Below are positions 1 through 64,000 of a stretch of DNA of 64,000 nucleotides, in pieces; position 1 is the stretch's first letter; each line of letters starts with the position of its first letter. A program made the position numbers and the translations under genes. Below the pieces are notes generated by a model. It was not told the origin of the DNA and searched no databases. It saw only the letters and a list, made by a program, of their open reading frames with translations. The DNA comes from Nocardia sp. BMG111209 (GTDB lineage Bacteria > Actinomycetota > Actinomycetes > Mycobacteriales > Mycobacteriaceae), in contig NZ_KB907309.1 of NCBI RefSeq assembly GCF_000381925.1, positions 620,001-684,000 on the forward strand. Direction: 5' to 3'.

Positions 1-335
1 AGAGCGCGCGGGAGCGGATGCACACGCTGCTCACCCAGGTCACCCGGGCCATGCAGCGCGACCCGCTGCTCACCGAGGCCATGACGCGCGCATTCATGTT
101 CGCCGACGCCTCCGCCGCGGCGGAGGTCGATCGGGTCGGGCGGGTGATGGACCGCTTCTTCGCCCGCGCCATGAACGACGGCGAGCCCACGGATCGCGAC
201 CTCGCGATCGCCCGCGTCATCAGCGATGTGTGGCTGTCGAACCTGGTGGCGTGGCTCACCCGGCGGGCCTCTGCGACCGATGTCACCGAACGCCTGGAAC
301 TCACCGTCGACCTGCTGCTCGGCGACAAATCCTGA
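1..335 (+). CDS. kstR: TetR-family regulator KstR, C-terminal part (5' truncated by window)
   Basis: About 110 residues of the ligand-binding half of a TetR regulator; the reading frame is open to base 3, so the N-terminal HTH lies outside the window. The segments LLTEAMTRAFMFADASAA and VISDVWLSNLVAWLTRRAS closely match my memory of mycobacterial KstR, the repressor of cholesterol and lipid catabolism released by 3-oxo-cholestenoyl-CoA type ligands. A KstR-consensus operator at the other end of this window (62949) fits a KstR-containing genome. The assignment rests on the C-terminus only, so a paralogue is possible. Confidence 0.8.
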   Translation, partial: SARERMHTLLTQVTRAMQRDPLLTEAMTRAFMFADASAAAEVDRVGRVMDRFFARAMNDGEPTDRDLAIARVISDVWLSNLVAWLTRRASATDVTERLELTVDLLLGDKS

Positions 336-339
336 GAAC

Positions 340-356
340 CGGCAAAAAGTTTGCCG
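340..356. other. Inverted repeat just after kstR
   Basis: CGGCAAA-AAG-TTTGCCG has perfect 7-bp arms with a 3-nt centre, starting 5 nt after the kstR stop. It could be a small terminator stem or an operator; no T-run follows. The rest of 357-528 shows no gene. Confidence 0.35.
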
Positions 357-528
357 ATGCTCTGGCGTGGCAAGCCAGCTAACGTACGACAAGAGGCCGC
401 ACAATCGGGGTGACGCGCAGCGGGGCAAAAGTTAACGTCACGTATCACTGCGCGAACACGCGAGCAAACCCTACCCAGTAGAGTTTCTCGCGCCCTGAAA
501 AATCTCCTCCGATCACGAGGTTGGATGC

Positions 529-3099
529 GTGAGCGCACAGGATCTGCCACAGGAACTTCGGCGTGCGTTGGCTGCTGTAGCCCGCATGCCACGGTTACTG
601 GTCGCGTCGGACTACGACGGAACGATCGCACCGATCGTGTCCGATCCGACGAAGGCCTATCCACATCGAGAATCGGTCAGCGCCCTGCGTGCGCTCGCCG
701 GTCTGACCGGTACCACCGCAGCCGTCATCTCCGGCAGAGCCTTACGCGATCTGGCGGCGCTCTCGCGCTTACCGGTCGAGGTACAGCTGATCGGCAGCCA
801 CGGCTCGGAGTTCGATGTCGGCTTCGTGCACGCCATCGACAACGACGCGAAACAGCTGCTGCGTGAGGTGCAGACGGCGCTGTCCCGCATCGCCGAGAGC
901 AATCCCGGCGCGGCCGTGGAGGTCAAACCCGCCAGCGTCGCCCTGCACGTGCGCAATGCCGCGGCCGAGGTCGGGCGGCGTGCCCTCCAGCAGGCTCTCC
1001 AGGGCCCGGCCAGCTGGGTGGGCGTCCAGGTGACGGAGGGCAAGGCCGTCATCGAACTCGCGGTCGTGCAGACCGACAAGGGCGCCGCGCTGGACATCAT
1101 CCGGCATCAGGAGGGCGCCTCGGCGGCGGTCTTCTTCGGCGACGACGTCACCGACGAGAAGGCCTTCTCCCGGCTGTCCGGTCCCGATGTGGGCATCAAG
1201 GTCGGCGACGGCGCGAGCCTGGCCAAATACCGGGTGACCAGCACCGAGGAGGTGGCCAGGGCCCTGGCGTTCCTGCTCGAGGAGCGCCGCACCTGGCTGG
1301 CCGGCTCCTCCGCGCCCCGGATCGAGCGGCTGACCATGCTGGCCGCGCCACGCTCCAAGGCCTTGGTCACCCCCGACGGCACGGTGACCTGGTTGTGCCA
1401 TCCCGAGCCGGATTCCGCGGCCGTGTTCGCACACCTACTCGGCGGCCCGGAGGCCGGGCACTTCACCGTGGCCCCGGAACGGCCGGGCCTGCCGCTGTCG
1501 CAGCGCTACGTCGACGGCACCATGACCGTCGAAACCCGCTGGGCCAGCCTGCAAGTCATCGACTATCTGCCGCACGACGTGCCGGCCGAGCGCACCGACC
1601 TCACCCGGGTCATCGCCGGCGACGCCAAGGCGGTGGTGACCTTCGCGCCGCGGCCGGAATTCGGCCAGGTGCCGGTCATGCTGGAGCGCGAACCGGCCGG
1701 GCTGCGGGTGCACGGCACCAACGACCCGATCGTGCTGCGCTCCCCCGGCGTGCAGTGGGAGATCCTCGAGGAGGGCATCCACCAGACCGCGCGCGCGATC
1801 GTGGATCCGTCCCGCGGGCCCGTGGTGCTCGAAATGCGCTGCGGTACCTCCGATCTGGCGCCGACCATGGTCGCCGAGGCGGAGCGCCGCCGACTCGCCG
1901 AGCGCTACTGGCGTGAATGGGCCGATCGGCTGGAGCTGCCGCCGCTGAAGCCGGACCTGATGAAGCGGTCCGCGCTGACGCTGCGCGGCCTGGTGCACGC
2001 GCCCTCGGGCTCGATCATGGCCGCGGCCACCACCTCGCTGCCCGAGGACATCGGCGGCGTGCGCAACTGGGACTACCGCTACTGCTGGCTGCGCGACGCC
2101 GCGCTCACCGCGCACGCGCTGGTGACCCTCGGTTCGCTGTCCGAGGCCGAGGAGTACCTGGACTGGGTGCACCGCGTGCTGGAGACGCTGGCCGGTCCGG
2201 AGCGGCTGCACCCGCTGTACACGCTGTACGGCGAGACGCTGCCGCCCGAGGCCGTACTGGACCAGCTGCCCGGCTACGCCGGATCGCGGCCGGTCCGCGT
2301 CGGCAACGCCGCCAACATGCAGGTCCAGCTCGACGTGTTCGGCCCGATCGTCGACCTGATCGCGGCGCTGGCCGAGGCCCGGGAGAAGCACGGCGCCACC
2401 GAACCCGATTCGGCGCTGTCCGACCGGGACTGGGAGTTGGTGCGCGCCATGGTGTCCGCGGTACAGCGGCGCTGGAGCGAACCCGATCACGGCATCTGGG
2501 AGATCCGCGGCGCCCCGCGTCATCACGTGTACTCCAAGGTCATGGGCTGGCTGACCGTGGACCGCGCCCTGAAGCTGGCGGACAAGTTCGGCCGGTCCGC
2601 CGACCCGGCCTGGGCGCCGCTGCGCGATGTCATCTCCGAGGAGGTGAAGGCGAAGGGCTGGAACGATCAGGTGCAGTCCTACACCGCCGCCTACGACGGA
2701 CCCGACCTCGACGCGGCCACCCTGCACATCGGGCTGAGCGGGCTGATCGACCCGTCCGACCCGCGGTTCGCCGCCACGGTGGTCGCCACCGAGGCGGAGC
2801 TGCGCAGCGGGTCGACCGTGTACCGGTACCACCACGACGACGGGCTGCCCGGCGGCGAGGGCGGTTTCCACCTGTGCGCGGCCTGGCTGGTGGAGGCCTA
2901 CCTGCTGATCGGCAAACGATCGGACGCGGAGGCGCTGTTCGCCCAGCTCGTGGACGTGGCGGGCCCCACCGGCCTGCTCAGCGAGGAGTACGACCCGATC
3001 GCCGAGCGATCACTGGGCAACCATCCCCAGGCGTACAGCCACCTCGGTTTGCTGCGCTGCGCGCAGTTGCTGAGCCAGCCGGTACCGGCCCTGGCCTGA
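529..3099 (+). CDS. Bifunctional trehalose-6-phosphate phosphatase / GH15 glycoside hydrolase (trehalase-like)
   Basis: 856 residues, GTG start. Residues about 20-255 are a HAD-type OtsB domain: the DxDxT motif DYDGT (28-32), ISGRA near 67 and GDD (205-207). Residues about 265-856 are a GH15 (alpha/alpha)6 domain resembling mycobacterial GH15 trehalases, with RYCWLRDA (517-524) and GEGGFH, whose Glu777 is a likely catalytic acid/base. OtsB releases trehalose and phosphate from trehalose-6-phosphate; a GH15 trehalase would split trehalose to glucose. Mycobacterial GH15 trehalase is reported to need phosphate, which makes the fusion suggestive. The hydrolase substrate is inferred; glucoamylase activity is not excluded. 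It stands alone between kstR and a metal transporter. Confidence 0.85.
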   Translation: MSAQDLPQELRRALAAVARMPRLLVASDYDGTIAPIVSDPTKAYPHRESVSALRALAGLTGTTAAVISGRALRDLAALSRLPVEVQLIGSHGSEFDVGFVHAIDNDAKQLLREVQTALSRIAESNPGAAVEVKPASVALHVRNAAAEVGRRALQQALQGPASWVGVQVTEGKAVIELAVVQTDKGAALDIIRHQEGASAAVFFGDDVTDEKAFSRLSGPDVGIKVGDGASLAKYRVTSTEEVARALAFLLEERRTWLAGSSAPRIERLTMLAAPRSKALVTPDGTVTWLCHPEPDSAAVFAHLLGGPEAGHFTVAPERPGLPLSQRYVDGTMTVETRWASLQVIDYLPHDVPAERTDLTRVIAGDAKAVVTFAPRPEFGQVPVMLEREPAGLRVHGTNDPIVLRSPGVQWEILEEGIHQTARAIVDPSRGPVVLEMRCGTSDLAPTMVAEAERRRLAERYWREWADRLELPPLKPDLMKRSALTLRGLVHAPSGSIMAAATTSLPEDIGGVRNWDYRYCWLRDAALTAHALVTLGSLSEAEEYLDWVHRVLETLAGPERLHPLYTLYGETLPPEAVLDQLPGYAGSRPVRVGNAANMQVQLDVFGPIVDLIAALAEAREKHGATEPDSALSDRDWELVRAMVSAVQRRWSEPDHGIWEIRGAPRHHVYSKVMGWLTVDRALKLADKFGRSADPAWAPLRDVISEEVKAKGWNDQVQSYTAAYDGPDLDAATLHIGLSGLIDPSDPRFAATVVATEAELRSGSTVYRYHHDDGLPGGEGGFHLCAAWLVEAYLLIGKRSDAEALFAQLVDVAGPTGLLSEEYDPIAERSLGNHPQAYSHLGLLRCAQLLSQPVPALA

Positions 3100-3113
3100 T
3101 CGGTTCCCGCACT

Positions 3114-3152
3114 CGGGCCCGCGCCCGGCGTTCGCCGCCGGCCGCGGGCCCG
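3114..3152 (+). terminator. Stem-loop terminator after the phosphatase/GH15 gene
   Basis: A 10-bp arm (3114-3123 with 3143-3152), one C-C mismatch, six more pairs and a TTCGC loop, 14 nt past the stop, followed by CGTCGTTT. This strong GC-rich hairpin is typical of actinomycete terminators. Confidence 0.65.
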
Positions 3153-3246
3153 CGTCGTTTCCACGGCGCCACCTGCTGAGTCGTAACACACAACCTGAAT
3201 GGGACAGTCCGTACCGCCGGACCTGGACACGTGCGCTACATTCAAA

Positions 3247-3261
3247 TGGAAATCGTTTCCG
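3247..3261. promoter_or_regulatory. Zur-like operator before the metal ABC transporter
   Basis: TGGAAATCGTTTCCG contains GGAAA-TCG-TTTCC, a perfect 5+3+5 palindrome resembling the actinobacterial Zur consensus TGaAAATCrTTTTCa. It ends 28 nt before the GTG of the substrate-binding protein, where a bound repressor would cover the promoter. The match is by eye and Zur itself is not in the window. Confidence 0.6.
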
Positions 3262-3289
3262 TTTTCTGTAATGCCAGGAGTACCGCCGC

Positions 3290-4183
3290 GTGACCAGCAG
3301 ATTCGTCCGCAGACTCGCCGTCGTCGCCCTCGGGACGGCTACCCTCGCGGCGACCCTCACCGCATGCGGCGGTTCGAGCTCCGGCACCGGCGGGCTCACC
3401 GTCGTCGCCTCCACCGACGTGTGGGGCAGCATCGCCGGGGCGATCGCGGGGCCCGACGTGCGCGTCGTCTCGCTCATCGACGATCCGAGCCAGGACCCGC
3501 ACGAATACCAGACCACCCCGCAGGACGCCGCCCGGATCCGGGATGCGGCGCTGGTCGTGGTGAACGGCGGTCATTACGACGAGTTCGCCGAGAAGGCCGC
3601 CGCCGGACGCAGCAAACCCACCGTCGACGCCTTCGATCTGCGCGCGGACCGCGCGAAGCAGGACGACAACGAGCACATCTGGTACGACCTGCCGACCGTC
3701 GACGCGGTCGCCGCCCGGATCGCCGCCGAACTCGGCAAGATCGATCCGGAACACGCCCGGGCGTACACCGATCGAGCCGCCGCCTTCCACGATTCGCTCC
3801 AGGGCATCGCGGCCGTGACCGCGCAGATCGCCGCCGCGCATCCCAAGGCCCCGGTGCTGCAGACCGAGCCGATCGGCCATTACCTGCTGCTGGCCGCCGA
3901 CGCCGACGATCGCACCCCGCACGCCTTCGCCGAGGCCGTCGAGCAGGGCACCGATCCGGCGCCCGCCGATCTGGCCGCCGTCCGGGAACTGCTGCGCGGC
4001 AAACAGGTTCGCGCCCTGCTCTACAACGTCCAGACCGAGGACAAGACCACGAAGGAGGTCGCCGCCACCGCGAAGAGCGCGGGCATTCCGGTGATCGAGG
4101 TCGCCGAAACGCTGCCGCAGGGGCTGGACTACCTGCAATGGCAGACCCGCAACGCCCAGGCCCTGGCCACCGCGCTCGGCTGA
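3290..4183 (+). CDS. Metal (zinc/manganese) ABC transporter substrate-binding lipoprotein
   Basis: 297 residues, cluster A-I (ZnuA/AztC/TroA) solute-binding protein. A lipoprotein signal ends in LTAC with acylated Cys26. Likely metal ligands are in DPHEYQ, GGHYDEF and EHIWYD; no long His-rich loop is present. AGGAG at 3276-3280 supports the GTG at 3290. It binds metal outside the membrane and delivers it to the permease encoded downstream. The Zur-like box just upstream favours zinc, but manganese cannot be excluded from sequence. First gene of a three-gene importer operon. Confidence 0.9.
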   Translation: MTSRFVRRLAVVALGTATLAATLTACGGSSSGTGGLTVVASTDVWGSIAGAIAGPDVRVVSLIDDPSQDPHEYQTTPQDAARIRDAALVVVNGGHYDEFAEKAAAGRSKPTVDAFDLRADRAKQDDNEHIWYDLPTVDAVAARIAAELGKIDPEHARAYTDRAAAFHDSLQGIAAVTAQIAAAHPKAPVLQTEPIGHYLLLAADADDRTPHAFAEAVEQGTDPAPADLAAVRELLRGKQVRALLYNVQTEDKTTKEVAATAKSAGIPVIEVAETLPQGLDYLQWQTRNAQALATALG

Positions 4184-4212
4184 CCGCCGAGCAGAACCGA
4201 TCGGATCGAGCG

Positions 4213-5373
4213 ATGCCCCAGACCACCCGCACCGACAGCCGCACACACGTATCGCCCCTCGACGACGACGCGCCGGAACTGCCCGGCGACCGCCCGGCCG
4301 ACGACGGCGGGATCGGTACGGGCGGTACCCCGTCCGGCGCATCCGTTCCGGCGGCCGCCGATCCGGCCGCGGCCGAGCTCGGACCGGATGCTCCCGGAAC
4401 AACTTCGTTGCCGTCCGGCACGGTCTCGAACCTCTCGGTCGAATGTCCGCTGGGTTGCGAGCATCCGGTGGCGGACCCGGCCGCGCGTATTCCGTCGGTC
4501 CAGCGGAAGTTCGTCCCGGACAGCGACTCCGGCGATTCGGTCGCCGAGGCGGCGGGCATTGCGGCGGCGGAACCTGCCGCGGCGCCGGCGATCCGGCTAC
4601 GCGGGGCGCGGCTGGCGTACGGCGAGCGGACGGTGTGGCAGGGGCTCGATCTCGATGTCGCGGCCGGGGAGTTCATCGCGGTGCTGGGGCCCAACGGTTC
4701 CGGCAAGACGTCGTTGCTGCGCATGTTGCTGGGGCAGGTCGCGCCGAGTGCGGGTGCGGTCGAGATCGCGGGAGTGCCCGCGCGACTGGGCAATTCGCAT
4801 ATCGGCTATGTGCCGCAACAGAAGTCGTTCGAGTCCGGGGTGCAGCTGCGCGGGGTGGATCTGGTCGGGCTCGGGGTGGACGGGCACCGGTGGGGGTTCG
4901 GGCTGCGCGATCGCAAGCGGCGGCGGCGCCTGGTCGCGGCGGCCGTCGCGCAGGTCGGGGCCGCGCACTACGCGGACTCGCCGCTGGATGCCATGTCCGG
5001 CGGCGAACAGCAGCGGCTGCGGGTGGCCCAGGCGCTGGTCGGCGATCCGCGGGTGCTGTTGTGCGACGAACCGCTGCTGAGCCTCGATCTGGCCAATCAG
5101 CGGCTGGTCGCGCAGCTCATCGATCACCGGCGCCGGTCCCACGGCACGGCGGTGCTGTTCGTCACCCATGAGATCAATCCGATTCTGCCGCTGGTGGATC
5201 GGGTGCTGTATCTGGTGGACGGCCGGTTCCGGATCGGCGCCCCCGACGAGGTGATGACCTCGGAGGTGCTCTCGGAGCTCTACGGCACCGAGGTGGACGT
5301 GCTGCGGGTGCGCGACCGGCTGGTCGTCGTCGGCACCGGCGATGCCACCGACGCGCTCGGGGGGCATCCGTGA
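4213..5373 (+). CDS. Metal ABC transporter ATP-binding protein with long N-terminal extension
   Basis: 386 residues from the ATG at 4213. The ABC domain starts near residue 126 with Walker A GPNGSGKTS (159-167), signature SGGEQQR and Walker B VLLCDEP, as in ZnuC/AztA ATPases that drive metal uptake. The first 125 residues are Ala/Pro/Asp-rich and probably disordered, unusual for this family, and contain ECPLGCEH (77-84), a possible small metal-binding motif. No good ribosome site was found for a shorter start, although GTG at codon 86 is possible. The gene overlaps the permease start by 4 bp. Confidence 0.88.
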   Translation: MPQTTRTDSRTHVSPLDDDAPELPGDRPADDGGIGTGGTPSGASVPAAADPAAAELGPDAPGTTSLPSGTVSNLSVECPLGCEHPVADPAARIPSVQRKFVPDSDSGDSVAEAAGIAAAEPAAAPAIRLRGARLAYGERTVWQGLDLDVAAGEFIAVLGPNGSGKTSLLRMLLGQVAPSAGAVEIAGVPARLGNSHIGYVPQQKSFESGVQLRGVDLVGLGVDGHRWGFGLRDRKRRRRLVAAAVAQVGAAHYADSPLDAMSGGEQQRLRVAQALVGDPRVLLCDEPLLSLDLANQRLVAQLIDHRRRSHGTAVLFVTHEINPILPLVDRVLYLVDGRFRIGAPDEVMTSEVLSELYGTEVDVLRVRDRLVVVGTGDATDALGGHP

Positions 5374-6248
5374 GCGCCAAACTGGCCGAGGTCGTCACCG
5401 AGATGTTCGACTTCCGCACCACCGCCGACCTGCTGTCCTACGACTTCGTCCAGCAGGCGGTGCTGGCGGCGGCGCTGCTGGGGTTGCTGGCGGGGATGAT
5501 CGGCCCGCTGATCGTCAGCCGGCAGATGTCGTTCGCGGTGCACGGCACCAGCGAACTGTCGCTGACCGGTGCGGCCGCGGCGCTGCTGGCCGGGGTCGGC
5601 GTGGGGGTGGGGGCCATCGCCGGCTCGGTGGTGGCCGCGGTGTTGTTCGGCCTGCTGGGCACCCGGGTGCGCGAACGGGATTCGGTGATCGCGGTCGTGC
5701 TCTCGTTCGGGCTCGGTCTGTCGGTGCTGTTCCTGTGGCTCGGTCCGAGCCGGGCCGGTTCGAAGTTCTCGCTGCTGACCGGTCAGGTGGTGAGCGTCGG
5801 CAACGGCGGCCTCGGGCTGCTGGCCGCGTGCACCGCAGGCGTGCTGCTGGTGCTGGCCGTCGTCTATCGACCGTTGCTGTTCGCCAGCACCGATCCGGAG
5901 GTGGCGATCGCGCGCGGGGTTCCGGTGCGGGCGCTGTCGGTGGTGTTCGCGGTGCTGCTCGGCGTCACCGCGGCGTTCGGGGTGCAGATCGTCGGCGCGC
6001 TGCTGGTCCTCTCGCTGCTGATCACTCCGGCGGCGGCCGCCGCCCGGATCACCGCGAGTCCGGCCCGCGCCACCCTGCTGGCCGTCGTGTTCGCGGAGAT
6101 CTCCGCGGTCGGCGGCATCCTGCTCTCGCTGGCCCCCGGCGTCCCGGTATCCACATTCATCACGGCGATCTCGTTCGCGATCTACCTGATCTGCCGGGTA
6201 TTCGGCGGCCGCACCCGAAATCGCCGCCGCACCCTCGTTCCCGCCTGA
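5370..6248 (+). CDS. Metal ABC transporter permease
   Basis: 292 residues with about eight hydrophobic segments, ABC-3 (ZnuB/MntB) permease family. The GTG start overlaps the ATPase stop (GTGA), so the two are translationally coupled. With the binding protein and ATPase it forms a complete high-affinity importer at the plasma membrane. It is the last gene of the operon and faces mutY tail to tail. Confidence 0.9.
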   Translation: MSAKLAEVVTEMFDFRTTADLLSYDFVQQAVLAAALLGLLAGMIGPLIVSRQMSFAVHGTSELSLTGAAAALLAGVGVGVGAIAGSVVAAVLFGLLGTRVRERDSVIAVVLSFGLGLSVLFLWLGPSRAGSKFSLLTGQVVSVGNGGLGLLAACTAGVLLVLAVVYRPLLFASTDPEVAIARGVPVRALSVVFAVLLGVTAAFGVQIVGALLVLSLLITPAAAAARITASPARATLLAVVFAEISAVGGILLSLAPGVPVSTFITAISFAIYLICRVFGGRTRNRRRTLVPA

Positions 6249-6313
6249 GGTGATTCCCGCACCCTCTCGCAATCGGGCCGCGCGGTGATCCGTACCGGTC
6301 GGGTGGCCCGGAC

Positions 6314-7210
6314 CTACCCCTCCCCGGCCAGGGCGAACAGTCCGTCGGGGGTCTGCTCGATCAGGCCGTCGACCAGCAGCGAGTCCAGGGCGCGGGCACG
6401 CTGGCCGGGATCGTGGATCCAGGCGAGGTCGAGGGCGACGCGCTCGACCGGGCCGGAGGCCGCGCGCAGCACATCCAGCAGGCGGCCGCGGGCCTGCCGG
6501 TCGGTGCCCTCGTATTTCTGGACGCGGCGGACCACGTCGGAGACCGGGCGACCGGCGGTGACCCAGGCGCAGCTCGGCAGCGGGCAGCCGGCACAGGACG
6601 GGGTGCGGGCGGTGCAGACGGTCGCGCCGAGTTCCATCAGGGCCGCCGAGAAGGTGGCCGCGCGGTCGATCCGGACCGGCAGCAGTGCCTCGGTCTCGGC
6701 CAGGTCCCGGCTGGACGGGTTGCCCGCCTCGGCCCGGCCGTGCACCGCGCGGGCGACCACCCGGCGAACGTTGGTGTCCACCACCGGAACTCGCTGCCCG
6801 TAGGCGAAACAGGCCACGGCCCGCGCGGTGTAGGCGCCGATCCCGGGCAGGCCCAGCAGCACGTCCACATCGTCGGGCACCTCGTCGCCGTGTTCGGTGG
6901 CGAGCACCCGTGCGCATTCGTGCAGGCGCAGCGCGCGGCGCGGATATCCCAGCTTTCCCCAGGCGCGCAGCACCTCGCCGGGCGCGGCGGCGGCCATCGC
7001 CGACGGCACCGGCCAGCGCGCCACCCATTCGCGCCAGATCGGTTCCACCCGCACCACCGGGGTCTGCTGCAACATGATCTCGCTCATCAGGATCTGCCAC
7101 GCCGTGACGCCGGGCCGGCGCCACGGCAGGTCACGCGCGGTCTCCCGATACCACTCGATCAAGACGTCCGAATCCAACGCGGGCCCACCATCCTGTGTCG
7201 TGCGGAACAC
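6314..7210 (-). CDS. mutY: A/G-specific adenine glycosylase MutY
   Basis: 298 residues, removing adenine mispaired with 8-oxoguanine. Seen: the HhH-GPD core LPGIGAYTAR (121-130), catalytic Asp145 in VVDTNVRR, Glu44 in MSEIMLQQTP, and four cysteines (199, 206, 209, 214) for the 4Fe-4S cluster, the last spacing being C-X4-C. The C-terminal extension is shorter than in E. coli, as usual in actinobacteria. It is divergent from canB, the arrangement in M. tuberculosis (mutY next to canB). The GTG start at 7210 has no strong ribosome site and could be slightly off. Confidence 0.93.
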   Translation of the reverse strand: MFRTTQDGGPALDSDVLIEWYRETARDLPWRRPGVTAWQILMSEIMLQQTPVVRVEPIWREWVARWPVPSAMAAAAPGEVLRAWGKLGYPRRALRLHECARVLATEHGDEVPDDVDVLLGLPGIGAYTARAVACFAYGQRVPVVDTNVRRVVARAVHGRAEAGNPSSRDLAETEALLPVRIDRAATFSAALMELGATVCTARTPSCAGCPLPSCAWVTAGRPVSDVVRRVQKYEGTDRQARGRLLDVLRAASGPVERVALDLAWIHDPGQRARALDSLLVDGLIEQTPDGLFALAGEG

Positions 7211-7387
7211 TCGGGCCGCGTGATCCCGGCCCGGCTACCGCGCCGATTCTCCCGCATGCACCGCGGCCGACCGGCGGCGGTGCCGGGCCGAGCGCACCCC
7301 GCATCCGGGCGTGGCGTGAGCCGCTGGTTGCCGGACCGTAACTCCGGTGACTGGCCGGTAGGCCGCGACATATGGAAAATGGGACGC

Positions 7388-8011
7388 ATGCCTCATTCGA
7401 ACCCGATCAGTGCCTGGAAGGCCCTCCGCGAGGGCAACGAAAGGTTCGTGAACGGCACCCTGCAGCATCCCAGCCAAGGGGCGGCCGACCGAGCCAAGTT
7501 GGTCAGCGGACAGCAGCCCTCCGCGATCCTGTTCGGGTGCGGTGACTCCCGAGTAGCGGCCGAAATCATCTTCGACCAGGGACTCGGCGATATGTTCGTG
7601 GTCCGCACCGCCGGTCACGTGCTCGATTCCTCGGTCCTCGGCTCCATCGAGTACGGCGTGGAGGTGCTGCAGGTGCCGCTGATCGTGGTGCTCGGCCACG
7701 ACAGCTGCGGCGCGGTACGGGCCACCATCGACGCGCTCGACGGCGGCGACGTGCCGGGTGGCTTCATCCGCAGCCTGGTGGAGCGCGTCACCCCCTCGAT
7801 CCTGATCGGCCGCCGCGAGGGCCTGTCCGAGGTCGACGAGCTGGAGGCGCGGCACGTGGTGGAGACCAGCCGCCTGCTGATGCAGCGGTCGATGACCATC
7901 TCGCAGCGAGTCGCCACCGGTGAATGCGCCATCGCGTGCGTCACCTACAAGCTGACCGACGGCCGGGTGCAGCTGCACCGGGTGGTCGGGAACATCGGCG
8001 AAACGGTCTGA
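7388..8011 (+). CDS. canB: Beta-class carbonic anhydrase
   Basis: 207 residues, interconverting CO2 and bicarbonate. Zinc and catalytic residues Cys51, Asp53, Arg55, His104 and Cys107 appear in CGDSRVA and HDSCGAV. Length and the start MPHSNPISAWKALREGNERF match M. tuberculosis CanB (Rv3588c) as I recall it, so the ATG at 7388 is preferred over an in-frame ATG at 7379 or the much longer upstream open frame. Cytosolic, no signal peptide. Confidence 0.94.
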   Translation: MPHSNPISAWKALREGNERFVNGTLQHPSQGAADRAKLVSGQQPSAILFGCGDSRVAAEIIFDQGLGDMFVVRTAGHVLDSSVLGSIEYGVEVLQVPLIVVLGHDSCGAVRATIDALDGGDVPGGFIRSLVERVTPSILIGRREGLSEVDELEARHVVETSRLLMQRSMTISQRVATGECAIACVTYKLTDGRVQLHRVVGNIGETV

Positions 8012-8013
8012 TC

Positions 8014-8029
8014 CCGCCCGGCCGGGCGG
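8014..8029. terminator. GC palindrome after canB
   Basis: CCGCCCGGCCGGGCGG is a perfect 16-bp palindrome 2 nt after the canB stop, able to form a 6-bp stem with a 4-nt loop. A related GCCCGGCCGCC stretch follows. Possible terminator; no T-run. Confidence 0.4.
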
Positions 8030-8134
8030 CCGCCACACCGCCCGGCCGCCGACGCGCTGGTCGGCGCCACCGTACGGACCGACACGCCGGATACGTGAAC
8101 CGGGCACGCTCGATGCTGCCCTTACCTTTGTTGC

Positions 8135-8821
8135 GTGCTGGAACCGAATGGACCGCTGCCGCCGGAGATCTACTGGCGTCGCCGCCTGCTCGCCATCGCC
8201 GCGCTGGTACTGGCCCTCGCGCTGGCGATCTGGCTGGCGTTCACGGTGGTGCGCGGCGGCACCACCGCCAAGAAGGCGCCCCGGGCCGCGGCCTCCGGTA
8301 CGGCGACGACGGCCAAGACCGCCGCCACCACGACCGCCGCGGCCACCGAAGCGCCTTCCGGCACACCCGATCCCAGTGTGTCGAAGGCGGCCGCGGCCAC
8401 CGCCAACGCGCTCGCCAGCGGTTCGCCGGCCTCCTGCGCCGACCAGTCGCTGGCGGTGAAGCTCAGCGTCGGCAGGCCCACCTACAAGCCGGGTGAGCAG
8501 CCGGTGTTCGGCATCGTGATCACCAACATCTCGACGGCCTCCTGCCAGCGCGATGTCGGATCCGGACTGCAACAGGTCTCGGTGCAGTCGCTGGACGGCC
8601 AGCGCCGGCTGTGGTCCAACACCGACTGCGATACCGGTGGCCCGGCCGACGTGCGGGCCCTGTCCGCCGGTCAGCAGGCCGCCTTCACCCTGACCTGGTC
8701 CGGCACGACCTCGCAGCCCAACTGCGCCGGGCAGCGCGTGCCGGTGCCGCCGGGCGCCTACGCCGTGGTGGCGCAGTTCGGTTCGATCCGCAGCAGCCCG
8801 GAAACCTTCAACATCGCCTGA
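8135..8821 (+). CDS. Conserved membrane-anchored protein, Rv3587c-like
   Basis: 228 residues, GTG start. A short cytoplasmic N-terminus with EIYWRRRLLA is followed by one membrane segment (about 15-38), an Ala/Thr-rich linker (45-90) and an extracytoplasmic domain with Cys residues that could form disulfides. Position and N-terminus match Rv3587c next to canB. Function unknown. It ends 3 bp before the radA stop, so no disA fits between them. Confidence 0.8.
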   Translation: MLEPNGPLPPEIYWRRRLLAIAALVLALALAIWLAFTVVRGGTTAKKAPRAAASGTATTAKTAATTTAAATEAPSGTPDPSVSKAAAATANALASGSPASCADQSLAVKLSVGRPTYKPGEQPVFGIVITNISTASCQRDVGSGLQQVSVQSLDGQRRLWSNTDCDTGGPADVRALSAGQQAAFTLTWSGTTSQPNCAGQRVPVPPGAYAVVAQFGSIRSSPETFNIA

Positions 8822-8824
8822 GGC

Positions 8825-10234
8825 TCACTGATCGACCGCCTCCACATACGGTTCGGCGGACCGTTTCGGCAGTCCGCTGAGAGCCAGTGCGGACCGCACG
8901 CTCACCGCCTCCCGGACGGTGATGGACAGGCCCGTGCGGTCGAGCCCCGGCGGTACCAGCGCCTCGGTGAAACCGAGCCGCTCGGCCTCGGCCAGCCGGC
9001 GCCGCAACCCGGTGACCGGCCGCACCTCACCGGCCAGCCCCACCTCGCCGAGGATGACCATGCCCTCGCGCAGCGGCGCGTCCCGCACGGCACTGGTGAT
9101 GGCGAGCGCGACCGCCAGATCGGCGGCCGGTTCGACCAGCCGCATCCCGCCGACGGTGGCCGCGTAGACGTCGTGCTTGCCCAGATAGACCCCGCAACGG
9201 CTCTGCAGCACGGCCAGCACCATCGACACCCGGTTGTAGTCCAGGCCGGACACCGCCCGGCGGGGAGCGGGTACCTGGGTGTGCACGGTGAGACCCTGCA
9301 CCTCGCCGAGCAGCGGCCGTTTGCCGTCCATCGCCACCGTGACGGCGGTGCCGGGCACCATACCGGTGCGGTGGTGCAGGAACAGCCCCGACGGATCGGA
9401 GACGCAGACGATGCCGTCCTCGTGCAGTTCGAAGCAGCCGACCTCGTCGGCGCTGCCGAACCGGTTCTTCACGCCGCGGACCATGCGCAGCGTGGAGTGT
9501 TTGTCGCCCTCGAACTGCAACACCACGTCGACGAGGTGTTCCAGCGTGCGGGGACCGGCGACGTTGCCGTCCTTGGTGACATGGCCGACCAGCAGTACGG
9601 CGATACCGCTGGCCTTGGCCAGCGAGGTGAGCGCCGCGGTGACCGTGCGCACCTGGGTGACGCCGCCGATGACACCGTCGGCGTCGGCGGCCAGCATGGT
9701 CTGCACCGAGTCGACCACCAGCAGCGTCGGCCGCACCTGCTCGACATGCCCGAGCACGGTAGCCAGATCGGATTCGGCGGCGAGGTAGACGCGCTCGTGC
9801 ACGGCCCCGGTACGGTCGGCGCGCAGCCGCACCTGACCGGCCGATTCCTCGGCCGTCACATACAGTGCGCGCTCCTCGTGCCGCCGGGCCCACTGATGGG
9901 CGACCTCGAGCAGCAGCGTCGACTTGCCCACCCCGGGTTCACCGGACAGCAGCACGACCGAACCGGCCACGATGCCACCGCCGAGGACCCGGTCGAGTTC
10001 GGGGACGCCGGTCTGACGCGCCCGGGTGTGCTGCGAGTCGATCGTGGACAGCGGGGCGGCCGCGGTGGACGGCAGCAGCGCCCGCCGGCCCGCGGGCGCA
10101 CCCGCGGGGGTCGAGGGCGCCGCCGCGGCCTCCTCGATGGACCCCCACGCCCCGCAAGCCGGACATCTACCCACCCATTTGGCAACCTCGTGGCTGCACG
10201 CGGAGCACCGGAACAGCGATTTCACCTTGGCCAC
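8825..10234 (-). CDS. radA: DNA repair protein RadA
   Basis: 469 residues from a GTG at 10234, chosen because family members begin just before the zinc finger; the open frame runs on to 10300. Seen: a Cys4 zinc finger (10, 13, 24, 27), Walker A GEPGVGKST, the RadA-specific KNRFGS motif and a C-terminal Lon-like domain. RadA is a RecA-like ATPase processing recombination intermediates. In most actinobacteria disA follows radA; here the space downstream is taken by the convergent Rv3587c-like gene. Confidence 0.93.
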   Translation of the reverse strand: MAKVKSLFRCSACSHEVAKWVGRCPACGAWGSIEEAAAAPSTPAGAPAGRRALLPSTAAAPLSTIDSQHTRARQTGVPELDRVLGGGIVAGSVVLLSGEPGVGKSTLLLEVAHQWARRHEERALYVTAEESAGQVRLRADRTGAVHERVYLAAESDLATVLGHVEQVRPTLLVVDSVQTMLAADADGVIGGVTQVRTVTAALTSLAKASGIAVLLVGHVTKDGNVAGPRTLEHLVDVVLQFEGDKHSTLRMVRGVKNRFGSADEVGCFELHEDGIVCVSDPSGLFLHHRTGMVPGTAVTVAMDGKRPLLGEVQGLTVHTQVPAPRRAVSGLDYNRVSMVLAVLQSRCGVYLGKHDVYAATVGGMRLVEPAADLAVALAITSAVRDAPLREGMVILGEVGLAGEVRPVTGLRRRLAEAERLGFTEALVPPGLDRTGLSITVREAVSVRSALALSGLPKRSAEPYVEAVDQ

Positions 10235-10349
10235 GGCAGGGAGCCTAGGCGGTGGATCCGACAGATTCGGCCGACACAGCCCGGTAGTAGCGGTGAGCAC
10301 CGCTCAGTGGTGCCGGTGAGCACCACTCAACGGTTGCCCGAGCGCACGC

Positions 10350-11018
10350 TCAGTGTTGCTCGGCGGCCTGGTCGCGGTTGGAGCCGGCGTCGACCGGGAC
10401 GTTCACCAGGACGGTGCCGTTGTCCTTGAAGTTGAAGGTGACCGGGTAGGTCAGGCCGGGCGTGATGTCCTTGGTGAGGCCGGTGATCTCGACCAGGACC
10501 GTACGGTTCTCGGTGTTCGCCTCGGCGGACGGCTTCGCGGCCGCGGCCGGGGCGCTCGTGGTGGCGGAGGCGCCCGCGGTGCTGCTCGCGGCGGCGCCCG
10601 CGGTCGGGGTGGCCGACGCGCTGGAGCTCGCGGCGGGGGTCGCGCCGGCGTGACCGGCCTCCGGGCCCGCGGCGACCAGCGCCTGCAGCGGCGGCAGTTC
10701 GGGGGTGGCCGGGGAGATGCGCACCGCGCCGAGGTCGGTGGTGATGCTGGTGAGCTCGTCCGGCGCCGCTCCGCTGCCGTTGACGGCGCTGAAGGCGAGA
10801 ACGGCCTTGCCGCCCTTGGCGTTCGTGTACTCCTCCGAGCCGGGCAGCAGGATTCGGACATTGCGCAACGAGACCTTGCCCACGTTCGCGCTGTTGCCGT
10901 TGACGGCGGAAACCTGGGACGCGGTCTGCGAGAGCTGACCGGCGCCGCAACCCGACAACACGAGCGCCGCACCGGCGGCGAGCGCAGCAATGGCGGTGGT
11001 GGCTTTCAGGGCAGTCAC
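10350..11018 (-). CDS. lpqE: LpqE-like lipoprotein
   Basis: 222 residues. The signal peptide ends in LSGC with lipidated Cys24. The mature domain (about 40-110 and 165-215) resembles the PCuAC/DUF461-like fold of mycobacterial LpqE, interrupted by an Ala/Ser/Thr-rich insert (about 120-165). It lies between radA and carD, as lpqE (Rv3584) does in M. tuberculosis. A periplasmic-side role, perhaps metal-related, is only an inference. Confidence 0.8.
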   Translation of the reverse strand: MTALKATTAIAALAAGAALVLSGCGAGQLSQTASQVSAVNGNSANVGKVSLRNVRILLPGSEEYTNAKGGKAVLAFSAVNGSGAAPDELTSITTDLGAVRISPATPELPPLQALVAAGPEAGHAGATPAASSSASATPTAGAAASSTAGASATTSAPAAAAKPSAEANTENRTVLVEITGLTKDITPGLTYPVTFNFKDNGTVLVNVPVDAGSNRDQAAEQH

Positions 11019-11129
11019 GGGATGTCCTCCATGTCGACCGGTTCACTCCACGATGGAGAGTAGTAGTAGGGAGCGTAGTAGTTCTGTCCCCACTCCCCGC
11101 GCCGACCCCGGGGAGTGTTGCGCGTCACG

Positions 11130-11145
11130 CCTACTCGCCCGTAAC
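11130..11145. promoter_or_regulatory. 16-bp motif CCTACTCGCCCGTAAC between lpqE and carD
   Basis: Same 16 bases as at 58840. It lies 112 bp upstream of lpqE and 143 bp upstream of carD. Shared by two divergent intergenic spaces; binding protein unknown. Confidence 0.4.
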
Positions 11146-11257
11146 CCTTTCTCGCACAACGAGATGCACACGACGCTCGTTCTGTCAACCCCCAGGGCCC
11201 TGCTGTTGTGGCCCTGACCTGCGTCGTTGATCGCGCCGTTACCGAGTCGCATGTTAA

Positions 11258-11776
<519 letters not shown>

Positions 11777-11778
11777 TC

Positions 11779-12501
11779 GTGAATACGCCACACGTTCGTG
11801 TCGTGGCGTTGGTACCTGCCGCCGGTCGAGGCGTGCGTTTGGGCGAAGGGCTGCCCAAAGCGTTCGTCGAGATCGGCGGCAGTACCATGCTCGCCCTCGC
11901 AACAGACGGTTTGATCGCGTCCGGGGTCATCGACCACATCGTGATCATGGTGCCCGCCGACCTCATCGATACCACTCGTGCCCTGGTCCCGGTCGGTTCG
12001 GTGCCGATCAGCGTCGTGACCGGCGGTGCCGAGCGCACCGATTCGGTCCGCGCCGGCCTCGCCGCCGCGCCCGAGGCCACCCATGTTCTCGTGCACGACG
12101 CCGCCCGCGCCCTGACGCCGCCGGATCTGATCGCCCGGGTGGTGGCCGAGCTGCGCGCCGGTCATCCCGCGGTGGTGCCCGGCCTGCCGGTGACCGACAC
12201 GATCAAGTCGATCGATCCGGCCGGTGCGGTGACCGGCACACCCGACCGCACCCTGTTGCGCGCCATCCAGACCCCGCAGGGTTTCGACGTACGGCTGCTG
12301 CGCGAGGCGCACGCACTGCTCGACACGCCCGGGGTTGATAACGACCGTCCCACGATCACCGACGATGCCGGTCTGGTCGAACTGCTCGGCGTCCCGGTCC
12401 GGGTGATCCCCGGCGATCCGCGCGCCTTCAAGATCACCACACCGCTGGACCTGCATCTGGCCCGCACCCTGTGCGCCGGCCCCGAGGCGGTGATCCGGTG
12501 A
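11779..12501 (+). CDS. ispD: 2-C-methyl-D-erythritol 4-phosphate cytidylyltransferase IspD
   Basis: 240 residues, GTG start 2 nt after the carD stop. The CTP-binding glycine-rich loop is [17 protein letters not shown] (residues about 13-29), with the VHDAARAL motif typical of IspD and a C-terminal [13 protein letters not shown] signature. It makes CDP-methylerythritol in the MEP pathway of isoprenoid synthesis. It overlaps ispF by 4 bp, so the two steps are co-expressed. Confidence 0.95.
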
Positions 12502-13019
12502 CGATCGAGAACTCCCCCGCGAACACCGTCCCCGATATGCGGGTCGGGCTCGGTACCGATGTGCACCCCGTCGAGCCAGGCCGTCCCTGCTGGATGGCGG
12601 GCCTGCTGTTCGACGATGCCGACGGCTGCGCCGGGCACTCCGACGGTGACGTGGCGGCGCACGCGCTCTGCGACGCCCTGCTCTCGGCCGCCGGCCTCGG
12701 CGATGTCGGCGGCGTGTTCGGCGTGGGCCGGCCGGAATGGGCCGGTGTGTCCGGGGCGGCCATGCTGAAAGAGGTCGTGCGGCTGCTCGGCGAGTCCGGA
12801 TTCACGGTCGTCAACGCGGCCGTCCAGGTCGTCGGGAATCGGCCGAAGATCGGCCCGCGCCGCGCCGAGGCGCAGCGGGTGCTCGGCGAACTGCTCGGGG
12901 CGCCGGTCTCGGTATCCGGGACCACCACCGACGGTCTCGGTCTGACGGGTCGCGGCGAGGGTGTGGCGGCGATCGCCACCGCGCTGCTGTATCGCTGTAG
13001 CCAGGCGGCGCGAGCGTAG
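12498..13019 (+). CDS. ispF: 2-C-methyl-D-erythritol 2,4-cyclodiphosphate synthase IspF
   Basis: 173 residues from the GTG overlapping the ispD stop (GTGA); an internal ATG at 12537 would give 160 residues, nearer the M. tuberculosis length. Metal ligands DVH (in GTDVHPVE) and the H of GHSDGDV are present, as is the [12 protein letters not shown] segment ([14 protein letters not shown]). It forms the cyclodiphosphate intermediate of the MEP pathway as a trimer. Confidence 0.94.
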
Positions 13020-13167
13020 TTCCGAAGGGGTCCGCCGCGCTGCCGATGGTGTACGCGGCCCACTTCCGGCCGCCCCCGCCGCGGCGCCGACAAGGGCGCC
13101 TTCGCGATACTTGACAAAACCCCTCCACCGGTTCTCTGGAAAAAACCTCACAGTAGGATGGCCTGTC

Positions 13168-14565
13168 GTGACTCTGCGCCTGTTCGACACCGAGACGCGG
13201 ACCCTGCGCGATTTCGCGCCCTTGGTCCCCGGCCACGTTTCGGTGTACCTGTGTGGCGCCACCGTGCAGGGCGAACCCCACATCGGCCATGTCCGCAGCG
13301 GAGTCGCGTTCGACGTGCTCCGGCGCTGGCTCGCCGCCAACGGCTACGACGTGGCCTTCGTCCGCAACGTCACCGATATCGACGACAAGATTCTGACCAA
13401 GGCCGCCGCCAACGACCGCCCCTGGTGGGAGTGGGCCGCGACCCACGAGCGCGCCTTCGACCGCGCCTACGAGGCGCTCGGCGTGCTGCCGCCCTCGGTG
13501 GAACCCCGTGCCACCGGCCACATCACGCAGATGGTCGACCTGATGGAACGGTTGATCGAGCGCGGCCACGCGTACGCCTCCGAGGGCAACGTGTATTTCG
13601 ACGTCCGCAGCTATCCGGAATACGGTTCGCTGTCCGGGCATCGGCTCGAGGATGTGCACCAAGGCGAGAGCGCGGGCACCGGCAAGCGCGACCCGCGCGA
13701 CTTCACGCTCTGGAAGGCCGCCAAACCCGGCGAGCCCACTTGGCCCTCGCCCTGGGGTCCGGGCCGGCCCGGCTGGCATCTGGAATGCTCGGCGATGGCC
13801 GAGTTCTACCTCGGCGCCGAATTCGACATCCACTGCGGCGGTATGGATCTGGTGTTCCCGCACCACGAGAACGAGATCGCCCAATCGCGCGCGGCCGGGG
13901 ACGGATTCGCCCGATACTGGCTGCACAACGGCTGGGTGACCCTCGGCGGCGAGAAGATGTCCAAATCGCTGGGCAACACGCTGTCCGTGCCCAATGTGCT
14001 GAAGCAGGTGCGGGCCGTCGAACTGCGGTACTACCTTGGCAGCGCGCACTTCAGCTCGATGCTGGAGTATTCGGATCAGGCGCTGCGCGATGCCGCCGCG
14101 ACCTATCAGCGGCTCGAGGCCTTCGTGCAGCGGGTGGTGGAGCGCAGCGGTGCAGTGCCGGTCGGCAAGTGGACCGACGCCTTCGCCGAGGCGCTCGACG
14201 ACAATCTCGGAATTCCCAAGGCGCTGGCCGAGATTCACCGGGTGGTGCACGAGGGCAACACCGCGCTGGGCTCCGGCTCCATCGACACCGCGCGGGAACT
14301 GGCCGGGCAGGTCCGGGCCATGCTGGGCATTCTCGGCGTCGACCCGCTGGATTCGCACTGGGTCGCCCCGCAGGATTCCTCGGCGGCGCTGGACGCGCTC
14401 GACGTACTGATCCGGGCGGAACTGCAACGGCGGCAGCAGGCCCGTACCGAAAAGGACTGGGCCACCGCCGATGCCGTGCGAGATCGGCTGAAGACGGCCG
14501 GCATCGAGGTCACCGACACCCCGAGCGGCCCGGAATGGGCACTCGGCAAACAGGAGGGGATCTAG
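13168..14565 (+). CDS. cysS: Cysteinyl-tRNA synthetase
   Basis: 465 residues, class I synthetase with HIGH-type signature [14 protein letters not shown] at about 266-270 and zinc-site residues including Cys28 (LCGATV) and the C/H/E of LECSAMAEF and HHENE. The GTG at 13168 gives [11 protein letters not shown], the normal family N-terminus, although the frame is open to 12961. It has a C-terminal DALR/anticodon region. The stop abuts rlmB. The 148-bp leader shows no clear T-box. Confidence 0.94.
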
Positions 14566-15522
14566 ATGGCAGGCAACTCCCAGCGCAAGGGCGCGATCCG
14601 CAAGACCGGCAGCAAGAAGGGCGCGGTCGTCGGTTCCGGCGGCCGGCGGCGTCGCGGCCTGGAGGGCAAGGGTGCGACCCCGCCCGCGCACATGCGGCCG
14701 AAACATCCCGCCGCGAAGCGGGCCGCGGTGGCCGCCAAACAGGCCGCGCGGCCCGGCCGGCCGGCCGGGCGCAAGCAGGAGGACGGCCCGGAACTGGTCC
14801 TCGGCCGCAATCCGGTCGTCGAATGCCTGCGGGCCGGGGTACCGGCGACCGCGCTGTACGTGGCGGTGGGCACCGAGAACGACGAGCGCCTCACCGAATC
14901 GGTGAAACTCGCGGCGGACGAGGGCATCTCGATCCTGGAGGTGCCGCGCGGCGATCTGGATCGCCTGAGCAGCAACGGTTTACACCAGGGCCTCGCGCTG
15001 CAGGTGCCGCCGTATCGCTATCAGCATCCGCAGGATCTGCTCGAATCCGCCCTGCGCTCCGGCACTCCCCCGCTGCTGGTGGCCCTGGACAACATCTCCG
15101 ATCCGCGCAATCTCGGCGCGGTGATCCGCTCGGTGGCGGCCTTCGGCGGGCACGGGGTGCTGATCCCGCAGCGGCGCAGCGCCAGCGTGACCGCGGTGGC
15201 GTGGCGCACCAGCGCCGGCGCCGCGGCCCGGCTCCCGGTGGCGCGCGCGACGAATCTCACTCGGACACTGAAGGAATGGGCCGACGCCGGCTTGCAGGTG
15301 GTCGGCCTGGACGCCGGTGGCGACACCACTCTGGACGAATTCGACGGCAGCACACCGACGGTCGTGGTGGTCGGCTCCGAGGGCAAGGGACTGTCGCGGC
15401 TGGTGCGGGAGACCTGCGACCGCATTCTGAGCATTCCGATGGCCGGGCCGGTGGAATCGCTGAACGCCTCCGTCGCGGCCGGCGTGGTGCTCGCCGATAT
15501 CGCCCGCCGCCGGCGCGGCTGA
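14566..15522 (+). CDS. rlmB: 23S rRNA 2'-O-ribose methyltransferase, TrmH/RlmB family
   Basis: 318 residues; the ATG immediately follows the cysS stop. A basic, Gly/Lys-rich tail (1-75) precedes the SpoU substrate-binding domain ([12 protein letters not shown]) and the knotted SPOUT methyltransferase domain with motifs [23 protein letters not shown] and [17 protein letters not shown]. It would methylate a ribose in 23S rRNA, equivalent to G2251 in E. coli. It corresponds to Rv3579c, downstream of cysS in mycobacteria. Confidence 0.92.
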
Positions 15523-15615
15523 GCCGACCGGCTCCGCCGCGCCCGAGATCGACCGACTCGCCTGATCCGCACCGGATTCGGCGAGAATCGGCTCTGCCCC
15601 CATAGAATCGATGGG

Positions 15616-15924
15616 GTGGCCATGTGGAATGACGCGCCCTTCTACGGGGGGCTACCCGAGGAACCGCCCGGTTCGCCGGTCGAGCACCCGCACGCGACGA
15701 CGGTGCTGCTCCTCGGGGCGCTGAGCGTGTTGTGTTGCGGCGCACTGGGTCCGGTGGCCTGGGTGATGGGCAAGCAGGCGCTGACGCAGATCGACCGGTC
15801 CTACGGCGGTCTGGGCGGCCGGTCACAGGTGCTGGTGGGTTACATCCTCGGCGTGGTCGGCACCGCGCTGATGGTCATCACGGCCATCATGTTCGTGCTG
15901 ATCATGCTCGGCGGCAACGCCTGA
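15616..15924 (+). CDS. Small DUF4190-type membrane protein
   Basis: 102 residues, GTG start. Two membrane segments (about 29-50 and 75-98) flank a short loop with GKQALTQIDRSYGGLGGRS, the pattern of DUF4190 proteins, which are common and uncharacterised in actinobacteria. The N-terminus is Pro/Glu-rich. It follows rlmB by 93 bp on the same strand and may be a separate unit. Confidence 0.75.
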   Translation: MAMWNDAPFYGGLPEEPPGSPVEHPHATTVLLLGALSVLCCGALGPVAWVMGKQALTQIDRSYGGLGGRSQVLVGYILGVVGTALMVITAIMFVLIMLGGNA

Positions 15925-15967
15925 GCCGAGGCGCTCGCCCGGCGTGCGGATCGGATCGGGTTGCGGC

Positions 15968-16792
15968 TCAATCCAGTCCGGGCGGTTCCGGTTCACCGGA
16001 CAGGCCGGTCTCCGACCATTCGGTCGCCGGCCATTCCCCGGCGACACTGCCGCTCCACTTCGGCTGACGCCGATCCCGCAGTGCCGCAATGCCTTCGCCG
16101 CCGTCGACACTCTCCGCGACATAGGCGGTCAGCTCGGACTCCAGGCGGCCGACCGTCTCCGGGCTCATGCCGAGCCCTTCCCACATCAGCCGCTTCGACA
16201 GCGCCATCGGCAGCGGCGCGGACCCGCCGACCAGATCGTGCGCGACGGCCAGGGCCGTGGGCAGTACCTCGCCGGCCGGGAGACAGGAGTTGGCCAGGCC
16301 CATCGCCTGCGCCTCCTCGCCGTCGAAAGTCCGGCCGGTGAGCATGATGTCGGCGGCATTGGCCATACCGACCAGCCGCGGCAGCGTCCAGTGCGCGTAG
16401 CCGTCGGCCAGCGCCGCGCGACGCACCTGGTTCAGTCCGTAGACGGCGTCGCGGGCCATGTAGCGGAGGTCGCACTGCAGGGCCAGCGCGAGCCCGATGC
16501 CGACGGCGTGGCCGTTGACCGCCGCGATCACCGGCTTCCGGATCCGCCACGGCGGCGGATCGATGGTGGCGCTGACCTCGCCGATCCGGTTGGAGAGGTC
16601 CGCGCCGGCGCAGAAGGCGGGCGGCGTACCCGTGATGACCACGGCCCGGATCACGTCCTCGCTGTCGCAGCGGCGCAAGGCGGTGCCGAGTTCGGTGGCC
16701 ATCGTCGGCGTGAAGGCGTTCTGCTGGGCCGGCCGGTGGAGCGTGAGCACAGCGATTCCGGCGGACACATCGACGTGCAATTCCGAACTCAT
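15968..16792 (-). CDS. Crotonase-fold protein lacking both hydratase glutamates
   Basis: 274 residues, enoyl-CoA hydratase/isomerase superfamily: oxyanion-hole segments FCAGADLS and the region GIGLALALQCD. Aligned by eye with mitochondrial enoyl-CoA hydratase, the Glu144 position is Ala (GLALAL) and the Glu164 position is Gln (YGLNQVRR). It is therefore probably not a classical hydratase; isomerase, hydrolase or other acyl-CoA chemistry is more likely. It lies downstream of an acyl-CoA dehydrogenase on the same strand, separated by 176 bp with a hairpin, so it may be its own unit. Confidence 0.82.
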   Translation of the reverse strand: MSSELHVDVSAGIAVLTLHRPAQQNAFTPTMATELGTALRRCDSEDVIRAVVITGTPPAFCAGADLSNRIGEVSATIDPPPWRIRKPVIAAVNGHAVGIGLALALQCDLRYMARDAVYGLNQVRRAALADGYAHWTLPRLVGMANAADIMLTGRTFDGEEAQAMGLANSCLPAGEVLPTALAVAHDLVGGSAPLPMALSKRLMWEGLGMSPETVGRLESELTAYVAESVDGGEGIAALRDRRQPKWSGSVAGEWPATEWSETGLSGEPEPPGLD

Positions 16793-16816
16793 GCGACTCG
16801 TTCCTAGCTGTGACAG

Positions 16817-16836
16817 GCCCGGCGCCGACGCCGGGC
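16817..16836 (-). terminator. GCCCGGCG-CCGA-CGCCGGGC hairpin
   Basis: Perfect 8-bp stem with a 4-nt loop in the space between the acyl-CoA dehydrogenase stop (16969) and the crotonase start (16792), both on the minus strand. It could end the dehydrogenase transcript or sit in the crotonase leader. Confidence 0.45.
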
Positions 16837-16968
16837 GACAATCCGCTCACGGCGCACCGACCTGATCGGCCCGGCGGCACCGCCACCGAGCAGAACACAC
16901 GCATGATCCCCGGCGCAACCGGGTGCTCGATTATGACGAGTTCGGGCCTTCTCCGAAACCCCTCGAGG

Positions 16969-18153
16969 TCAGCCGAGCACCTTTCGGCCGATGGCCCATT
17001 TGTGCACCTCGGTCGGACCGTCGTAGAGACGGAAGGCTCGCATATCGCGGAAAATCATCTCGACCACGGTCTCGTCGCTGATCCCGATGCCGCCGAGCAC
17101 CTGTACGCAGCGGTCGGCGACCTTGAACAGCTCCTCGGAGACGAAGGATTTGGCCATCGAGCTCTCGTGCCGGGCCCGCTCGCCCTGATCCATCAGCCAG
17201 CACGCGTGCCAGATGGTGAGGCGGCACTGGTGCAGCGCGACCTCGTTGTCCGCCAACAGGAACGACACACCCTCGTGCTCGCCGATCGGACGGCCGAAGG
17301 CGGTGCGGGTGCGGGCGTGTTCGACGGCGATGTGCTGTGCCCGTTCGGCCGCGCCGAGCCAGCGCATGCAGTGGGTCAGCCGGGCCGGGGCCAGCCGCAG
17401 CTGCGCGTAGCGCAGGGCCTGCCCGGCCTCGCCGAGCAGCGCCTCCTTCGGCAGGGTGAGGTCGTCGAACCGGACGACGCCGTGGCCGCCGACGTAGTTG
17501 CGGTCCATCGTGTTCATGGTCCGCTCGATGACGATGCCGGGCTGCCCGCCGTCGGTCAGGAACAGCGTCGGCCCCTCCGGGAGGTACGGATTGGCCGCGA
17601 GCCGGGCCATGATGATCCAGCTGACCGCGCCGTCGGCCCCGGTGATCAGCCATTTGCGGCCGTTCACCGTGAAACGTTCGCCGTCGAAGGTGGCGGCGGT
17701 GGACAGCTGGCCGGGATCCGAGCCCGCGCCGCCGGGTTCGGTCATCGCGAAGACCGAGCGCTGGCGGCCGTCGATCAGCGGCGCGAGATGCTGATCCACC
17801 TGCTGCGGATTCGCCACCTTCGACAGCAGGAACATGTTGCCCTCGTCGGGGGCGGCGCAGTTCATCGCGACCGGGCCGAGGGTGGACCAGCCCGCCGCCT
17901 CGTACAGCACCGCCTGCTCGACGTGGGTCAGGCTGCGGCCACCCAGGCCCGCCCCGCCCAGTTCGACCGGAGCCTGGATGGTCAGCAGCTTCTCCGCGCG
18001 CGCCAGCTCGACGAGTTCCTGCCGCAGGTCGTCGTTCGGCCCGTGCGAGGTGAGCCGGGGGTCGCGCTCGTAGGGGACGATCTTGTCGATGACGAACCGG
18101 CGAATCCGGTCACGTTCGGCGGCCAGCTCGGCGGGAATCGCGAAGTCGATCAT
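16969..18153 (-). CDS. Acyl-CoA dehydrogenase
   Basis: 394 residues, full-length flavoprotein of the ACAD10/11-like branch: the FAD-binding segment FAMTEPGGAGSDPGQL, WLITGADGAVSW, the arginine-rich RTRTAFGRPIGEHEG and the C-terminal YDGPTEVHKWAIGRKVLG. It catalyses alpha,beta-dehydrogenation of an acyl-CoA; the substrate cannot be read from sequence. An alpha/beta hydrolase gene lies 83 bp upstream on the same strand. No KstR box was noticed in front of it. Confidence 0.9.
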   Translation of the reverse strand: MIDFAIPAELAAERDRIRRFVIDKIVPYERDPRLTSHGPNDDLRQELVELARAEKLLTIQAPVELGGAGLGGRSLTHVEQAVLYEAAGWSTLGPVAMNCAAPDEGNMFLLSKVANPQQVDQHLAPLIDGRQRSVFAMTEPGGAGSDPGQLSTAATFDGERFTVNGRKWLITGADGAVSWIIMARLAANPYLPEGPTLFLTDGGQPGIVIERTMNTMDRNYVGGHGVVRFDDLTLPKEALLGEAGQALRYAQLRLAPARLTHCMRWLGAAERAQHIAVEHARTRTAFGRPIGEHEGVSFLLADNEVALHQCRLTIWHACWLMDQGERARHESSMAKSFVSEELFKVADRCVQVLGGIGISDETVVEMIFRDMRAFRLYDGPTEVHKWAIGRKVLG

Positions 18154-18236
18154 CGTTGGTCACCTTTGTGCTCGAGGGGCGCGGCGCGTGTGCCCGAGCA
18201 TACGGTCCCGCCCCAGGAGTGTGAAGGCGGGTGCCA

Positions 18237-18977
18237 TCACTCGAGATCGCGGAGGAAGGCCGACACCTCGGCCCGGTAGGCGGCGGGCCGGTCGTCGTGC
18301 ACGAGGTGACCGGCGCCGGGCACGACCACGTACCGGGCATCCGGGTGGCGGCGGGCCATCTCGCGCATCTGCCCCGGTGGCGTGATGGTGTACTCGCCCT
18401 CGATCAGCAGCGCGGGGGCCCGGACCGCATCCCATTGCGCCCAGAAGTCGCGGGTGCCCCACTCCTCGGAGATGTCGCGGAAGGTGGTGACGGCTCCGTG
18501 CAGGCGATAGCCGTCCGGACCCGCGGTGAAGGAGTTCAGGAAGTACCGGCCGGCCACCGGGCCGAAATAGTCCAGCACCGCGTCGGCGTCGGGGAACGGT
18601 TGCGGCCAGGCATTCACCATGGCCGCCCAGTCGCTCGCGGTGCGGCCGCGGAAATCGGGGGCCATATCCTCGACCACCAGCGCGCGCACCCGCTCCGGAT
18701 GCTGTGCGGCGAACATCCAGCCGTGCAGGCCACCCATGGAATGGCCGATGACCACGAGCGGTCCGGGGAGCGCGGCGGTGGCGGTCGCCAGATCGGCCAC
18801 GAACGCCTCCGTGCTCAGGACCGGCGGCGCGGCGCGGCCGTGCCCGGCGGCGTCGAAGGTGTAGAGGTGGCCGAAGTCGCGCAGCCAGTCCACCTGCGTG
18901 TCCCAGGTGCGGGCACTGCCCATCAGACCGTGCAACAGCAGGATCGGCGCACCCTCGCCACCCTCGTCGTGCAACAT
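18237..18977 (-). CDS. Alpha/beta hydrolase, Rv3591c-like
   Basis: 246 residues from the ATG at 18977, preceded by an AGGAGG core at 18994-18989 with an 11-nt gap; a GTG at 19004 is the alternative, but then AGGAGG would be inside the gene. Alpha/beta-hydrolase features: HGLMGSARTWD oxyanion loop, nucleophile elbow GHSMGG and a late GAGHLVHDD histidine. The substrate is unknown. Divergent placement next to mhuD copies the Rv3591c-Rv3592 pair of M. tuberculosis. Confidence 0.85.
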   Translation of the reverse strand: MLHDEGGEGAPILLLHGLMGSARTWDTQVDWLRDFGHLYTFDAAGHGRAAPPVLSTEAFVADLATATAALPGPLVVIGHSMGGLHGWMFAAQHPERVRALVVEDMAPDFRGRTASDWAAMVNAWPQPFPDADAVLDYFGPVAGRYFLNSFTAGPDGYRLHGAVTTFRDISEEWGTRDFWAQWDAVRAPALLIEGEYTITPPGQMREMARRHPDARYVVVPGAGHLVHDDRPAAYRAEVSAFLRDLE

Positions 18978-19102
18978 CGACCGGCTCGCCTCCTCGCGCT
19001 CCACCCTTGCGACTCGGCCGAGCGTAACCGCCGGACCGGGCCCGGCGCCGGTGACCGGGGGTCGCGGATCCGCCCGGCGGCGACGCGGGCCAGAATTGGG
19101 TT

Positions 19103-19417
19103 ATGGCAGTCGTGAAGATCAATGCGATCGAGGTTCCCGAAGGAGCCGGACCGGAACTCGAGCAGCGGTTCGCGCACCGCGCGCACGCGGTGGAGAATTC
19201 GCCCGGATTCCTGGGTTTCCAGCTGCTCCGCCCGGTGGCCGGAGACAACCGCTATTTCGTGGTGACGCAATGGGATTCCGAGGAGTCCTTCGCCGCGTGG
19301 CGCGACGGCCCGGCCAAGGAGGCGCATGCCGGTCAGGCGCGGCAGCCGGTCTCGACCGGGGCGTCGCTGCTGGAATTCGAAGTCGTGCTGGACGTTTCGG
19401 GCAAGTCGGCGAACTGA
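19103..19417 (+). CDS. mhuD: Heme-degrading monooxygenase MhuD
   Basis: 104 residues, IsdG/MhuD-type ABM fold. The residues known to matter in M. tuberculosis MhuD align exactly: Asn7, Trp66 and His75 (axial heme ligand). Much of the protein (RFAHRAHAVENSPGFLGFQL, TGASLLEFEVVLDV) is near identical to Rv3592 as I recall it. The mycobacterial enzyme opens heme to mycobilin, freeing iron without releasing CO. No IdeR-like iron box was recognised in the 98 bp upstream. It ends 7 bp before the convergent GH65 gene. Confidence 0.93.
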   Translation: MAVVKINAIEVPEGAGPELEQRFAHRAHAVENSPGFLGFQLLRPVAGDNRYFVVTQWDSEESFAAWRDGPAKEAHAGQARQPVSTGASLLEFEVVLDVSGKSAN

Positions 19418-19424
19418 TCCGGCG

Positions 19425-22127
19425 TCACGGCCCCGGGGTGCGGACCTCGAGTTCGCGGAGACCGGGTGGGGACGCGGCATCGGCGCTGTCCATGCGGACG
19501 CGCACGTAGCGGGCGGTGATCCGGTCCGGCAGGCGGCCGTCGGCGCCGGGTGCGACGGCCGTCCAGGTGTGGTCGTCGAGGGAGACCTCGAAGCGCGCGG
19601 CCGGGGCCGGATCGAACCAGTGCGGGACGATCCGGTCGATGACCGTGGCCGCGCCGAGGTCGACGGTGAAATCGGCCGTGCGATCCGCGGCGCGCCAGCC
19701 GATGCTCGGCGTGCCGTTGACCGCCGCCTCCGCGTAGTAGCCGGGCTGTTCGCTGGTCGCGGTGGCGGATTTACACCGGGCCGCATCGTCGGTCGGCGCC
19801 AACTGCGGCCGGCGGGTGGGCAGGTCCAGTGGAGCCCCGGGACCGGCCCGTCGCAGGCCGGCCGCGGTCTCCACCGTCATCGGCGCGCCGGACCGCAGCG
19901 TGATCGTGCTGCGTACCGGTCCGATGGCGACGTCGAAAATTCTTCCGCGCCAATGTATTCCCCGCACGGTCACACCGTCGCGGACCAATTGCGGCAGCAG
20001 CGGCGCGAGCCGGATCCGGTCCTCGCGCAGGCGTAATCCGGTGAGGCCGTTGAGGAATTCCTGCAGATAACCGCCCGCGAGGGTGACGAAGCCGAACGCC
20101 GGCGCTCCCGCCAGCGGATCGGCCCGGCCCGCCTTACCGCCGCGCGACTCCGCGAACTGCCCGAACGGTTCCCGGACGAACGGCCGCGCCGAGCGGTCCA
20201 TGTACGTGCTCACCGCACAGCCGGGCTCGCCGTTCTCCGCCGCGTCGACCGCGTGCACCGAATCGGTCATGGCCGGGCCGTCCGGATCGGTGCGGTCGGC
20301 ATAGAAATCGAGGGTCCGGCGCGCGACCTCCTCCGACATCGGCCACTGCAACGGATATTGCAGCAGGACCGCATCGGCCTGTTTGATCCGGCCGCCGGCG
20401 TAACCGTCGTATTGCCGGAATATCCGCGCCTGCGCGTCGAACGGTATGCGCAGCCCGTTCGCGATCGTCAGCCAGGCGGGTGGTACCGCCGCGCCGAGCA
20501 GATGCGCGGCCCGGGTGGCGACCCAGAGCGATTCGGCGGCAACGGCATTGGTGTAGACGCCGTCGTCGACGCCGTTGCTGTATTCGTCCGGCCCGGCGAC
20601 GCCGCGGATCGAATAGCCGCCGTCCGAATCGGATGTCACACGCGCGGACCAGAATTCGGCGATATTCGACAGGACCGGCCAGCCGCGCTGCCGCAGATAT
20701 TCCAGATCCCCGGTCGCCAGATAGTACTGCCAGACCGCCAGCGCGATATCGCCCTGGAGATGGATCTGGGTGAGACAGTGCGGCGGCGACCAGCTGTGAC
20801 AATCCGTCCACAGATCGCCGGTGGCCGCACTGGTCCACGGATAGAACGCACCCGGATAACCGAGCCGGCGCGCATTGTCCCGGGCGGCGGGCAGGGTCTT
20901 GTATCGGTATTCGACGATCGAACGGGCCAGTCGCGGCGCGGTTTCCAGCAGTGCGGGGAACATCCAGATGTCGGCATCCCAGAAGATCAGCCCGGCATAG
21001 TTGTCGCTGCTCAGTCCGGTCGGCGAAATGCTGTTGTCCTGTTCGGCATTCGTCGCGGAATACAGCGCGTACTCGGCGCCGCGCACCCAGCGCTGCATAT
21101 CCGGTCGGCCGGGGATCTCGATATCCGCGGACCAGAGCTCACGCCACGCGGCGGCCTGCCGCGCCAGCAGTTCCGGCCAGCCCTGGGCCGCCGCCCGACC
21201 GGCCGCGGCGGTCGCGGCCGCGGCCGGATCGGCGGCCGTGAGCGCGGTGTCGACGCCGACATATTCCGTGACTCCATACGAATTGTTCGCCGTCACCTCG
21301 AATTTCACCCGCTGCGCGGTGTCCGCACGAGCCACCGGCCGGTCGCCCGCCGCCAGGACGGTCGCCACGTCGCCCACGACATCGGTTGTCGTGGTGCGGA
21401 ATTCGACATCCATCGTGGCGGCACCGGAGGTGCGGACGGCGGTGCGCCGCATGCGGCGGGCCGCGGCGAGATCGGTCAGGCCGGTGACCGACAGCGCACC
21501 GGCGAAATGCGGCACGATCGTCAGATGTACTGCGGCGGTGTGCGGATCGGCCCGGTTCGCCAGCACCTCGTACACCAGACCCACCTCCCGTCCCGACCGC
21601 GGATGCCAGGTCAGCTCGGTGCGCACCAGCCCGCAACGCAGGTACAGGGTCTGCCGGAAATCCCGCACCTGCTCGGGTGACGTTGCCGGCGAATAGGTTT
21701 CGTCGCCGACACCGACCAGCAGGGTCGACCAGTTCGGCAGCGCCGCGATCACCGACCGGCCCGCCGCCAACCCGGGATCGCGGCCGTAGAGTCCGGCGGC
21801 GAAAGCGCCGTCGTAGCGCGGCGTGTACAACGGCCACCCCGATCGCTCACCGGTCTCGAGATATCCCATCCCGGCGGGCGGCACCCGCAGCCCCAGATAT
21901 CCGTTGCCGACGAACGGATGCTGGTCGTACGGCGCGGCGAACGAGGTGGACGCCGGCGCCCACTCCGGCAGGCCCGATACCGGATCACCCGGGCACGGAG
22001 TCGCGGCGGTTCGATCCGTATGGATGCCGCAGCCCCCGGTGGCGGCGACCACGATCGTGACCGCCGACGCGGCGAGCCCCACCAGCAACCGCTGGCTCCG
22101 GATCACCGGTCGCGCCGTCGACGCCAT
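19425..22127 (-). CDS. Secreted GH65 family lipoprotein (acid-trehalase-like) with C-terminal discoidin-type domain
   Basis: 900 residues from the ATG at 22127; the open frame continues to 22349, but this start places a signal peptide ending at a GGC lipobox (Cys about 34). The GH65 pattern comprises an N-terminal beta-sandwich (NGYLGLRVPPAGMG), an (alpha/alpha)6 core with WDADIWMFPALL, QGDIALAVWQYY and GPDEYSNGVDDGVYTN carrying the likely catalytic Glu, and a C-terminal cap. The last 130 residues resemble an F5/8 type C carbohydrate-binding module. Export favours an extracellular alpha-glucoside or trehalose hydrolase over a cytosolic phosphorylase; the substrate is inferred. Confidence 0.82.
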   Translation of the reverse strand: MASTARPVIRSQRLLVGLAASAVTIVVAATGGCGIHTDRTAATPCPGDPVSGLPEWAPASTSFAAPYDQHPFVGNGYLGLRVPPAGMGYLETGERSGWPLYTPRYDGAFAAGLYGRDPGLAAGRSVIAALPNWSTLLVGVGDETYSPATSPEQVRDFRQTLYLRCGLVRTELTWHPRSGREVGLVYEVLANRADPHTAAVHLTIVPHFAGALSVTGLTDLAAARRMRRTAVRTSGAATMDVEFRTTTTDVVGDVATVLAAGDRPVARADTAQRVKFEVTANNSYGVTEYVGVDTALTAADPAAAATAAAGRAAAQGWPELLARQAAAWRELWSADIEIPGRPDMQRWVRGAEYALYSATNAEQDNSISPTGLSSDNYAGLIFWDADIWMFPALLETAPRLARSIVEYRYKTLPAARDNARRLGYPGAFYPWTSAATGDLWTDCHSWSPPHCLTQIHLQGDIALAVWQYYLATGDLEYLRQRGWPVLSNIAEFWSARVTSDSDGGYSIRGVAGPDEYSNGVDDGVYTNAVAAESLWVATRAAHLLGAAVPPAWLTIANGLRIPFDAQARIFRQYDGYAGGRIKQADAVLLQYPLQWPMSEEVARRTLDFYADRTDPDGPAMTDSVHAVDAAENGEPGCAVSTYMDRSARPFVREPFGQFAESRGGKAGRADPLAGAPAFGFVTLAGGYLQEFLNGLTGLRLREDRIRLAPLLPQLVRDGVTVRGIHWRGRIFDVAIGPVRSTITLRSGAPMTVETAAGLRRAGPGAPLDLPTRRPQLAPTDDAARCKSATATSEQPGYYAEAAVNGTPSIGWRAADRTADFTVDLGAATVIDRIVPHWFDPAPAARFEVSLDDHTWTAVAPGADGRLPDRITARYVRVRMDSADAASPPGLRELEVRTPGP

Positions 22128-22326
22128 CGGATCAGGATCGCACAACCGCTGGTCGACGCCCCGGCACGACCCGCGTATCGCCGGATGCGGACCGGTGGCG
22201 CCACCCGGAGTCCGCAGTGGCGCCTGCTCATCCCGGCGGTATTCGGACAGCACGCCGGGTACGGGAATGTGATCTCCGGTATGCCGGTCGTAATGCGGGA
22301 ATGCCACTGTGCGAGGAGGTTTCATC

Positions 22327-23136
22327 ATGGCCCTGCGATTCGGCCTCATGTCCGTCCCCAGATCGGCGGCGGAATGGCTACAGACCGCGCGTACCGCCGA
22401 ACAGGACGGTTACCACACCCTGCTGCTACCCGACACCGTCTACACGCTGTCGCCGTTCCCGGCCCTCGCGGCCGCGGCGGCGGTGACCACCGAACTACGG
22501 CTGCGGCCGAACGTGCTCGCCGATCCGCTGCGGCTCGCGCCGGAGACCGTGCGCGAATCCGCCGCGCTGCAACTGCTCTCCGAGGGACGTTTCGAGCTCG
22601 GGCTCGGCGTCGGCCGGCCGGATACCGATATCCAGTTGCAGAAGCTCGGGCGGTCGGCCGGGTCGACGGCGGAGCGGCGGAAACGGCTGCTCGCCACGGC
22701 CACCACGGTCCGCGCCGAGGTGGATCCCGCGCCGCCGATCGTGATCGCCGCCGGTGGGCCGAAGATGCTGGCGGCCGCCGCGACCGTGGCCGATCGCATT
22801 CTGCTGGCGACCGGACCGCATGCCACCGAGGACGATCTGAACAGCCTCGTGACCCATGTCGGGGACAGTGCCGCCGACCGGCCCGCGGCGTTGGGTCCGG
22901 TCGCCCTCAGCCTCCAGATCGCCGGGATCGGCGATCGGCTCAACGCCTTCGTGGCGGCACAGGGCCTGAACGCGGCGGATCTCCGGGAGGCCGGGTCGAT
23001 CGCCGTCCTGCCCGAGGACCCCGCCGAGATCGTCGACATCCTGACCGGTCGCCGCGACAAATTCGGTATCGACGAGGTGATCGTGCCCGCGGAACTGGTC
23101 GACCTGTTCGCGCCGGCCCTGGCCCGGCTGCGCTGA
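22327..23136 (+). CDS. LLM-class flavin-dependent oxidoreductase
   Basis: 269 residues, luciferase-like (F420/FMN) TIM-barrel family; ATG at 22327 with GAGGAGG 8 nt upstream. Typical segments: ARTAEQDGYHTLLLPD, LSEGRFELGLGVGRPD and PPIVIAAGGPKMLAAAA. At 269 residues it is shorter than usual (about 300), lacking part of the insertion region. Cofactor and substrate are unknown; F420 is common in this order. It is divergent from the GH65 gene across 199 bp and convergent with the PhyH gene. Confidence 0.85.
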   Translation: MALRFGLMSVPRSAAEWLQTARTAEQDGYHTLLLPDTVYTLSPFPALAAAAAVTTELRLRPNVLADPLRLAPETVRESAALQLLSEGRFELGLGVGRPDTDIQLQKLGRSAGSTAERRKRLLATATTVRAEVDPAPPIVIAAGGPKMLAAAATVADRILLATGPHATEDDLNSLVTHVGDSAADRPAALGPVALSLQIAGIGDRLNAFVAAQGLNAADLREAGSIAVLPEDPAEIVDILTGRRDKFGIDEVIVPAELVDLFAPALARLR

Positions 23137-23215
23137 AAGGCGCGCCTTCGCGGCAACGACCACCGGCAGCCGGGACCGGTCGAACGTCCGGACGTGGGCC
23201 GCGGAGAGCGCGCCC

Positions 23216-23992
23216 TCAGCGGCCCAGGCCGAGCCGGATCGCGCGTTCCAGCGGGGTGTAGGCGTCGTCGAGGCGGTCGAGGACGCACGGGTCGCGGAGA
23301 CCCAGCGGGGGCTGGGCCATGAATTTGGGCCGGTGGCCGCGGTGCGGCTGAGCGGCGTGGACGAGGAAGGGGTGGCAGAGGTAGACGTCACCGGCCGCGC
23401 CGGTGGCCGTGGTCACCGGTAGGTCGGCGGTGGCGGCGTAGGCGTCGAGCAGGCCGATCATCTCGGCGCCCGGCGGGCCGTACGGTTCCAGCGCCTTCGC
23501 CATGCACAGGTGGGAGCCGATCCGGATCCGGGTCGGTGCGTCGTCGGGGCCGACGTCGGAGAACAGGAACAGCATCAGCAGTGCGCGGCCGGTCGAGGTC
23601 ACGTTGATCCGCCAGCGCAGGTAGTCGCCCGGGTCGCCGTCGCCGGGGAAACTCGCGTCGATATGCCAGCCGTCGTCGCCGGGAGATTCCACACTGGGGA
23701 AGCGGATCGGCCAGCCGCCGAGGCTGTTGCGCGGGATCCAGCGGCCGGGGCCCACCAATTGATCGAAGGCCTCGGTCAGGGCCGGGGTGGTGACGGCGTG
23801 CCGGAACGGTTCCTCGGCGTGGTCGGCCAGGCGGACGACCGGGGCCGTCCAGGTGGCGGGGTCCTGTGGATCGAATCCGGTGGCCCGCCAGAGGATCTCC
23901 CGCCCGGCATCGGCGATCTCGCGGGGAAACGCCTGCTCGACGCGGACATATCCGTCGGTGACGAACGCCTCGATCTGGGAATCGGTGAGCAT
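23216..23992 (-). CDS. Phytanoyl-CoA dioxygenase (PhyH) family protein
   Basis: 258 residues. The Fe(II)/2-oxoglutarate facial triad is visible as His110 and Asp112 (WHIDAS) with His207 or His212 distal (LCHPFLVHAAQPHRG). The N-terminus MLTDSQIEAFVTDGYVRV is typical of the family, so the start is set at 23992 although the frame is open to 24274. The substrate is unknown. It lies downstream of clpC1 on the same strand but behind a strong terminator, so it is probably transcribed separately. Confidence 0.85.
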   Translation of the reverse strand: MLTDSQIEAFVTDGYVRVEQAFPREIADAGREILWRATGFDPQDPATWTAPVVRLADHAEEPFRHAVTTPALTEAFDQLVGPGRWIPRNSLGGWPIRFPSVESPGDDGWHIDASFPGDGDPGDYLRWRINVTSTGRALLMLFLFSDVGPDDAPTRIRIGSHLCMAKALEPYGPPGAEMIGLLDAYAATADLPVTTATGAAGDVYLCHPFLVHAAQPHRGHRPKFMAQPPLGLRDPCVLDRLDDAYTPLERAIRLGLGR

Positions 23993-24075
23993 GACGGCCT
24001 TTCGCTCGGGTGCCGTCTGCACGATGCGCCTTCCGGTGGCTCGCCGCCAGTGATTTTTCCGGAGCCGGAAACGGC

Positions 24076-24120
24076 GAAAGCCCCGCCGTTCCGGGGCGAA
24101 CCCGGAACGGCGGGGCTTTC
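24076..24120 (-). terminator. Strong terminator of clpC1
   Basis: Two perfect 19-nt arms (24076-24094 and 24102-24120) with a 7-nt loop, starting 8 nt after the clpC1 stop. On the minus strand the stem is followed by GCCGTTTCC. This is the strongest hairpin noticed in the window. Confidence 0.85.
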
Positions 24121-24128
24121 GAGGAGAA

Positions 24129-26669
24129 CTACTCTCCGGAGGCCGCGGCGCTGTCGCCCGCGAGAGCCGCCACCGGCTCCGAGGCGTCGACCTTGGACTC
24201 CTTGGGCCGGCCCGCGAAGGTGAACTTCGCGTTCTCGCCGGAACCCTCGCCGTCCCAGCCCTCGACGTCGACATCGACCACCTGACCGGGGCCGATCTCG
24301 CCGAAGAGGATCTTCTCCGACAGCTGGTCCTCGATCTCGCGCTGGATGGTCCGGCGCAGCGGGCGAGCGCCCAGCACCGGATCGAAGCCGCGCTTGGCCA
24401 GCAGATCCTTGGCCTGCGGGGCGAGATCGATCTCCATGTCCTTGTTCCGCAGCTGCGTGGCGACGCGGTTGATCATCAGGTCCACCATCTGCACGATCTG
24501 ATCCGTGGTCAGCTGGTGGAAGACGATCACGTCGTCGATGCGGTTGAGGAACTCGGGGCGGAAGTGCTTCTTCAGCTCGTCGTTGACCTTGAGCTTCATC
24601 CGCTCGTAGTTCGAGCCCTCGACATTCGACTGCGTGAAGCCGAGGCCGACCGCCTTCGAGATGTCGGAGGTACCGAGGTTCGAGGTGAAGATCAGCACGG
24701 TGTTCTTGAAGTCGACCGTGCGACCCTGGCCGTCGGTGAGGCGGCCGTCCTCCAGGACCTGCAACAGGGTGTTGTAGATCTCCTGGTGGGCCTTCTCGAT
24801 CTCGTCGAACAGCACGACCGAGAACGGCTTGCGCCGCACCTTCTCGGTGAGCTGGCCGCCCTCCTCGTAGCCGACGTAGCCCGGAGGGGCGCCGAACAGC
24901 CGCGAGGCGGTGAAGCGGTCGTGGAACTCGCCCATGTCGATCTGGATGAGCGCGTCGTCGTCGCCGAACAGGAAGTTCGCCAGCGCCTTGGACAGCTCGG
25001 TCTTACCGACACCGGACGGACCGGCGAAGATGAACGAGCCGGACGGACGCTTCGGATCCTTCAGGCCGGCCCGAGTGCGGCGGATCGCCTTGGAGACGGC
25101 CTTGACGGCATCCTCCTGGCCGATGATCCGCTTGTGCAGCTCGTCCTCCATGCGGAGCAGCCGGGTGGTCTCCTCCTCGGTGAGCTTGAACACCGGGATG
25201 CCGGTCCAGTTGGCCAGCACCTCCGCGATCTGCTCGTCGTCGACCTCGGCCACGACGTCCAGATCGCCGGAACGCCACTGCTTCTCGCGCTCGGCCCGCT
25301 TGGCGACCAGTTGCTTCTCCTTGTCGCGCAGACGCGCGGCCTTCTCGAAGTCCTGGGCGTCGATCGCCGATTCCTTCTCCCGGCGCGCCTCGGCGATCTT
25401 GTCGTCGAATTCGCGCAGGTCCGGCGGGGCGGTCATGCGGCGGATGCGCATCCGGGCGCCGGCCTCGTCGATCAGGTCGATCGCCTTGTCCGGCAGGAAG
25501 CGGTCGTTGATGTAGCGGTCGGCCAGGGTGGCCGCCGCGACCAGCGCGGAGTCGGTGATGGAGACGCGGTGATGCGCCTCGTACCGGTCGCGCAGGCCCT
25601 TGAGGATGTTGATGGTGTGCTCGACGGTCGGCTCGCCCACCTGGACCGGCTGGAACCGGCGCTCCAGGGCGGCGTCCTTCTCGATGTACTTGCGGTACTC
25701 GTCGAGGGTGGTGGCGCCGATGGTCTGCAGCTCGCCGCGGGCCAGCTTCGGCTTCAGGATGGAGGCCGCGTCGATGGCGCCCTCGGCCGCACCCGCACCG
25801 ACCAGCGTGTGCAGCTCGTCGATGAACAGGATGATGTCGCCGCGGGTGTTGATCTCTTTGAGCACCTTCTTCAGGCGCTCCTCGAAATCACCGCGGTAGC
25901 GGCTACCGGCGACCAGGGAACCCAGGTCGAGGGTGTAGAGCTGCTTGTCCTTGAGGGTCTCGGGGACCTCACCGTTGACGATGGCCTGTGCGAGGCCCTC
26001 GACCACGGCGGTCTTACCGACACCGGGCTCGCCGATCAGCACCGGGTTGTTCTTGGTGCGGCGGGACAGCACCTGCATGACCCGCTCGATCTCCTTCGAC
26101 CGGCCGATGACCGGGTCGAGTTTGCCCTCGAGCGCGGCCTGGGTCAGGTTGCGGCCGAACTGGTCGAGGACCAGCGAGGTGGACGGGGTGCCCGACTCGC
26201 CGCGGGCGCCGGATTCGACCGGCTCCTTGCCCTGGTACCCGGACAGCAGCTGGATGACCTGCTGACGGACCCGGTTGAGGTCGGCGCCGAGCTTGACCAG
26301 CACCTGGGCGGCGACGCCCTCACCCTCCCGGATCAGGCCGAGCAGGATGTGCTCGGTGCCGATGTAGTTGTGACCGAGCTGCAGGGCCTCCCGCAGGCTC
26401 AGCTCCAGCACCTTCTTCGCCCGCGGGGTGAAGGGGATGTGCCCGGACGGCGCCTGCTGGCCCTGCCCGATGATCTCCTCCACCTGGCTGCGCACACCCT
26501 CGAGCGAAATACCCAGGGATTCCAGGGACTTCGCCGCGACACCTTCACCCTCGTGGATCAAGCCCAGCAGGATGTGCTCGGTGCCGATGTAGTTGTGGTT
26601 GAGCATCCTGGCCTCTTCTTGAGCCAGGACAACGACCCGCCTCGCGCGGTCGGTGAACCTCTCGAACAT
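24129..26669 (-). CDS. clpC1: ATP-dependent Clp protease ATPase subunit ClpC1
   Basis: 846 residues (M. tuberculosis ClpC1 is about 848). Two N-terminal Clp repeats (1-145), AAA+ D1 with Walker A GEPGVGKT (213-220), a UVR-type middle domain and D2 with GPSGVGKTE. It unfolds substrates for ClpP1P2 and is the target of cyclomarin and ecumicin in mycobacteria. The start at [11 protein letters not shown] is supported by GAGGGAG; the frame is open to 26777. The 293-bp upstream region holds no gene and must carry the promoter; no certain ClgR site was identified. Confidence 0.96.
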
Positions 26670-26962
26670 CGCTCCCTCACTTCCTGCTCCGCTTTCGACG
26701 GCATCCGGCGCCACATGCCATTCACTTGTTGCGCCAGCCTGCCATGAAGCCCTGGGGTTGCACCTCCCCGCCTCCACTCTAGTTGGCGGGGGTCACTGCC
26801 GTCGTCCGTCCACCCTATTGCGAACCGGCGACAACGCGACTCATTCAGTCATAACGTGACTGCTACAGAGAACGTTTCCGTCACGGATATGCCCATAGCG
26901 AACATCGGCAATCCGGTCCGCCGGCACCGCCGAGCAGCCCGTATGGGACGCGCCCGGCCGGC

Positions 26963-27586
26963 TCAGAGGTCCCGCTCGGAGACGATGCCGCTCTGCAGGG
27001 CCAGGCCGGCCAGCCGCACCCGCTTCTGGTTCTGCGGCAGATCCTCGACGCCGAACTTGCCGAACAATGCGCGCAGATGCGTCTTGATGGCGTCCACGCT
27101 CAGGAACAGCTCGGTGGCGATCTGCTGATTGGAGGCCGGCGTCGCGAAGCCCGCGTTGTTCTTGTACGGGCGGCACAGGGCGATCAGCACCGCGCGCTGG
27201 GTATCGGTGAGCTGACGGAGCGTGGGCAGCGAGGCGGTCGAGGTGCGGGTCGCGTCGTCGACCACGCCGCTGAAATCGTGGAACGACATCATCGAGGTGC
27301 CCACCCGGATCCGGTCGCCGGCCACCAGCCGCCGCCGGCCGACGAGGCGTTCCCCGTTGACGAAGGTGCCGTTACGGGACAGGCCGTCGTCGACGATGGT
27401 CCAGTGCGCGCCCAGGTATTCGATGGCCGCGTGCAACCGGGAGACCTCGGCGTCCCAGGACAGCGTGACATCCGCCTGTGGCGAGCGCCCGATGGTCAGG
27501 CGCTGCCGATCCGGGGAAAGTACCAGTTCCTGTGGCCTGCCGGTGTCGTCGGTGAATCGGAGGAACGATCCGTGGAATGTGGTCAC
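26963..27586 (-). CDS. FHA domain protein with LuxR-type HTH
   Basis: 207 residues. Residues about 28-100 are a forkhead-associated domain with the phosphothreonine-binding set GRS, SRLHAAI and NGTFVNGERL. Residues about 135-200 form a GerE/LuxR-like helix-turn-helix (LTDTQRAVLIALC, NQQIATELFLSVDAIKTHLRALF). This suggests a regulator that reads Ser/Thr-kinase signalling and binds DNA or a partner. No membrane segment or receiver domain. It lies between lsr2 and clpC1 on the same strand, with about 200-300 bp on each side. The target is unknown. Confidence 0.82.
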   Translation of the reverse strand: MTTFHGSFLRFTDDTGRPQELVLSPDRQRLTIGRSPQADVTLSWDAEVSRLHAAIEYLGAHWTIVDDGLSRNGTFVNGERLVGRRRLVAGDRIRVGTSMMSFHDFSGVVDDATRTSTASLPTLRQLTDTQRAVLIALCRPYKNNAGFATPASNQQIATELFLSVDAIKTHLRALFGKFGVEDLPQNQKRVRLAGLALQSGIVSERDL

Positions 27587-27783
27587 TACAGCGATACCTC
27601 AGGCTGCCCGACCCGGCGACGTGTTCGCACGGTTTCCATGGTGCCGCGCCTCCCCACCACGAGCAAGATCGTACTCCCCGCGGGACCGGCGGACACGTTC
27701 CCCGGTTATACGGAAAAGGAATGAAAATGCCGCCGCCGCCCGGGTCACCACGATTCCTTCCGGACGGCAGCGGCGGAAAGCCG

Positions 27784-28146
27784 CTAGCTGCGGCCGACCT
27801 CCTTGTTGTAAGCCTCGGTAATGTCCGCCGAGATACGGCCGCGCGCGGAGACCTTGTGTCCCTTGCGGCGCGCCCATTCGCGAATTGCGGCACTCTGTTC
27901 GCGATCCATCGAGACCCGGCTCTTGGGCGCCCCGGTGCCGGTACCGGCCGGCTTGCTGCGCCGCCGGCCGCTGACCCGGCGCGCGTTGGACACCCACTGC
28001 TCCAGCCCGTCGCGAAGCTTTGCCGCATTTGCCGCGGACAGGTCGATCTCGTACGACACACCGTCGATCGCGAACTCGACGGTCTCGTCCGCGATGGACT
28101 CACCGTCGACATCGTCGATCAGGCTAACGGTGACCTTCTTTGCCAT
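27784..28146 (-). CDS. lsr2: Nucleoid-associated protein Lsr2
   Basis: 120 residues, slightly longer than mycobacterial Lsr2 (112). The N-terminal oligomerisation domain (1-55, [15 protein letters not shown]) is joined by a basic linker to the DNA-binding domain, which contains the AT-hook-like RGR at 102-104 in [10 protein letters not shown]. Lsr2 bridges AT-rich DNA and silences acquired genes, the H-NS role. The frame is open to 28287, but the start at 28146 fits the family. lysS upstream and clpC1 downstream match mycobacterial order. Confidence 0.95.
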
Positions 28147-28264
28147 GAGATGAACGTCCTCTCGAAATCGTGCGACCCGCATACCGGGGCCGATACCCGA
28201 GTTGAGAATACCTCGAATTCCGAGATTTCCAACACGAAGATTCGACATTCGATTCAAGTGACGG

Positions 28265-29830
28265 TCAGCGTGCCGCCGGACGCACAATTGGGAACAGTAT
28301 CGTTTCCCGGATTCCGAGCCCGGTCAACGCCATCAGCAAGCGATCGATTCCCATACCCGTACCGGTGGTCGGCGGCATCCCCTGTTCCATCGCGGCGAGG
28401 AAGTCCTCGTCCAGGCGCATCGCCTCGTCGTCGCCCGCAGCGGCCAATCTCGCCTGATCGATGAACCGCTCGCGCTGAATCACGGGATCCACCAGTTCCG
28501 AATAGCCGGTGGCCAACTCGAAGCCGCGTACGTACAGATCCCACTTCTCGGTGACGCCCGGCTTGTCGCGATGCTGCCGGGTCAACGGTGACGTCTCCAC
28601 GGGGAAGTCGCGCACGAAAGTCGGCGCGTAGAGCTTGTCACCATAGCAGTGCTCCCAGAGTTCCTCGACCAGTTTGCCGTGGCCGTAGCCCTTGCCCTCG
28701 GGAATTTCCAGTCCCACCCGATCGGCCAGCGACAGCAATTCCGGCACCGTCGTTTCGGGTGTGACCTGCACGCCGAGCGCATCGGAGAGCGACGGGTACA
28801 TCTCGACCGTCGTCCACTCGCCACCCAAGTCGTATTCGGTACCGTCCACCAGCGTGACCACCAGCGTTCCGTACGTCTCGCGGGCAACCTCCTGGATCAA
28901 TTCCCGCATCATCCGCGCGGAATCGTCGTAGGTGCCATACGCCTCGTATGTTTCCAACATGGCGAACTCCGGCGAATGTGTGGAGTCGGCGCCCTCGTTG
29001 CGGAAGTTCCGGTTGATCTCGAAGACCTTCTCGATACCGCCGACCACACAGCGCTTCAGGAACAGCTCCGGCGCGATGCGCAGGTACAGATCGATGTCGA
29101 GCGCATTGGAATGGGTGACGAACGGCCGGGCCGCGGCGCCACCGTGCAACGTCTGCAACATCGGGGTCTCCACTTCCAGGAAACCCCTGCGCTCCAACGC
29201 ATTCCGCAATGCGCGCACCACCGCGACCCGGGTACGCGCCATTTCCCGCGCCTCCGGCCGCACGATCAGGTCCACATAGCGTTGCCGGACCCGGGCCTCC
29301 TCGTTCATCTCCTTGAAGGCCACCGGGAGCGGTCGCAGCGCCTTCGCGGCCATCGACCAGGAGTCGGCCATGACGCTCAATTCGCCGGTGCGGGAGGTGA
29401 TCACCTCACCGTGCACGAATACGAAGTCACCGAGGTCGACATCGGCCTTCCAGGCGGCCAGCGGATCGGGCCCGACACCGGCGAGGCTGATCATCGCCTG
29501 CAACTGGGTGCCGTCGCCCTCCTGGAGCGTCGCGAAACACAACTTGCCGGTATTGCGCATGAATATGACGCGCCCCGCGACACCGACCCCGAGTCCGGTC
29601 GCGGTATCCGGCGCCAGCTCCGGATAGGCGGCGCGAATTTCCGCCAGTGTGTGCGTGCGCGGCACCACCACGGGATATGCTTCGCCGCCGGACTCGAGCA
29701 ACCGCTCCCGCTTCTCCCGGCGAATCCGCATCTGCTCGGGCAGCTCGACTTCCGCTGCGGCAGGACGGGATTGCCCGGCAGGTGCGCCAGCCCGGTCGCG
29801 ACCGGACGAAGGGGGGTTCGCGTTGCTCAC
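28265..29830 (-). CDS. lysS: Lysyl-tRNA synthetase, class II
   Basis: 521 residues, GTG start. An OB-fold anticodon-binding domain (about 75-180) precedes the class II catalytic core with motif 2 ([20 protein letters not shown]) and motif 3 ([13 protein letters not shown]). A poorly conserved Pro/Ala-rich N-terminal tail (about 30 residues) precedes [12 protein letters not shown]. It charges tRNA-Lys in the cytoplasm. lsr2 begins 118 bp downstream. Confidence 0.95.
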
Positions 29831-29921
29831 GGAGAACCAGCCTATCCTGCGCCCGAAACCAATTTATGCGCGGGCGGGAGGGCGGAACCGGTAACGACTC
29901 CGTATCGCTTCGGGTACGAAT

Positions 29922-30353
29922 TTACAGCGAAGCCAGCGTGTTGACCTCACGCGTGAAATGCGCCGACCGCGCGGCCACCGACAAGAGTCCGGCCGCCTTC
30001 AACGCCTGATAGCCGCCGACCAGATCGGTGGATCGATGCAGGCCCAGTTGTTGCAGGGCCGCCGCGGCCAGGCTCGAGGTGTAGCCCTCGGAGCAGACCA
30101 CGATCCATTCCACGTCGTGTCCGGTGGCCAGCGACAGCCGGGCCGAACTCGTCGGATCCAGCCGCCATTCCAGGACATTCCGCTCGATCACCAGCGCACC
30201 CGGCAACGTGCCTTCCTTGACGCGCTGCGCCTGCGGTCGAATATCGACCAGCAGCGCGCCCCGGGCGATCGCCTGCGGCAATTCGAAGGCGTAGATCCGC
30301 TGCAGTTGTGCCCGGGCGTTCTCCAACATGCGATCGATGGTCAAGTGGGTCAT
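29922..30353 (-). CDS. Rhodanese-like sulfurtransferase
   Basis: 143 residues, single rhodanese domain with active-site Cys87 in VVCSEGYTSS and the substrate-side LLVDIRP. The ATG at 30353 overlaps the cysteine dioxygenase stop (ATGA), so the two are coupled; the longer frame to 30764 is a shadow inside that gene. A role in handling sulfane sulfur or sulfite made during cysteine oxidation is inferred from the operon. Not membrane-bound. Confidence 0.88.
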   Translation of the reverse strand: MTHLTIDRMLENARAQLQRIYAFELPQAIARGALLVDIRPQAQRVKEGTLPGALVIERNVLEWRLDPTSSARLSLATGHDVEWIVVCSEGYTSSLAAAALQQLGLHRSTDLVGGYQALKAAGLLSVAARSAHFTREVNTLASL

Positions 30354-30994
30354 TTCACATCGCCTTCGGGCTGATCGGTGAGCACTGTCCGGGTCCGCCG
30401 CAGCGACCCGTGGCCGGTGATCTCGTAATAGGACATGGCTGTCAACGGTGGCGAGTAGGCGTGCACCGACAGGGTCGGTTCCTGCGCCCCACCCGGATCC
30501 GCGAGTAGGCCGGGGGCGCGCACCACATCGTGCACCCACCCCAGCGGAAAAGATGCCTGATCGCCCGCGGACAGCGTCCGTTGCCGCAATTCCCTTCCAT
30601 TCCAACGGAATTCCGACAGCGCGCCGCCGAGCACGGTGAGTGCTCCGAGCGAACCGGCGTGGTCGTGCAATTCGGTGGCCTTGTCGGGCACCCAGCTGAT
30701 CAGCCAGACGTCGACCTCGTCGTCGGTCAGCAGGCGGGTGGCCCATCGATTCGCTGTGGGCCACACCCCACCGGCGGGCAGCAGATGGTCGTATCGGCCG
30801 GCCAGCACATCCTCGGCGCCCTCGTCGGTGAGCCGCAGCAGGTCGGCAGGCCGCAACCGGGTGGGCAGGGCCGAGGCCACCGGTCGTTCGACGACCTCGG
30901 ACGGCAGCGTGCGGGCGCGGACCCCGGGGGTACCGGACACCAACGGCGGTGCGGTCACGGTGACGGAACGAGGGGAAGTGACAGAAGAACGCAT
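30350..30994 (-). CDS. Cysteine dioxygenase
   Basis: 214 residues, cupin fold. The three-histidine iron site appears as His110, His112 (ELHDHAGS) and His155 (GWVHDVV). The enzyme oxidises L-cysteine to cysteine sulfinate; related thiol dioxygenases use 3-mercaptopropionate, which cannot be excluded. GGAG 8 nt before the ATG supports the start. It is preceded by a short ORF with tandem Cys codons and hairpins, which points to cysteine-responsive attenuation. Confidence 0.88.
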   Translation of the reverse strand: MRSSVTSPRSVTVTAPPLVSGTPGVRARTLPSEVVERPVASALPTRLRPADLLRLTDEGAEDVLAGRYDHLLPAGGVWPTANRWATRLLTDDEVDVWLISWVPDKATELHDHAGSLGALTVLGGALSEFRWNGRELRQRTLSAGDQASFPLGWVHDVVRAPGLLADPGGAQEPTLSVHAYSPPLTAMSYYEITGHGSLRRTRTVLTDQPEGDVK

Positions 30995-31024
30995 GAGCGA
31001 ATCTCCAGGAGAAGTGGACGACCG

Positions 31025-31043
31025 GGGGCAGATACGAAGCCCC
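31025..31043 (-). promoter_or_regulatory. Second leader hairpin before cysteine dioxygenase
   Basis: GGGGC...GCCCC, a 5-bp stem with a 9-nt loop (minus strand GGGGCTTCGTATCTGCCCC), between the leader ORF and the dioxygenase ribosome site. Candidate terminator or Shine-Dalgarno-influencing stem of an attenuator. Confidence 0.45.
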
Positions 31044-31052
31044 GACGTCGGC

Positions 31053-31070
31053 CGAGGCGAATCAGCCTCG
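31053..31070 (-). promoter_or_regulatory. Leader hairpin overlapping the Cys codons' stop
   Basis: CGAGGC-TGATTC-GCCTCG, a 6-bp perfect stem whose 5' arm covers the Arg-Gly codons right after Cys-Cys and whose loop holds the leader stop. A ribosome paused at the Cys codons or at the stop would prevent this stem, the geometry expected of an attenuator. Confidence 0.55.
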
Positions 31071-31091
31071 ACAACACTCCTGGGAGATCAT
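31062..31091 (-). CDS. Nine-residue leader peptide MISQECCRG
   Basis: ATG at 31091, stop TGA at 31064-31062, tandem TGT TGT cysteine codons at positions 6-7. It lies 67 nt upstream of the cysteine dioxygenase start and overlaps a hairpin. Actinobacteria are known to use short Cys-rich upstream ORFs to control sulfur genes by ribosome pausing when Cys-tRNA is low. Here the downstream gene consumes cysteine, so the logic may be reversed or based on read-through. Too short for statistical support; context makes it credible. Confidence 0.55.
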   Translation of the reverse strand: MISQECCRG

Positions 31092-31110
31092 GCGCTTGAA
31101 CACGGATGCG

Positions 31111-31116
31111 AGCTTA
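31111..31116 (-). promoter_or_regulatory. Possible -10 element of the cysteine dioxygenase leader
   Basis: TAAGCT (minus strand) fits TANNNT, about 20 nt upstream of the leader ATG, giving a 5' UTR of roughly 13 nt if used. No good -35 is visible. Tentative. Confidence 0.3.
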
Positions 31117-31171
31117 GCAGCATTCCGGCGCGCCGCCGATACCCCTGTGGCGAATCCGACACCGGTGACCG

Positions 31172-31966
31172 TCATCGGCGGCGCTGCTGCTGATTGCGCT
31201 CGTAGACCAGGCGCAGGCCGTCCAGGGTCAGATGCGGCTCGTGATGTTCGATGGTCTCCGATTCGGGCACGATCAGCGGGGCGGCGGCGCCGGTCGCCAC
31301 GACCGCGACATTGTCGCCGGACAGCGCGTCCAGTTCGTCCCGGATGCGATCGATCAGCCCGTCGACCAGGCCGGCGAAACCGAAGATCGCACCGGATTGC
31401 AGGCATTCGGTGCTGTTCTTGCCCAGCACCGACCGCGGCCGGGCCAGCTCCACCCGGCGCAGCGCGGTATTCGACACCAACGCCTCGGTCGCCGTCTCCA
31501 CGCCCGCGGCGATACTGCCGCCGAGGAACTCGCCCTTCGCCGACACCACGTCCACACAGGTCGCGGTGCCGAAATCGACCACGATCGCCGCCGTGTGGAA
31601 CCGCTGATAGGCGGCCAGGCAGTTGACGATCCGGTCCGCGCCGACCTCCTTCGGATTGTCGACCAGCAGCGGAATCCCGGTCCGCACACCGGGTTCCACC
31701 AGCACGTGCGGTACCTCGGCCCAGTATCGACTCAGCATCGTGCGCAGTTCGCGCAGCACCGGCGACACCGTCGACAAGGCGGCGACCCCGACCACCTGGT
31801 CCATCCGCTCGCCGAGCAGCCCGCGCACCTGCATGGCGAATTCGTCGGCGGTGAGCAGTGGGTTGGTGTGCACCCGCCAGGTGCGGGCCAGTTTCGCATG
31901 CGATCCGCTGCCGGTGAAGACGCCGAGGCTGATGCTCGTCGTCCGGACGTCGATGGTCAGCAGCAT
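31172..31966 (-). CDS. coaX: Type III pantothenate kinase
   Basis: 264 residues, ASKHA-fold kinase: N-terminal [17 protein letters not shown] phosphate loop, [10 protein letters not shown] and the [13 protein letters not shown] metal/ATP site. It phosphorylates pantothenate, the first step to CoA, ATP-dependent and not inhibited by CoA in characterised members. It lies 22 bp downstream of panD in the panC-panD-coaX run, as in M. tuberculosis (Rv3600c). An Arg/Gln-rich C-terminus ends the protein. Confidence 0.93.
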
Positions 31967-31988
31967 GGCGTCGCGCCTCGCCCGCGGA

Positions 31989-32408
31989 TCAGGCGACGGT
32001 CAGGGAACGAGGGGAGGACAACCCGGATCCGTCGGGCGCGTGCGCCGGATCGGCGCCCAGGTCCACCGGGCGGTTGCGCTCGTCGACGAACACCACCCGC
32101 GGCGCATACTCGCGCAGCTCGGCCTCGTCCATCATGCCGTAGGCGATCAGGATGACCAGATCGCCGGGATGTACGAGATGTGCTGCGGCGCCGTTGATTC
32201 CGATCACCCCGGAACCCGGCTCACCGGCGATCACATAGGTCTCGAGCCGGGCGCCGTTGTCGATGTCGACGATGCAGACCTGTTCGCCCTCGAGCAGGTC
32301 GGCGGCCGCCATCAGATCCGGATCCACCGTCACCGAACCGACGTAGTGCAGGTCGGCATGGGTGACCGTGGCGCGGTGGATCTTCGACTTCATCATGGTG
32401 CGCAACAA
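31989..32408 (-). CDS. panD: Aspartate 1-decarboxylase
   Basis: 139 residues. The self-cleavage site Gly24-Ser25 (HYVGSVTVD), which generates the pyruvoyl cofactor, is present, with the conserved [13 protein letters not shown]-terminus and [12 protein letters not shown]. It makes beta-alanine for pantothenate. The last 25 residues form a flexible tail of the kind linked to pyrazinoic-acid binding in M. tuberculosis PanD. panC ends 32 bp upstream. Confidence 0.95.
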
Positions 32409-32440
32409 CGTCGTCGCCTCTCTCGATACGGAACGGCCGG

Positions 32441-33364
32441 TCAGGCCGGGGACGTGGGATGGCCGTCGGCCGACACCCCGACCGTCACGGACAGATTGTC
32501 GATGAGCCGGGTGCCGCCGATCCGGCCGGCGACCAGCAGCCGGGCGTTGCCGCTCCAGCCCGGTGCGCCGACCGGGCCCAGATCGGCGGCGCGCAACTCC
32601 AGATAGTCGACGCCGATCCCGGGCGCCTGATCGAGGACGGCGCGCGCGGCGGCGACCACCGCCTCCGGTCCGAGTCCGGCGGCGTGCCGGCCCGCGGCCA
32701 GCGCCGCCGACAATGCGGCCGCCAGCTCCCGCTGCACCGGATCCAGATAGCGGTTGCGCGAGGACATCGCCAGCCCGTCGCGTTCGCGGACCGTGCCCAC
32801 CGGCACGATTCGCACCTCGAAGTTCAGGTCCCGCACCAGCTGCCGGATCAGGGTCAGCTGCTGATAATCCTTCTCACCGAAGAACGCCTCGTGCGGTCGC
32901 GCGATCTGCAGCAGCTTCGCCACCACGGTCAGTACCCCGGCGAAATGGCCGGGCCGCACCGCGCCCTCCAGCTCCGCGCCGAGCGGGCCGGGTTCGACGG
33001 TGGTGCGCGGACCGTCCGGATACATCTCGGCCGCACTGGGCGCGAAGACCAGTTCCACACCCTCGCCGCGCAACAGTTCCACATCGGAATCGAGGGTGCG
33101 CGGGTACTTGCCGAGATCCTCTGCCGCGCCGAACTGCAACGGGTTCACGAAGATCGAGACGATGACCACCTGATTGGTGCGCTTGGCCCGGCGGACCAGC
33201 TCCAGATGCCCGTCGTGCAGGGCGCCCATGGTCGGCACCAGCGCCACCGTGCGGCCCACCGCGCGCAGCGCGTTCGACACCGCGGCCAGCCGGGCCGGAT
33301 CGTGCAGCACGGTCAGCTCGCCCGGCCGATAGCTCGCGCGCAGGGTCGTCGGATCGGCCGTCAA
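32441..33364 (-). CDS. panC: Pantothenate synthetase
   Basis: 307 residues. ATP-site signatures [18 protein letters not shown] and [10 protein letters not shown], and the KMSKS-like AMSSRNRYL, are intact. It condenses pantoate and beta-alanine. The start is a TTG at 33364 that overlaps the upstream stop (TTGA), with GGAGG 4 nt before it; the frame is open to 34369, but that is antisense-free read-through of the neighbour. The length agrees with M. tuberculosis PanC (309). Confidence 0.94.
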
Positions 33365-34272
33365 CGGTCCTCCAGCAGTTCGATGAGGTCGGGATCGGAT
33401 CCGGCCATCTCGGCGGTGCGCAGCGACAGCGCGCGGTAGCCGGCGGCCAGCCGGGGATCGAGGGTGGTCAGCGCGTCCAGGTGCGCGGATACCGCGGCGA
33501 CGTCGCCGCGCGCCACCGGGCCGGTCAGTGCCGCCGGGCCGCGCCGCAGCGCGTTGTCCAGCGCCGCCGAGGCCAGCGGGGCGAGGATTCGCTCGGGCAG
33601 GCCACCGGGCTGGCCGTCGACCAGCGGTTGGCCCAGCAGGCCGGGGCCCTCCAGCGCGGACCGCAGCGCGGCGACCGCGTCGACGATGAGCGTGACCAGG
33701 TGATTGCTGCCGTGGGCGAGCGCGGCGTGATAGAGCGTGCGGTGCTCCTCGGAGACCCGCACCGGCTCCCCGCCCATCTCGATGACCAGCGACTGCGCGA
33801 TGGCGTAGCCGATCTCGTCGGCGGCGGTGATACCGAAACAGGCGTTGCCGAGCCGGGTGAGGTCCTCGTCGTGACCGGTGAAGGTCATGGCCGGATGGAC
33901 GGCCAGCGGCAGCGCGCCGAGTTCGGTCAGGGGGGCGAGGACGGTGATGCCGTTGGCGCCGGAGGTGTGCGCGACGATCGTGCCGGGCCGTACCACCGCG
34001 GCGGTGGCCAGGCCGGATACCAGGCCGGACAGTTCGGCGTCGGGGACGGCCAGGATCAGCAGCTCGCTGCGCGCGGCCACCTCCTCGGCGGGCAGGATCT
34101 GCGATTCGGGTAGCCGGGTGCGCGCCCGGCGCACCGAGGCGTCGGAGATCGCGGACACTCCGAACACCACATGGCCGGCCCGCTCCAGCGCGGCGCCCAG
34201 CGCCGAACCCACGCGTCCCGCCGAGACGATTCCCACCGTCAAGCGTGCAGGCGCAAAGTGACTGGAGGTCAC
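33361..34272 (-). CDS. DUF2520 / Rossmann-like NAD(P)-binding protein, Rv3603c-like
   Basis: 303 residues from the GTG at 34272, chosen for AGAGGA 5 nt upstream; 34302 is an alternative. The N-terminal Rossmann fold ([22 protein letters not shown]) and a DUF2520 C-terminal helical domain resemble 6-phosphogluconate- or ketopantoate-reductase-like enzymes. Invariant position just before panC in actinobacteria has led others to suggest a role in pantothenate synthesis, but no reaction is established. Translationally coupled to panC. Confidence 0.85.
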
Positions 34273-34421
34273 CGTTGTCCTCTCGAAATGATGCTTCGAC
34301 ACAGTTCCAGTCCCGCGAATGCGCAGGTACCGGACTTACCGAGTCGAGAATAGGCGCCCGGCCGCGCACGCGGCCAGCACGGGGACCGTGATGTTCGCCT
34401 CACGAACACCGTGGCCCGGGC

Positions 34422-35957
34422 TCAGCGGTTGGTGTCGTCGTCCTGTTCCGAGCGCAGGTTGGCCATGATCTCGGCGACCGAGAGGCGGTGGGTGCTGTCC
34501 TCCGCCGCGCGGCGGCGCCGGCGGGCGCCGGGGGTGCCGATCGGCGTGCCCGGATCGGCCGGATTCGCGGCGGCCGGTGCGTGGGTCGGCGAGGTCTGGT
34601 CCCGGAGGTCCTGCCAGCCGGTGGACGCGGGCTCGGCCGGAGGTTGCCGGTCGGCGTACTCCGGCTGCGGGGCGCCGTTGCGGGCCTGGTCGTCGCGGTT
34701 CGCGTGGATGTCGGGGGCCACGCTGGGCTCCCGGGCGGCGCCCCGATCCCAGATCGCGCCGCGGCGCGGCGCTTCCACGGGCCGGTGGATCTCGGCGGGA
34801 GGGGTGTCGCCGGTGGTGTCCGGCGACCATCGGTCGTCGCGGGAGATGTCCTCGGCGGGCGGCGCGTCCGTGCGGGACCGGGCCCAGTCGTCGTCCGTGG
34901 CGCTTTCGGGCCAGGCCGCGTTTCGCACCGGGTCGCCGGACCCGGTCGCGTCGTCCTGGGGCCAGGCCGGCTCGGCGGGCGCGCTGGTCTGCTCCCAGGA
35001 CCAGCCGGCATGTCTCGCCGGCTGGTCCGGATCGTCACGCGACGGCTCGCCGGCCCAGGTCGCGCCGGTCTCGGCGGTGTCGCCCCAGCGCGATTCCTTC
35101 CGGAAGTCCCGCTCCTCGCGGGGTTCCGGACGCAGCATCGGCTCGACCCGGTGGGACGGATCGAAGCCCTCCAGCGGGTCGAACGGATCGAACGCCGCGG
35201 ACCGGTAGGCGTCGAAACTCGCGAAGGTCTCCGACGCGTGCGAATCGAGGAAGGCGGCGAAGGAGATATCGGACGGATGCGGATCCGCGGGCGCCTCGTG
35301 CGCGAAGTGTTCCGGCGTGACGATCGAGGTCTCGGCGGTCACCGGATCGTCGAAAGGGCTGGCGAAGGCGGGCGGCTCCGGATGGTCGGGCTCGAAGATC
35401 GGGGTCATCGAGATCGGCGACAGCGGCGGGGCGTTCCAGGGATCCCAGTCGGTTTCCGTGTGGTTATCGTTCGCCGACGACGCGCTCGGCAATTCCTGGA
35501 TCCGGAACGCGTCCGCGTGCAGGGCAGGCCGGTGATCCATCTGTACACCGTCGAACAGACGTTGCAGGTTCTCCCGCAGCACCACGAGTTCGGCGCGCAG
35601 GGCGGCCAGCTCCTCCGACTCGGCGCCGACCTCCTCCCGGACCCGGGACTCGACATCGTGCTCGAATTCGCGCCGCGCGCTGATCTCGCGCTCGAGCTGC
35701 AGCTGATAGACCTTCTGCAGGTCACGGGCCTTGGCCCGGTCATCCGTCGACTCGCGGCGATAGCGGGTCGCAGCGAGCGCGCCGAGAACGGCCGCCCAGA
35801 GTGCGGCCACCAGTCCGATCCGAACCAACTGCAGGCTGTCACTGAAGATCAGGAACACACTGGCAATCAGACCGAGCAGAATCAAAAGACCGAGAACAAG
35901 TTTCCCCGTGTCACCCCGGGACTGCCGGGAAGCACTGCTACGGGAGGGTGGAGCCAT
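34422..35957 (-). CDS. Membrane-anchored coiled-coil protein with long acidic disordered tail, Rv3604c-like
   Basis: 511 residues from the ATG at 35957. Two membrane segments (about 18-38 and 42-62), then a coiled coil (about 70-140, rich in Arg/Glu: LQLEREISARREFEHDVESR), then 350 residues of low-complexity Asp/Pro/Ser/Trp-rich sequence ending in LSVAEIMANLRSEQDDD. The N-terminal part and location correspond to Rv3604c (DUF6779-type). Function unknown; the topology suggests an envelope or division scaffold, which is speculation. Confidence 0.8.
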   Translation of the reverse strand: MAPPSRSSASRQSRGDTGKLVLGLLILLGLIASVFLIFSDSLQLVRIGLVAALWAAVLGALAATRYRRESTDDRAKARDLQKVYQLQLEREISARREFEHDVESRVREEVGAESEELAALRAELVVLRENLQRLFDGVQMDHRPALHADAFRIQELPSASSANDNHTETDWDPWNAPPLSPISMTPIFEPDHPEPPAFASPFDDPVTAETSIVTPEHFAHEAPADPHPSDISFAAFLDSHASETFASFDAYRSAAFDPFDPLEGFDPSHRVEPMLRPEPREERDFRKESRWGDTAETGATWAGEPSRDDPDQPARHAGWSWEQTSAPAEPAWPQDDATGSGDPVRNAAWPESATDDDWARSRTDAPPAEDISRDDRWSPDTTGDTPPAEIHRPVEAPRRGAIWDRGAAREPSVAPDIHANRDDQARNGAPQPEYADRQPPAEPASTGWQDLRDQTSPTHAPAAANPADPGTPIGTPGARRRRRAAEDSTHRLSVAEIMANLRSEQDDDTNR

Positions 35958-36027
35958 GCCCGCTAGGGTAGCTTGCTCAGCTGAATCCGGCTCGTTTCTG
36001 ATCAGGTGACTAGGAACCCATCGATAA

Positions 36028-36507
36028 CTAAGCGGTTGCGGATTCATCCGGTGGCTCGCCGGGCGCCCGACAGCAATACTCCAGCCACAACGCGGCCGCC
36101 ACCAGGGCCGCGCCCGCCACCAGACCGACGATCGCGCCGGGGGTGTCGGCGGCCGCCGCGTGCAGGCTGGACCGCTGCGGATACACCCAGACCAGGAACC
36201 CCAGCCAGACCCCGCCCGCCAGCGAGCCGACCTGCGCCGAGGCCTTGGCCAGCGCCACCGCGCGGGCCACGGTGATCGGATGCAGCTGCCGGGGACCGTC
36301 GCCGATGCGCTCGTCGCCGACCCGGGTCCGGATCATGAAGCCCAGCACCGCTTCCAGCGCCGCGACCGGATACAGGGACGCGCCCGCGATCACGGTGATC
36401 GGCGGGAAGCTCGAGTACGCCCAGCGGGTGGCGACCCAGGCCACGACCGCCGCGATCAGCACGTTCGCCGTCAGGTCCAGCGCCCGCGTCGGTTTCATGA
36501 CATTCAC
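36028..36507 (-). CDS. DUF3180 membrane protein, Rv3605c-like
   Basis: 159 residues from the GTG overlapping the folK stop (GTGA); an ATG three codons later is the alternative. Four hydrophobic segments (about 14-30, 36-56, 84-106, 124-144) and the conserved MKPTRALDLT start identify the DUF3180 family, which travels with the folate operon across actinobacteria. Function unknown. Confidence 0.85.
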   Translation of the reverse strand: MNVMKPTRALDLTANVLIAAVVAWVATRWAYSSFPPITVIAGASLYPVAALEAVLGFMIRTRVGDERIGDGPRQLHPITVARAVALAKASAQVGSLAGGVWLGFLVWVYPQRSSLHAAAADTPGAIVGLVAGAALVAAALWLEYCCRAPGEPPDESATA

Positions 36508-37043
36508 CGCGAGACCGCCCCGAGCGTCAGTTCGGTGGGTCGTACCGCGGCGCGTTCGGCGGGGTCGAGTTCGGCCAGCAGATCTCGGACCGGCCGGGCC
36601 CGGCCGTCCACCTCGAGCGTGGCCTCCGGTTCCGCCGCGAGCCACGGCACCAGCACGAAGGCGCGATGGCGCGCCTGCGGATGCGGCAGGACCAGTGCCG
36701 GATCGGCGCTCCGGACCGGCGTCGCACCGCCTGCCGAATCCGTTGTGACACAGGTGATCACGTCGACATCGAGGGTGCGGGCGCCCCAGCGCACCTCGCG
36801 CACCCGGTGCGCGGCCTGTTCCAGTTCCTGGCCGCGGCGCAACCACTCCCACGGGCCGGCCTCCGGATCGTCCACCACCAGAACGGCATTCAGGTAGTCG
36901 TCCTGTTCCACGCCACCCCAGGGGGCGGTCGTGTAGACCGGCGACACCGCCACCAGCCACGGCGCGAACGCGTCGACGACGCCGCGCAGATGCGCCTGCC
37001 GATCGCCGAGATTCGACCCGATCGACAACACCGCCCGGCTCAC
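36504..37043 (-). CDS. folK: 2-amino-4-hydroxy-6-hydroxymethyldihydropteridine pyrophosphokinase
   Basis: 179 residues, HPPK family: [20 protein letters not shown]-terminus, YTTAPWG loop and the [13 protein letters not shown] magnesium/ATP motif ([11 protein letters not shown]), with [16 protein letters not shown]. It transfers pyrophosphate from ATP to the pterin alcohol in folate synthesis. It overlaps folB upstream and the DUF3180 gene downstream by 4 bp each. Confidence 0.95.
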
Positions 37044-37423
37044 GATCCCACCTCGGCCGTGCGGCTGCGGGTGGTGACCACGCGGACATCCGCGAAGGTG
37101 TGCGGGATCGGCGCCGAGGGCTTGTGCACGGTCACCTCCGCGGCCGCGATGCGCGGATCGGCGGCGAGCACGGCGTCGGCGATCTCCGACACCACGGTCT
37201 CGATGAGATCGCGGGCCGGGCCCTGCACGATGCGCACCGCCAGTTCGGCGAGCGTGCCGTAATCAACGGTGGCGCCGAGATCGTCGGTGGCCGCGGCGGC
37301 CGCGAAATCCGTCCGGACGGTGATGTCGACGACGAATTCCTGGCCGTCGCGGCGCTCGTAGTCGAACACGCCGTGATAGCCGAACGCGCGCAGACCGCGC
37401 AGCTCGATCCGATCGGTATTCAC
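37040..37423 (-). CDS. folB: Dihydroneopterin aldolase
   Basis: 127 residues from a GTG overlapping the folP stop. Family residues include Glu and Tyr of [23 protein letters not shown] and the catalytic Lys in [12 protein letters not shown]. It cleaves dihydroneopterin to the hydroxymethyl pterin used by FolK. The frame open to 37570 is a shadow of folP. Confidence 0.94.
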
Positions 37424-38346
37424 CTGACTCCCTGTCGCCGTCGATCCCCGTCGATCGCACCCGTATCCGTGCCGTCCACGGCCGCCGGCTCGACGCCGCC
37501 GCGCCGCCAGGCCTCGGTCACCGCCAGGGCGTCCAGCGACGAGCGCACATCGTGTACCCGGACCCCCCACGCGCCGTGCCAGGCCGCCAGCGCCGAGACG
37601 GTGGCCGTCGCCACCTCACGCCCGTCGGCCGGGCGCGGGGTCGCCGCGGCATCCGGTTCGGCCAGTAGCGAGCCCAGGAAGCGCTTCCGGGACGCGCCGA
37701 CCAATACGGGCAGCCCCTGCCCGACCAGCCGGGGCAGCGCATGCAGTAATGCCCAGTTGTGACCGGCGTTCTTCGCGAACCCCAGGCCCGGATCCAGGAC
37801 CAGCGCGCTGGGGTGGACCCCGGCGGCCAGCGCCAGATCCACCTGCGTGGACAGTTCGTCGATCACCTCGGTGACCACATCGTCGTAGTGGTCGGCCGGG
37901 CCCAGATGGCGGTAGTCGGCCGCCGCCCGCCAGTGCATGAGGATCCACGGGATCCCGGCGTCGGCGACGACCCGGACCATATCCGCGTCCGCCCGGCCGC
38001 CCGAGACGTCGTTGACCACCGACGCGCCCGCCTCGATCGCCGCCGCGGCGACGGCGGCCCGCATGGTGTCCACACTGGTCGGCACGCCGGCCGCGCGCAA
38101 CTCCCGGATCACCGGGGTCACGCGCGCCGTCTCCGCGGCCGGATCGACCCGCACCGCACCGGGCCGGGTGGACTCGCCGCCGACATCGATGATGTCGGCG
38201 CCCGCCCGGTACAGCCGGATACCGTGCTCGACGGCCAGCGCCGGATCGAGGTACCGGCCGCCGTCGGAGAAGGAGTCGCTGGTCACGTTCACGACTCCCA
38301 TGACCACACAGGACCGTCCGGCGCGGGGCGTGATCAGCGGGATCAT
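37420..38346 (-). CDS. folP: Dihydropteroate synthase
   Basis: 308 residues, TIM barrel: [28 protein letters not shown] (phosphate loop), [18 protein letters not shown] ([12 protein letters not shown]) and GASRKRFLG. It joins pterin pyrophosphate to p-aminobenzoate and is the sulfonamide target; the usual Pro/Arg positions of the STRPGA loop are intact. It starts 62 bp after folE and leads the overlapping folP-folB-folK chain. Confidence 0.95.
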
Positions 38347-38408
38347 GGGCAGTATCTTCGCCTATCCGTTCCGGCGCGTCGCTGCCGGTATCCGGCTGCC
38401 GCGACGGC

Positions 38409-39029
38409 CTATTTGCGGAGGATGAGATCGAGCGCCTCGGCGCGCGAGGCCGCGTTGGTCTGCAGCAGTCCGCGCACCGCCGAGGTGGTGGTGCTGGCGC
38501 CCGGCTTGCGGATGCCGCGCATCGCCATGCAGAGATGTTCGGCCTCGACCACCACGATCGCGCCGCGCGGATCCAGCTTGCGCATCAGCGCGTCGGCGAT
38601 CTGGCTGGTGAGCCGCTCCTGCACCTGCGGCCGCTTGGCGTAGAGATCGACCAGCCGGGCCAGCTTCGACAGGCCCGTCACCCGGCCGTGCGTGCCCGGG
38701 ATGTAGCCGACGTGCGCGACCCCGTGGAACGACACCAGATGATGTTCACAGGTCGAGTACATCGGGATGTCGCGGACCAGCACCAGTTCCTGGTGACCCT
38801 CGTCGAACGTGGTGTTGAGCACCGCGTCCGGCTCGGTGTACAGGCCGGCGAACACCTCGCGGTAGGCCCGCGCCACGCGGGCCGGGGTATCGATGAGGCC
38901 CGGACGATCCGGATCCTCACCGACGGCGATCAGCAATTCCCGGACCGCCGCCTCGGCTCGTTCCTGATCGAAAGGGCGGCCGCTGTCGAGCGCTACCGGC
39001 CCGGAAACGACACGGTTGTTGACCGACAC
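38409..39029 (-). CDS. folE: GTP cyclohydrolase I
   Basis: 206 residues from a GTG at 39029 with GGAGG 8 nt upstream. Zinc ligands Cys and His in [12 protein letters not shown] and the later Cys in [10 protein letters not shown] are present, with [20 protein letters not shown]. It forms dihydroneopterin triphosphate, the entry to folate. It starts 73 bp after ftsH on the same strand, as in M. tuberculosis. The frame to 39251 is read-through of ftsH. Confidence 0.95.
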
Positions 39030-39102
39030 TCGAGAAACCTCCAAAAATCCCGGGTGCCGGCAATCTTTCGGCACCCCGACCTTCGAGCGTAACCACAGCC
39101 GC

Positions 39103-41493
39103 TCAGTGGCGGCCGTTCGGACCGTCCCACTCGGTCGACTCACCATCTCCGTTCGGCGCGGGACGGCCGGACTGATCTTGTTCGGGCCGGTTCCAGCCAC
39201 GGCCGTACCGTGCGCCACCGGCCGGTGCCCAGCCCGCGGAGGGCTGACCACCCGCGTAACCCTGACCGCCGTAACCCGGCGGCGGACCGCCGGCGGTACC
39301 GGGTTGCCCGTTCTCGACGTCCTCGGCGGGCGGCCAGCCCGGCGCCGACCAACCGGCCGGGGCGCCGTAGTCCGGACGCGAACCGTGGGTACCCGGGCGC
39401 GGATACGTCTGGGTGGCGCCGGGCGCCGCCGGATACGGCTGCTGGGCCTGCTGCGCGGGCACCGGATAACCGAAGGCCGGCTGCCGGCCGCCGTCGGCGT
39501 GACCGACCGGGACGGGCGCGGTCGCGGGCACCGGCTGCTGGCCCTCCGGGGGCCACGGCTCGCCGCGCTCGGCGGCCAGTTCCCGGGGCGTCTTCACCGG
39601 CGGGCGGTCCGACGGGGTGCGCTCGCCGAAATCGTTGAACGCGGTGATCCGCGGCCGCTTCTCGACGGTGGACAGCACCCCCTCGAGCTCCCGGCGGTGC
39701 AGCGTCTCCCGCTCGAGCAGCGCGGTGGCCAGCGAGTCCAGTTCGTCGCGATACTCGTTGAGGATCGCCCACGCCTCGGTGTGCGCGGCCTCGATGAGGT
39801 TGCGCACCTCCTCGTCGATCTCGCGGGCGACCTCGTGCGAATAGTCCGAGCCCATACCCATCGATCGGCCCAGGAACGGGTCGCCCTGCTCCTGGCCGTA
39901 GCGCACCGCGCCGAGCCGCGCGCTCATGCCGTATTCGGTGACCATCGCGCGGGCGATCTTGGTGGCCTGGTCGATATCGGAGGAGGCGCCGGTGGTCGGC
40001 TCGTGGAAGACCAGTTCCTCGGCCGCGCGGCCACCCATCGCCATGACCAGCCGGGCGATCATCTCCGAGCGGGTCATCAGGCCCTTGTCGTCCTCGGGGA
40101 CGGTCATGGCGTGGCCGCCGGTGCGACCGCGGGCCAGGATCGTGACCTTGTAGACCGGCTCGATATCGGGCATCGCCCACGCGGCCAGGGTGTGACCGCC
40201 CTCGTGGTACGCGGTGATCTTCTTCTCGTGCTCGCTGATGATGCGGCTCTTGCGCCGCGGGCCGCCGATGACCCGGTCGACCGATTCCTCCAGGGAGGCG
40301 CCGGTGATCATGTTGCCGTGCTCGCGGGCGGTCAGCAGCGCGGCCTCGTTGATGACGTTGGCCAGATCGGCGCCGGACATGCCGACGGTGCGCTTGGCCA
40401 GCCCGTCCAGATCGGCGTCGGTCGCGATCGGCTTGCCCTGCGAATGCACTCGCAGGATGGCGCGGCGACCGGCGAGATCCGGGTTGCTGACCGGGATCTG
40501 GCGATCGAAGCGGCCCGGGCGCAGCAGCGCCGGATCCAGGATGTCGGGCCGGTTGGTGGCCGCGATGATGATCACACCGGCGCGGTCGCCGAAGCCGTCC
40601 ATCTCGACCAGCAACTGGTTCAGGGTCTGCTCGCGCTCGTCGTGACCGCCGCCGAGGCCCGCGCCGCGCTGGCGGCCGACCGCGTCGATCTCGTCGACGA
40701 AGATGATGCAGGGACTGTTCTGCTTGGCCTGATCGAACAGGTCGCGCACGCGGGAGGCGCCGACACCGACGAACATCTCGACGAAGTCCGAACCGGAGAT
40801 GGTGAAGAACGGCACCCCCGCCTCGCCGGCCACGGCGCGGGCGAGCAGCGTCTTACCGGTACCGGGCGGGCCGTAGAGCAGCACGCCCTTCGGGATCTTG
40901 GCGCCCAGGGCCTGGTAGCGCGCCGGATTCTGGAGGAAGTCCTTGATCTCGTAGAGTTCCTCGACCGCCTCGTCGGCGCCGGCCACGTCCGCGAACGTGG
41001 TCTTGGGCATGTCCTTGGTCAGCTGTTTGGCCCGGGACTTGCCGAAGCCCATCATGCCGCCGCGGCCACCGCCCTGCATCCGCGCCATCACGAAGACGAA
41101 CAGGCCCAGCAGGATCACCATCGGCAATACGAACAGCAGCACCTGGGTGAACCAGCTGTCCTGTTTGACGGTGGTGTTGTACGGGGCCCCGGAGTCCTGC
41201 ACATCCTTGAGCACCTGGGCGGCGACCTCGCTGCCGCCGGGGTACTTCGCGATGATCTGGGACGAGCCGCTGGTCGCATCGGTGCCCTTGTTCAGGGTGA
41301 TGCGCAGCTGCTGTTCCTTGTCATCGATCTGGACCTGCTTGACGTTGGCCTTGTCCTGCAACTGGCTGAGCGCCACCGACGTATCGACGTTCTTCCAGCC
41401 GCGCGTGTCGTTGCTGAAATAGCTGACCAGATAGATCACGAGCAGGATGCCCGCGACTATGGCCAGGTTGCGAAACACTGTCTTGCGGTTCAT
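39103..41493 (-). CDS. ftsH: ATP-dependent zinc metalloprotease FtsH
   Basis: 796 residues. Two membrane segments (about 9-26 and 114-137) frame a periplasmic domain; AAA+ Walker A GPPGTGKT (208-215), the SRH region and the HEGGH zinc site in [13 protein letters not shown] follow. Residues after about 640 are a long Pro/Gly/Gln-rich tail, longer than in E. coli but usual in this order. It degrades membrane and regulatory proteins. The 346-bp region upstream contains no gene on this strand and must hold its promoter. Confidence 0.95.
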
Positions 41494-41748
41494 AGAGCGT
41501 CGGCCGGCGGGCCAGTCCTTTCCGGTGACTTCCGGGGTGCGTGCCTACTATGCGTGCGATCGGGCGAGCGTGCGTGGTTTCGGGTACTCATCTGCTCGAT
41601 TCCCGCCGACTGCGGCGGAAAAGGATGCGGACAAGCCACGTTACCGCGTACGGTCTACTCGATACATCGCGCAGTTCGGCAGCTGATCCAGTTCAACAGG
41701 TAAACGGCCGGGGAATGTTTCTGGTTCCCGACCCGCACCGGGGCGATC

Positions 41749-41771
41749 CAGACAGATGCTGCCTCTGTCTG
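41749..41771 (+). promoter_or_regulatory. Leader hairpin 1 upstream of the 41840 gene
   Basis: CAGACAGA-TGCTGCC-TCTGTCTG, a perfect 8-bp stem with a 7-nt loop, unusually AT-balanced for this genome, 69 nt before the next start codon. The arms could also be an operator. Confidence 0.5.
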
Positions 41772-41775
41772 TCCA

Positions 41776-41796
41776 CATGCCCTTCATCATGGCATG
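41776..41796 (+). promoter_or_regulatory. Leader hairpin 2 upstream of the 41840 gene
   Basis: CATGCC-CTTCATCAT-GGCATG, a perfect 6-bp stem with a 9-nt loop directly after hairpin 1, so the two could stack. A third short pair TTGT/ACAA follows at about 41813-41825. The rest of 41494-41748 shows no gene or RNA I recognise. Confidence 0.45.
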
Positions 41797-41839
41797 CGGG
41801 TTCTATTGTGAGCGACAACACAACAAGAGCGCAGGGGGT

Positions 41840-42772
41840 ATGGACATAGTCGAGCTACGGACACCCACAGCGATTCTGCGACACGGCGACGGGCGGCTGA
41901 CCGTGCTGCGGCCCGGCACCGACGGCGAGCGCGTGCTCGACGTACCGGTGTCCGAGCTGCTCAAGGTCCGGCTCAACCGTCGCGCCGACGACGCCGTCGT
42001 CATCGAGATCTACCTGCGATACCCGACACCGGTGCTGACCGGCATCCCGGCCGACCGGACGCCACTTCCGGTCCTCATCGCCGAGCACGACGTGCCGGCG
42101 GCGATGGTCATCGTGGAGCGACTCAACGCTCAGATCCTGGAAACCCAGCGCATCGACATGTCCATGCCGGACCTGACCCCGCCCGCACCGGAATGGGGCC
42201 GCAACGGCCCGCTGCGCGCGGACGTGGACCGGGCGGTGAAGCGGATGGCCCCGCAGCGCGATACCCGGGCCGCCGTCACCGCGCTGCACCGGCTGGTCAT
42301 CGCGGACGAATTCGCCCTGGAGACCGCGGTCGTGGTCACCGATACCGATACCGTCCCGCCCCCGGCCGGACGCGGGGTTCTGGCGGTCACCACCGAGCGC
42401 ATGTTGTTCGTACCGCTCGAGGCCGATGCCCGGCACGCCTACGAAATGCCCGTCGCCGCGCTGATCTCCGCCCAGCCCACCGACGATTCCGCGCCGGGCA
42501 GTGGTGGCGACTACGGCATCGACGTCTTCGACGGCAATCTGACCGTGCACTTCACCGGGACGGATCGGGCCGATACCGATCGGGTGATCGGCGCGCTCAA
42601 TTTCGCCATCCAGCGGTCCTCCGCCGAAGGGGCGGTCGCCGTACCCGATCCGGGCGTGGCACAGCTGTACTCCGAATGGGATCTGCTGGTCGAACGGCAT
42701 TCCCTCGGCATGGTGGACGACGCGCAGTTCCAGCGGTACGGCCGCGGGATCCTGCGCTCGCTGCCCGACTGA
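41840..42772 (+). CDS. Unknown cytosolic protein, 310 residues
   Basis: I do not recognise a family. The protein is soluble, with no signal or membrane segment. Residues 1-105 look like a beta-rich PH-type module (TAILRHGDGRLTVLRPG), 125-270 another (GVLAVTTERMLFVPLEA resembles PH-like bSH3/GRAM domains), and the C-terminal 40 residues (SEWDLLVERHSLGMVDDAQFQRY) resemble a SHOCT-like helical hairpin. The ATG at 41840 follows GGGGG closely; the upstream open frame to 41756 covers the hairpins and is unlikely to be coding. It is convergent with the DUF1266 gene. Confidence 0.7.
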   Translation: MDIVELRTPTAILRHGDGRLTVLRPGTDGERVLDVPVSELLKVRLNRRADDAVVIEIYLRYPTPVLTGIPADRTPLPVLIAEHDVPAAMVIVERLNAQILETQRIDMSMPDLTPPAPEWGRNGPLRADVDRAVKRMAPQRDTRAAVTALHRLVIADEFALETAVVVTDTDTVPPPAGRGVLAVTTERMLFVPLEADARHAYEMPVAALISAQPTDDSAPGSGGDYGIDVFDGNLTVHFTGTDRADTDRVIGALNFAIQRSSAEGAVAVPDPGVAQLYSEWDLLVERHSLGMVDDAQFQRYGRGILRSLPD

Positions 42773-42790
42773 CCGGACCGCCCGGGGCGG

Positions 42791-43657
42791 CTATTCGGCC
42801 CGGCCGGAGGCGTGCACCGCGCTCCGCAACCCGATACGCCGCCACGGGCTGGTCGGTCGCTGCCACAACCGCAACAGCTCCAGCCGCCGGTCGAGACCGC
42901 CGGACTTCAGCTCGGCCAGATCCTCACAGGCCTGCCAGTAGGTCCAGCCGGTCAGGTAGGAGTCGCCGAACTGCCGCCAGTTCCGGTACCGGCGCTGGGC
43001 CGGCGGCAGGGCGCGCATGACGTATTCCCAGGCCACGTCGGCGTCCAGATACCCCGCGGTGAAGGCCATCCGGGCGACGGCCACCACCCGGGCCAGATCC
43101 CAGGCGGCGATATCGGCGGGCAGCGGCTGGGTCAGGTGGTCGGTGAGCCCGAGCTTGATCGCCTGCGACCAGATGTCGTAGTCGCGGACCAGCGCCTCCG
43201 GATTGTCCATTCCCCGGAACGAGCCGACCTGCCGCAGGAAGGCGCGGTGCCGGTCGGCGCGTTCGCCGAAGCGGTCCCGTTCCGGCGAATTCACCGATGC
43301 GGTCACCAGCGGGTGCACCAGCTCGTACAGCGGCGCGTGCATCCCCTCCAGCAGCTGTTCCATCGAGGCCATCGCCTGGGCGCCGTCGGTGATACCCCAG
43401 GCGCCGGTCAGCGTGTCGATGGCCAGCTCCCGGCGGTCACCGAGCGGGTGCTGGCGTTCGGGTCCGAGCAGCAGCGCATCGTGGAAGGCGTCCCAGCGCG
43501 CCGAGTAGAAGGCGCCCAGGGACAGCGCCCGCAGCTCGTCGTCGGATACCTGCGCGCCGGACCAGTGGTCGTCCTCCCGCCGATCCAGCTCCTCGTACGG
43601 AAACGTGGTCAGGGTCGGCATGTCGCGGGCAGCAGCCATCCTCCGATTGTGTCTCAT
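42791..43657 (-). CDS. DUF1266 domain protein
   Basis: 288 residues. The DUF1266 signature is clear in the C-terminal half: DTLTGAWGITDGAQA, AWDLARVVAVARMAF, GYLDADVAWEYVM and YRNWRQFGDSYLTGWTYW. No signal peptide. These proteins are widespread and uncharacterised; some are linked to toxin or contact systems, but nothing here supports that. Start uncertain: 43657, 43639 or 43621. Divergent from the DUF2277 gene. Confidence 0.75.
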   Translation of the reverse strand: MRHNRRMAAARDMPTLTTFPYEELDRREDDHWSGAQVSDDELRALSLGAFYSARWDAFHDALLLGPERQHPLGDRRELAIDTLTGAWGITDGAQAMASMEQLLEGMHAPLYELVHPLVTASVNSPERDRFGERADRHRAFLRQVGSFRGMDNPEALVRDYDIWSQAIKLGLTDHLTQPLPADIAAWDLARVVAVARMAFTAGYLDADVAWEYVMRALPPAQRRYRNWRQFGDSYLTGWTYWQACEDLAELKSGGLDRRLELLRLWQRPTSPWRRIGLRSAVHASGRAE

Positions 43658-43778
43658 CGATCTTGATCGAGCACGGTTTTCGGTCTCCGCATCGCGTCGG
43701 GGGTTTTACGACACGGTAATTACGCACCGACTCGTTCCCGGCTGACGCAGGTGGCCGCAGAGCGCTACTCTCGGCGCC

Positions 43779-44030
43779 ATGTGCAGAAGTATCACCGTCC
43801 TGCGCGGGCTCGAGCCCCCTGCCACCGAGCAGGAGATCTACGCCGCAGCCCAGCAGTACGTCCGGAAGGTCGGTGGCCTGTCCGGGCTGTCGTCCACCAC
43901 CAAGCCCGCCTTCGACAAGGCGGTGGCGGCGATCGCGGCCGCGACCACCACCCTGCTGGCGGAGTTGCCGGAGCGGCGGGTGCCCCCGTCGACCGAGCCG
44001 CCGCTGCGACGGCTGGCCGCCGCGGACTGA
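43779..44030 (+). CDS. DUF2277 protein
   Basis: 83 residues beginning MCRSITVLRGLEPPATEQEI, the conserved start of the DUF2277 family (MCRNI...LRGLEPPAT). Function unknown; the invariant N-terminal Cys-Arg is notable. It precedes the PfkB kinase by 14 bp on the same strand and may be co-transcribed with it. Confidence 0.85.
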   Translation: MCRSITVLRGLEPPATEQEIYAAAQQYVRKVGGLSGLSSTTKPAFDKAVAAIAAATTTLLAELPERRVPPSTEPPLRRLAAAD

Positions 44031-44044
44031 CCATCGGATATCCC

Positions 44045-44926
44045 GTGGCGACAGCCGTGTTCGCCGGTCTGGCGACACTGGACATCGCCTATGCCGTCCC
44101 GCGATATCCCGCGGAGGACAGCAAGACCCAGGCCACCGGGCAATTCCTCGGCGGGGGCGGGCCGGCGGCCAATGCTGCCGTGACCTACGCGCAACTGTCC
44201 GGGCAGACGCCGGCGCTGGTCACCGCGCTCGGCACCGATCCACTCGCGCGGCTGATCCGCGCCGATCTCGAGGCCCACGGGGTGGCCCCGCACGATGTGA
44301 CTCCCACCGGCACGCACCGCCCGCCGGTGTCCTCGATCGTGGTCGCGACCGAAGCGGCGACCCGGACGATCGTCTCCATGGACGGCGCGGAGATCTCCGC
44401 GCGCTTCGACCCCGCCCAGCTCCGCGCATCGGACGACGCGAAGGTACTGCTCGTCGACGGTCACCATCCCGAGATCGCGATCGGATTCGCCACCGCCGCC
44501 CGGCGAGCGGGCATACCGGTCGTCCTCGACGCGGGCCGGTGGCGGCCGGTGCACGCGGACCTGCTGCCGCTCACCACGATCGCGATCTGCTCGGCCGCCT
44601 TCGCACCACCCGGAACCGGCGGCGATAGGGACGCGGTCCTCGATCACCTGCACGAGCAGGGCGTGCGGTACGCGGCGATCAGCCGGGGCCCTGCGCCGAT
44701 GCCGTTCCGCACACCGGAGGGGCGGGGCGAGCTCGCGGTACCCGCTGTCGACGCGGTGGACACCCTCGGCGCCGGTGATATCCTGCACGGCGCCTTCTGC
44801 CACTATCTCGTTGCGGGACAACAGTTTACGGACGCACTGCGCGATGCGACCGCCGTCGCCTCGGCCTCCTGCCGATATCTCGGCACCCGCGAGTGGATGC
44901 GACACCCGATCCCTCGTTCCCGCTGA
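44045..44926 (+). CDS. PfkB-family carbohydrate kinase
   Basis: 293 residues from a GTG at 44045 (CTG/ACC codons further upstream are less likely; the frame is open to 43751). PfkB signatures: GGGGPAANAAVTYAQL and DTLGAGDILHGAF with the catalytic Asp and anion hole. It would phosphorylate a sugar or nucleoside; the substrate is not evident. It overlaps the first unit of a 24-bp tandem repeat at its stop codon. Confidence 0.85.
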   Translation: MATAVFAGLATLDIAYAVPRYPAEDSKTQATGQFLGGGGPAANAAVTYAQLSGQTPALVTALGTDPLARLIRADLEAHGVAPHDVTPTGTHRPPVSSIVVATEAATRTIVSMDGAEISARFDPAQLRASDDAKVLLVDGHHPEIAIGFATAARRAGIPVVLDAGRWRPVHADLLPLTTIAICSAAFAPPGTGGDRDAVLDHLHEQGVRYAAISRGPAPMPFRTPEGRGELAVPAVDAVDTLGAGDILHGAFCHYLVAGQQFTDALRDATAVASASCRYLGTREWMRHPIPRSR

Positions 44927-45045
44927 ACGCCGATCCCCGGGCTCGATGAGCACCGGCCCCTCGGCCACGCCGAGCACCAATCCCCCAGGCATACTCAGCA
45001 CCTGCCCTTCGGCCATGCTCAGCACCGATCCCCCGGGCTCGATGA
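44926..45045. repeat. Tandem array of five degenerate 24-bp units
   Basis: Units at 44926, 44950, 44974, 44998 and 45022. Units 2-5 all start GCACC; units 1, 3 and 5 share a CGATCCCCCGGGCTCGATGA-like core, while 2 and 4 share GCCCYTCGGCCAYGC, so a 48-bp higher period exists. It lies between convergent genes (PfkB stop and the kinase stop at 45107). Read in one frame it encodes imperfect octapeptides (STGPSATP, STNPPGIL, STCPSAML, STDPPGSM) but no convincing gene. Confidence 0.75.
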
Positions 45046-45106
45046 ACGCCGCCGCGACGGTCCGCGACCGGCATCCGGTCGTTCCGAACGCCGTGGCAGT
45101 CGAACC

Positions 45107-45793
45107 TCAGTGGCCCCCACCACCGGTGACAACGCGGTAGCCCGTGCCGTCGGCGTACAGGATCAGGTCTGCACGGGTCCGGGTTCGCGCGACCAGTTCC
45201 GCGTTCGGGAGGTCGCTGCGCAGCACCTTGTCGTGTGCGGAATCCGCGGTGCGGCCGCCGCGGCGGTGCCGGTCCAACAGTCGCTCGGTGCGTAGCGCCG
45301 TCGCGGCGTCCAGGTACCAGACCTCGTCCAGGCGGGCCCGGACCGCCGCCCAGCCCGCCCGGTCGTGGAGCAGGTAGTTGCCCTCGGTGAGCACTATCGG
45401 CAGCTCGTCCAACATCACCCGGTCCGGCACCGGTTCGTGCAGTGCGCGGTCGTAGGCGGGCCAGCGCAGCGGCCGGCCGAGAGGCGTGTCGCGCAACGCA
45501 TGTAGGCGGTCCACGTACCCGGCCACATCGAAGGTGTCCGGCGCACCCTTGCGTTCCGAGAGCCCGCGTGCGACCAGTTCGGCGTTGGTGAGGTGGAATC
45601 CGTCCATCGGCGCCACCCCCGCCACCGGGGTACCGGCCTGCGCGTCGATCGCATCCCGCAGCGCCGCCGCGAACGTCGACTTCCCCGCTCCCGGCGGACC
45701 GGCGATACCCAGGACGAATCGGCCCGGCCGCGCTCCCGCCGCCGCCCGCACCCGAGCGGCCAACTGCGACAAGGACATCCAGGTGTCGGACAC
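45107..45793 (-). CDS. P-loop nucleoside/nucleotide kinase family protein (uridine kinase-like)
   Basis: 228 residues with Walker A GPPGAGKST (about 32-40), substrate-side MDGFHLTN and LTEGNYLLHD, and LLDRHRRGGRT lid residues. This branch is related to uridine kinase and type I pantothenate kinase; a CoaX-type kinase is already present, so a role on a nucleoside or sugar is more likely. It is convergent with the PfkB kinase. GTG start at 45793; an ATG five codons later is possible. Confidence 0.8.
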   Translation of the reverse strand: MSDTWMSLSQLAARVRAAAGARPGRFVLGIAGPPGAGKSTFAAALRDAIDAQAGTPVAGVAPMDGFHLTNAELVARGLSERKGAPDTFDVAGYVDRLHALRDTPLGRPLRWPAYDRALHEPVPDRVMLDELPIVLTEGNYLLHDRAGWAAVRARLDEVWYLDAATALRTERLLDRHRRGGRTADSAHDKVLRSDLPNAELVARTRTRADLILYADGTGYRVVTGGGGH

Positions 45794-46072
45794 GGTACCC
45801 TCGCTGTCGTCGGGAGCCGGCGCAGGCGGGCGTCCCGCAGCCGCACGCGGACCTCATCGCCGACGGATCCGCGTGAGCGGCGGCGAGCCGGGTGCCGCAC
45901 CGTCGTCACCGGCCCGTGTCCGCCGCTCCGACCCTACTCATCTGCCGCACAACCGTTAGAGCCGAGCTCTCGACAGCGCGGGGTTCGGCCAATAACGTCC
46001 GAGCCGATGTGATTCGTCGCTCCGCGTGTTCCGTCTCGACCCGGCCACCCACCTGAGCGAAAGGTGCAAGTC

Positions 46073-48517
46073 GTGACCACCACCAGCGACACCTCGGCGG
46101 ACAACGTCACCTCCGGCCGCGGTGAGACCGTGGCGCCACCGGGTTACCGACTGTCGGACCTGCCCGGCCCGCTGGACCGCGAGGAACTCGAGACGCTCGA
46201 CGCCTGGTGGCGGGCCGCCAATTATCTGGCGGTCGGGCAGATCTATCTGATGGCCAATCCGCTGCTGACCGAACCGCTCGCCGCGGAACACATCAAACCC
46301 CGGCTGCTCGGGCATTTCGGTACCGTGCCGGGCCTGAATCTGGTGTGGGCACATGCCAATCGGGCGATCCTGGAACGCGACCTGCGCGCGGTGTTCGTCG
46401 CCGGGCCCGGACACGGCGGCCCCGGGCCGAATGCGTGCGCCTGGCTGGAGGGCACCTGTTCCGAGCTGTACAGCGCGATCCCCCGGGACGCGCGGGGGAT
46501 GCGAGAGTTGTTCCACCAGTTCTCCTTTCCCGGCGGCGTGCCCAGTCACTGCGCACCGGAGACCCCGGGCTCGTTCCACGAGGGCGGTGAGCTCGGATAC
46601 TCACTGCTGCACGCCTACGGCGCCGCCCTGGACAATCCGGATCTCACCGTCTTCTGTGTGATCGGCGACGGCGAGGCCGAGACCGGGCCGCTGGCGACGA
46701 GCTGGCACGGCAACAAATTCCTCAATCCGGCCCGCGACGGCGCGGTACTGCCGATCCTCGCGCTCAACGAGTACAAGATCGCCAATCCCACCGTGCTCGC
46801 CCGCATCCCCGAATCCGAACTGCTGGCACTGCTGCGCGGCAACGGGTACGACCCGGTGGTGGTCGGCGGCAACGATCCGACCGCCGTACACCAGGCCATG
46901 GCCACCGCACTGGACACCGCCCTGGACCGCATCGCGGAGATCCAGCACGCCGCCCGGCTGCGCCACGACGATCAGCGACCGGCCTGGCCGATGATCGTGC
47001 TGCGCACCCCGAAGGGGTGGACCTGCCCGCCGATCGTGGACGGCGAGGCGGTGGAGGGCACCTTCCGCGCGCATCAGGTGCCGCTGTCCGCCGCACGCAC
47101 CGATACCCAGCACCGTGTGGTGCTGGAACAGTGGTTGCAGTCCTATCGGCCGCAGGAGCTGTTCGATTCGATCGGGCATCCGTCGCCGCAGGTGCTGCGG
47201 CTGGTCCCGCAGGGCGACCGCCGGATGAGCGCCAATCCGGTCGCCAACGGCGGAACGGTACTGCGCGATCTGCGGCTGCCGGAATGGGCCGGCTACGCCG
47301 TCGACGTGCCGGCGCCGGGTGCGACGATGCACGAGGCGACCCGGGTGCTGGGCGGTTTCCTGCGCGACGTGACCGCCGCCAACCCGGACAACTTCCTCAC
47401 CTTCGCCCCCGACGAGCTGGCCAGCAACCGGTTGCAGGACATCCTGACGGTCACCGGCCGCGACTGGCAGGCGCAGATCGGCGAGCACGACGAACATCTG
47501 GACCGCAGCGGCCGGGTGATCGAGGTGCTGTCCGAGCACATGTGCCAGGGCCTGCTGGAGGGGTATCTGCTGACCGGCCGGCACGGCGTGTTCACCTGCT
47601 ACGAGGCGTTCATCCACATCGTCGACGCCATGTTCAACCAGCATGCGAAATGGCTGGACGCGAGCAGCCGGGTGCCGTGGCGACGGCCGCTGGCGAGCCT
47701 CAACTACCTGCTCTCCTCGCATGTCTGGCGACAGGACCACAACGGCTTCACCCATCAGGATCCGGGCTTCCTCGACGTGGTGCTGAACAAGAAACCCGAG
47801 ATCGTCCGGGTGTACCTGCCGCCGGACGCGAACACCCTGCTGTCGGTGTACGACCACTGCCTGCGTTCGCGGCACTACGTCAACGTGGTGGTGGCGGGCA
47901 AACAGCCGCAACCGGATTGGCTCTCGGCCGACGCGGCCGCGACGCACTGCGCACGCGGTATCGGGATCTGGCAGTGGGCCGGGCACAACGACGACCTGGG
48001 CAGCACCCCGGACATCGTGCTGGCCTGCGCGGGCGACGTACCCACCCTGGAGACCCTGGCCGCCGCGTCGATCCTGCGGGAACGCTTGCCGCAGTTGCGC
48101 ATTCGGGTGATCAACGTGGTCGACCTGATGCGACTGCTCCCGCGCGACCAGCATCCGCACGGCCTGCCGGACTCCGAATTCGACACGCTGTTCACCCGGG
48201 ATCGGCCGATCCTGTTCGCCTTCCACGGCTATCCGTGGCTGATCCATCGGCTCACCTATCGCCGCACCAATCACGCCGGCATGCACGTCCGCGGATATCA
48301 GGAGAACGGGACCACGACCACCCCGTTCGATATGGTCATGCTCAACAACATGGACCGCTACCACCTGGTACGGGATGTGGTGGATCTGGTGCCGGAGCTG
48401 CGCGAGACGGCGGCCGGGCTGCGGCAGGACATGACCGATGCCCGGCTGGCCGCCCGGGACTGGACCCGCCGCTACGGCGAGGACATCCCGGAGGTCACCC
48501 AGTGGCGCTGGCAGTGA
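46073..48517 (+). CDS. xfp: Xylulose-5-phosphate/fructose-6-phosphate phosphoketolase
   Basis: 814 residues, thiamine-diphosphate enzyme of about the usual length. Seen: [18 protein letters not shown], the pyrophosphate/Mg motif [26 protein letters not shown] segment, and [18 protein letters not shown]. It cleaves xylulose-5-P or fructose-6-P with phosphate to acetyl-phosphate. AAAGG 8 nt before the GTG at 46073 supports this start over 46064. No ackA or pta is adjacent. Its end overlaps the convergent cyclase gene by 23 bp. Confidence 0.95.
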
Positions 48518-49211
48518 CGTCCGGCAGCAGCGCGAAAATCGTTGCCGGACCGCCGGATCCGTTCCGGTAGCGCGGCCCGCCGACGAGTATCCGGGCGCCG
48601 GTGACCGGCAGCGCGGCGAGATTCGCGAGGCATTCCAGGCTGATCCGGCGCTCTCGGTACAGCCGTTTCGACACGGCGTATCCGTGGTCGAGACCGACGT
48701 CGGGGCCGAGGGTGTCGATGCCGAGGGCGCCGCGCCGGCCCAGCCGCCCGGTATCGAGCAGCCACTGCACGGCCTCGACCGAGAATCCGGGCTGCCGACC
48801 GGCTTCCGCGCCGCTACCCGCGAATTCCGTTGTGCCCCATTTGCCGTCCCAGCCGGTCCACGCGATCACGGCCGCGCAGTCCGGGATCCGGCCGTGCGCC
48901 CGCTCCCACGCCCGCAGGTCCGCGACGGTGATCGCGTAGTCCCGATCGCCGCACCGGTCGCGCACGTCCACCTTCACGGCGGGCAGGAAGAGGTCGTCCG
49001 GATCGAGTTCGTCGGCGGCCGCGCCGTCGGGATCGAAGTGAATCGGTGCGCCCCAATGGGTTCCGGTGTGCTCACCGTGCCGGACGGCTTGCAGGTAGTA
49101 ACCGTCCGCCTCGATCGTCGCCACCGTCTCGAGCCGGAACTCCGGATCGCCCGGGTACCGCGGCGTCGTCGCCGGATCGAGTACGTGGGACAGGTTCACC
49201 AGGGTGGTCAT
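48495..49211 (-). CDS. Cyclase family protein (kynurenine-formamidase-like metal hydrolase)
   Basis: 238 residues. The family motif HxGTHxDxPxHF appears as [12 protein letters not shown], with Gly replacing the usual Asp, a variant seen in some cyclase-family members. [24 protein letters not shown] leads into it. Metal-dependent amide or ester hydrolysis is likely; the substrate is unknown and no kynurenine genes are near. It is 30 bp downstream of the Ser/Thr kinase gene on the same strand. Confidence 0.8.
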
Positions 49212-49241
49212 CGGCCGATCATCGCAGGTTCGCCCGGTCGA

Positions 49242-51608
49242 TCAGCGCCGGTTCGACCTGGTCGGGTGCGGATGTCCGCCCTCGGGATCCACCACCCGCT
49301 CCAGCGCACTCAGATCGGCCTCGAGCGCGCGGAACATCAGATAGGCGGCCACGAACGCGGCGATGGCGCCGATGCACAGCACCCGCACCGAGACGATCAC
49401 GTGCGGAATGTCCTCCGGCGGTAGCAATGTCACGCCCGCCACGGCCAGCAGCGGCACCGAGGCGGCCACCGCGAGGTAGGCGGTGCAGCGGCGGCCGAGA
49501 CCGCGCAACTGGGCGGCGTCGGCGGCGTCGAGCTCGCCCTCGCGCAGGAACAGCGGATAGATGCAGCGCACCAGATAGAACACGACCGGGAAGAACGGGT
49601 AGGTCACCGCCATCGCCCCGCACACCAGCAGTGAGGCCAGGAAGTGCACCACCATCGGCGTGGTCACCTCGCCGGTGCTCACCTGCAACGCGATCGGGAA
49701 GGTGATCGCGGCGAGCGCCCACAGCGCGAAGACGATCAGCACCACCCGGTCGCCGAGCAGCAGCGCCTGCCAGCGGGCCCGATCCAGGGTGCGTTGATCG
49801 AAGGTCCGCCCGCGCCGCAACCCGCGCGGCACGATCAGCAGATGCCGGGACAGATAGACCAGGAGCGCGAAGCCGAGCGGGAAGAACACCACATTCACGA
49901 TGAAGGTGACGATCTCGAAGGCATGATGCGCGGGCTGGCTGAGCCGGTCCACGATCAGCGACCGGTTGTGCTGGATGTTGAACAGCGACGCCACCATGTT
50001 CGGTACCCCGATGGCCAGCACCATCAGCGGAATCATCCAGGCCCGCAACCGCATTCGCATACTGTCCGGCAGCGGGTCGACCAGTTCGCGGGCCCGCCGG
50101 TCCAGGCACAGCTGCAACTGGGCGGCCAGTTCCGAACCGCCGGCCCAGCGGCGCTCGCGATCCGGTTCCAGACAGGTCAGCAGCACTCTGCGCAGGGCCG
50201 CCGGGCAGTCGGCGGGCAGTTCCCGCAACGTGTCGGCGGCCACCCCCGCGCGGCGGCGGGCCAGCAGCGCGGCCAGCACGGTGGCGTCGCCGTGTTCCGT
50301 GCCGGTGGTGTCGTCGTCCGCGAAAGGCTTTGTGCCGGTGAGCAATTCCCACAGCACCACGCCGAGCGAGTACAGATCCGCGCGCGTGTCGAGATCCTCG
50401 GCGGTGCGTTCGTGCTCGGGATGACAGGCCTCCAGCTGCTCCGGAGACATGTACGACAGCGAACCACCGAAGTACGCAACGGGATTCGCGTCGGTCAGAT
50501 GCTTGCTGAAGCTGATGTTGAAGTCGGCGAGTTTCGGCACCGCCTCGGCGGTGAGCAGCACATTGGCCGGTTTGACGTCGCGGTGCAGCACCCCGTGCGC
50601 ATCGGCGTAGGCCAGCGCCTCGGCCAACCGGCAACCCAGCCAGGCCACCGTATCCGGCCAGGACAGCGCGGCGATCTCGGCCCGCACGCTGGAGTCGGTC
50701 GGGCGGATCTCACCCTTCTCCTCCATGGCCGCGTCGACCGCGTCCAGCAGCAGCTGCCCGCTGCGCTGGTCCGGCGGGGTGGCGCGCACCCAGCGCAGCA
50801 CGCTCAGCAGGGTGCCGCCGGGCAGGAACTGCATGTACAGCAACCGCAGCCGGCGCTCCCGGGACCCGGCCGTGATGCCGGGCCGATCCAGCAACCGCTG
50901 GTCGAAGACCCGCACGATGTAGTCGTGGTCCAGCTGCGCCAGCGTCTGCGGTTCGGAGCCGCGGTCGGCGGAGATCTTCACCGCGACCAACCGCTGCAGG
51001 GTGCGCTGCCGGGCCAGGAACACCCGGGCGAAGGCGCCGCTGCCGAGCATGGTCAGCAGATCGAAATCGTCGATGCTGTGGCCGATCTCGAGATCTCCCA
51101 GATCCTCCACCGGCGGCGCCCCGAGGTCGGTGGTGGTGCGGGTGGCGTCCCCGGACCAGCCGCCCGTCCGGGTCGCGGTCGCCGTGCCGATACCCGGCTG
51201 CTGGGTGCTCTGATCCGCGCCGTCGGCATTGAGCAGTTCCCGCAACTGCCCGGCCTGGGTGGGATATTCCCGCAGCCAGTCGCGCGGATCCACCCGCTCG
51301 CCGCTGTGCCGGAGGATCACGAACTCCTCGTAGACCAATCCGGCGGGTATCTCCTGCGGCGCCAATTCCGGGAATTCCGCGCAGTATTCGCGCAGCCGTT
51401 TGCGGGCCGGCGCGGACGACGTGGACACCGCGCGCAACCACCGATTACGCAGGTCGATCCGGATCAGATCGAGCAGCGCTCGCAATCGCAATGTCTGCGC
51501 GTCCGGCAGATAGTCGGAAATCTCCGGCGGACTGTCGTCCGACTCCCAGGCAGCGGCGAACGCAGCAACCGCTTTGAACTCGACCGGACCCGCCACACCA
51601 GCCATCAT
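49242..51608 (-). CDS. Ser/Thr protein kinase with six C-terminal membrane segments
   Basis: 788 residues from the ATG at 51608 (GGAG 6 nt upstream). An N-terminal soluble region (1-195) precedes the kinase domain: GSGAFARVFLARQ, VAVKI, HRDVKPANVLL with catalytic Asp344, and DFN (362-364) in place of DFG, then SYMSPEQ. After about 500 come six hydrophobic helices with charged loops. Unlike PknB-type kinases it has no PASTA sensor domain. Signal and substrates are unknown. The cyclase gene follows in the same direction. Confidence 0.88.
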   Translation of the reverse strand: MMAGVAGPVEFKAVAAFAAAWESDDSPPEISDYLPDAQTLRLRALLDLIRIDLRNRWLRAVSTSSAPARKRLREYCAEFPELAPQEIPAGLVYEEFVILRHSGERVDPRDWLREYPTQAGQLRELLNADGADQSTQQPGIGTATATRTGGWSGDATRTTTDLGAPPVEDLGDLEIGHSIDDFDLLTMLGSGAFARVFLARQRTLQRLVAVKISADRGSEPQTLAQLDHDYIVRVFDQRLLDRPGITAGSRERRLRLLYMQFLPGGTLLSVLRWVRATPPDQRSGQLLLDAVDAAMEEKGEIRPTDSSVRAEIAALSWPDTVAWLGCRLAEALAYADAHGVLHRDVKPANVLLTAEAVPKLADFNISFSKHLTDANPVAYFGGSLSYMSPEQLEACHPEHERTAEDLDTRADLYSLGVVLWELLTGTKPFADDDTTGTEHGDATVLAALLARRRAGVAADTLRELPADCPAALRRVLLTCLEPDRERRWAGGSELAAQLQLCLDRRARELVDPLPDSMRMRLRAWMIPLMVLAIGVPNMVASLFNIQHNRSLIVDRLSQPAHHAFEIVTFIVNVVFFPLGFALLVYLSRHLLIVPRGLRRGRTFDQRTLDRARWQALLLGDRVVLIVFALWALAAITFPIALQVSTGEVTTPMVVHFLASLLVCGAMAVTYPFFPVVFYLVRCIYPLFLREGELDAADAAQLRGLGRRCTAYLAVAASVPLLAVAGVTLLPPEDIPHVIVSVRVLCIGAIAAFVAAYLMFRALEADLSALERVVDPEGGHPHPTRSNRR

Positions 51609-51698
51609 CCCCTGCTCCGGCGGTGAGGGAATGATAATTTTCGCGGCAGCAGTGAGAAATACCCCATTTCGGCCACGACGCGAGGGGGTTGCAACGAT

Positions 51699-51818
51699 GC
51701 ACGAGGACACTACTGCGGCGGTGCCGCACGGGGTTACCGCGGCAGAACCGCGCGAAGTGAACGTCACAGGGCCCCACGACGTTACTGCGAGGACGCACGA
51801 AGCTGTTGTGCGGGCCAC
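51699..51818. repeat. Weak 24-bp-period repeat before the amidase gene
   Basis: The stretches from 51723 and 51771 match at about 15 of 20 bases 48 bp apart, with weaker units between and after. The frame in phase with the amidase reads octapeptide-like VPHGVTAA, EPREVNVT, GPHDVTAR, THEAVVRA. Same period as the array at 44926 but a different sequence. The space also holds the divergent promoters of the kinase and amidase. Confidence 0.4.
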
Positions 51819-51837
51819 AGCTGCCCAGGAGGTACCG

Positions 51838-53190
51838 ATGAGCGTGAACATTCCGGCCACGGCGACCGAGATCGCGGCGGAGGTCCGGGACGGCACGCTG
51901 CGGCCCGATCTGGTGGTGACGGCGGCGCTCGACCGGATCAGCGCCGCCGAGCCGGTGCTCGGCGCCTTCGCCGTGGTCCGCGCCGAGCGCGCCCTCGCGG
52001 AGGCCCGCGCCCTCGCCGACCGGCCCGATCTGGATGCCCTGCCCCTGGCCGGCGTGCCGATCGCGATCAAGAACAACATCGCGGTCGCCGGCGAGGTGAC
52101 CCGCGGCGGTTCCCGGGCCGGTGGTGACGACCCGGCGACCACCGACCATCCGGTGGTGGCCCGGCTGCGGGCCGCGGGCGCGGTGGTCGTCGGCCTGACC
52201 GAACTGCCCGAACTGGGCCTGTGGGGTGTCACCGATACGCCGGATCGAATCACCCGCTCGCCCTGGAACATCCGATACAGCGCCGGCGGGTCCTCCGGCG
52301 GGTCCGGGGCCGCGGTGGGCGCGGGCCTGGTCCCGGTGGCGCACGGCAACGACGGCCTGGGTTCGGTGCGCATCCCGGCGGCCTGCTGCGGCGTGGTGGG
52401 TGTCAAACCCGGACGCGATGTGGTGCCCGCCGAGGTCGGCGCCGATTCCTGGGGCGGGATGGTGGAGAACGGCGTCCTCGCCACGACGGTCGCGGATGCC
52501 GCACTGGTGCTCTCGGTGCTGGCCGGTCGCCCGGCGCTGGCCGATCCGGAACCTCCGCCGCCGCTGCGGATCGCGCTGGCCGCGGGTGCGCCGACACCGC
52601 CGGCACGGGTGGACCGGCACTGGGCCGACGCGGCCCGTACCGCCGCGCAGACCGCCGCCGCGGCCGGTCACAGCGTCACCGACGCCGTACTGCCGTATGG
52701 GGGCGGCACCAATGCCGTGATGCTGCGCTGGCTGGCCGGCGCCGCGCGCGACGCCGGGGAGCTGTCCCATCCGGACCGACTACAGAGACGCAGCCGGGTA
52801 CACGCCGCCCTGGGCCGAGCCGTGCTGCGTACCGGCCTGATCCGGCCCCGGCAGGTCGATCTGATCGAGACCCGTCTGCTGGACTTCTTCGAGAACCACG
52901 ACGTCGTGATCACTCCGACGCTGGCCCGGCCCGCACCGCGCGCGCAGGCCTGGCACACCCGCGGCTGGGTCGCCAACATGGCCGCGAACGTGCGCTTCGC
53001 ACCCTTCACACCACTGTGGAACCTGGTCGGCTGGCCCGCGCTGAGCCTGCCGATGGGCACCCATCCACGCACCGGCACCCCGCTGGCCGCTCAGCTCGCC
53101 GGTCCGCCCGGCAGCGAGGCGACCCTGCTCCGCCTGGCCGCCCAACTGGAAGCGGCACGACCCTGGCAGCGCGTGGCCCCGGTGCGGTGA
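51838..53190 (+). CDS. Amidase (amidase-signature family)
   Basis: 450 residues from the ATG at 51838, which has a perfect AGGAGG 5 nt upstream; in-frame ATG 51697 would add 47 repeat-like residues. The Ser-cisSer-Lys triad is visible: Lys in VPIAIKNNIAV, and the Gly/Ser-rich SAGGSSGGSGAAVGAG; GNDGLGSVRIPAACCGVVGVKP follows. It hydrolyses an amide; the substrate is unknown. The LysR regulator encoded just downstream on the other strand is a possible controller. Confidence 0.9.
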   Translation: MSVNIPATATEIAAEVRDGTLRPDLVVTAALDRISAAEPVLGAFAVVRAERALAEARALADRPDLDALPLAGVPIAIKNNIAVAGEVTRGGSRAGGDDPATTDHPVVARLRAAGAVVVGLTELPELGLWGVTDTPDRITRSPWNIRYSAGGSSGGSGAAVGAGLVPVAHGNDGLGSVRIPAACCGVVGVKPGRDVVPAEVGADSWGGMVENGVLATTVADAALVLSVLAGRPALADPEPPPPLRIALAAGAPTPPARVDRHWADAARTAAQTAAAAGHSVTDAVLPYGGGTNAVMLRWLAGAARDAGELSHPDRLQRRSRVHAALGRAVLRTGLIRPRQVDLIETRLLDFFENHDVVITPTLARPAPRAQAWHTRGWVANMAANVRFAPFTPLWNLVGWPALSLPMGTHPRTGTPLAAQLAGPPGSEATLLRLAAQLEAARPWQRVAPVR

Positions 53191-53196
53191 CGGCGG

Positions 53197-54081
53197 TCAG
53201 TCCTGCGGCTGCGCCGGAGTTCCGAAGCCGCCGGACAGCACCCGGTTGGCGAAGTCGAGAATGGTCGGCCGATCGTCGTCGGCCCGCCACGCCACGGCCA
53301 GCTCGCACGGCGGCAAGCCGCCGACCGGGCGGGCGGTCAGACCGGGCCAGCGGTACATCGGCACATTGCTCTCGGCCAGCAGACAGACGCCGAGCCCGAG
53401 GCTGACGGCCTCCAGCCGCTCCTCCGCGGTCGCGGCCTCGCCGCCGATCTTCGCCTGGCGGCCGTTGCGGCCGTCGTTGCCGAGCCAGAAGTCGCGGCCG
53501 GTACCGGCTTCCGGCGGCATGGCGACGAACGGTTCCCCGGCCAGGTCCGCGAACTCGATGACCTCACGGTCGGCGAGGGCGTGGTTCTCCGGTAACAGGA
53601 CCCAGCGCGTCTCCGACCGCAGCACCTGCCAGCGGTACCGGCTGGTATCGGGCACGGGCAGCCACATCAGCGCGAGATCGGCCTGGCGGCCGGACAATCC
53701 GCTGGACGGATCGGTCCAGGACGCCGAGTGCAACGCCAGCCGATGACCGCTGGCGCTCTCCAGATCGGCGATCAGGCCCCGGCCGATGGAACTCTGGATG
53801 CCGACCCGCAGCACCTCCCCGGCCTCCTGCAGGGCCACATTCGTGACCTCCCACAGTTCCAGGATCTTGCGGGCGCCCTCGAGCAGTTCCTTCCCGGCGA
53901 CGGTCAGCGCGACACTGCGCTGGTTCCGGTCGAACAGGACGACGTCGAGTTGCCGTTCGAGCTGGCGAATCTGTCGCGACAGCGTCGGCTGCGCGATGTG
54001 CAGCCGTTGGGCGGCATTGGTGAAGTGAAGTTCCTCAGCGACCGCGACGAAATACCGCAAGTCGCGCAAATGCGGGTCCAT
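53197..54081 (-). CDS. LysR-family transcriptional regulator
   Basis: 294 residues. N-terminal winged HTH (MDPHLRDLRYFVAVAEELHFTNAAQRLHIAQPTLSRQIRQLE region, 1-65) and a periplasmic-binding-protein-like effector domain. It resembles the BenM/CatR-like subgroup that regulates catabolic genes. It ends 7 bp from the amidase stop (convergent), and the 561 bp upstream hold no clear gene, so its target may be the amidase or itself. Confidence 0.9.
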   Translation of the reverse strand: MDPHLRDLRYFVAVAEELHFTNAAQRLHIAQPTLSRQIRQLERQLDVVLFDRNQRSVALTVAGKELLEGARKILELWEVTNVALQEAGEVLRVGIQSSIGRGLIADLESASGHRLALHSASWTDPSSGLSGRQADLALMWLPVPDTSRYRWQVLRSETRWVLLPENHALADREVIEFADLAGEPFVAMPPEAGTGRDFWLGNDGRNGRQAKIGGEAATAEERLEAVSLGLGVCLLAESNVPMYRWPGLTARPVGGLPPCELAVAWRADDDRPTILDFANRVLSGGFGTPAQPQD

Positions 54082-54642
54082 AGCCCCTTGCTATCAGAAT
54101 CGGTAAGGAAAATCCAGCCATATCAGACCCTTCACTGAGTGATTAGGCGCTGAAACAGCCGTCAGGTTTGTTACTGACAGCATATGGCCCAGACAAACCG
54201 GACGCACAGCCACCTCGGCAAACTTCTGGGAAACTCTCCCCGCGCCAACCCATCCCCCACCGACCGGTCATCCGACCAGGTGAAACGACCCCGGAAACGA
54301 TCCACCCCGCCGATGCGGCACGACGCGACCGGCCCGGATCGCCACCCAGCAACAAAGGCCCGAATCGGGCTCCCGAGCCAGACCCCTAAACGGTGATTTC
54401 CGTCACTTTCCGGCGAGTCGGCCCACGACACACGCGGTCACCGAGACGAGCCAGGAGACCGGGCCACCCCTGCCCCGACAGCACCCGACCGGCCGGACGC
54501 ACCGCGACCGGACGATCGGAATCAGGGTCACGCACCGCGGCGGTCGCCGCAACTCGAGCAATCCGGAAAGGCGCGGCCACCACCGCGTGCGGCCGATCGG
54601 ACCGGTCGCGTGTGGTCGGTGGGACCGGCCGCGTGCGGCCGA
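54082..54642. other. 561-bp region without a supported gene
   Basis: Between the divergently placed LysR start and the hpt stop. Near its left end CTATCAGAATCGGTAAG (54091-54107) is a loose palindrome with T-N12-A, a possible LysR-type site. Small open frames (for example 54184-54396) lack a ribosome site and look random. At the right end lie 23-bp repeats. Confidence 0.5.
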
Positions 54643-54647
54643 TCAGA
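54580..54647. repeat. Three 22-23-bp degenerate repeats at the hpt 3' end
   Basis: Units at 54580, 54602 and 54625; the last reads CCGGCCGCGTGCGGCCGATC and runs into the hpt stop codon. Each has a GGCCG-CGTG-CGGCC-like self-complementary core, so the array may act as the hpt terminator. Confidence 0.5.
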
Positions 54648-55197
54648 CCGAGTAGACCTTGGGGTCGAGGGTGCCGATGTACGGCAGATCCCGATAACGC
54701 TCCGCGTAGTCCAGGCCGTAGCCGACCACGAATTCGTTCGGGATGTCGAAGCCGACGTGCGCGACCTCCACCTGGGTGCGCAGCGCATCCGGCTTGCGGA
54801 GCAGCGTCACCACCTCGAGCGAGGCCGGGTTGCGGGTGGACAGATTGCGCTTGAGCCAGGACAGCGTGAGCCCGGAGTCGATGATGTCCTCGACGATCAG
54901 CACGTTGCGGCCGGCGATGTCCTTGTCCAGGTCCTTGAGGATCCGCACGACGCCGGAGGACGAGGTGGAGGAGCCGTACGACGACACCGCCATGAACTCC
55001 AGCTGCGTGGGGATCGGCAGCGCCTGGGCCAGATCGGTCATGAAGAAGATCGCGCCCTTGAGGACGCCCACCAGCAGGAGATCGCCCTCGGGTGCGTCGG
55101 CCGCATATCGCTTCGCGATCAGTTCGGCCAGCTCGTCGACCTTCGCCTTGATCTGCTCCTCGGTGATGAGCACCGACGCGATGTCGTCCCCGTACAC
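54643..55197 (-). CDS. hpt: Hypoxanthine-guanine phosphoribosyltransferase
   Basis: 184 residues. The PRPP-binding motif [31 protein letters not shown] and the base-binding FVVGYGLDY are intact. It salvages hypoxanthine and guanine to IMP and GMP. GTG start. It follows tilS by 16 bp in a tilS-hpt operon, as in M. tuberculosis (Rv3625c mesJ, Rv3624c hpt). Confidence 0.95.
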
Positions 55198-55213
55198 GTG
55201 CGCTGGTTTCCCT

Positions 55214-56200
55214 TCAGTGATGTCGGCCCCCGGTGAGCGCCATCAAGGTCAGCCTGCCATGTTCGCGCGCGGCAACCAACCTCGTCCCGTCCGCACCTCC
55301 GCCGATCGCGACGCCGCCCTGCCCGTGCCAATCCGTGACCAGTGCGTCGACCGCCCGTAAATGCTTGTCCGTCAACGCTTTCGCACCACCGTCGAGCAGC
55401 CAGGCCCGCACCGCCCGGCGCCGGACGGCCACCGGGGCAGTGGCGAGTGTCTCGATCTTCAGTGTCGCACCATCACCGGCGGCCACAAGCAACTTTCCGG
55501 CAAGTTCGTCGAGGACCACACCGTCGGCGCGCAGCTGTTCGGCGGTGCGGGCCAGCGCCGCGGCCACGCCGCCGCCGAGCACCTCCTCCAGCAGCGGCAG
55601 CACCTCGGTGCGCAGCCGCACCCGGGTGAATTCGGGGGAACTGTTGTGCGGATCCTCGTGCGGCCGCAACCCCAGATCGGCGCACAACTGCCGGGTGATA
55701 TCGCGCCGCACACCGAGCAGCGGCCGGCCCCAAGGCGCGGCATAGGGCGCCATCCCCTGCACCGAGCGCGGACCCGAGCCGCGCGCGAGGCCGAGCAGCA
55801 CGGTCTCGGCCTGATCGTCGAGGGTGTGGCCGAGCAGCACCGGCAGCCCGTCGCGGGCGTCGTCCAGGGCGGCGTAGCGCGCCCGCCGGGCCGCGGCCTC
55901 GAGCCCGCCGCCACCGGTCACGGTCACGGTCAGTACGCGGGCGGTGCGGCAGCCCAGCGCCAGTGCGGCGGCCGCCGCCTCCGCCGCCACCGCGCCGGAA
56001 CCGGATTGCAGGCCGTGGTCGACGATCAGGGCGTCGACCACCTCCGCCTCGACCACCGCGGCGGCGGTCAGCGCCAGGGAATCCGCGCCGCCGGACAGCC
56101 CGACCGCGACCACGCCGGTCGGCGCGTAGCGGGACAGCCAGTCCCGCACCGCATGCCGCAGTTGCAGCGCCGCCGCGGTCTCCGGCAGTCGGGCCGGCAC
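55214..56200 (-). CDS. tilS: tRNA(Ile)-lysidine synthase
   Basis: 328 residues, PP-loop ATPase with SGGADS at 36-41 and the [19 protein letters not shown] segment. It converts the wobble C of the CAU-anticodon tRNA-Ile to lysidine, so it reads AUA. The C-terminal domain is short, as usual in actinobacteria. The GTG start lies 1 bp after the stop of the metalloprotease gene, implying coupling. Confidence 0.94.
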
Positions 56201-56201
56201 G

Positions 56202-57362
56202 TCAGCCGAGTACGCGGGCGATCCAGCGCCCCGGTTCGGGGATCTCGTCGGGCCGCGGCAGGGTCTCGGAATCGGTCCACACGGTGTTGAACCGCGCCAT
56301 CCCCACCTTGCCGACGACCTCGTCGACGAACGCCTTGCCGCGCACGTACTGCGCCACCTTCGCGTCCACGCCGAGCAGGGCGCGCAACAGCCGCTGCACC
56401 GGATTCACCGGGCGGCGGCGGCGTTCGTCGAAGGCCCGGCGGATCTGCGTGACCGACGGCACCACGGCCGGGCCGACGGCATCCATCACGTGGTCGGCGT
56501 GGCCCTCCAGCAGAGTGCCGAGCATCAGCAGCCGGTCCAGGGCCTCGCGCTGGGCGGGCGCCTGGGTGGCGCGCAACAGCCCGAGCACGCCGCGATCGGC
56601 CGGATCGCCGGCCGGCAGCGCGTCGGTACGCTGCCGCCGCTCGCGGACGGCGCTCATCAGCCGCGACAGCATCTCGTCGAACGATTCGTCGCCGACATCG
56701 CCGAGGACGGACACGTTCTGCCGCATGTATTCGCCGAGCCAGGGCGCCGAGGAGAACTGCACCCGATGGGTCACCTCGTGCAGGCAGACCCACAGCCGGA
56801 AATCGCCGGGGTGCACGCCGAGCACGCGCTCCACCGCCACGATGTTGGGCGCGACCAGCAGCAGCATGCCGTCCTCGCCGGTGAACGGGTCGTACTGGCC
56901 GAGGATCGCCGTGGACAGGAAGGCCAGCATCGCGCCCACCTGGACGCCCGCCGGCTTACCCGCCAACCGGCTCCGGATCGACTCGTGCTCGGCCGGGTGC
57001 CCGGCCTCGCCGGTGAGCTGTGCCATGGAGGCGGCGGCCGCATCGATCCAGCCGGGCCGGTCCACGATCCGGGCCGCCGGCACCGGGCGATCGTCGATCA
57101 GGCCGGACACCTCGCGCACCGGGCCCTCGGCGCGCACCGAGGCGGCGGCGAGCTCGTCGACCACCTGTTCCGCGGAGAATCGCGTGACCCGCGGCCCGGC
57201 CGGTACCAGCGCGGCGCCGGTGCGCGCGGCCAGCTGCCAGTCGACCGTGCCGGCCAGCGGCGTCCTGGGCCTGCGGATCAACTCACCGGACTCGACGTCG
57301 ACCAGTACCTGCTCCGAGGGAGCGGGCCGGTCGGCTCGGGCATCGTGGTCAGGTCCGGTCAT
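56202..57362 (-). CDS. Zinc-dependent metalloprotease, DUF2342 family
   Basis: 386 residues. The zinc motif HEVTH (195-199) sits in CLHEVTHRVQFSSAPWL, with a downstream Glu-rich region. This actinobacterial family (Rv3626c-like, coenzyme F420 biosynthesis-associated in some annotations) sits invariably between dacB and tilS; the substrate is unknown. No signal peptide or membrane segment was seen, so it is probably cytosolic. Confidence 0.88.
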   Translation of the reverse strand: MTGPDHDARADRPAPSEQVLVDVESGELIRRPRTPLAGTVDWQLAARTGAALVPAGPRVTRFSAEQVVDELAAASVRAEGPVREVSGLIDDRPVPAARIVDRPGWIDAAAASMAQLTGEAGHPAEHESIRSRLAGKPAGVQVGAMLAFLSTAILGQYDPFTGEDGMLLLVAPNIVAVERVLGVHPGDFRLWVCLHEVTHRVQFSSAPWLGEYMRQNVSVLGDVGDESFDEMLSRLMSAVRERRQRTDALPAGDPADRGVLGLLRATQAPAQREALDRLLMLGTLLEGHADHVMDAVGPAVVPSVTQIRRAFDERRRRPVNPVQRLLRALLGVDAKVAQYVRGKAFVDEVVGKVGMARFNTVWTDSETLPRPDEIPEPGRWIARVLG

Positions 57363-57376
57363 GGTTCACCCACCCG

Positions 57377-58825
57377 TCAGGAGCATCCGCAGTTGCGGAG
57401 CGTGGCAGCGATGGCATCCAGGGCCGGCCGGCTCGCTTCCGGCGGCCGGTCGTTCGACATCAACGCGAAGGTCAGCACCCGGCCATCACTGTCGAGGACA
57501 TACCCTGCCAACGCGCTGGATACCGACAGAGTTCCGGTCTTCGCGCGGACCCAGCCCGCCGCACCGTGGTCCTTGGTGGTGAACCGATCGGCCAGCGATC
57601 CGGTCGCCCCGGCCACCGGCAGGTAGTCCAGCAGCGGGGCCAACGGCGACGACGGTGCGGAGGTGTTCGAGGCGGCGGTGGTCGCCACCCCGGACTGTGG
57701 CCCGGCCGCCTCGGCGAGGATCCGGTCCAGCAGCCGCGGCGGCACCCGGTCCTCGGTGGACAGGCCGCTCGCGTCGAGCAGGGTGAGGCCGGTGGTGTCG
57801 AACCCGGCCGCGGCGAGCGCGGTGGCGGTGGCGGTGGCCGCCCCGGCGAACGACGCCTCGCCACCCCCGGCGGCCGCGATCTCGCGGGCGATCGCCTCGG
57901 CGAGGACGTCGTCGGAATGGACCATCATGTCCCGCAACCGATCCCGCAGGGATGCGGACTGCACGTGCGCGATCTCGGTCGCCTGCGCCGGCGCCTTGTC
58001 CACTCGCACCCTGACCGGATCCAGGCCGAGGTCGGCCGCCAGCCGCCGACCGGCGTCCAGTGCCGGGGTCGCCGAGCGCGGCGAGTACTCCACGAGCGGA
58101 TCCAGCCGGCCGCCGTCGATCATCACCGGCTCGATCGGCGCCCAGGAACCGCCGGCGATATCGGCCGGATCCCAACCGGCCGGCGCGGTCGGCCCCGGAT
58201 ACGCGGAGACGTCGACCGCGACCGTGTCGAATTTGCGGCCGGCGGCGCGGATCTGGCTCACCAGATCGGCCAGCCGCGGCCCGTTCGGGTAGTAGCCCTT
58301 ACCGTCGGCCTGAGCGGTCAGCGTCGGGTCGCCGCCGCCGACCAGTACCAGTTCGGTGGGATCGGCGCCGGTCACGACCTTGGTGGTGAGCCGGTGGTCG
58401 GGCGGCAGCATCAGCAGCGCGGCCGCCGTGGTCAGCACCTTCGCGGTGGACGCGGGCACCATCGGCTTGTCCGGATCGGTACTCCACAGCACGGTCCGGG
58501 TGTCGGCATCGGTCACCGAGGCGCTGAACGCGCCGAGGTCCGGGGCGCCGGCCACCTTCGCCAGCGCCGCCGACAGACCCTGGACGCTCGGCGAGGTCGC
58601 CGCCGGTGGCGCGGCCGTCACCTGGGGGAACGGTTTCACCGGCGCCGGCGGAGCTGATACCGTCAACCCGCCGTGACGGAACTCCTCGGTCCACGGCTTC
58701 AGAATCACGAGCACCGCGCCGATGGCGATCACGACGACGAGCACACCGGCGGATACCGCGATCCAGATCGTCCGGCGCCGGCGAGCAGCCAGATTGCCGA
58801 TGTTCTTCCTGCTCCGACCTACCAC
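57377..58825 (-). CDS. dacB: D-alanyl-D-alanine carboxypeptidase/endopeptidase (PBP4, DacB)
   Basis: 482 residues. One N-terminal membrane anchor (about 19-43) and a Pro-rich linker precede a class C PBP domain: SxxK is Ser126-Thr-Ala-Lys129, KTG is in RAKTGTLSVSS, and the usual SxN appears as Ser304-Asp-Asp306. It trims or cleaves peptidoglycan peptides outside the membrane. Divergent from ppa, as Rv3627c is in M. tuberculosis. A 16-bp motif shared with the lpqE-carD region lies just upstream. Confidence 0.92.
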   Translation of the reverse strand: MVGRSRKNIGNLAARRRRTIWIAVSAGVLVVVIAIGAVLVILKPWTEEFRHGGLTVSAPPAPVKPFPQVTAAPPAATSPSVQGLSAALAKVAGAPDLGAFSASVTDADTRTVLWSTDPDKPMVPASTAKVLTTAAALLMLPPDHRLTTKVVTGADPTELVLVGGGDPTLTAQADGKGYYPNGPRLADLVSQIRAAGRKFDTVAVDVSAYPGPTAPAGWDPADIAGGSWAPIEPVMIDGGRLDPLVEYSPRSATPALDAGRRLAADLGLDPVRVRVDKAPAQATEIAHVQSASLRDRLRDMMVHSDDVLAEAIAREIAAAGGGEASFAGAATATATALAAAGFDTTGLTLLDASGLSTEDRVPPRLLDRILAEAAGPQSGVATTAASNTSAPSSPLAPLLDYLPVAGATGSLADRFTTKDHGAAGWVRAKTGTLSVSSALAGYVLDSDGRVLTFALMSNDRPPEASRPALDAIAATLRNCGCS

Positions 58826-58839
58826 GTGACCGCCGTCTC

Positions 58840-58855
58840 CCTACTCGCCCGTAAC
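58840..58855. promoter_or_regulatory. 16-bp motif CCTACTCGCCCGTAAC upstream of dacB
   Basis: Identical to 11130-11145. Ends 15 nt upstream of the dacB start; the reverse complement GTTACGGGCGAGTAGG is loosely palindromic (GTTAC...GTAG). Possible operator. Confidence 0.4.
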
Positions 58856-59043
58856 AGCGCGCGCTGTGCCGGTGCCCTGCCGCACCCACCGGCCCAGCGA
58901 CCACACTATCCTCACCACGCCGACGTTCCGCCGATCGAGCAGGCGAGTCGGCAGCCTCGCGGTCACCGGCGCGAGCGCCGAATGCTCGTCGGCGCGAGCG
59001 CCGAACCCAACGCTGATGACAAGCACCAGACGAAGGAGATGAC

Positions 59044-59535
59044 GTGGAGTTCGACGTCACCATCGAGATCCCCAAGGGTCAGCGCAACAAGTACGAGGTC
59101 GATCACGAGACCGGGCGGGTGCGGCTGGACCGTTACCTCTACACCCCGATGGTCTACCCGGCCGACTACGGCTACATCGAGAACACCCTCGGGTCCGACG
59201 GCGACCCGCTGGACTGCCTGGTGCTGCTGCCCGAGTCGGTGTTCCCGGGTGTCATCGTCGAGGCCCGCCCGGTCGGCGTGCTGCTCATGAGCGACGAAGC
59301 GGGCGGCGACGAGAAGATCGTCGCGGTACCCGCAGGCGACAAGCGCTGGGACCACATCCAGGACACCTCGGATATCGGCGAATTCGACCGGAAGGCCATC
59401 GAGCACTTCTTCGAGCACTACAAGGACCTCGAGCCCGGCAAGTGGGTCAAGGTCGACGGCTGGGGCGACCGCGCCAAGGCCGAGGTGCTGGTAGACGAGG
59501 CCGTGGCCCGGCTGAAGGAGCAGGGCGGCCACTGA
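59044..59535 (+). CDS. ppa: Inorganic pyrophosphatase
   Basis: 163 residues, family I soluble pyrophosphatase: [39 protein letters not shown] with the metal-binding aspartates, and [10 protein letters not shown]. It hydrolyses PPi to drive biosynthesis. GTG start with AAGGAG 6 nt upstream. Single-gene unit ended by a strong bidirectional terminator. Confidence 0.96.
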
Positions 59536-59537
59536 TT

Positions 59538-59580
59538 CCGCCGCGATGATCCCGCCGGTCCGCCGGGATCATCGCGGCGG
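59538..59580. terminator. Bidirectional terminator between ppa and the crotonase gene
   Basis: Perfect 16-bp arms (59538-59553 and 59565-59580) with an 11-nt loop, 2 nt after the ppa stop, serving two convergent genes. Confidence 0.8.
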
Positions 59581-59590
59581 ACCGGTAGGC

Positions 59591-59616
59591 GCGGGCCGCC
59601 GCGTGGAGCGGCCCGC
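59591..59616. terminator. Second hairpin in the ppa/crotonase gap
   Basis: GCGGGCCGC ... GCGGCCCGC, 9-bp arms and an 8-nt loop, 5 nt from the crotonase stop. Probably ends the minus-strand gene. Confidence 0.65.
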
Positions 59617-59621
59617 GACGT

Positions 59622-60443
59622 TCACTGCCCGCGGAAGTTCGGCGGCCGCTTCTCGAACACCGCCGCGACCGCCTCGGTGAGATCCTCCGAGGGCAGGAAG
59701 GCCGCGTTCCACGCCGATACGTAGCGCAGGCCCTCGCTGATCTGCCGGGTCCGGGGCTGGTCGAGCACATCCTTCACGCCCTGCACCACCAGCGGCGGAT
59801 TGGCGGCGATCTCCTCGGCGAGGGTCTGTGCCGCGGCCAGCGTCGCGTCCTGATCGGGATATATGTCGTTGATCAGACCGATCTTCTCGGCGCGGACGGC
59901 GTCGATGTCCTTGCCGGTGAAGGCCAGCTCGCGCAGGTGCCCCTCGCCGATGATGCCCGGAAGTCGTTGCAGCGAGCCGACATCGGCGACGATGGCGACC
60001 TTGGCCTCACGGAGGCTGAATTTCGCGTCGGCGGCGGCCAGCCGAATGTCGGCCGCCGAGATCAGATCGAGCCCGCCGCCGATGCACCAGCCCGAGACGG
60101 CCGCGATGACCGGCTTGCGGCAGTCGGCGACGGCCGTGATCGAGGCCTGCATCCGCCGCACCTCGTGGAGGAATACGGTGCGGGGTGCGGCCAATCCGCG
60201 CTCGCCGATCAGCGGGGCGAACATGCCGCCCATCGCGGCCAGGTCCAGACCGTAGGAGAAATGCCGGCCCGAGCCGGTGAGCACGACCGCGCGCACCTCC
60301 GGATCGGCGTCGAGTTCCCCGAAGATCAGGGGCAGTTCGCGCCAGAAGTCCGGGCCCATCGCGTTGCCCTTGCCGGGACCGGTCAGCGTGACCCGGGCCA
60401 CCAGATCCTTGCTCTCGACTGTGAAAGCCTTCCATTCAGTCAT
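59622..60443 (-). CDS. Crotonase family, delta(3,5)-delta(2,4)-dienoyl-CoA isomerase-like
   Basis: 273 residues. By eye alignment with rat ECH1 all three key acids are kept with exact spacing: Asp in GGGLDLISAAD, Glu 20 residues later in FSLREAKV, and Asp in VADVGSLQRLP. That pattern marks dienoyl-CoA isomerases rather than hydratases. It would shift double bonds during beta-oxidation of odd-position unsaturated acyl groups. Substrate inferred. Its promoter region contains a paired AAAACTTG direct repeat. Confidence 0.88.
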   Translation of the reverse strand: MTEWKAFTVESKDLVARVTLTGPGKGNAMGPDFWRELPLIFGELDADPEVRAVVLTGSGRHFSYGLDLAAMGGMFAPLIGERGLAAPRTVFLHEVRRMQASITAVADCRKPVIAAVSGWCIGGGLDLISAADIRLAAADAKFSLREAKVAIVADVGSLQRLPGIIGEGHLRELAFTGKDIDAVRAEKIGLINDIYPDQDATLAAAQTLAEEIAANPPLVVQGVKDVLDQPRTRQISEGLRYVSAWNAAFLPSEDLTEAVAAVFEKRPPNFRGQ

Positions 60444-60486
60444 TTGCCCAGCTTAGCGGGCCGGTTTCGGCTCACAGCGGGTGTGT

Positions 60487-60504
60487 AAAACTTGTGAAAA
60501 CTTG
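60487..60504. promoter_or_regulatory. AAAACTTG direct repeat, 10-bp period
   Basis: AAAACTTG-TG-AAAACTTG: two identical octamers one helical turn apart in the 158-bp space between the crotonase (minus) and the unknown gene at 60602 (plus). The spacing suits cooperative binding on one DNA face. Confidence 0.45.
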
Positions 60505-60601
60505 CGGCCCGGTTGGGGTGTGCCGGACCGTCGGCGACGGATGATGTAACTGGCGCGTCGCTTCCACTCCACCGCCACCACCGGGCCTTCGGAGGTTGTT
60601 C

Positions 60602-60922
60602 ATGTTGATGCACAAGGGCATCGGCCTGGATCGTTTCAACCAATTACCCCACACGCGTGCCGTGTACGCCCTGTACGAATGCTGCTGCAGCGTGCTGTGG
60701 GCCGAGAAGCTGGCCGGCGGCCGGCCCTATCCCGACTATCGGCGACTACTCGACGCCGCCGAGGTCGAATTGCCCGCTCTGTCCCGGGCCGATCTCGATC
60801 GAATCGCCGATTCGGTTGCCCGCGAGGGTGTTTCCGAACCCACCTTCGAGGATCTGGTCCGCGTCACCCGAATTCGGCTGACCCGGATGCTCGGTCCCGA
60901 AGAGGGTTATCCCGAGTACTGA
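60602..60922 (+). CDS. Unknown 106-residue protein
   Basis: Family not recognised. ATG at 60602 with GGAGG 6 nt upstream. The N-terminal half has a Cys triplet (YECCCSVLWAEK) in a short amphipathic stretch; the C-terminal half is charged and helical (DLDRIADSVAREG, FEDLVRVTRIRLTRML). No signal peptide. Divergent from the dienoyl-CoA-isomerase-like gene and possibly sharing its control region. Confidence 0.65.
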   Translation: MLMHKGIGLDRFNQLPHTRAVYALYECCCSVLWAEKLAGGRPYPDYRRLLDAAEVELPALSRADLDRIADSVAREGVSEPTFEDLVRVTRIRLTRMLGPEEGYPEY

Positions 60923-60945
60923 ACCAGGTTTTCGGCACCCGGTTC

Positions 60946-62028
60946 TCAGCGCACCAGTCCACGCCCCGTGGTCAGCGGCAGATCGACGGCGGTGAGCAGT
61001 CCGGGCCGCGCCTGCACGACCGCGGGCACCGCGCTCACGAGGCGGGCGGCCGTGCCGACCACGCCGCCGAGGGCGTGGTCACCGTTGCTGGACAGTTGCA
61101 GGTCCAGCACGTAGTCGGGATCGCCCAGGATCTCCACGCGATAGCCGCCGTGCCCGGCGGGCTGCGGCCAGTCCGGCGCCAGATCGGGATGCAACCGGGT
61201 GACATGTTCGAGCACCAGCACCTCGCGCGCGCCCCGCACGCCGCTGACCCGGAAGCGCAGCGCGGCCGCGGTGCCGGATTCGACGGTGTGCGCGCCGATC
61301 CCGATCGGCTCCGGCGCGGGCAGGCGCTGGAAGTCCTGGGTCACCTCGTCGAGTTCCACATCCAGCGCGGCGGCCAGCTGGCGGATCACACTGCCCCAGG
61401 CCAGCGTCAGCACGCCCGGCTGCAACAGCAGCGGCAGTTCGTCCCCCGCACCCATCGGCCGGCCGAAGCCCATGATGTCGAACAGCACCTTCGGATTGTC
61501 GTAGGTGGAGTAGTCCAGGATCTCCGAGCACACGATGGTGTCGATGCGCTCGCTGCCGCTGGACAGCAGCAGTGGCAGCCAGTCGTTGGCCCAGCCCGGA
61601 TCGATGCCGTTCACCCACAACGACGCCCCGCCGGCCTCGGCCGCCTCGAGCACCGGATCGATCAGTTCGGGCGGCACGGTCCCGTACGGGAACTGCAGGA
61701 AGACCGGGCTCGACGACACCACGTTGATACCCGCGCGCAGGAAGGTCTTCAGATCCTCCACCGCCTCGGCCAGCCGGTCGTCGGCCATCGCGGTGTGCAC
61801 GATGCAATCGGGCTTCAGATCGAGCAGGGCCTGCGCGTCGGTGGTGGCGGCGACGCCGATCTCGCGATCCAGGCCCGCCAGCTCACCGGCATCGAGACCG
61901 GCCTTGGCGTCGGAGGACACCCAGACCCCGACGAGTTCCAGCTCCGGCCGCGCGATGATGGATCGCAGCGACCGGCGGCCGACATTGCCGGTACTCCATT
62001 GCACTACGCGGTAGGTCGGTGCGGACAT
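60946..62028 (-). CDS. NAD(P)-dependent amine dehydrogenase / dihydrodipicolinate reductase-like protein
   Basis: 360 residues from the ATG at 62028 with AGGAG 7 nt upstream. The N-terminal Rossmann fold YRVVQWSTGNVGRRSLRSII is the signature of the 2,4-diaminopentanoate-dehydrogenase-like family common in actinobacterial lipid and steroid gene clusters. Substrate unknown. It starts 13 bp after the SDR gene in a two-gene operon with a KstR-consensus box upstream, so a role in sterol or lipid breakdown is plausible. Confidence 0.85.
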   Translation of the reverse strand: MSAPTYRVVQWSTGNVGRRSLRSIIARPELELVGVWVSSDAKAGLDAGELAGLDREIGVAATTDAQALLDLKPDCIVHTAMADDRLAEAVEDLKTFLRAGINVVSSSPVFLQFPYGTVPPELIDPVLEAAEAGGASLWVNGIDPGWANDWLPLLLSSGSERIDTIVCSEILDYSTYDNPKVLFDIMGFGRPMGAGDELPLLLQPGVLTLAWGSVIRQLAAALDVELDEVTQDFQRLPAPEPIGIGAHTVESGTAAALRFRVSGVRGAREVLVLEHVTRLHPDLAPDWPQPAGHGGYRVEILGDPDYVLDLQLSSNGDHALGGVVGTAARLVSAVPAVVQARPGLLTAVDLPLTTGRGLVR

Positions 62029-62041
62029 CCGAAAACTCCTG

Positions 62042-62830
62042 TCACAGATCGGGAAGACCGAGGTCCAGGTTGGGTTGTTCGATGCCGCCGTCGATCTCGA
62101 GCACCTTACCCGTGATGTAGCCACCGGCCGGTGACGACAGATACACGATGCCCGCCGCGATCTCCCACGGCTCGCCCAGCCGGTGCAGCGGCGTGGCGGT
62201 CTCCATCGTCTCCTTGATCGCCGGTTGCGAGGCGACCACGTCCAGCGCGGAGGTGAGCACCGAGCCGACCGCGATCGCGTTCACCCGGATCCGCGGGGCC
62301 AGATCGGTGGCGGCCAGCCGCGTCCAGTGCGCCAGCGCGGCCTTGGCGGTGCCGTAGGCGAGATAGCCCCGGCCCGGCGTGCGGCCCATCATCGAGGAGA
62401 TGTTGACCACCGATCCGCCGCCCCCGGTCAGCATGTGCGGCACCGCCGCGCGGGTCAGCGCGTGCGCGGTGGCGACGTTGAAGTGGAACGCCCGCTCCAG
62501 ATATCCCGGCGTCGTGGTCAGGAAAGTGTTGGGTGCGGTCCCGCCGACGTTGTTGACGACGATATCGATCCGCCCGAGTTCGGCGGCCGCGGTCTCCGCC
62601 AGCCCCGCGACCGCGTCCAGATCGGAGAGATCGGCGGCTACGGTCACCACCCGGCGGCCCAGCGCGCGGATCTTGCCCGCGACCTCCTCGAGCTGTTCGG
62701 CCGTGCGCGCGGCGATCAGCACATCGGCCCCGGCCTCGGCCAGGCCCAGCGCGGCCGCGGCGCCGATCCCGCGCCCGGCGCCGGTGACGACGGCGACCCG
62801 GCCGTCCACACGGAAGTTGTCCAGAATCAT
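62042..62830 (-). CDS. SDR-family oxidoreductase
   Basis: 262 residues. Classical short-chain dehydrogenase: TGAGRGIG (17-24), NNVGG, catalytic Ser145/146, Tyr159 and Lys163 (YGTAK), and a C-terminal EIDGG. The ATG at 62830 has GGAGG 9 nt upstream. It oxidises or reduces an alcohol/ketone; steroid or acyl-CoA substrates fit its KstR box and partner gene. The open frame to 62914 is not needed. Confidence 0.9.
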
Positions 62831-62948
62831 TGCGGGGTTCCTCCTCCGACCGACCGTGCGCGCCCGAGCTGTGCTCGAAAAGCCTTGGCGTACCGACGAA
62901 CTCACCCACCCCACCGGAGCGGCGTGACGACCGTCACAGAGCAGTCTT

Positions 62949-62962
62949 TAGAACAAGTTCTA
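62949..62962. promoter_or_regulatory. KstR operator
   Basis: TAGAACAAGTTCTA is a perfect palindrome that fits the published KstR consensus TNNAACNNGTTNNA at every fixed position. It lies 119 bp upstream of the SDR start (minus strand) and 80 bp upstream of the DUF2752 start (plus strand). KstR itself is encoded at the other end of this window. Confidence 0.75.
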
Positions 62963-63042
62963 GTCTGTCAAGGGTCGGTGCCGGATCGCGGGATCGGAAC
63001 CACCTGGCGAGACCCGGCCTGCCCTCGCTACCGTGGACGACT

Positions 63043-63483
63043 GTGGACACCGCAGCCGCACCGCCGGCCGAAACCCGCACCGGCTGGGTCACTCTGGGGC
63101 AGCCGGCCCTCATCGCCGGCGGGCTCGCCGCCGCCGTCGCGGTCCTGCACTTCCGCGATCCGCACGTCTCCGGCTCCTACGGCTACTGCCCGTTCTACGC
63201 GCTGACCGGGTATTGGTGCCCGGGGTGCGGCGGGCTGCGCGCGATGCACAACCTCAGCGAGGGTCACGTACTCGACGCGATCCACAGCAATATCCTGCTG
63301 CTCCCGCTGACGGTGGCGTTCGTGGTGTGGTGGGTGCACCTGGTGGTGAACCGATGGAACGGCCGGCGCCGGCCGTTCCCGTTCCACGCCGGTCCGATCA
63401 CCCTCGCGGTGTCGCTGGCGCTGCTGGCGGTGTTCAGTGTGCTGCGCAACACGCCGTGGGGCAGCTGGCTGGCGCCGGTGTGA
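63043..63483 (+). CDS. DUF2752 membrane protein
   Basis: 146 residues from a GTG at 63043. The family hallmark CPFYALTGYWCPGCGGLRA is present, followed by HNLSEGHVLDAIHSN and two further membrane segments; three segments in total. Function unknown; the Cys-Pro-Gly-Cys-Gly-Gly core could bind metal or redox partners. Divergent from the SDR operon, sharing the KstR-box region. Confidence 0.82.
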   Translation: MDTAAAPPAETRTGWVTLGQPALIAGGLAAAVAVLHFRDPHVSGSYGYCPFYALTGYWCPGCGGLRAMHNLSEGHVLDAIHSNILLLPLTVAFVVWWVHLVVNRWNGRRRPFPFHAGPITLAVSLALLAVFSVLRNTPWGSWLAPV

Positions 63484-63539
63484 CCCGGCCGACGGCGTGG
63501 TGACCGTGACATCCGCCCGGTACTGGGCATGCTGACGGC

Positions 63540-63728
63540 ATGATCGATTCCCTGAAGAACCGGGTGCGCGAGAAGTTGATGCGACAGCTCCGGGAGGACG
63601 GGCCCTACGATCCGGACCTGGACGATCCCCGTCTGGTCGCCGTGGCGACCGACCTCGACGCACTGGAGTCGGTCGCCGACGACGACCCGCTGGTGGAGCA
63701 GCTCGCCGAACGCTATCTGGTGTTCTGA
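63540..63728 (+). CDS. Small acidic protein, 62 residues
   Basis: ATG at 63540. A basic N-terminus (KNRVREKLMRQLRED) is followed by an acidic, helical C-terminus (DLDALESVADDDPLVEQLAERYLVF). No membrane segment or known family. It follows the DUF2752 gene by 56 bp on the same strand and is convergent with the aminotransferase. Codon pattern is consistent with coding, but the call is modest. Confidence 0.5.
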   Translation: MIDSLKNRVREKLMRQLREDGPYDPDLDDPRLVAVATDLDALESVADDDPLVEQLAERYLVF

Positions 63729-63732
63729 CCGT

Positions 63733-64000
63733 TCAGAAGGAACACGGCGCCGCACCGCCGGCGTCCTGAGCGGTCAGCCGTGGCCGGGTCTCCGGCTGGG
63801 GATTCCAGTGGCCGTCCGCGCACGTGTACTCCCACGACGGCCCCCGCCGCACCAGCACATCGATCGCGTCGACCAGACGATCCACATCGGCCGCGGTGGT
63901 GCCCAGGCCGATACTGGCCCGGATCGCGCCGTCGACGCCGAGCCGGGCGAGCAGCGGATGCGCGCAGAATCGGCCGTCGCGCACCCCGATCCCGTGTTCG
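63733..64000 (-). CDS. Class V aminotransferase (cysteine-desulfurase-like), C-terminal part
   Basis: About 89 residues; the frame is open to the window end, so the PLP-lysine region lies outside. HGIGVRDGRFCAHPLL and the Arg of GAIRASIGLGTTAADVDRLVDAI match the C-terminal domain of class V PLP enzymes such as SufS/NifS. The Cys in RFCAHP could be the sulfur-accepting residue. A cysteine-desulfurase or related lyase is likely; incomplete data prevent more. Confidence 0.75.
   Translation of the reverse strand, partial: EHGIGVRDGRFCAHPLLARLGVDGAIRASIGLGTTAADVDRLVDAIDVLVRRGPSWEYTCADGHWNPQPETRPRLTAQDAGGAAPCSF

Follow-up and report, generated by a model that had tools for sequence, protein, structure and literature searches.

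Attenuators built on polycysteine sORFs of leaderless transcripts were reportedly described at six mycobacterial loci by Canestrari and colleagues in 2020. In the classical, trp-type form of attenuation, the regulatory codons lie in a leader ORF that overlaps hairpins. For the mycobacterial cysteine sORFs, ribosome stalling at the Cys codons is described as freeing the downstream ribosome site (PMC9031893, PMC13236596). The uORFs of cysA2, Rv0485 and nirA are leaderless, conserved and enriched in Cys codons (Shell et al., 2015, PMC4633059), and candidate leader peptides of cys operons in Actinobacteria consist of a short ORF with a run of Cys codons near its stop (PMC1262725). The word 'dioxygenase' does not occur in the main text of Shell et al. 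(2015), and, judged by title, no publication on a leader peptide for cysteine dioxygenase (CDO) was found in the open-licence literature.

The locus studied here lies in a stretch of 64,000 nucleotides from Nocardia sp. BMG111209 (contig NZ_KB907309.1, positions 620,001 to 684,000), referred to below as the window. On its minus strand, between coaX (which ends at 31172) and lysS, a CDO gene is followed by an overlapping rhodanese gene (Table 1), and Pfam matches place both in sulfur/cysteine metabolism. The CDO shares its His and Tyr motifs with solved CDOs, and its nearest named relatives are from Nocardia, with a top identity of 93% (among the best 80 of 314 matches). In 143 of 149 loci, CDO and a rhodanese gene are no more than 300 nt apart. 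At gathering score, no Rfam model matched anywhere in the window.

The region ahead of this CDO resembles the mycobacterial polycysteine attenuators in its adjacent Cys codons, in its place at the head of a sulfur operon and in its predicted sense, which is ON at low cysteine; its promoter geometry suggests a leaderless start as well. It differs from them in its sORF, with the peptide QECCRG, in its operon, which is CDO-rhodanese or rhodanese alone, and in a pairing that extends as far as the start codon and shows in compensatory changes. With the trp-type attenuator it has leader-ORF codons and hairpins in common, whereas here there is no U-run terminator and the ribosome site is acted on. 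With the cysA2, Rv0485 and nirA uORFs it shares conservation and Cys codons, and probably a leaderless start, but the target genes differ; the leaders of PMC1262725 are alike in their Cys run near the stop, and theirs precede cys operons and cbs. As far as sequence can test, the leader appears to be a variant form among the leaderless cysteine-sORF attenuators, which have been described in mycobacteria and would now extend to Nocardia, Rhodococcus and kin. It is probable that it acts as a leaderless cysteine-codon translational attenuator of this Nocardia/Rhodococcus-group operon.

Table 1. Features of the leader and its operon (window positions).
Feature	Position	Strand	Details
Cysteine dioxygenase (CDO)	30350..30994	-	PF05995, 40 bits against a cut-off of 23; start ATG 30994-30992
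Rhodanese, single-domain	29922..30353	-	PF00581; ATGA overlap with CDO; catalytic-loop Cys present
Putative leaderless sORF VFKRMISQECCRG, 13 codons	31062..31103	-	GTG 31103-31101, TGA 31064-31062; start placed from the promoter
Sensor codons Cys10-Cys11, TGT TGT	31071..31076	-	Invariant in 78/78 sORFs
Extended -10 element TGC-TAAGCT	31111..31119	-	Hexamer 31116-31111, 7 nt 5′ of GTG
Helix 1, 5′ arm (codons 4-6)	31086..31094	-	Pairs with CDO start codon; pair counts and MFE
Helix 1, 3′ arm	30990..30998	-	Includes CDO start ATG 30994-30992
Helix 2, 5′ arm CCAGGAG (codons 7-9)	31077..31083	-	RNAalifold 5/7 pairs; pair counts
Helix 2, 3′ arm CTCCTGG	31005..31011	-	Overlaps Shine-Dalgarno GGAG 31006-31003
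Helix 3, 5′ arm GTCGAGGC (end of Cys11, codons 12-13)	31065..31072	-	Alignment and MFE
Helix 3, 3′ arm GCCTCGGC	31051..31058	-	sORF stop in helix 3 loop
Second GC hairpin	31017..31049	-	Alignment and fold

The leader sORF and its conservation

A first-pass annotation of the window had proposed a 9-codon ORF, MISQECCRG, as a cysteine-codon leader. Its reading frame, the TGT TGT pair and the stop 67 nt before the CDO ATG all stand, but the sORF most likely starts at the in-frame GTG 31103, four codons 5′ of the proposed ATG 31091, which gives 13 codons. The TAAGCT box that the annotation had pointed out is also confirmed; the short 5′ UTR attached to it would disappear, the GTG lying 7 nt downstream. 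TGC-TAAGCT at this distance has the geometry of a leaderless transcript, so that transcription would start at the GTG itself. The alternative start at ATG 31091 is not preferred: the window has no -10-like box at leaderless distance 5′ of it, and the codon in this position is GTG in 51, ATG in 20 and a non-start codon or GTA in 7 of 78 sORFs. A two-box promoter scan, which requires a -35 box, found no promoter. When the window and 80 related loci are taken together, a hexamer of the form NANNNT (a pattern of our own choice) lies 6-7 nt 5′ of an RTG codon in 81/81 sequences, at exactly 7 nt in 77, and is preceded by TGn in 80/81. The window contains just one leaderless Cys-Cys sORF on either strand (TANNNT, 6-8 nt, RTG), against a chance expectation of 0.15 per window for both strands (mean of 20 Markov controls, 19 with none and one with 3). 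Cysteine is mostly encoded by TGC in the 44 GC3-rich ORFs of the window (TGC 98 against TGT 28, from 126 Cys codons).

The related loci were taken from CDO homologs with named loci, 63 from Nocardia and 17 from the Rhodococcus group (Rhodococcus jostii, L075, among them), which are the best 80 of 314 matches and include some species twice. Conservation in relatives had been suggested as a check on the ORF: an sORF ending in ECCRG, with its Cys codons, precedes CDO in 80/80 of these loci, and codons 9-13 are almost invariant. One locus, L032, carries an insertion. In 78 of the 81 sequences the sORF start is separated from its first Cys codon by 27 nt, and the codons of these 78 were compared. 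The DNA of codons 9, 10, 11 and 13 is the same throughout, a single synonymous change occurs at codon 12, and codons 2-3 and 6-7 vary, including in amino acid. Invariant codon DNA next to variable peptide positions points to a constraint on the RNA or the codon.

Beyond this set, a Cys-Cys sORF is kept in 21 of 23 further family loci (L094-L116), which belong mainly to one genus, g2, probably Mycobacterium; L114 has none. In L107 a natural variant is seen 5′ of CDO, with a single Cys codon followed immediately by the stop. Among 43 more distant CDO loci (L117-L159), a Cys-Cys sORF lies near CDO in 8 (L117, L118, L121, L134, L135, L136, L139 and L140); it is missing in 18 of the 26 loci L117-L142 and occurs in 0/17 of the most distant, L143-L159.

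A different peptide pattern, RR..FD..C, recurs 5′ of CDO in 16 loci of other families (L118, L120, L121, L123, L124, L126-L130, L132, L134-L136, L140 and L142), as selected by a regular expression together with choice by eye, and 10 of the 16 have no adjacent Cys codons. These leader ORFs may be based on the nascent peptide. None of four distant sORF peptides gave a Pfam match with E of 1 or less, and the sole NCBIfam match was that of one peptide, at E 0.058.

Pairing of the sORF with the downstream start

Both hairpins listed by the first-pass annotation are real. The CGAGGC/GCCTCG hairpin with the stop in its loop can be extended to 8 bp (helix 3 in Table 1), and the second GC stem is found as described. 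The main structure was absent from that annotation, namely a pairing of sORF codons 4-9 with the start codon and Shine-Dalgarno sequence of CDO (helices 1 and 2). The leader of the window folds with -56.3 kcal/mol (z -5.1), and 0/200 shuffles are as stable. Conservation of the stems had also been proposed as a check. RNAalifold on 76 of the 81 sequences recovers helix 3, together with five of the seven helix 2 pairs; the second-hairpin stretch is missing in 15/17 Rhodococcus-group rows of the alignment. Helix 1, which was named after inspection of single folds, was not predicted by RNAalifold from the same 76 sequences.

The 24 pairs of the three helices were counted directly, in register and slid by 1-3 columns. 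In the first set of sequences 94.7% of cells are paired, against 35.5-44.9% when slid. Double changes number 23, against 5.3 in shuffles (0/500 reach the true value), although this count alone hardly separates the registers, since a slide of -2 gives 20; the gain in pair types over shuffles is weak, being reached by 18/500. A clearer picture comes from a covariance model and its 31 matches from 30 loci outside the model, in an alignment that is fitted to the model, has one antisense row and may overlap in species with the first set. Here 89.1% of cells are paired against 37.3-46.1% when slid, and 15 of the 24 pairs are doubly changed, in 53 cells against 18.4 when shuffled and no more than 17 when slid. 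At both ends of helix 1 the terminal pair is broken in roughly half of the outside rows.

The start codon itself is involved. Where the downstream start codon begins with G, its sORF partner is C in 3/8 rows of the first set and 5/10 of the outside set, and the remaining rows have a U-G wobble in 5 and 4 cases respectively; in one outside row the pair is G-C with the bases swapped relative to the C rows. It is concluded that compensatory changes, most clearly those outside the model set, support the predicted helices between the sORF and the Shine-Dalgarno sequence and start codon of CDO. The proposal of a cysteine-codon leader for this operon is strongly supported, by conservation as well as covariation.

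The extent of this RNA form was examined by comparing closure of the ribosome site with that of shuffled sORFs. In 21/21 sampled Nocardia/Rhodococcus-group sequences at most 5/40 shuffles are as closed. The same holds for four of the 17 loci scored among L094-L116 (L096, L097, L098 and L112), while at least 28/40 shuffles are as closed in seven (L095, L100, L101, L104, L108, L115 and L116); of five distant loci scored, only L134 has 5/40 or fewer. Of 31 loci outside the Nocardia/Rhodococcus group, the RNA model matches 10 with an E cut-off of 1 and 4 with a cut-off of 0.001. Sequestering of the downstream ribosome site by the sORF, as modelled, holds in the Nocardia/Rhodococcus group and is not general in distant relatives; the present RNA form is less widespread than the Cys codons.

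Modelled ribosome positions

A ribosome on the sORF was modelled as a masked footprint during folding; three footprint sizes gave similar results. Averaged over the 81 sequences, opening the ribosome site of the downstream gene costs 16.0 kcal/mol in the free RNA, 9.1 when the A site holds Cys10 or Cys11, and 11.4 with a ribosome at the stop. The window gives 18.8, 9.0-9.5 and 12.7 kcal/mol in the same order, Nocardia 15.7, 9.5 and 11.7 (n=64) and the Rhodococcus group 16.3, 7.5-7.9 and 9.4 (n=17), with five starts mis-set across the two groups. A ribosome at Cys10 opens the site by more than 1 kcal/mol better than one at the stop in 58-61 of the 81, and the order is reversed in 1-2; about a quarter of the sequences lack a clear difference between stalling and termination.

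It is the start codon that responds. Its mean probability of being unpaired rises in Nocardia (n=62) from 0.13 in the free RNA to 0.62 with a ribosome at Cys10, and is 0.24 with a ribosome at the stop; the Rhodococcus-group values (n=17) are 0.10, 0.46 and 0.11. The Shine-Dalgarno sequence does not become more unpaired with a ribosome at Cys, either in Nocardia (0.20-0.22, against 0.22 free) or in the Rhodococcus group (0.19, against 0.26 free); the folds place it mostly in a weak local hairpin, and opening is confined to the start codon. With the A site anywhere from codon 4 to codon 12 the site also opens (averaged over 72 sequences), so initiation on the sORF alone could raise expression.

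The following mechanism is proposed. Transcription would begin at the GTG of the 13-codon sORF. With no ribosome present, the sORF RNA would pair with the ribosome site of the following gene, Shine-Dalgarno sequence and start codon alike, and keep it closed, a structure that covariation supports. When Cys-tRNA is short, the leaderless ribosome would stall at Cys10 or Cys11, with its footprint over codons 4-13; as the Cys codons lie 27 nt from the start, the sealing arm falls within this footprint, and masked-footprint folding predicts that the arms are held apart. The downstream gene would then be translated. With plentiful cysteine the ribosome would finish and depart and the helix would re-form, so that the operon is predicted to be ON at low cysteine.

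The gene behind the leader and the sense of the switch

Of 201 family genomes, 98 give a covariance-model match to the leader at E up to 0.1, one of them two matches and the other 97 a single one. In 150 genomes of the order the model finds it in only 5 at E up to 0.01, all from the present family. From the 99 family matches 40 were fetched, including all the weakest, and the resulting counts are not rates: 25 lie before CDO and rhodanese, in 14 CDO is absent and the gene directly behind the leader is of the rhodanese fold, and one (L201) is false. Five of the 14 match the model strongly (E at or below 8e-9), the other nine weakly (E between 3e-5 and 0.07). In 12 there is a Cys-Cys sORF that begins with RTG, while L188 and L198 have the motif with no RTG near the model start. 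In the CDO-less stretches that were extended, coaX and lysS are direct neighbours in 7/9; in L242 lysS is present and coaX is about 1.9 kb off, and in L243 coaX is again about 1.9 kb off in a stretch without lysS. Five of the 14 genomes have no CDO match, seven have a close match elsewhere (one in a 66% complete assembly) and two have distant matches only. A Cys-Cys sORF was found at none of the six close CDOs fetched (of the seven).

Sealing of the rhodanese start by the sORF is seen in four of the CDO-less loci, L194, L212, L221 and L223 (0-2/30 shuffles as closed), where a ribosome at Cys saves 3.4-18.4 kcal/mol of the opening cost. For L210 the saving is 5.5, but 8/30 shuffles are as closed, and sealing is weak or absent in L188, L190-L193, L195, L198, L199 and L202. 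L194 (321-440) has a variant leader, in which the beginning of the sORF is paired to the start of the rhodanese gene; opening costs 22.3 kcal/mol free and 3.9 with a ribosome at Cys.

The annotation had named CDO plus rhodanese as the controlled genes. CDO appears to be optional, because the same kind of leader directly precedes a rhodanese-fold gene where CDO is absent; rhodanese would be the constant gene of the operon and CDO its optional first gene. The leader outlives the enzyme for which it was named. The rhodanese itself changes as well: its catalytic Cys is present in 168/168 cases beside CDO and in 2/14 without CDO, the other 12 having Ser (the species overlap partly). Ser-for-Cys rhodanese-fold genes without CDO, with the leader or its motif on the 5′ side, are those of L188, L190-L195, L198, L199, L210, L221 and L223. 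In L220 (430-615), as assembled, CDO is reduced to residues 39-61 and 179-214 while leader and rhodanese are intact; this internal deletion possibly represents CDO decay midway.

The prediction of ON at low cysteine conflicts with the textbook role of CDO, which is the disposal of excess cysteine, and the annotation had accordingly supposed that the sense must be inverted, with the operon ON when cysteine is plentiful. Such a switch would fit the textbook role, and the Pfam match and the His and Tyr motifs common to solved CDOs suggest a real thiol dioxygenase. We regard it as unlikely, however, since in the folding models the site is open while the Cys codons are occupied by a ribosome and closed once that ribosome has left, since the leader also precedes a rhodanese-fold gene where there is no CDO to control, and since no terminator was found. 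The search for an intrinsic terminator with a T-run covered 30950-31250, and its empty result makes control of translation initiation more likely than transcription attenuation. The latter, either in its classical form or as Rho-dependent termination coupled to sORF translation, is quite improbable. In Nocardia the helix-3 elements could, as read from the alignment, pair alternatively with the second hairpin, and a role of Rho has been put forward, as a weak prediction, for the cys leaders of mycobacteria (PMC1262725), but that hairpin is the one mostly missing from the Rhodococcus group, and the covarying helices instead seal the ribosome site.

A nascent arrest peptide or a trans-acting small protein, in which amino acids and not codons would matter, seems very improbable for the present leader. 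The recurrence of RR..FD..C ahead of CDO in other families, largely without adjacent Cys codons, speaks for it; the near-invariant DNA of codons 9-13, with one synonymous change in 78 sORFs, and the amino acid variation at codons 2-3 and 6-7 speak against it.

Stall-ON control of a true destroyer of cysteine would be a runaway loop, which argues for an operon engaged in sulfur scavenging or sulfur-carrier supply and not in disposal of excess cysteine. An operon that provides sulfur in cysteine shortage would be the simplest way out of the clash. Tentatively, the dioxygenase of such a starvation-switched operon might mobilise sulfur from other thiols, and the rhodanese-fold protein might be the real client, kept after CDO and the catalytic Cys were lost. 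A low cysteine content of CDO was considered as a sign of adaptation to starvation and set aside: CDO is Cys-free in 29/33 cases without a Cys-Cys leader, compared with 57/62 in Nocardia, and being Cys-poor with or without the leader it gives no support for the sense.

As the RNA-model matches are nearly all single in their genomes, there appears to be one leader per genome and no regulon. The motif CAGGAGTGTTGTCGAGGC, with up to 1 mismatch, occurs in 5/200 genomes of the order, once in each, and the second match in the one genome with two, L201 (E 0.087), has neither CDO nor rhodanese near it in a stretch of 1.5 kb. Around rhodanese and PAPS-reductase genes, 18 loci of the window's own genome contain several further leaderless Cys sORFs besides the present one and L167/L170, and these were taken as chance. 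At L167 (313 onwards, near 450 kb) this genome has another putatively leaderless sORF of the poly-Cys kind, VQTRRELMLTRRRTVDLCRLGGCCCLCR, with TAAACT 7 nt 5′ of its GTG. It lies 5′ of a two-domain rhodanese, and the first long ORF downstream of it encodes a membrane-like protein.
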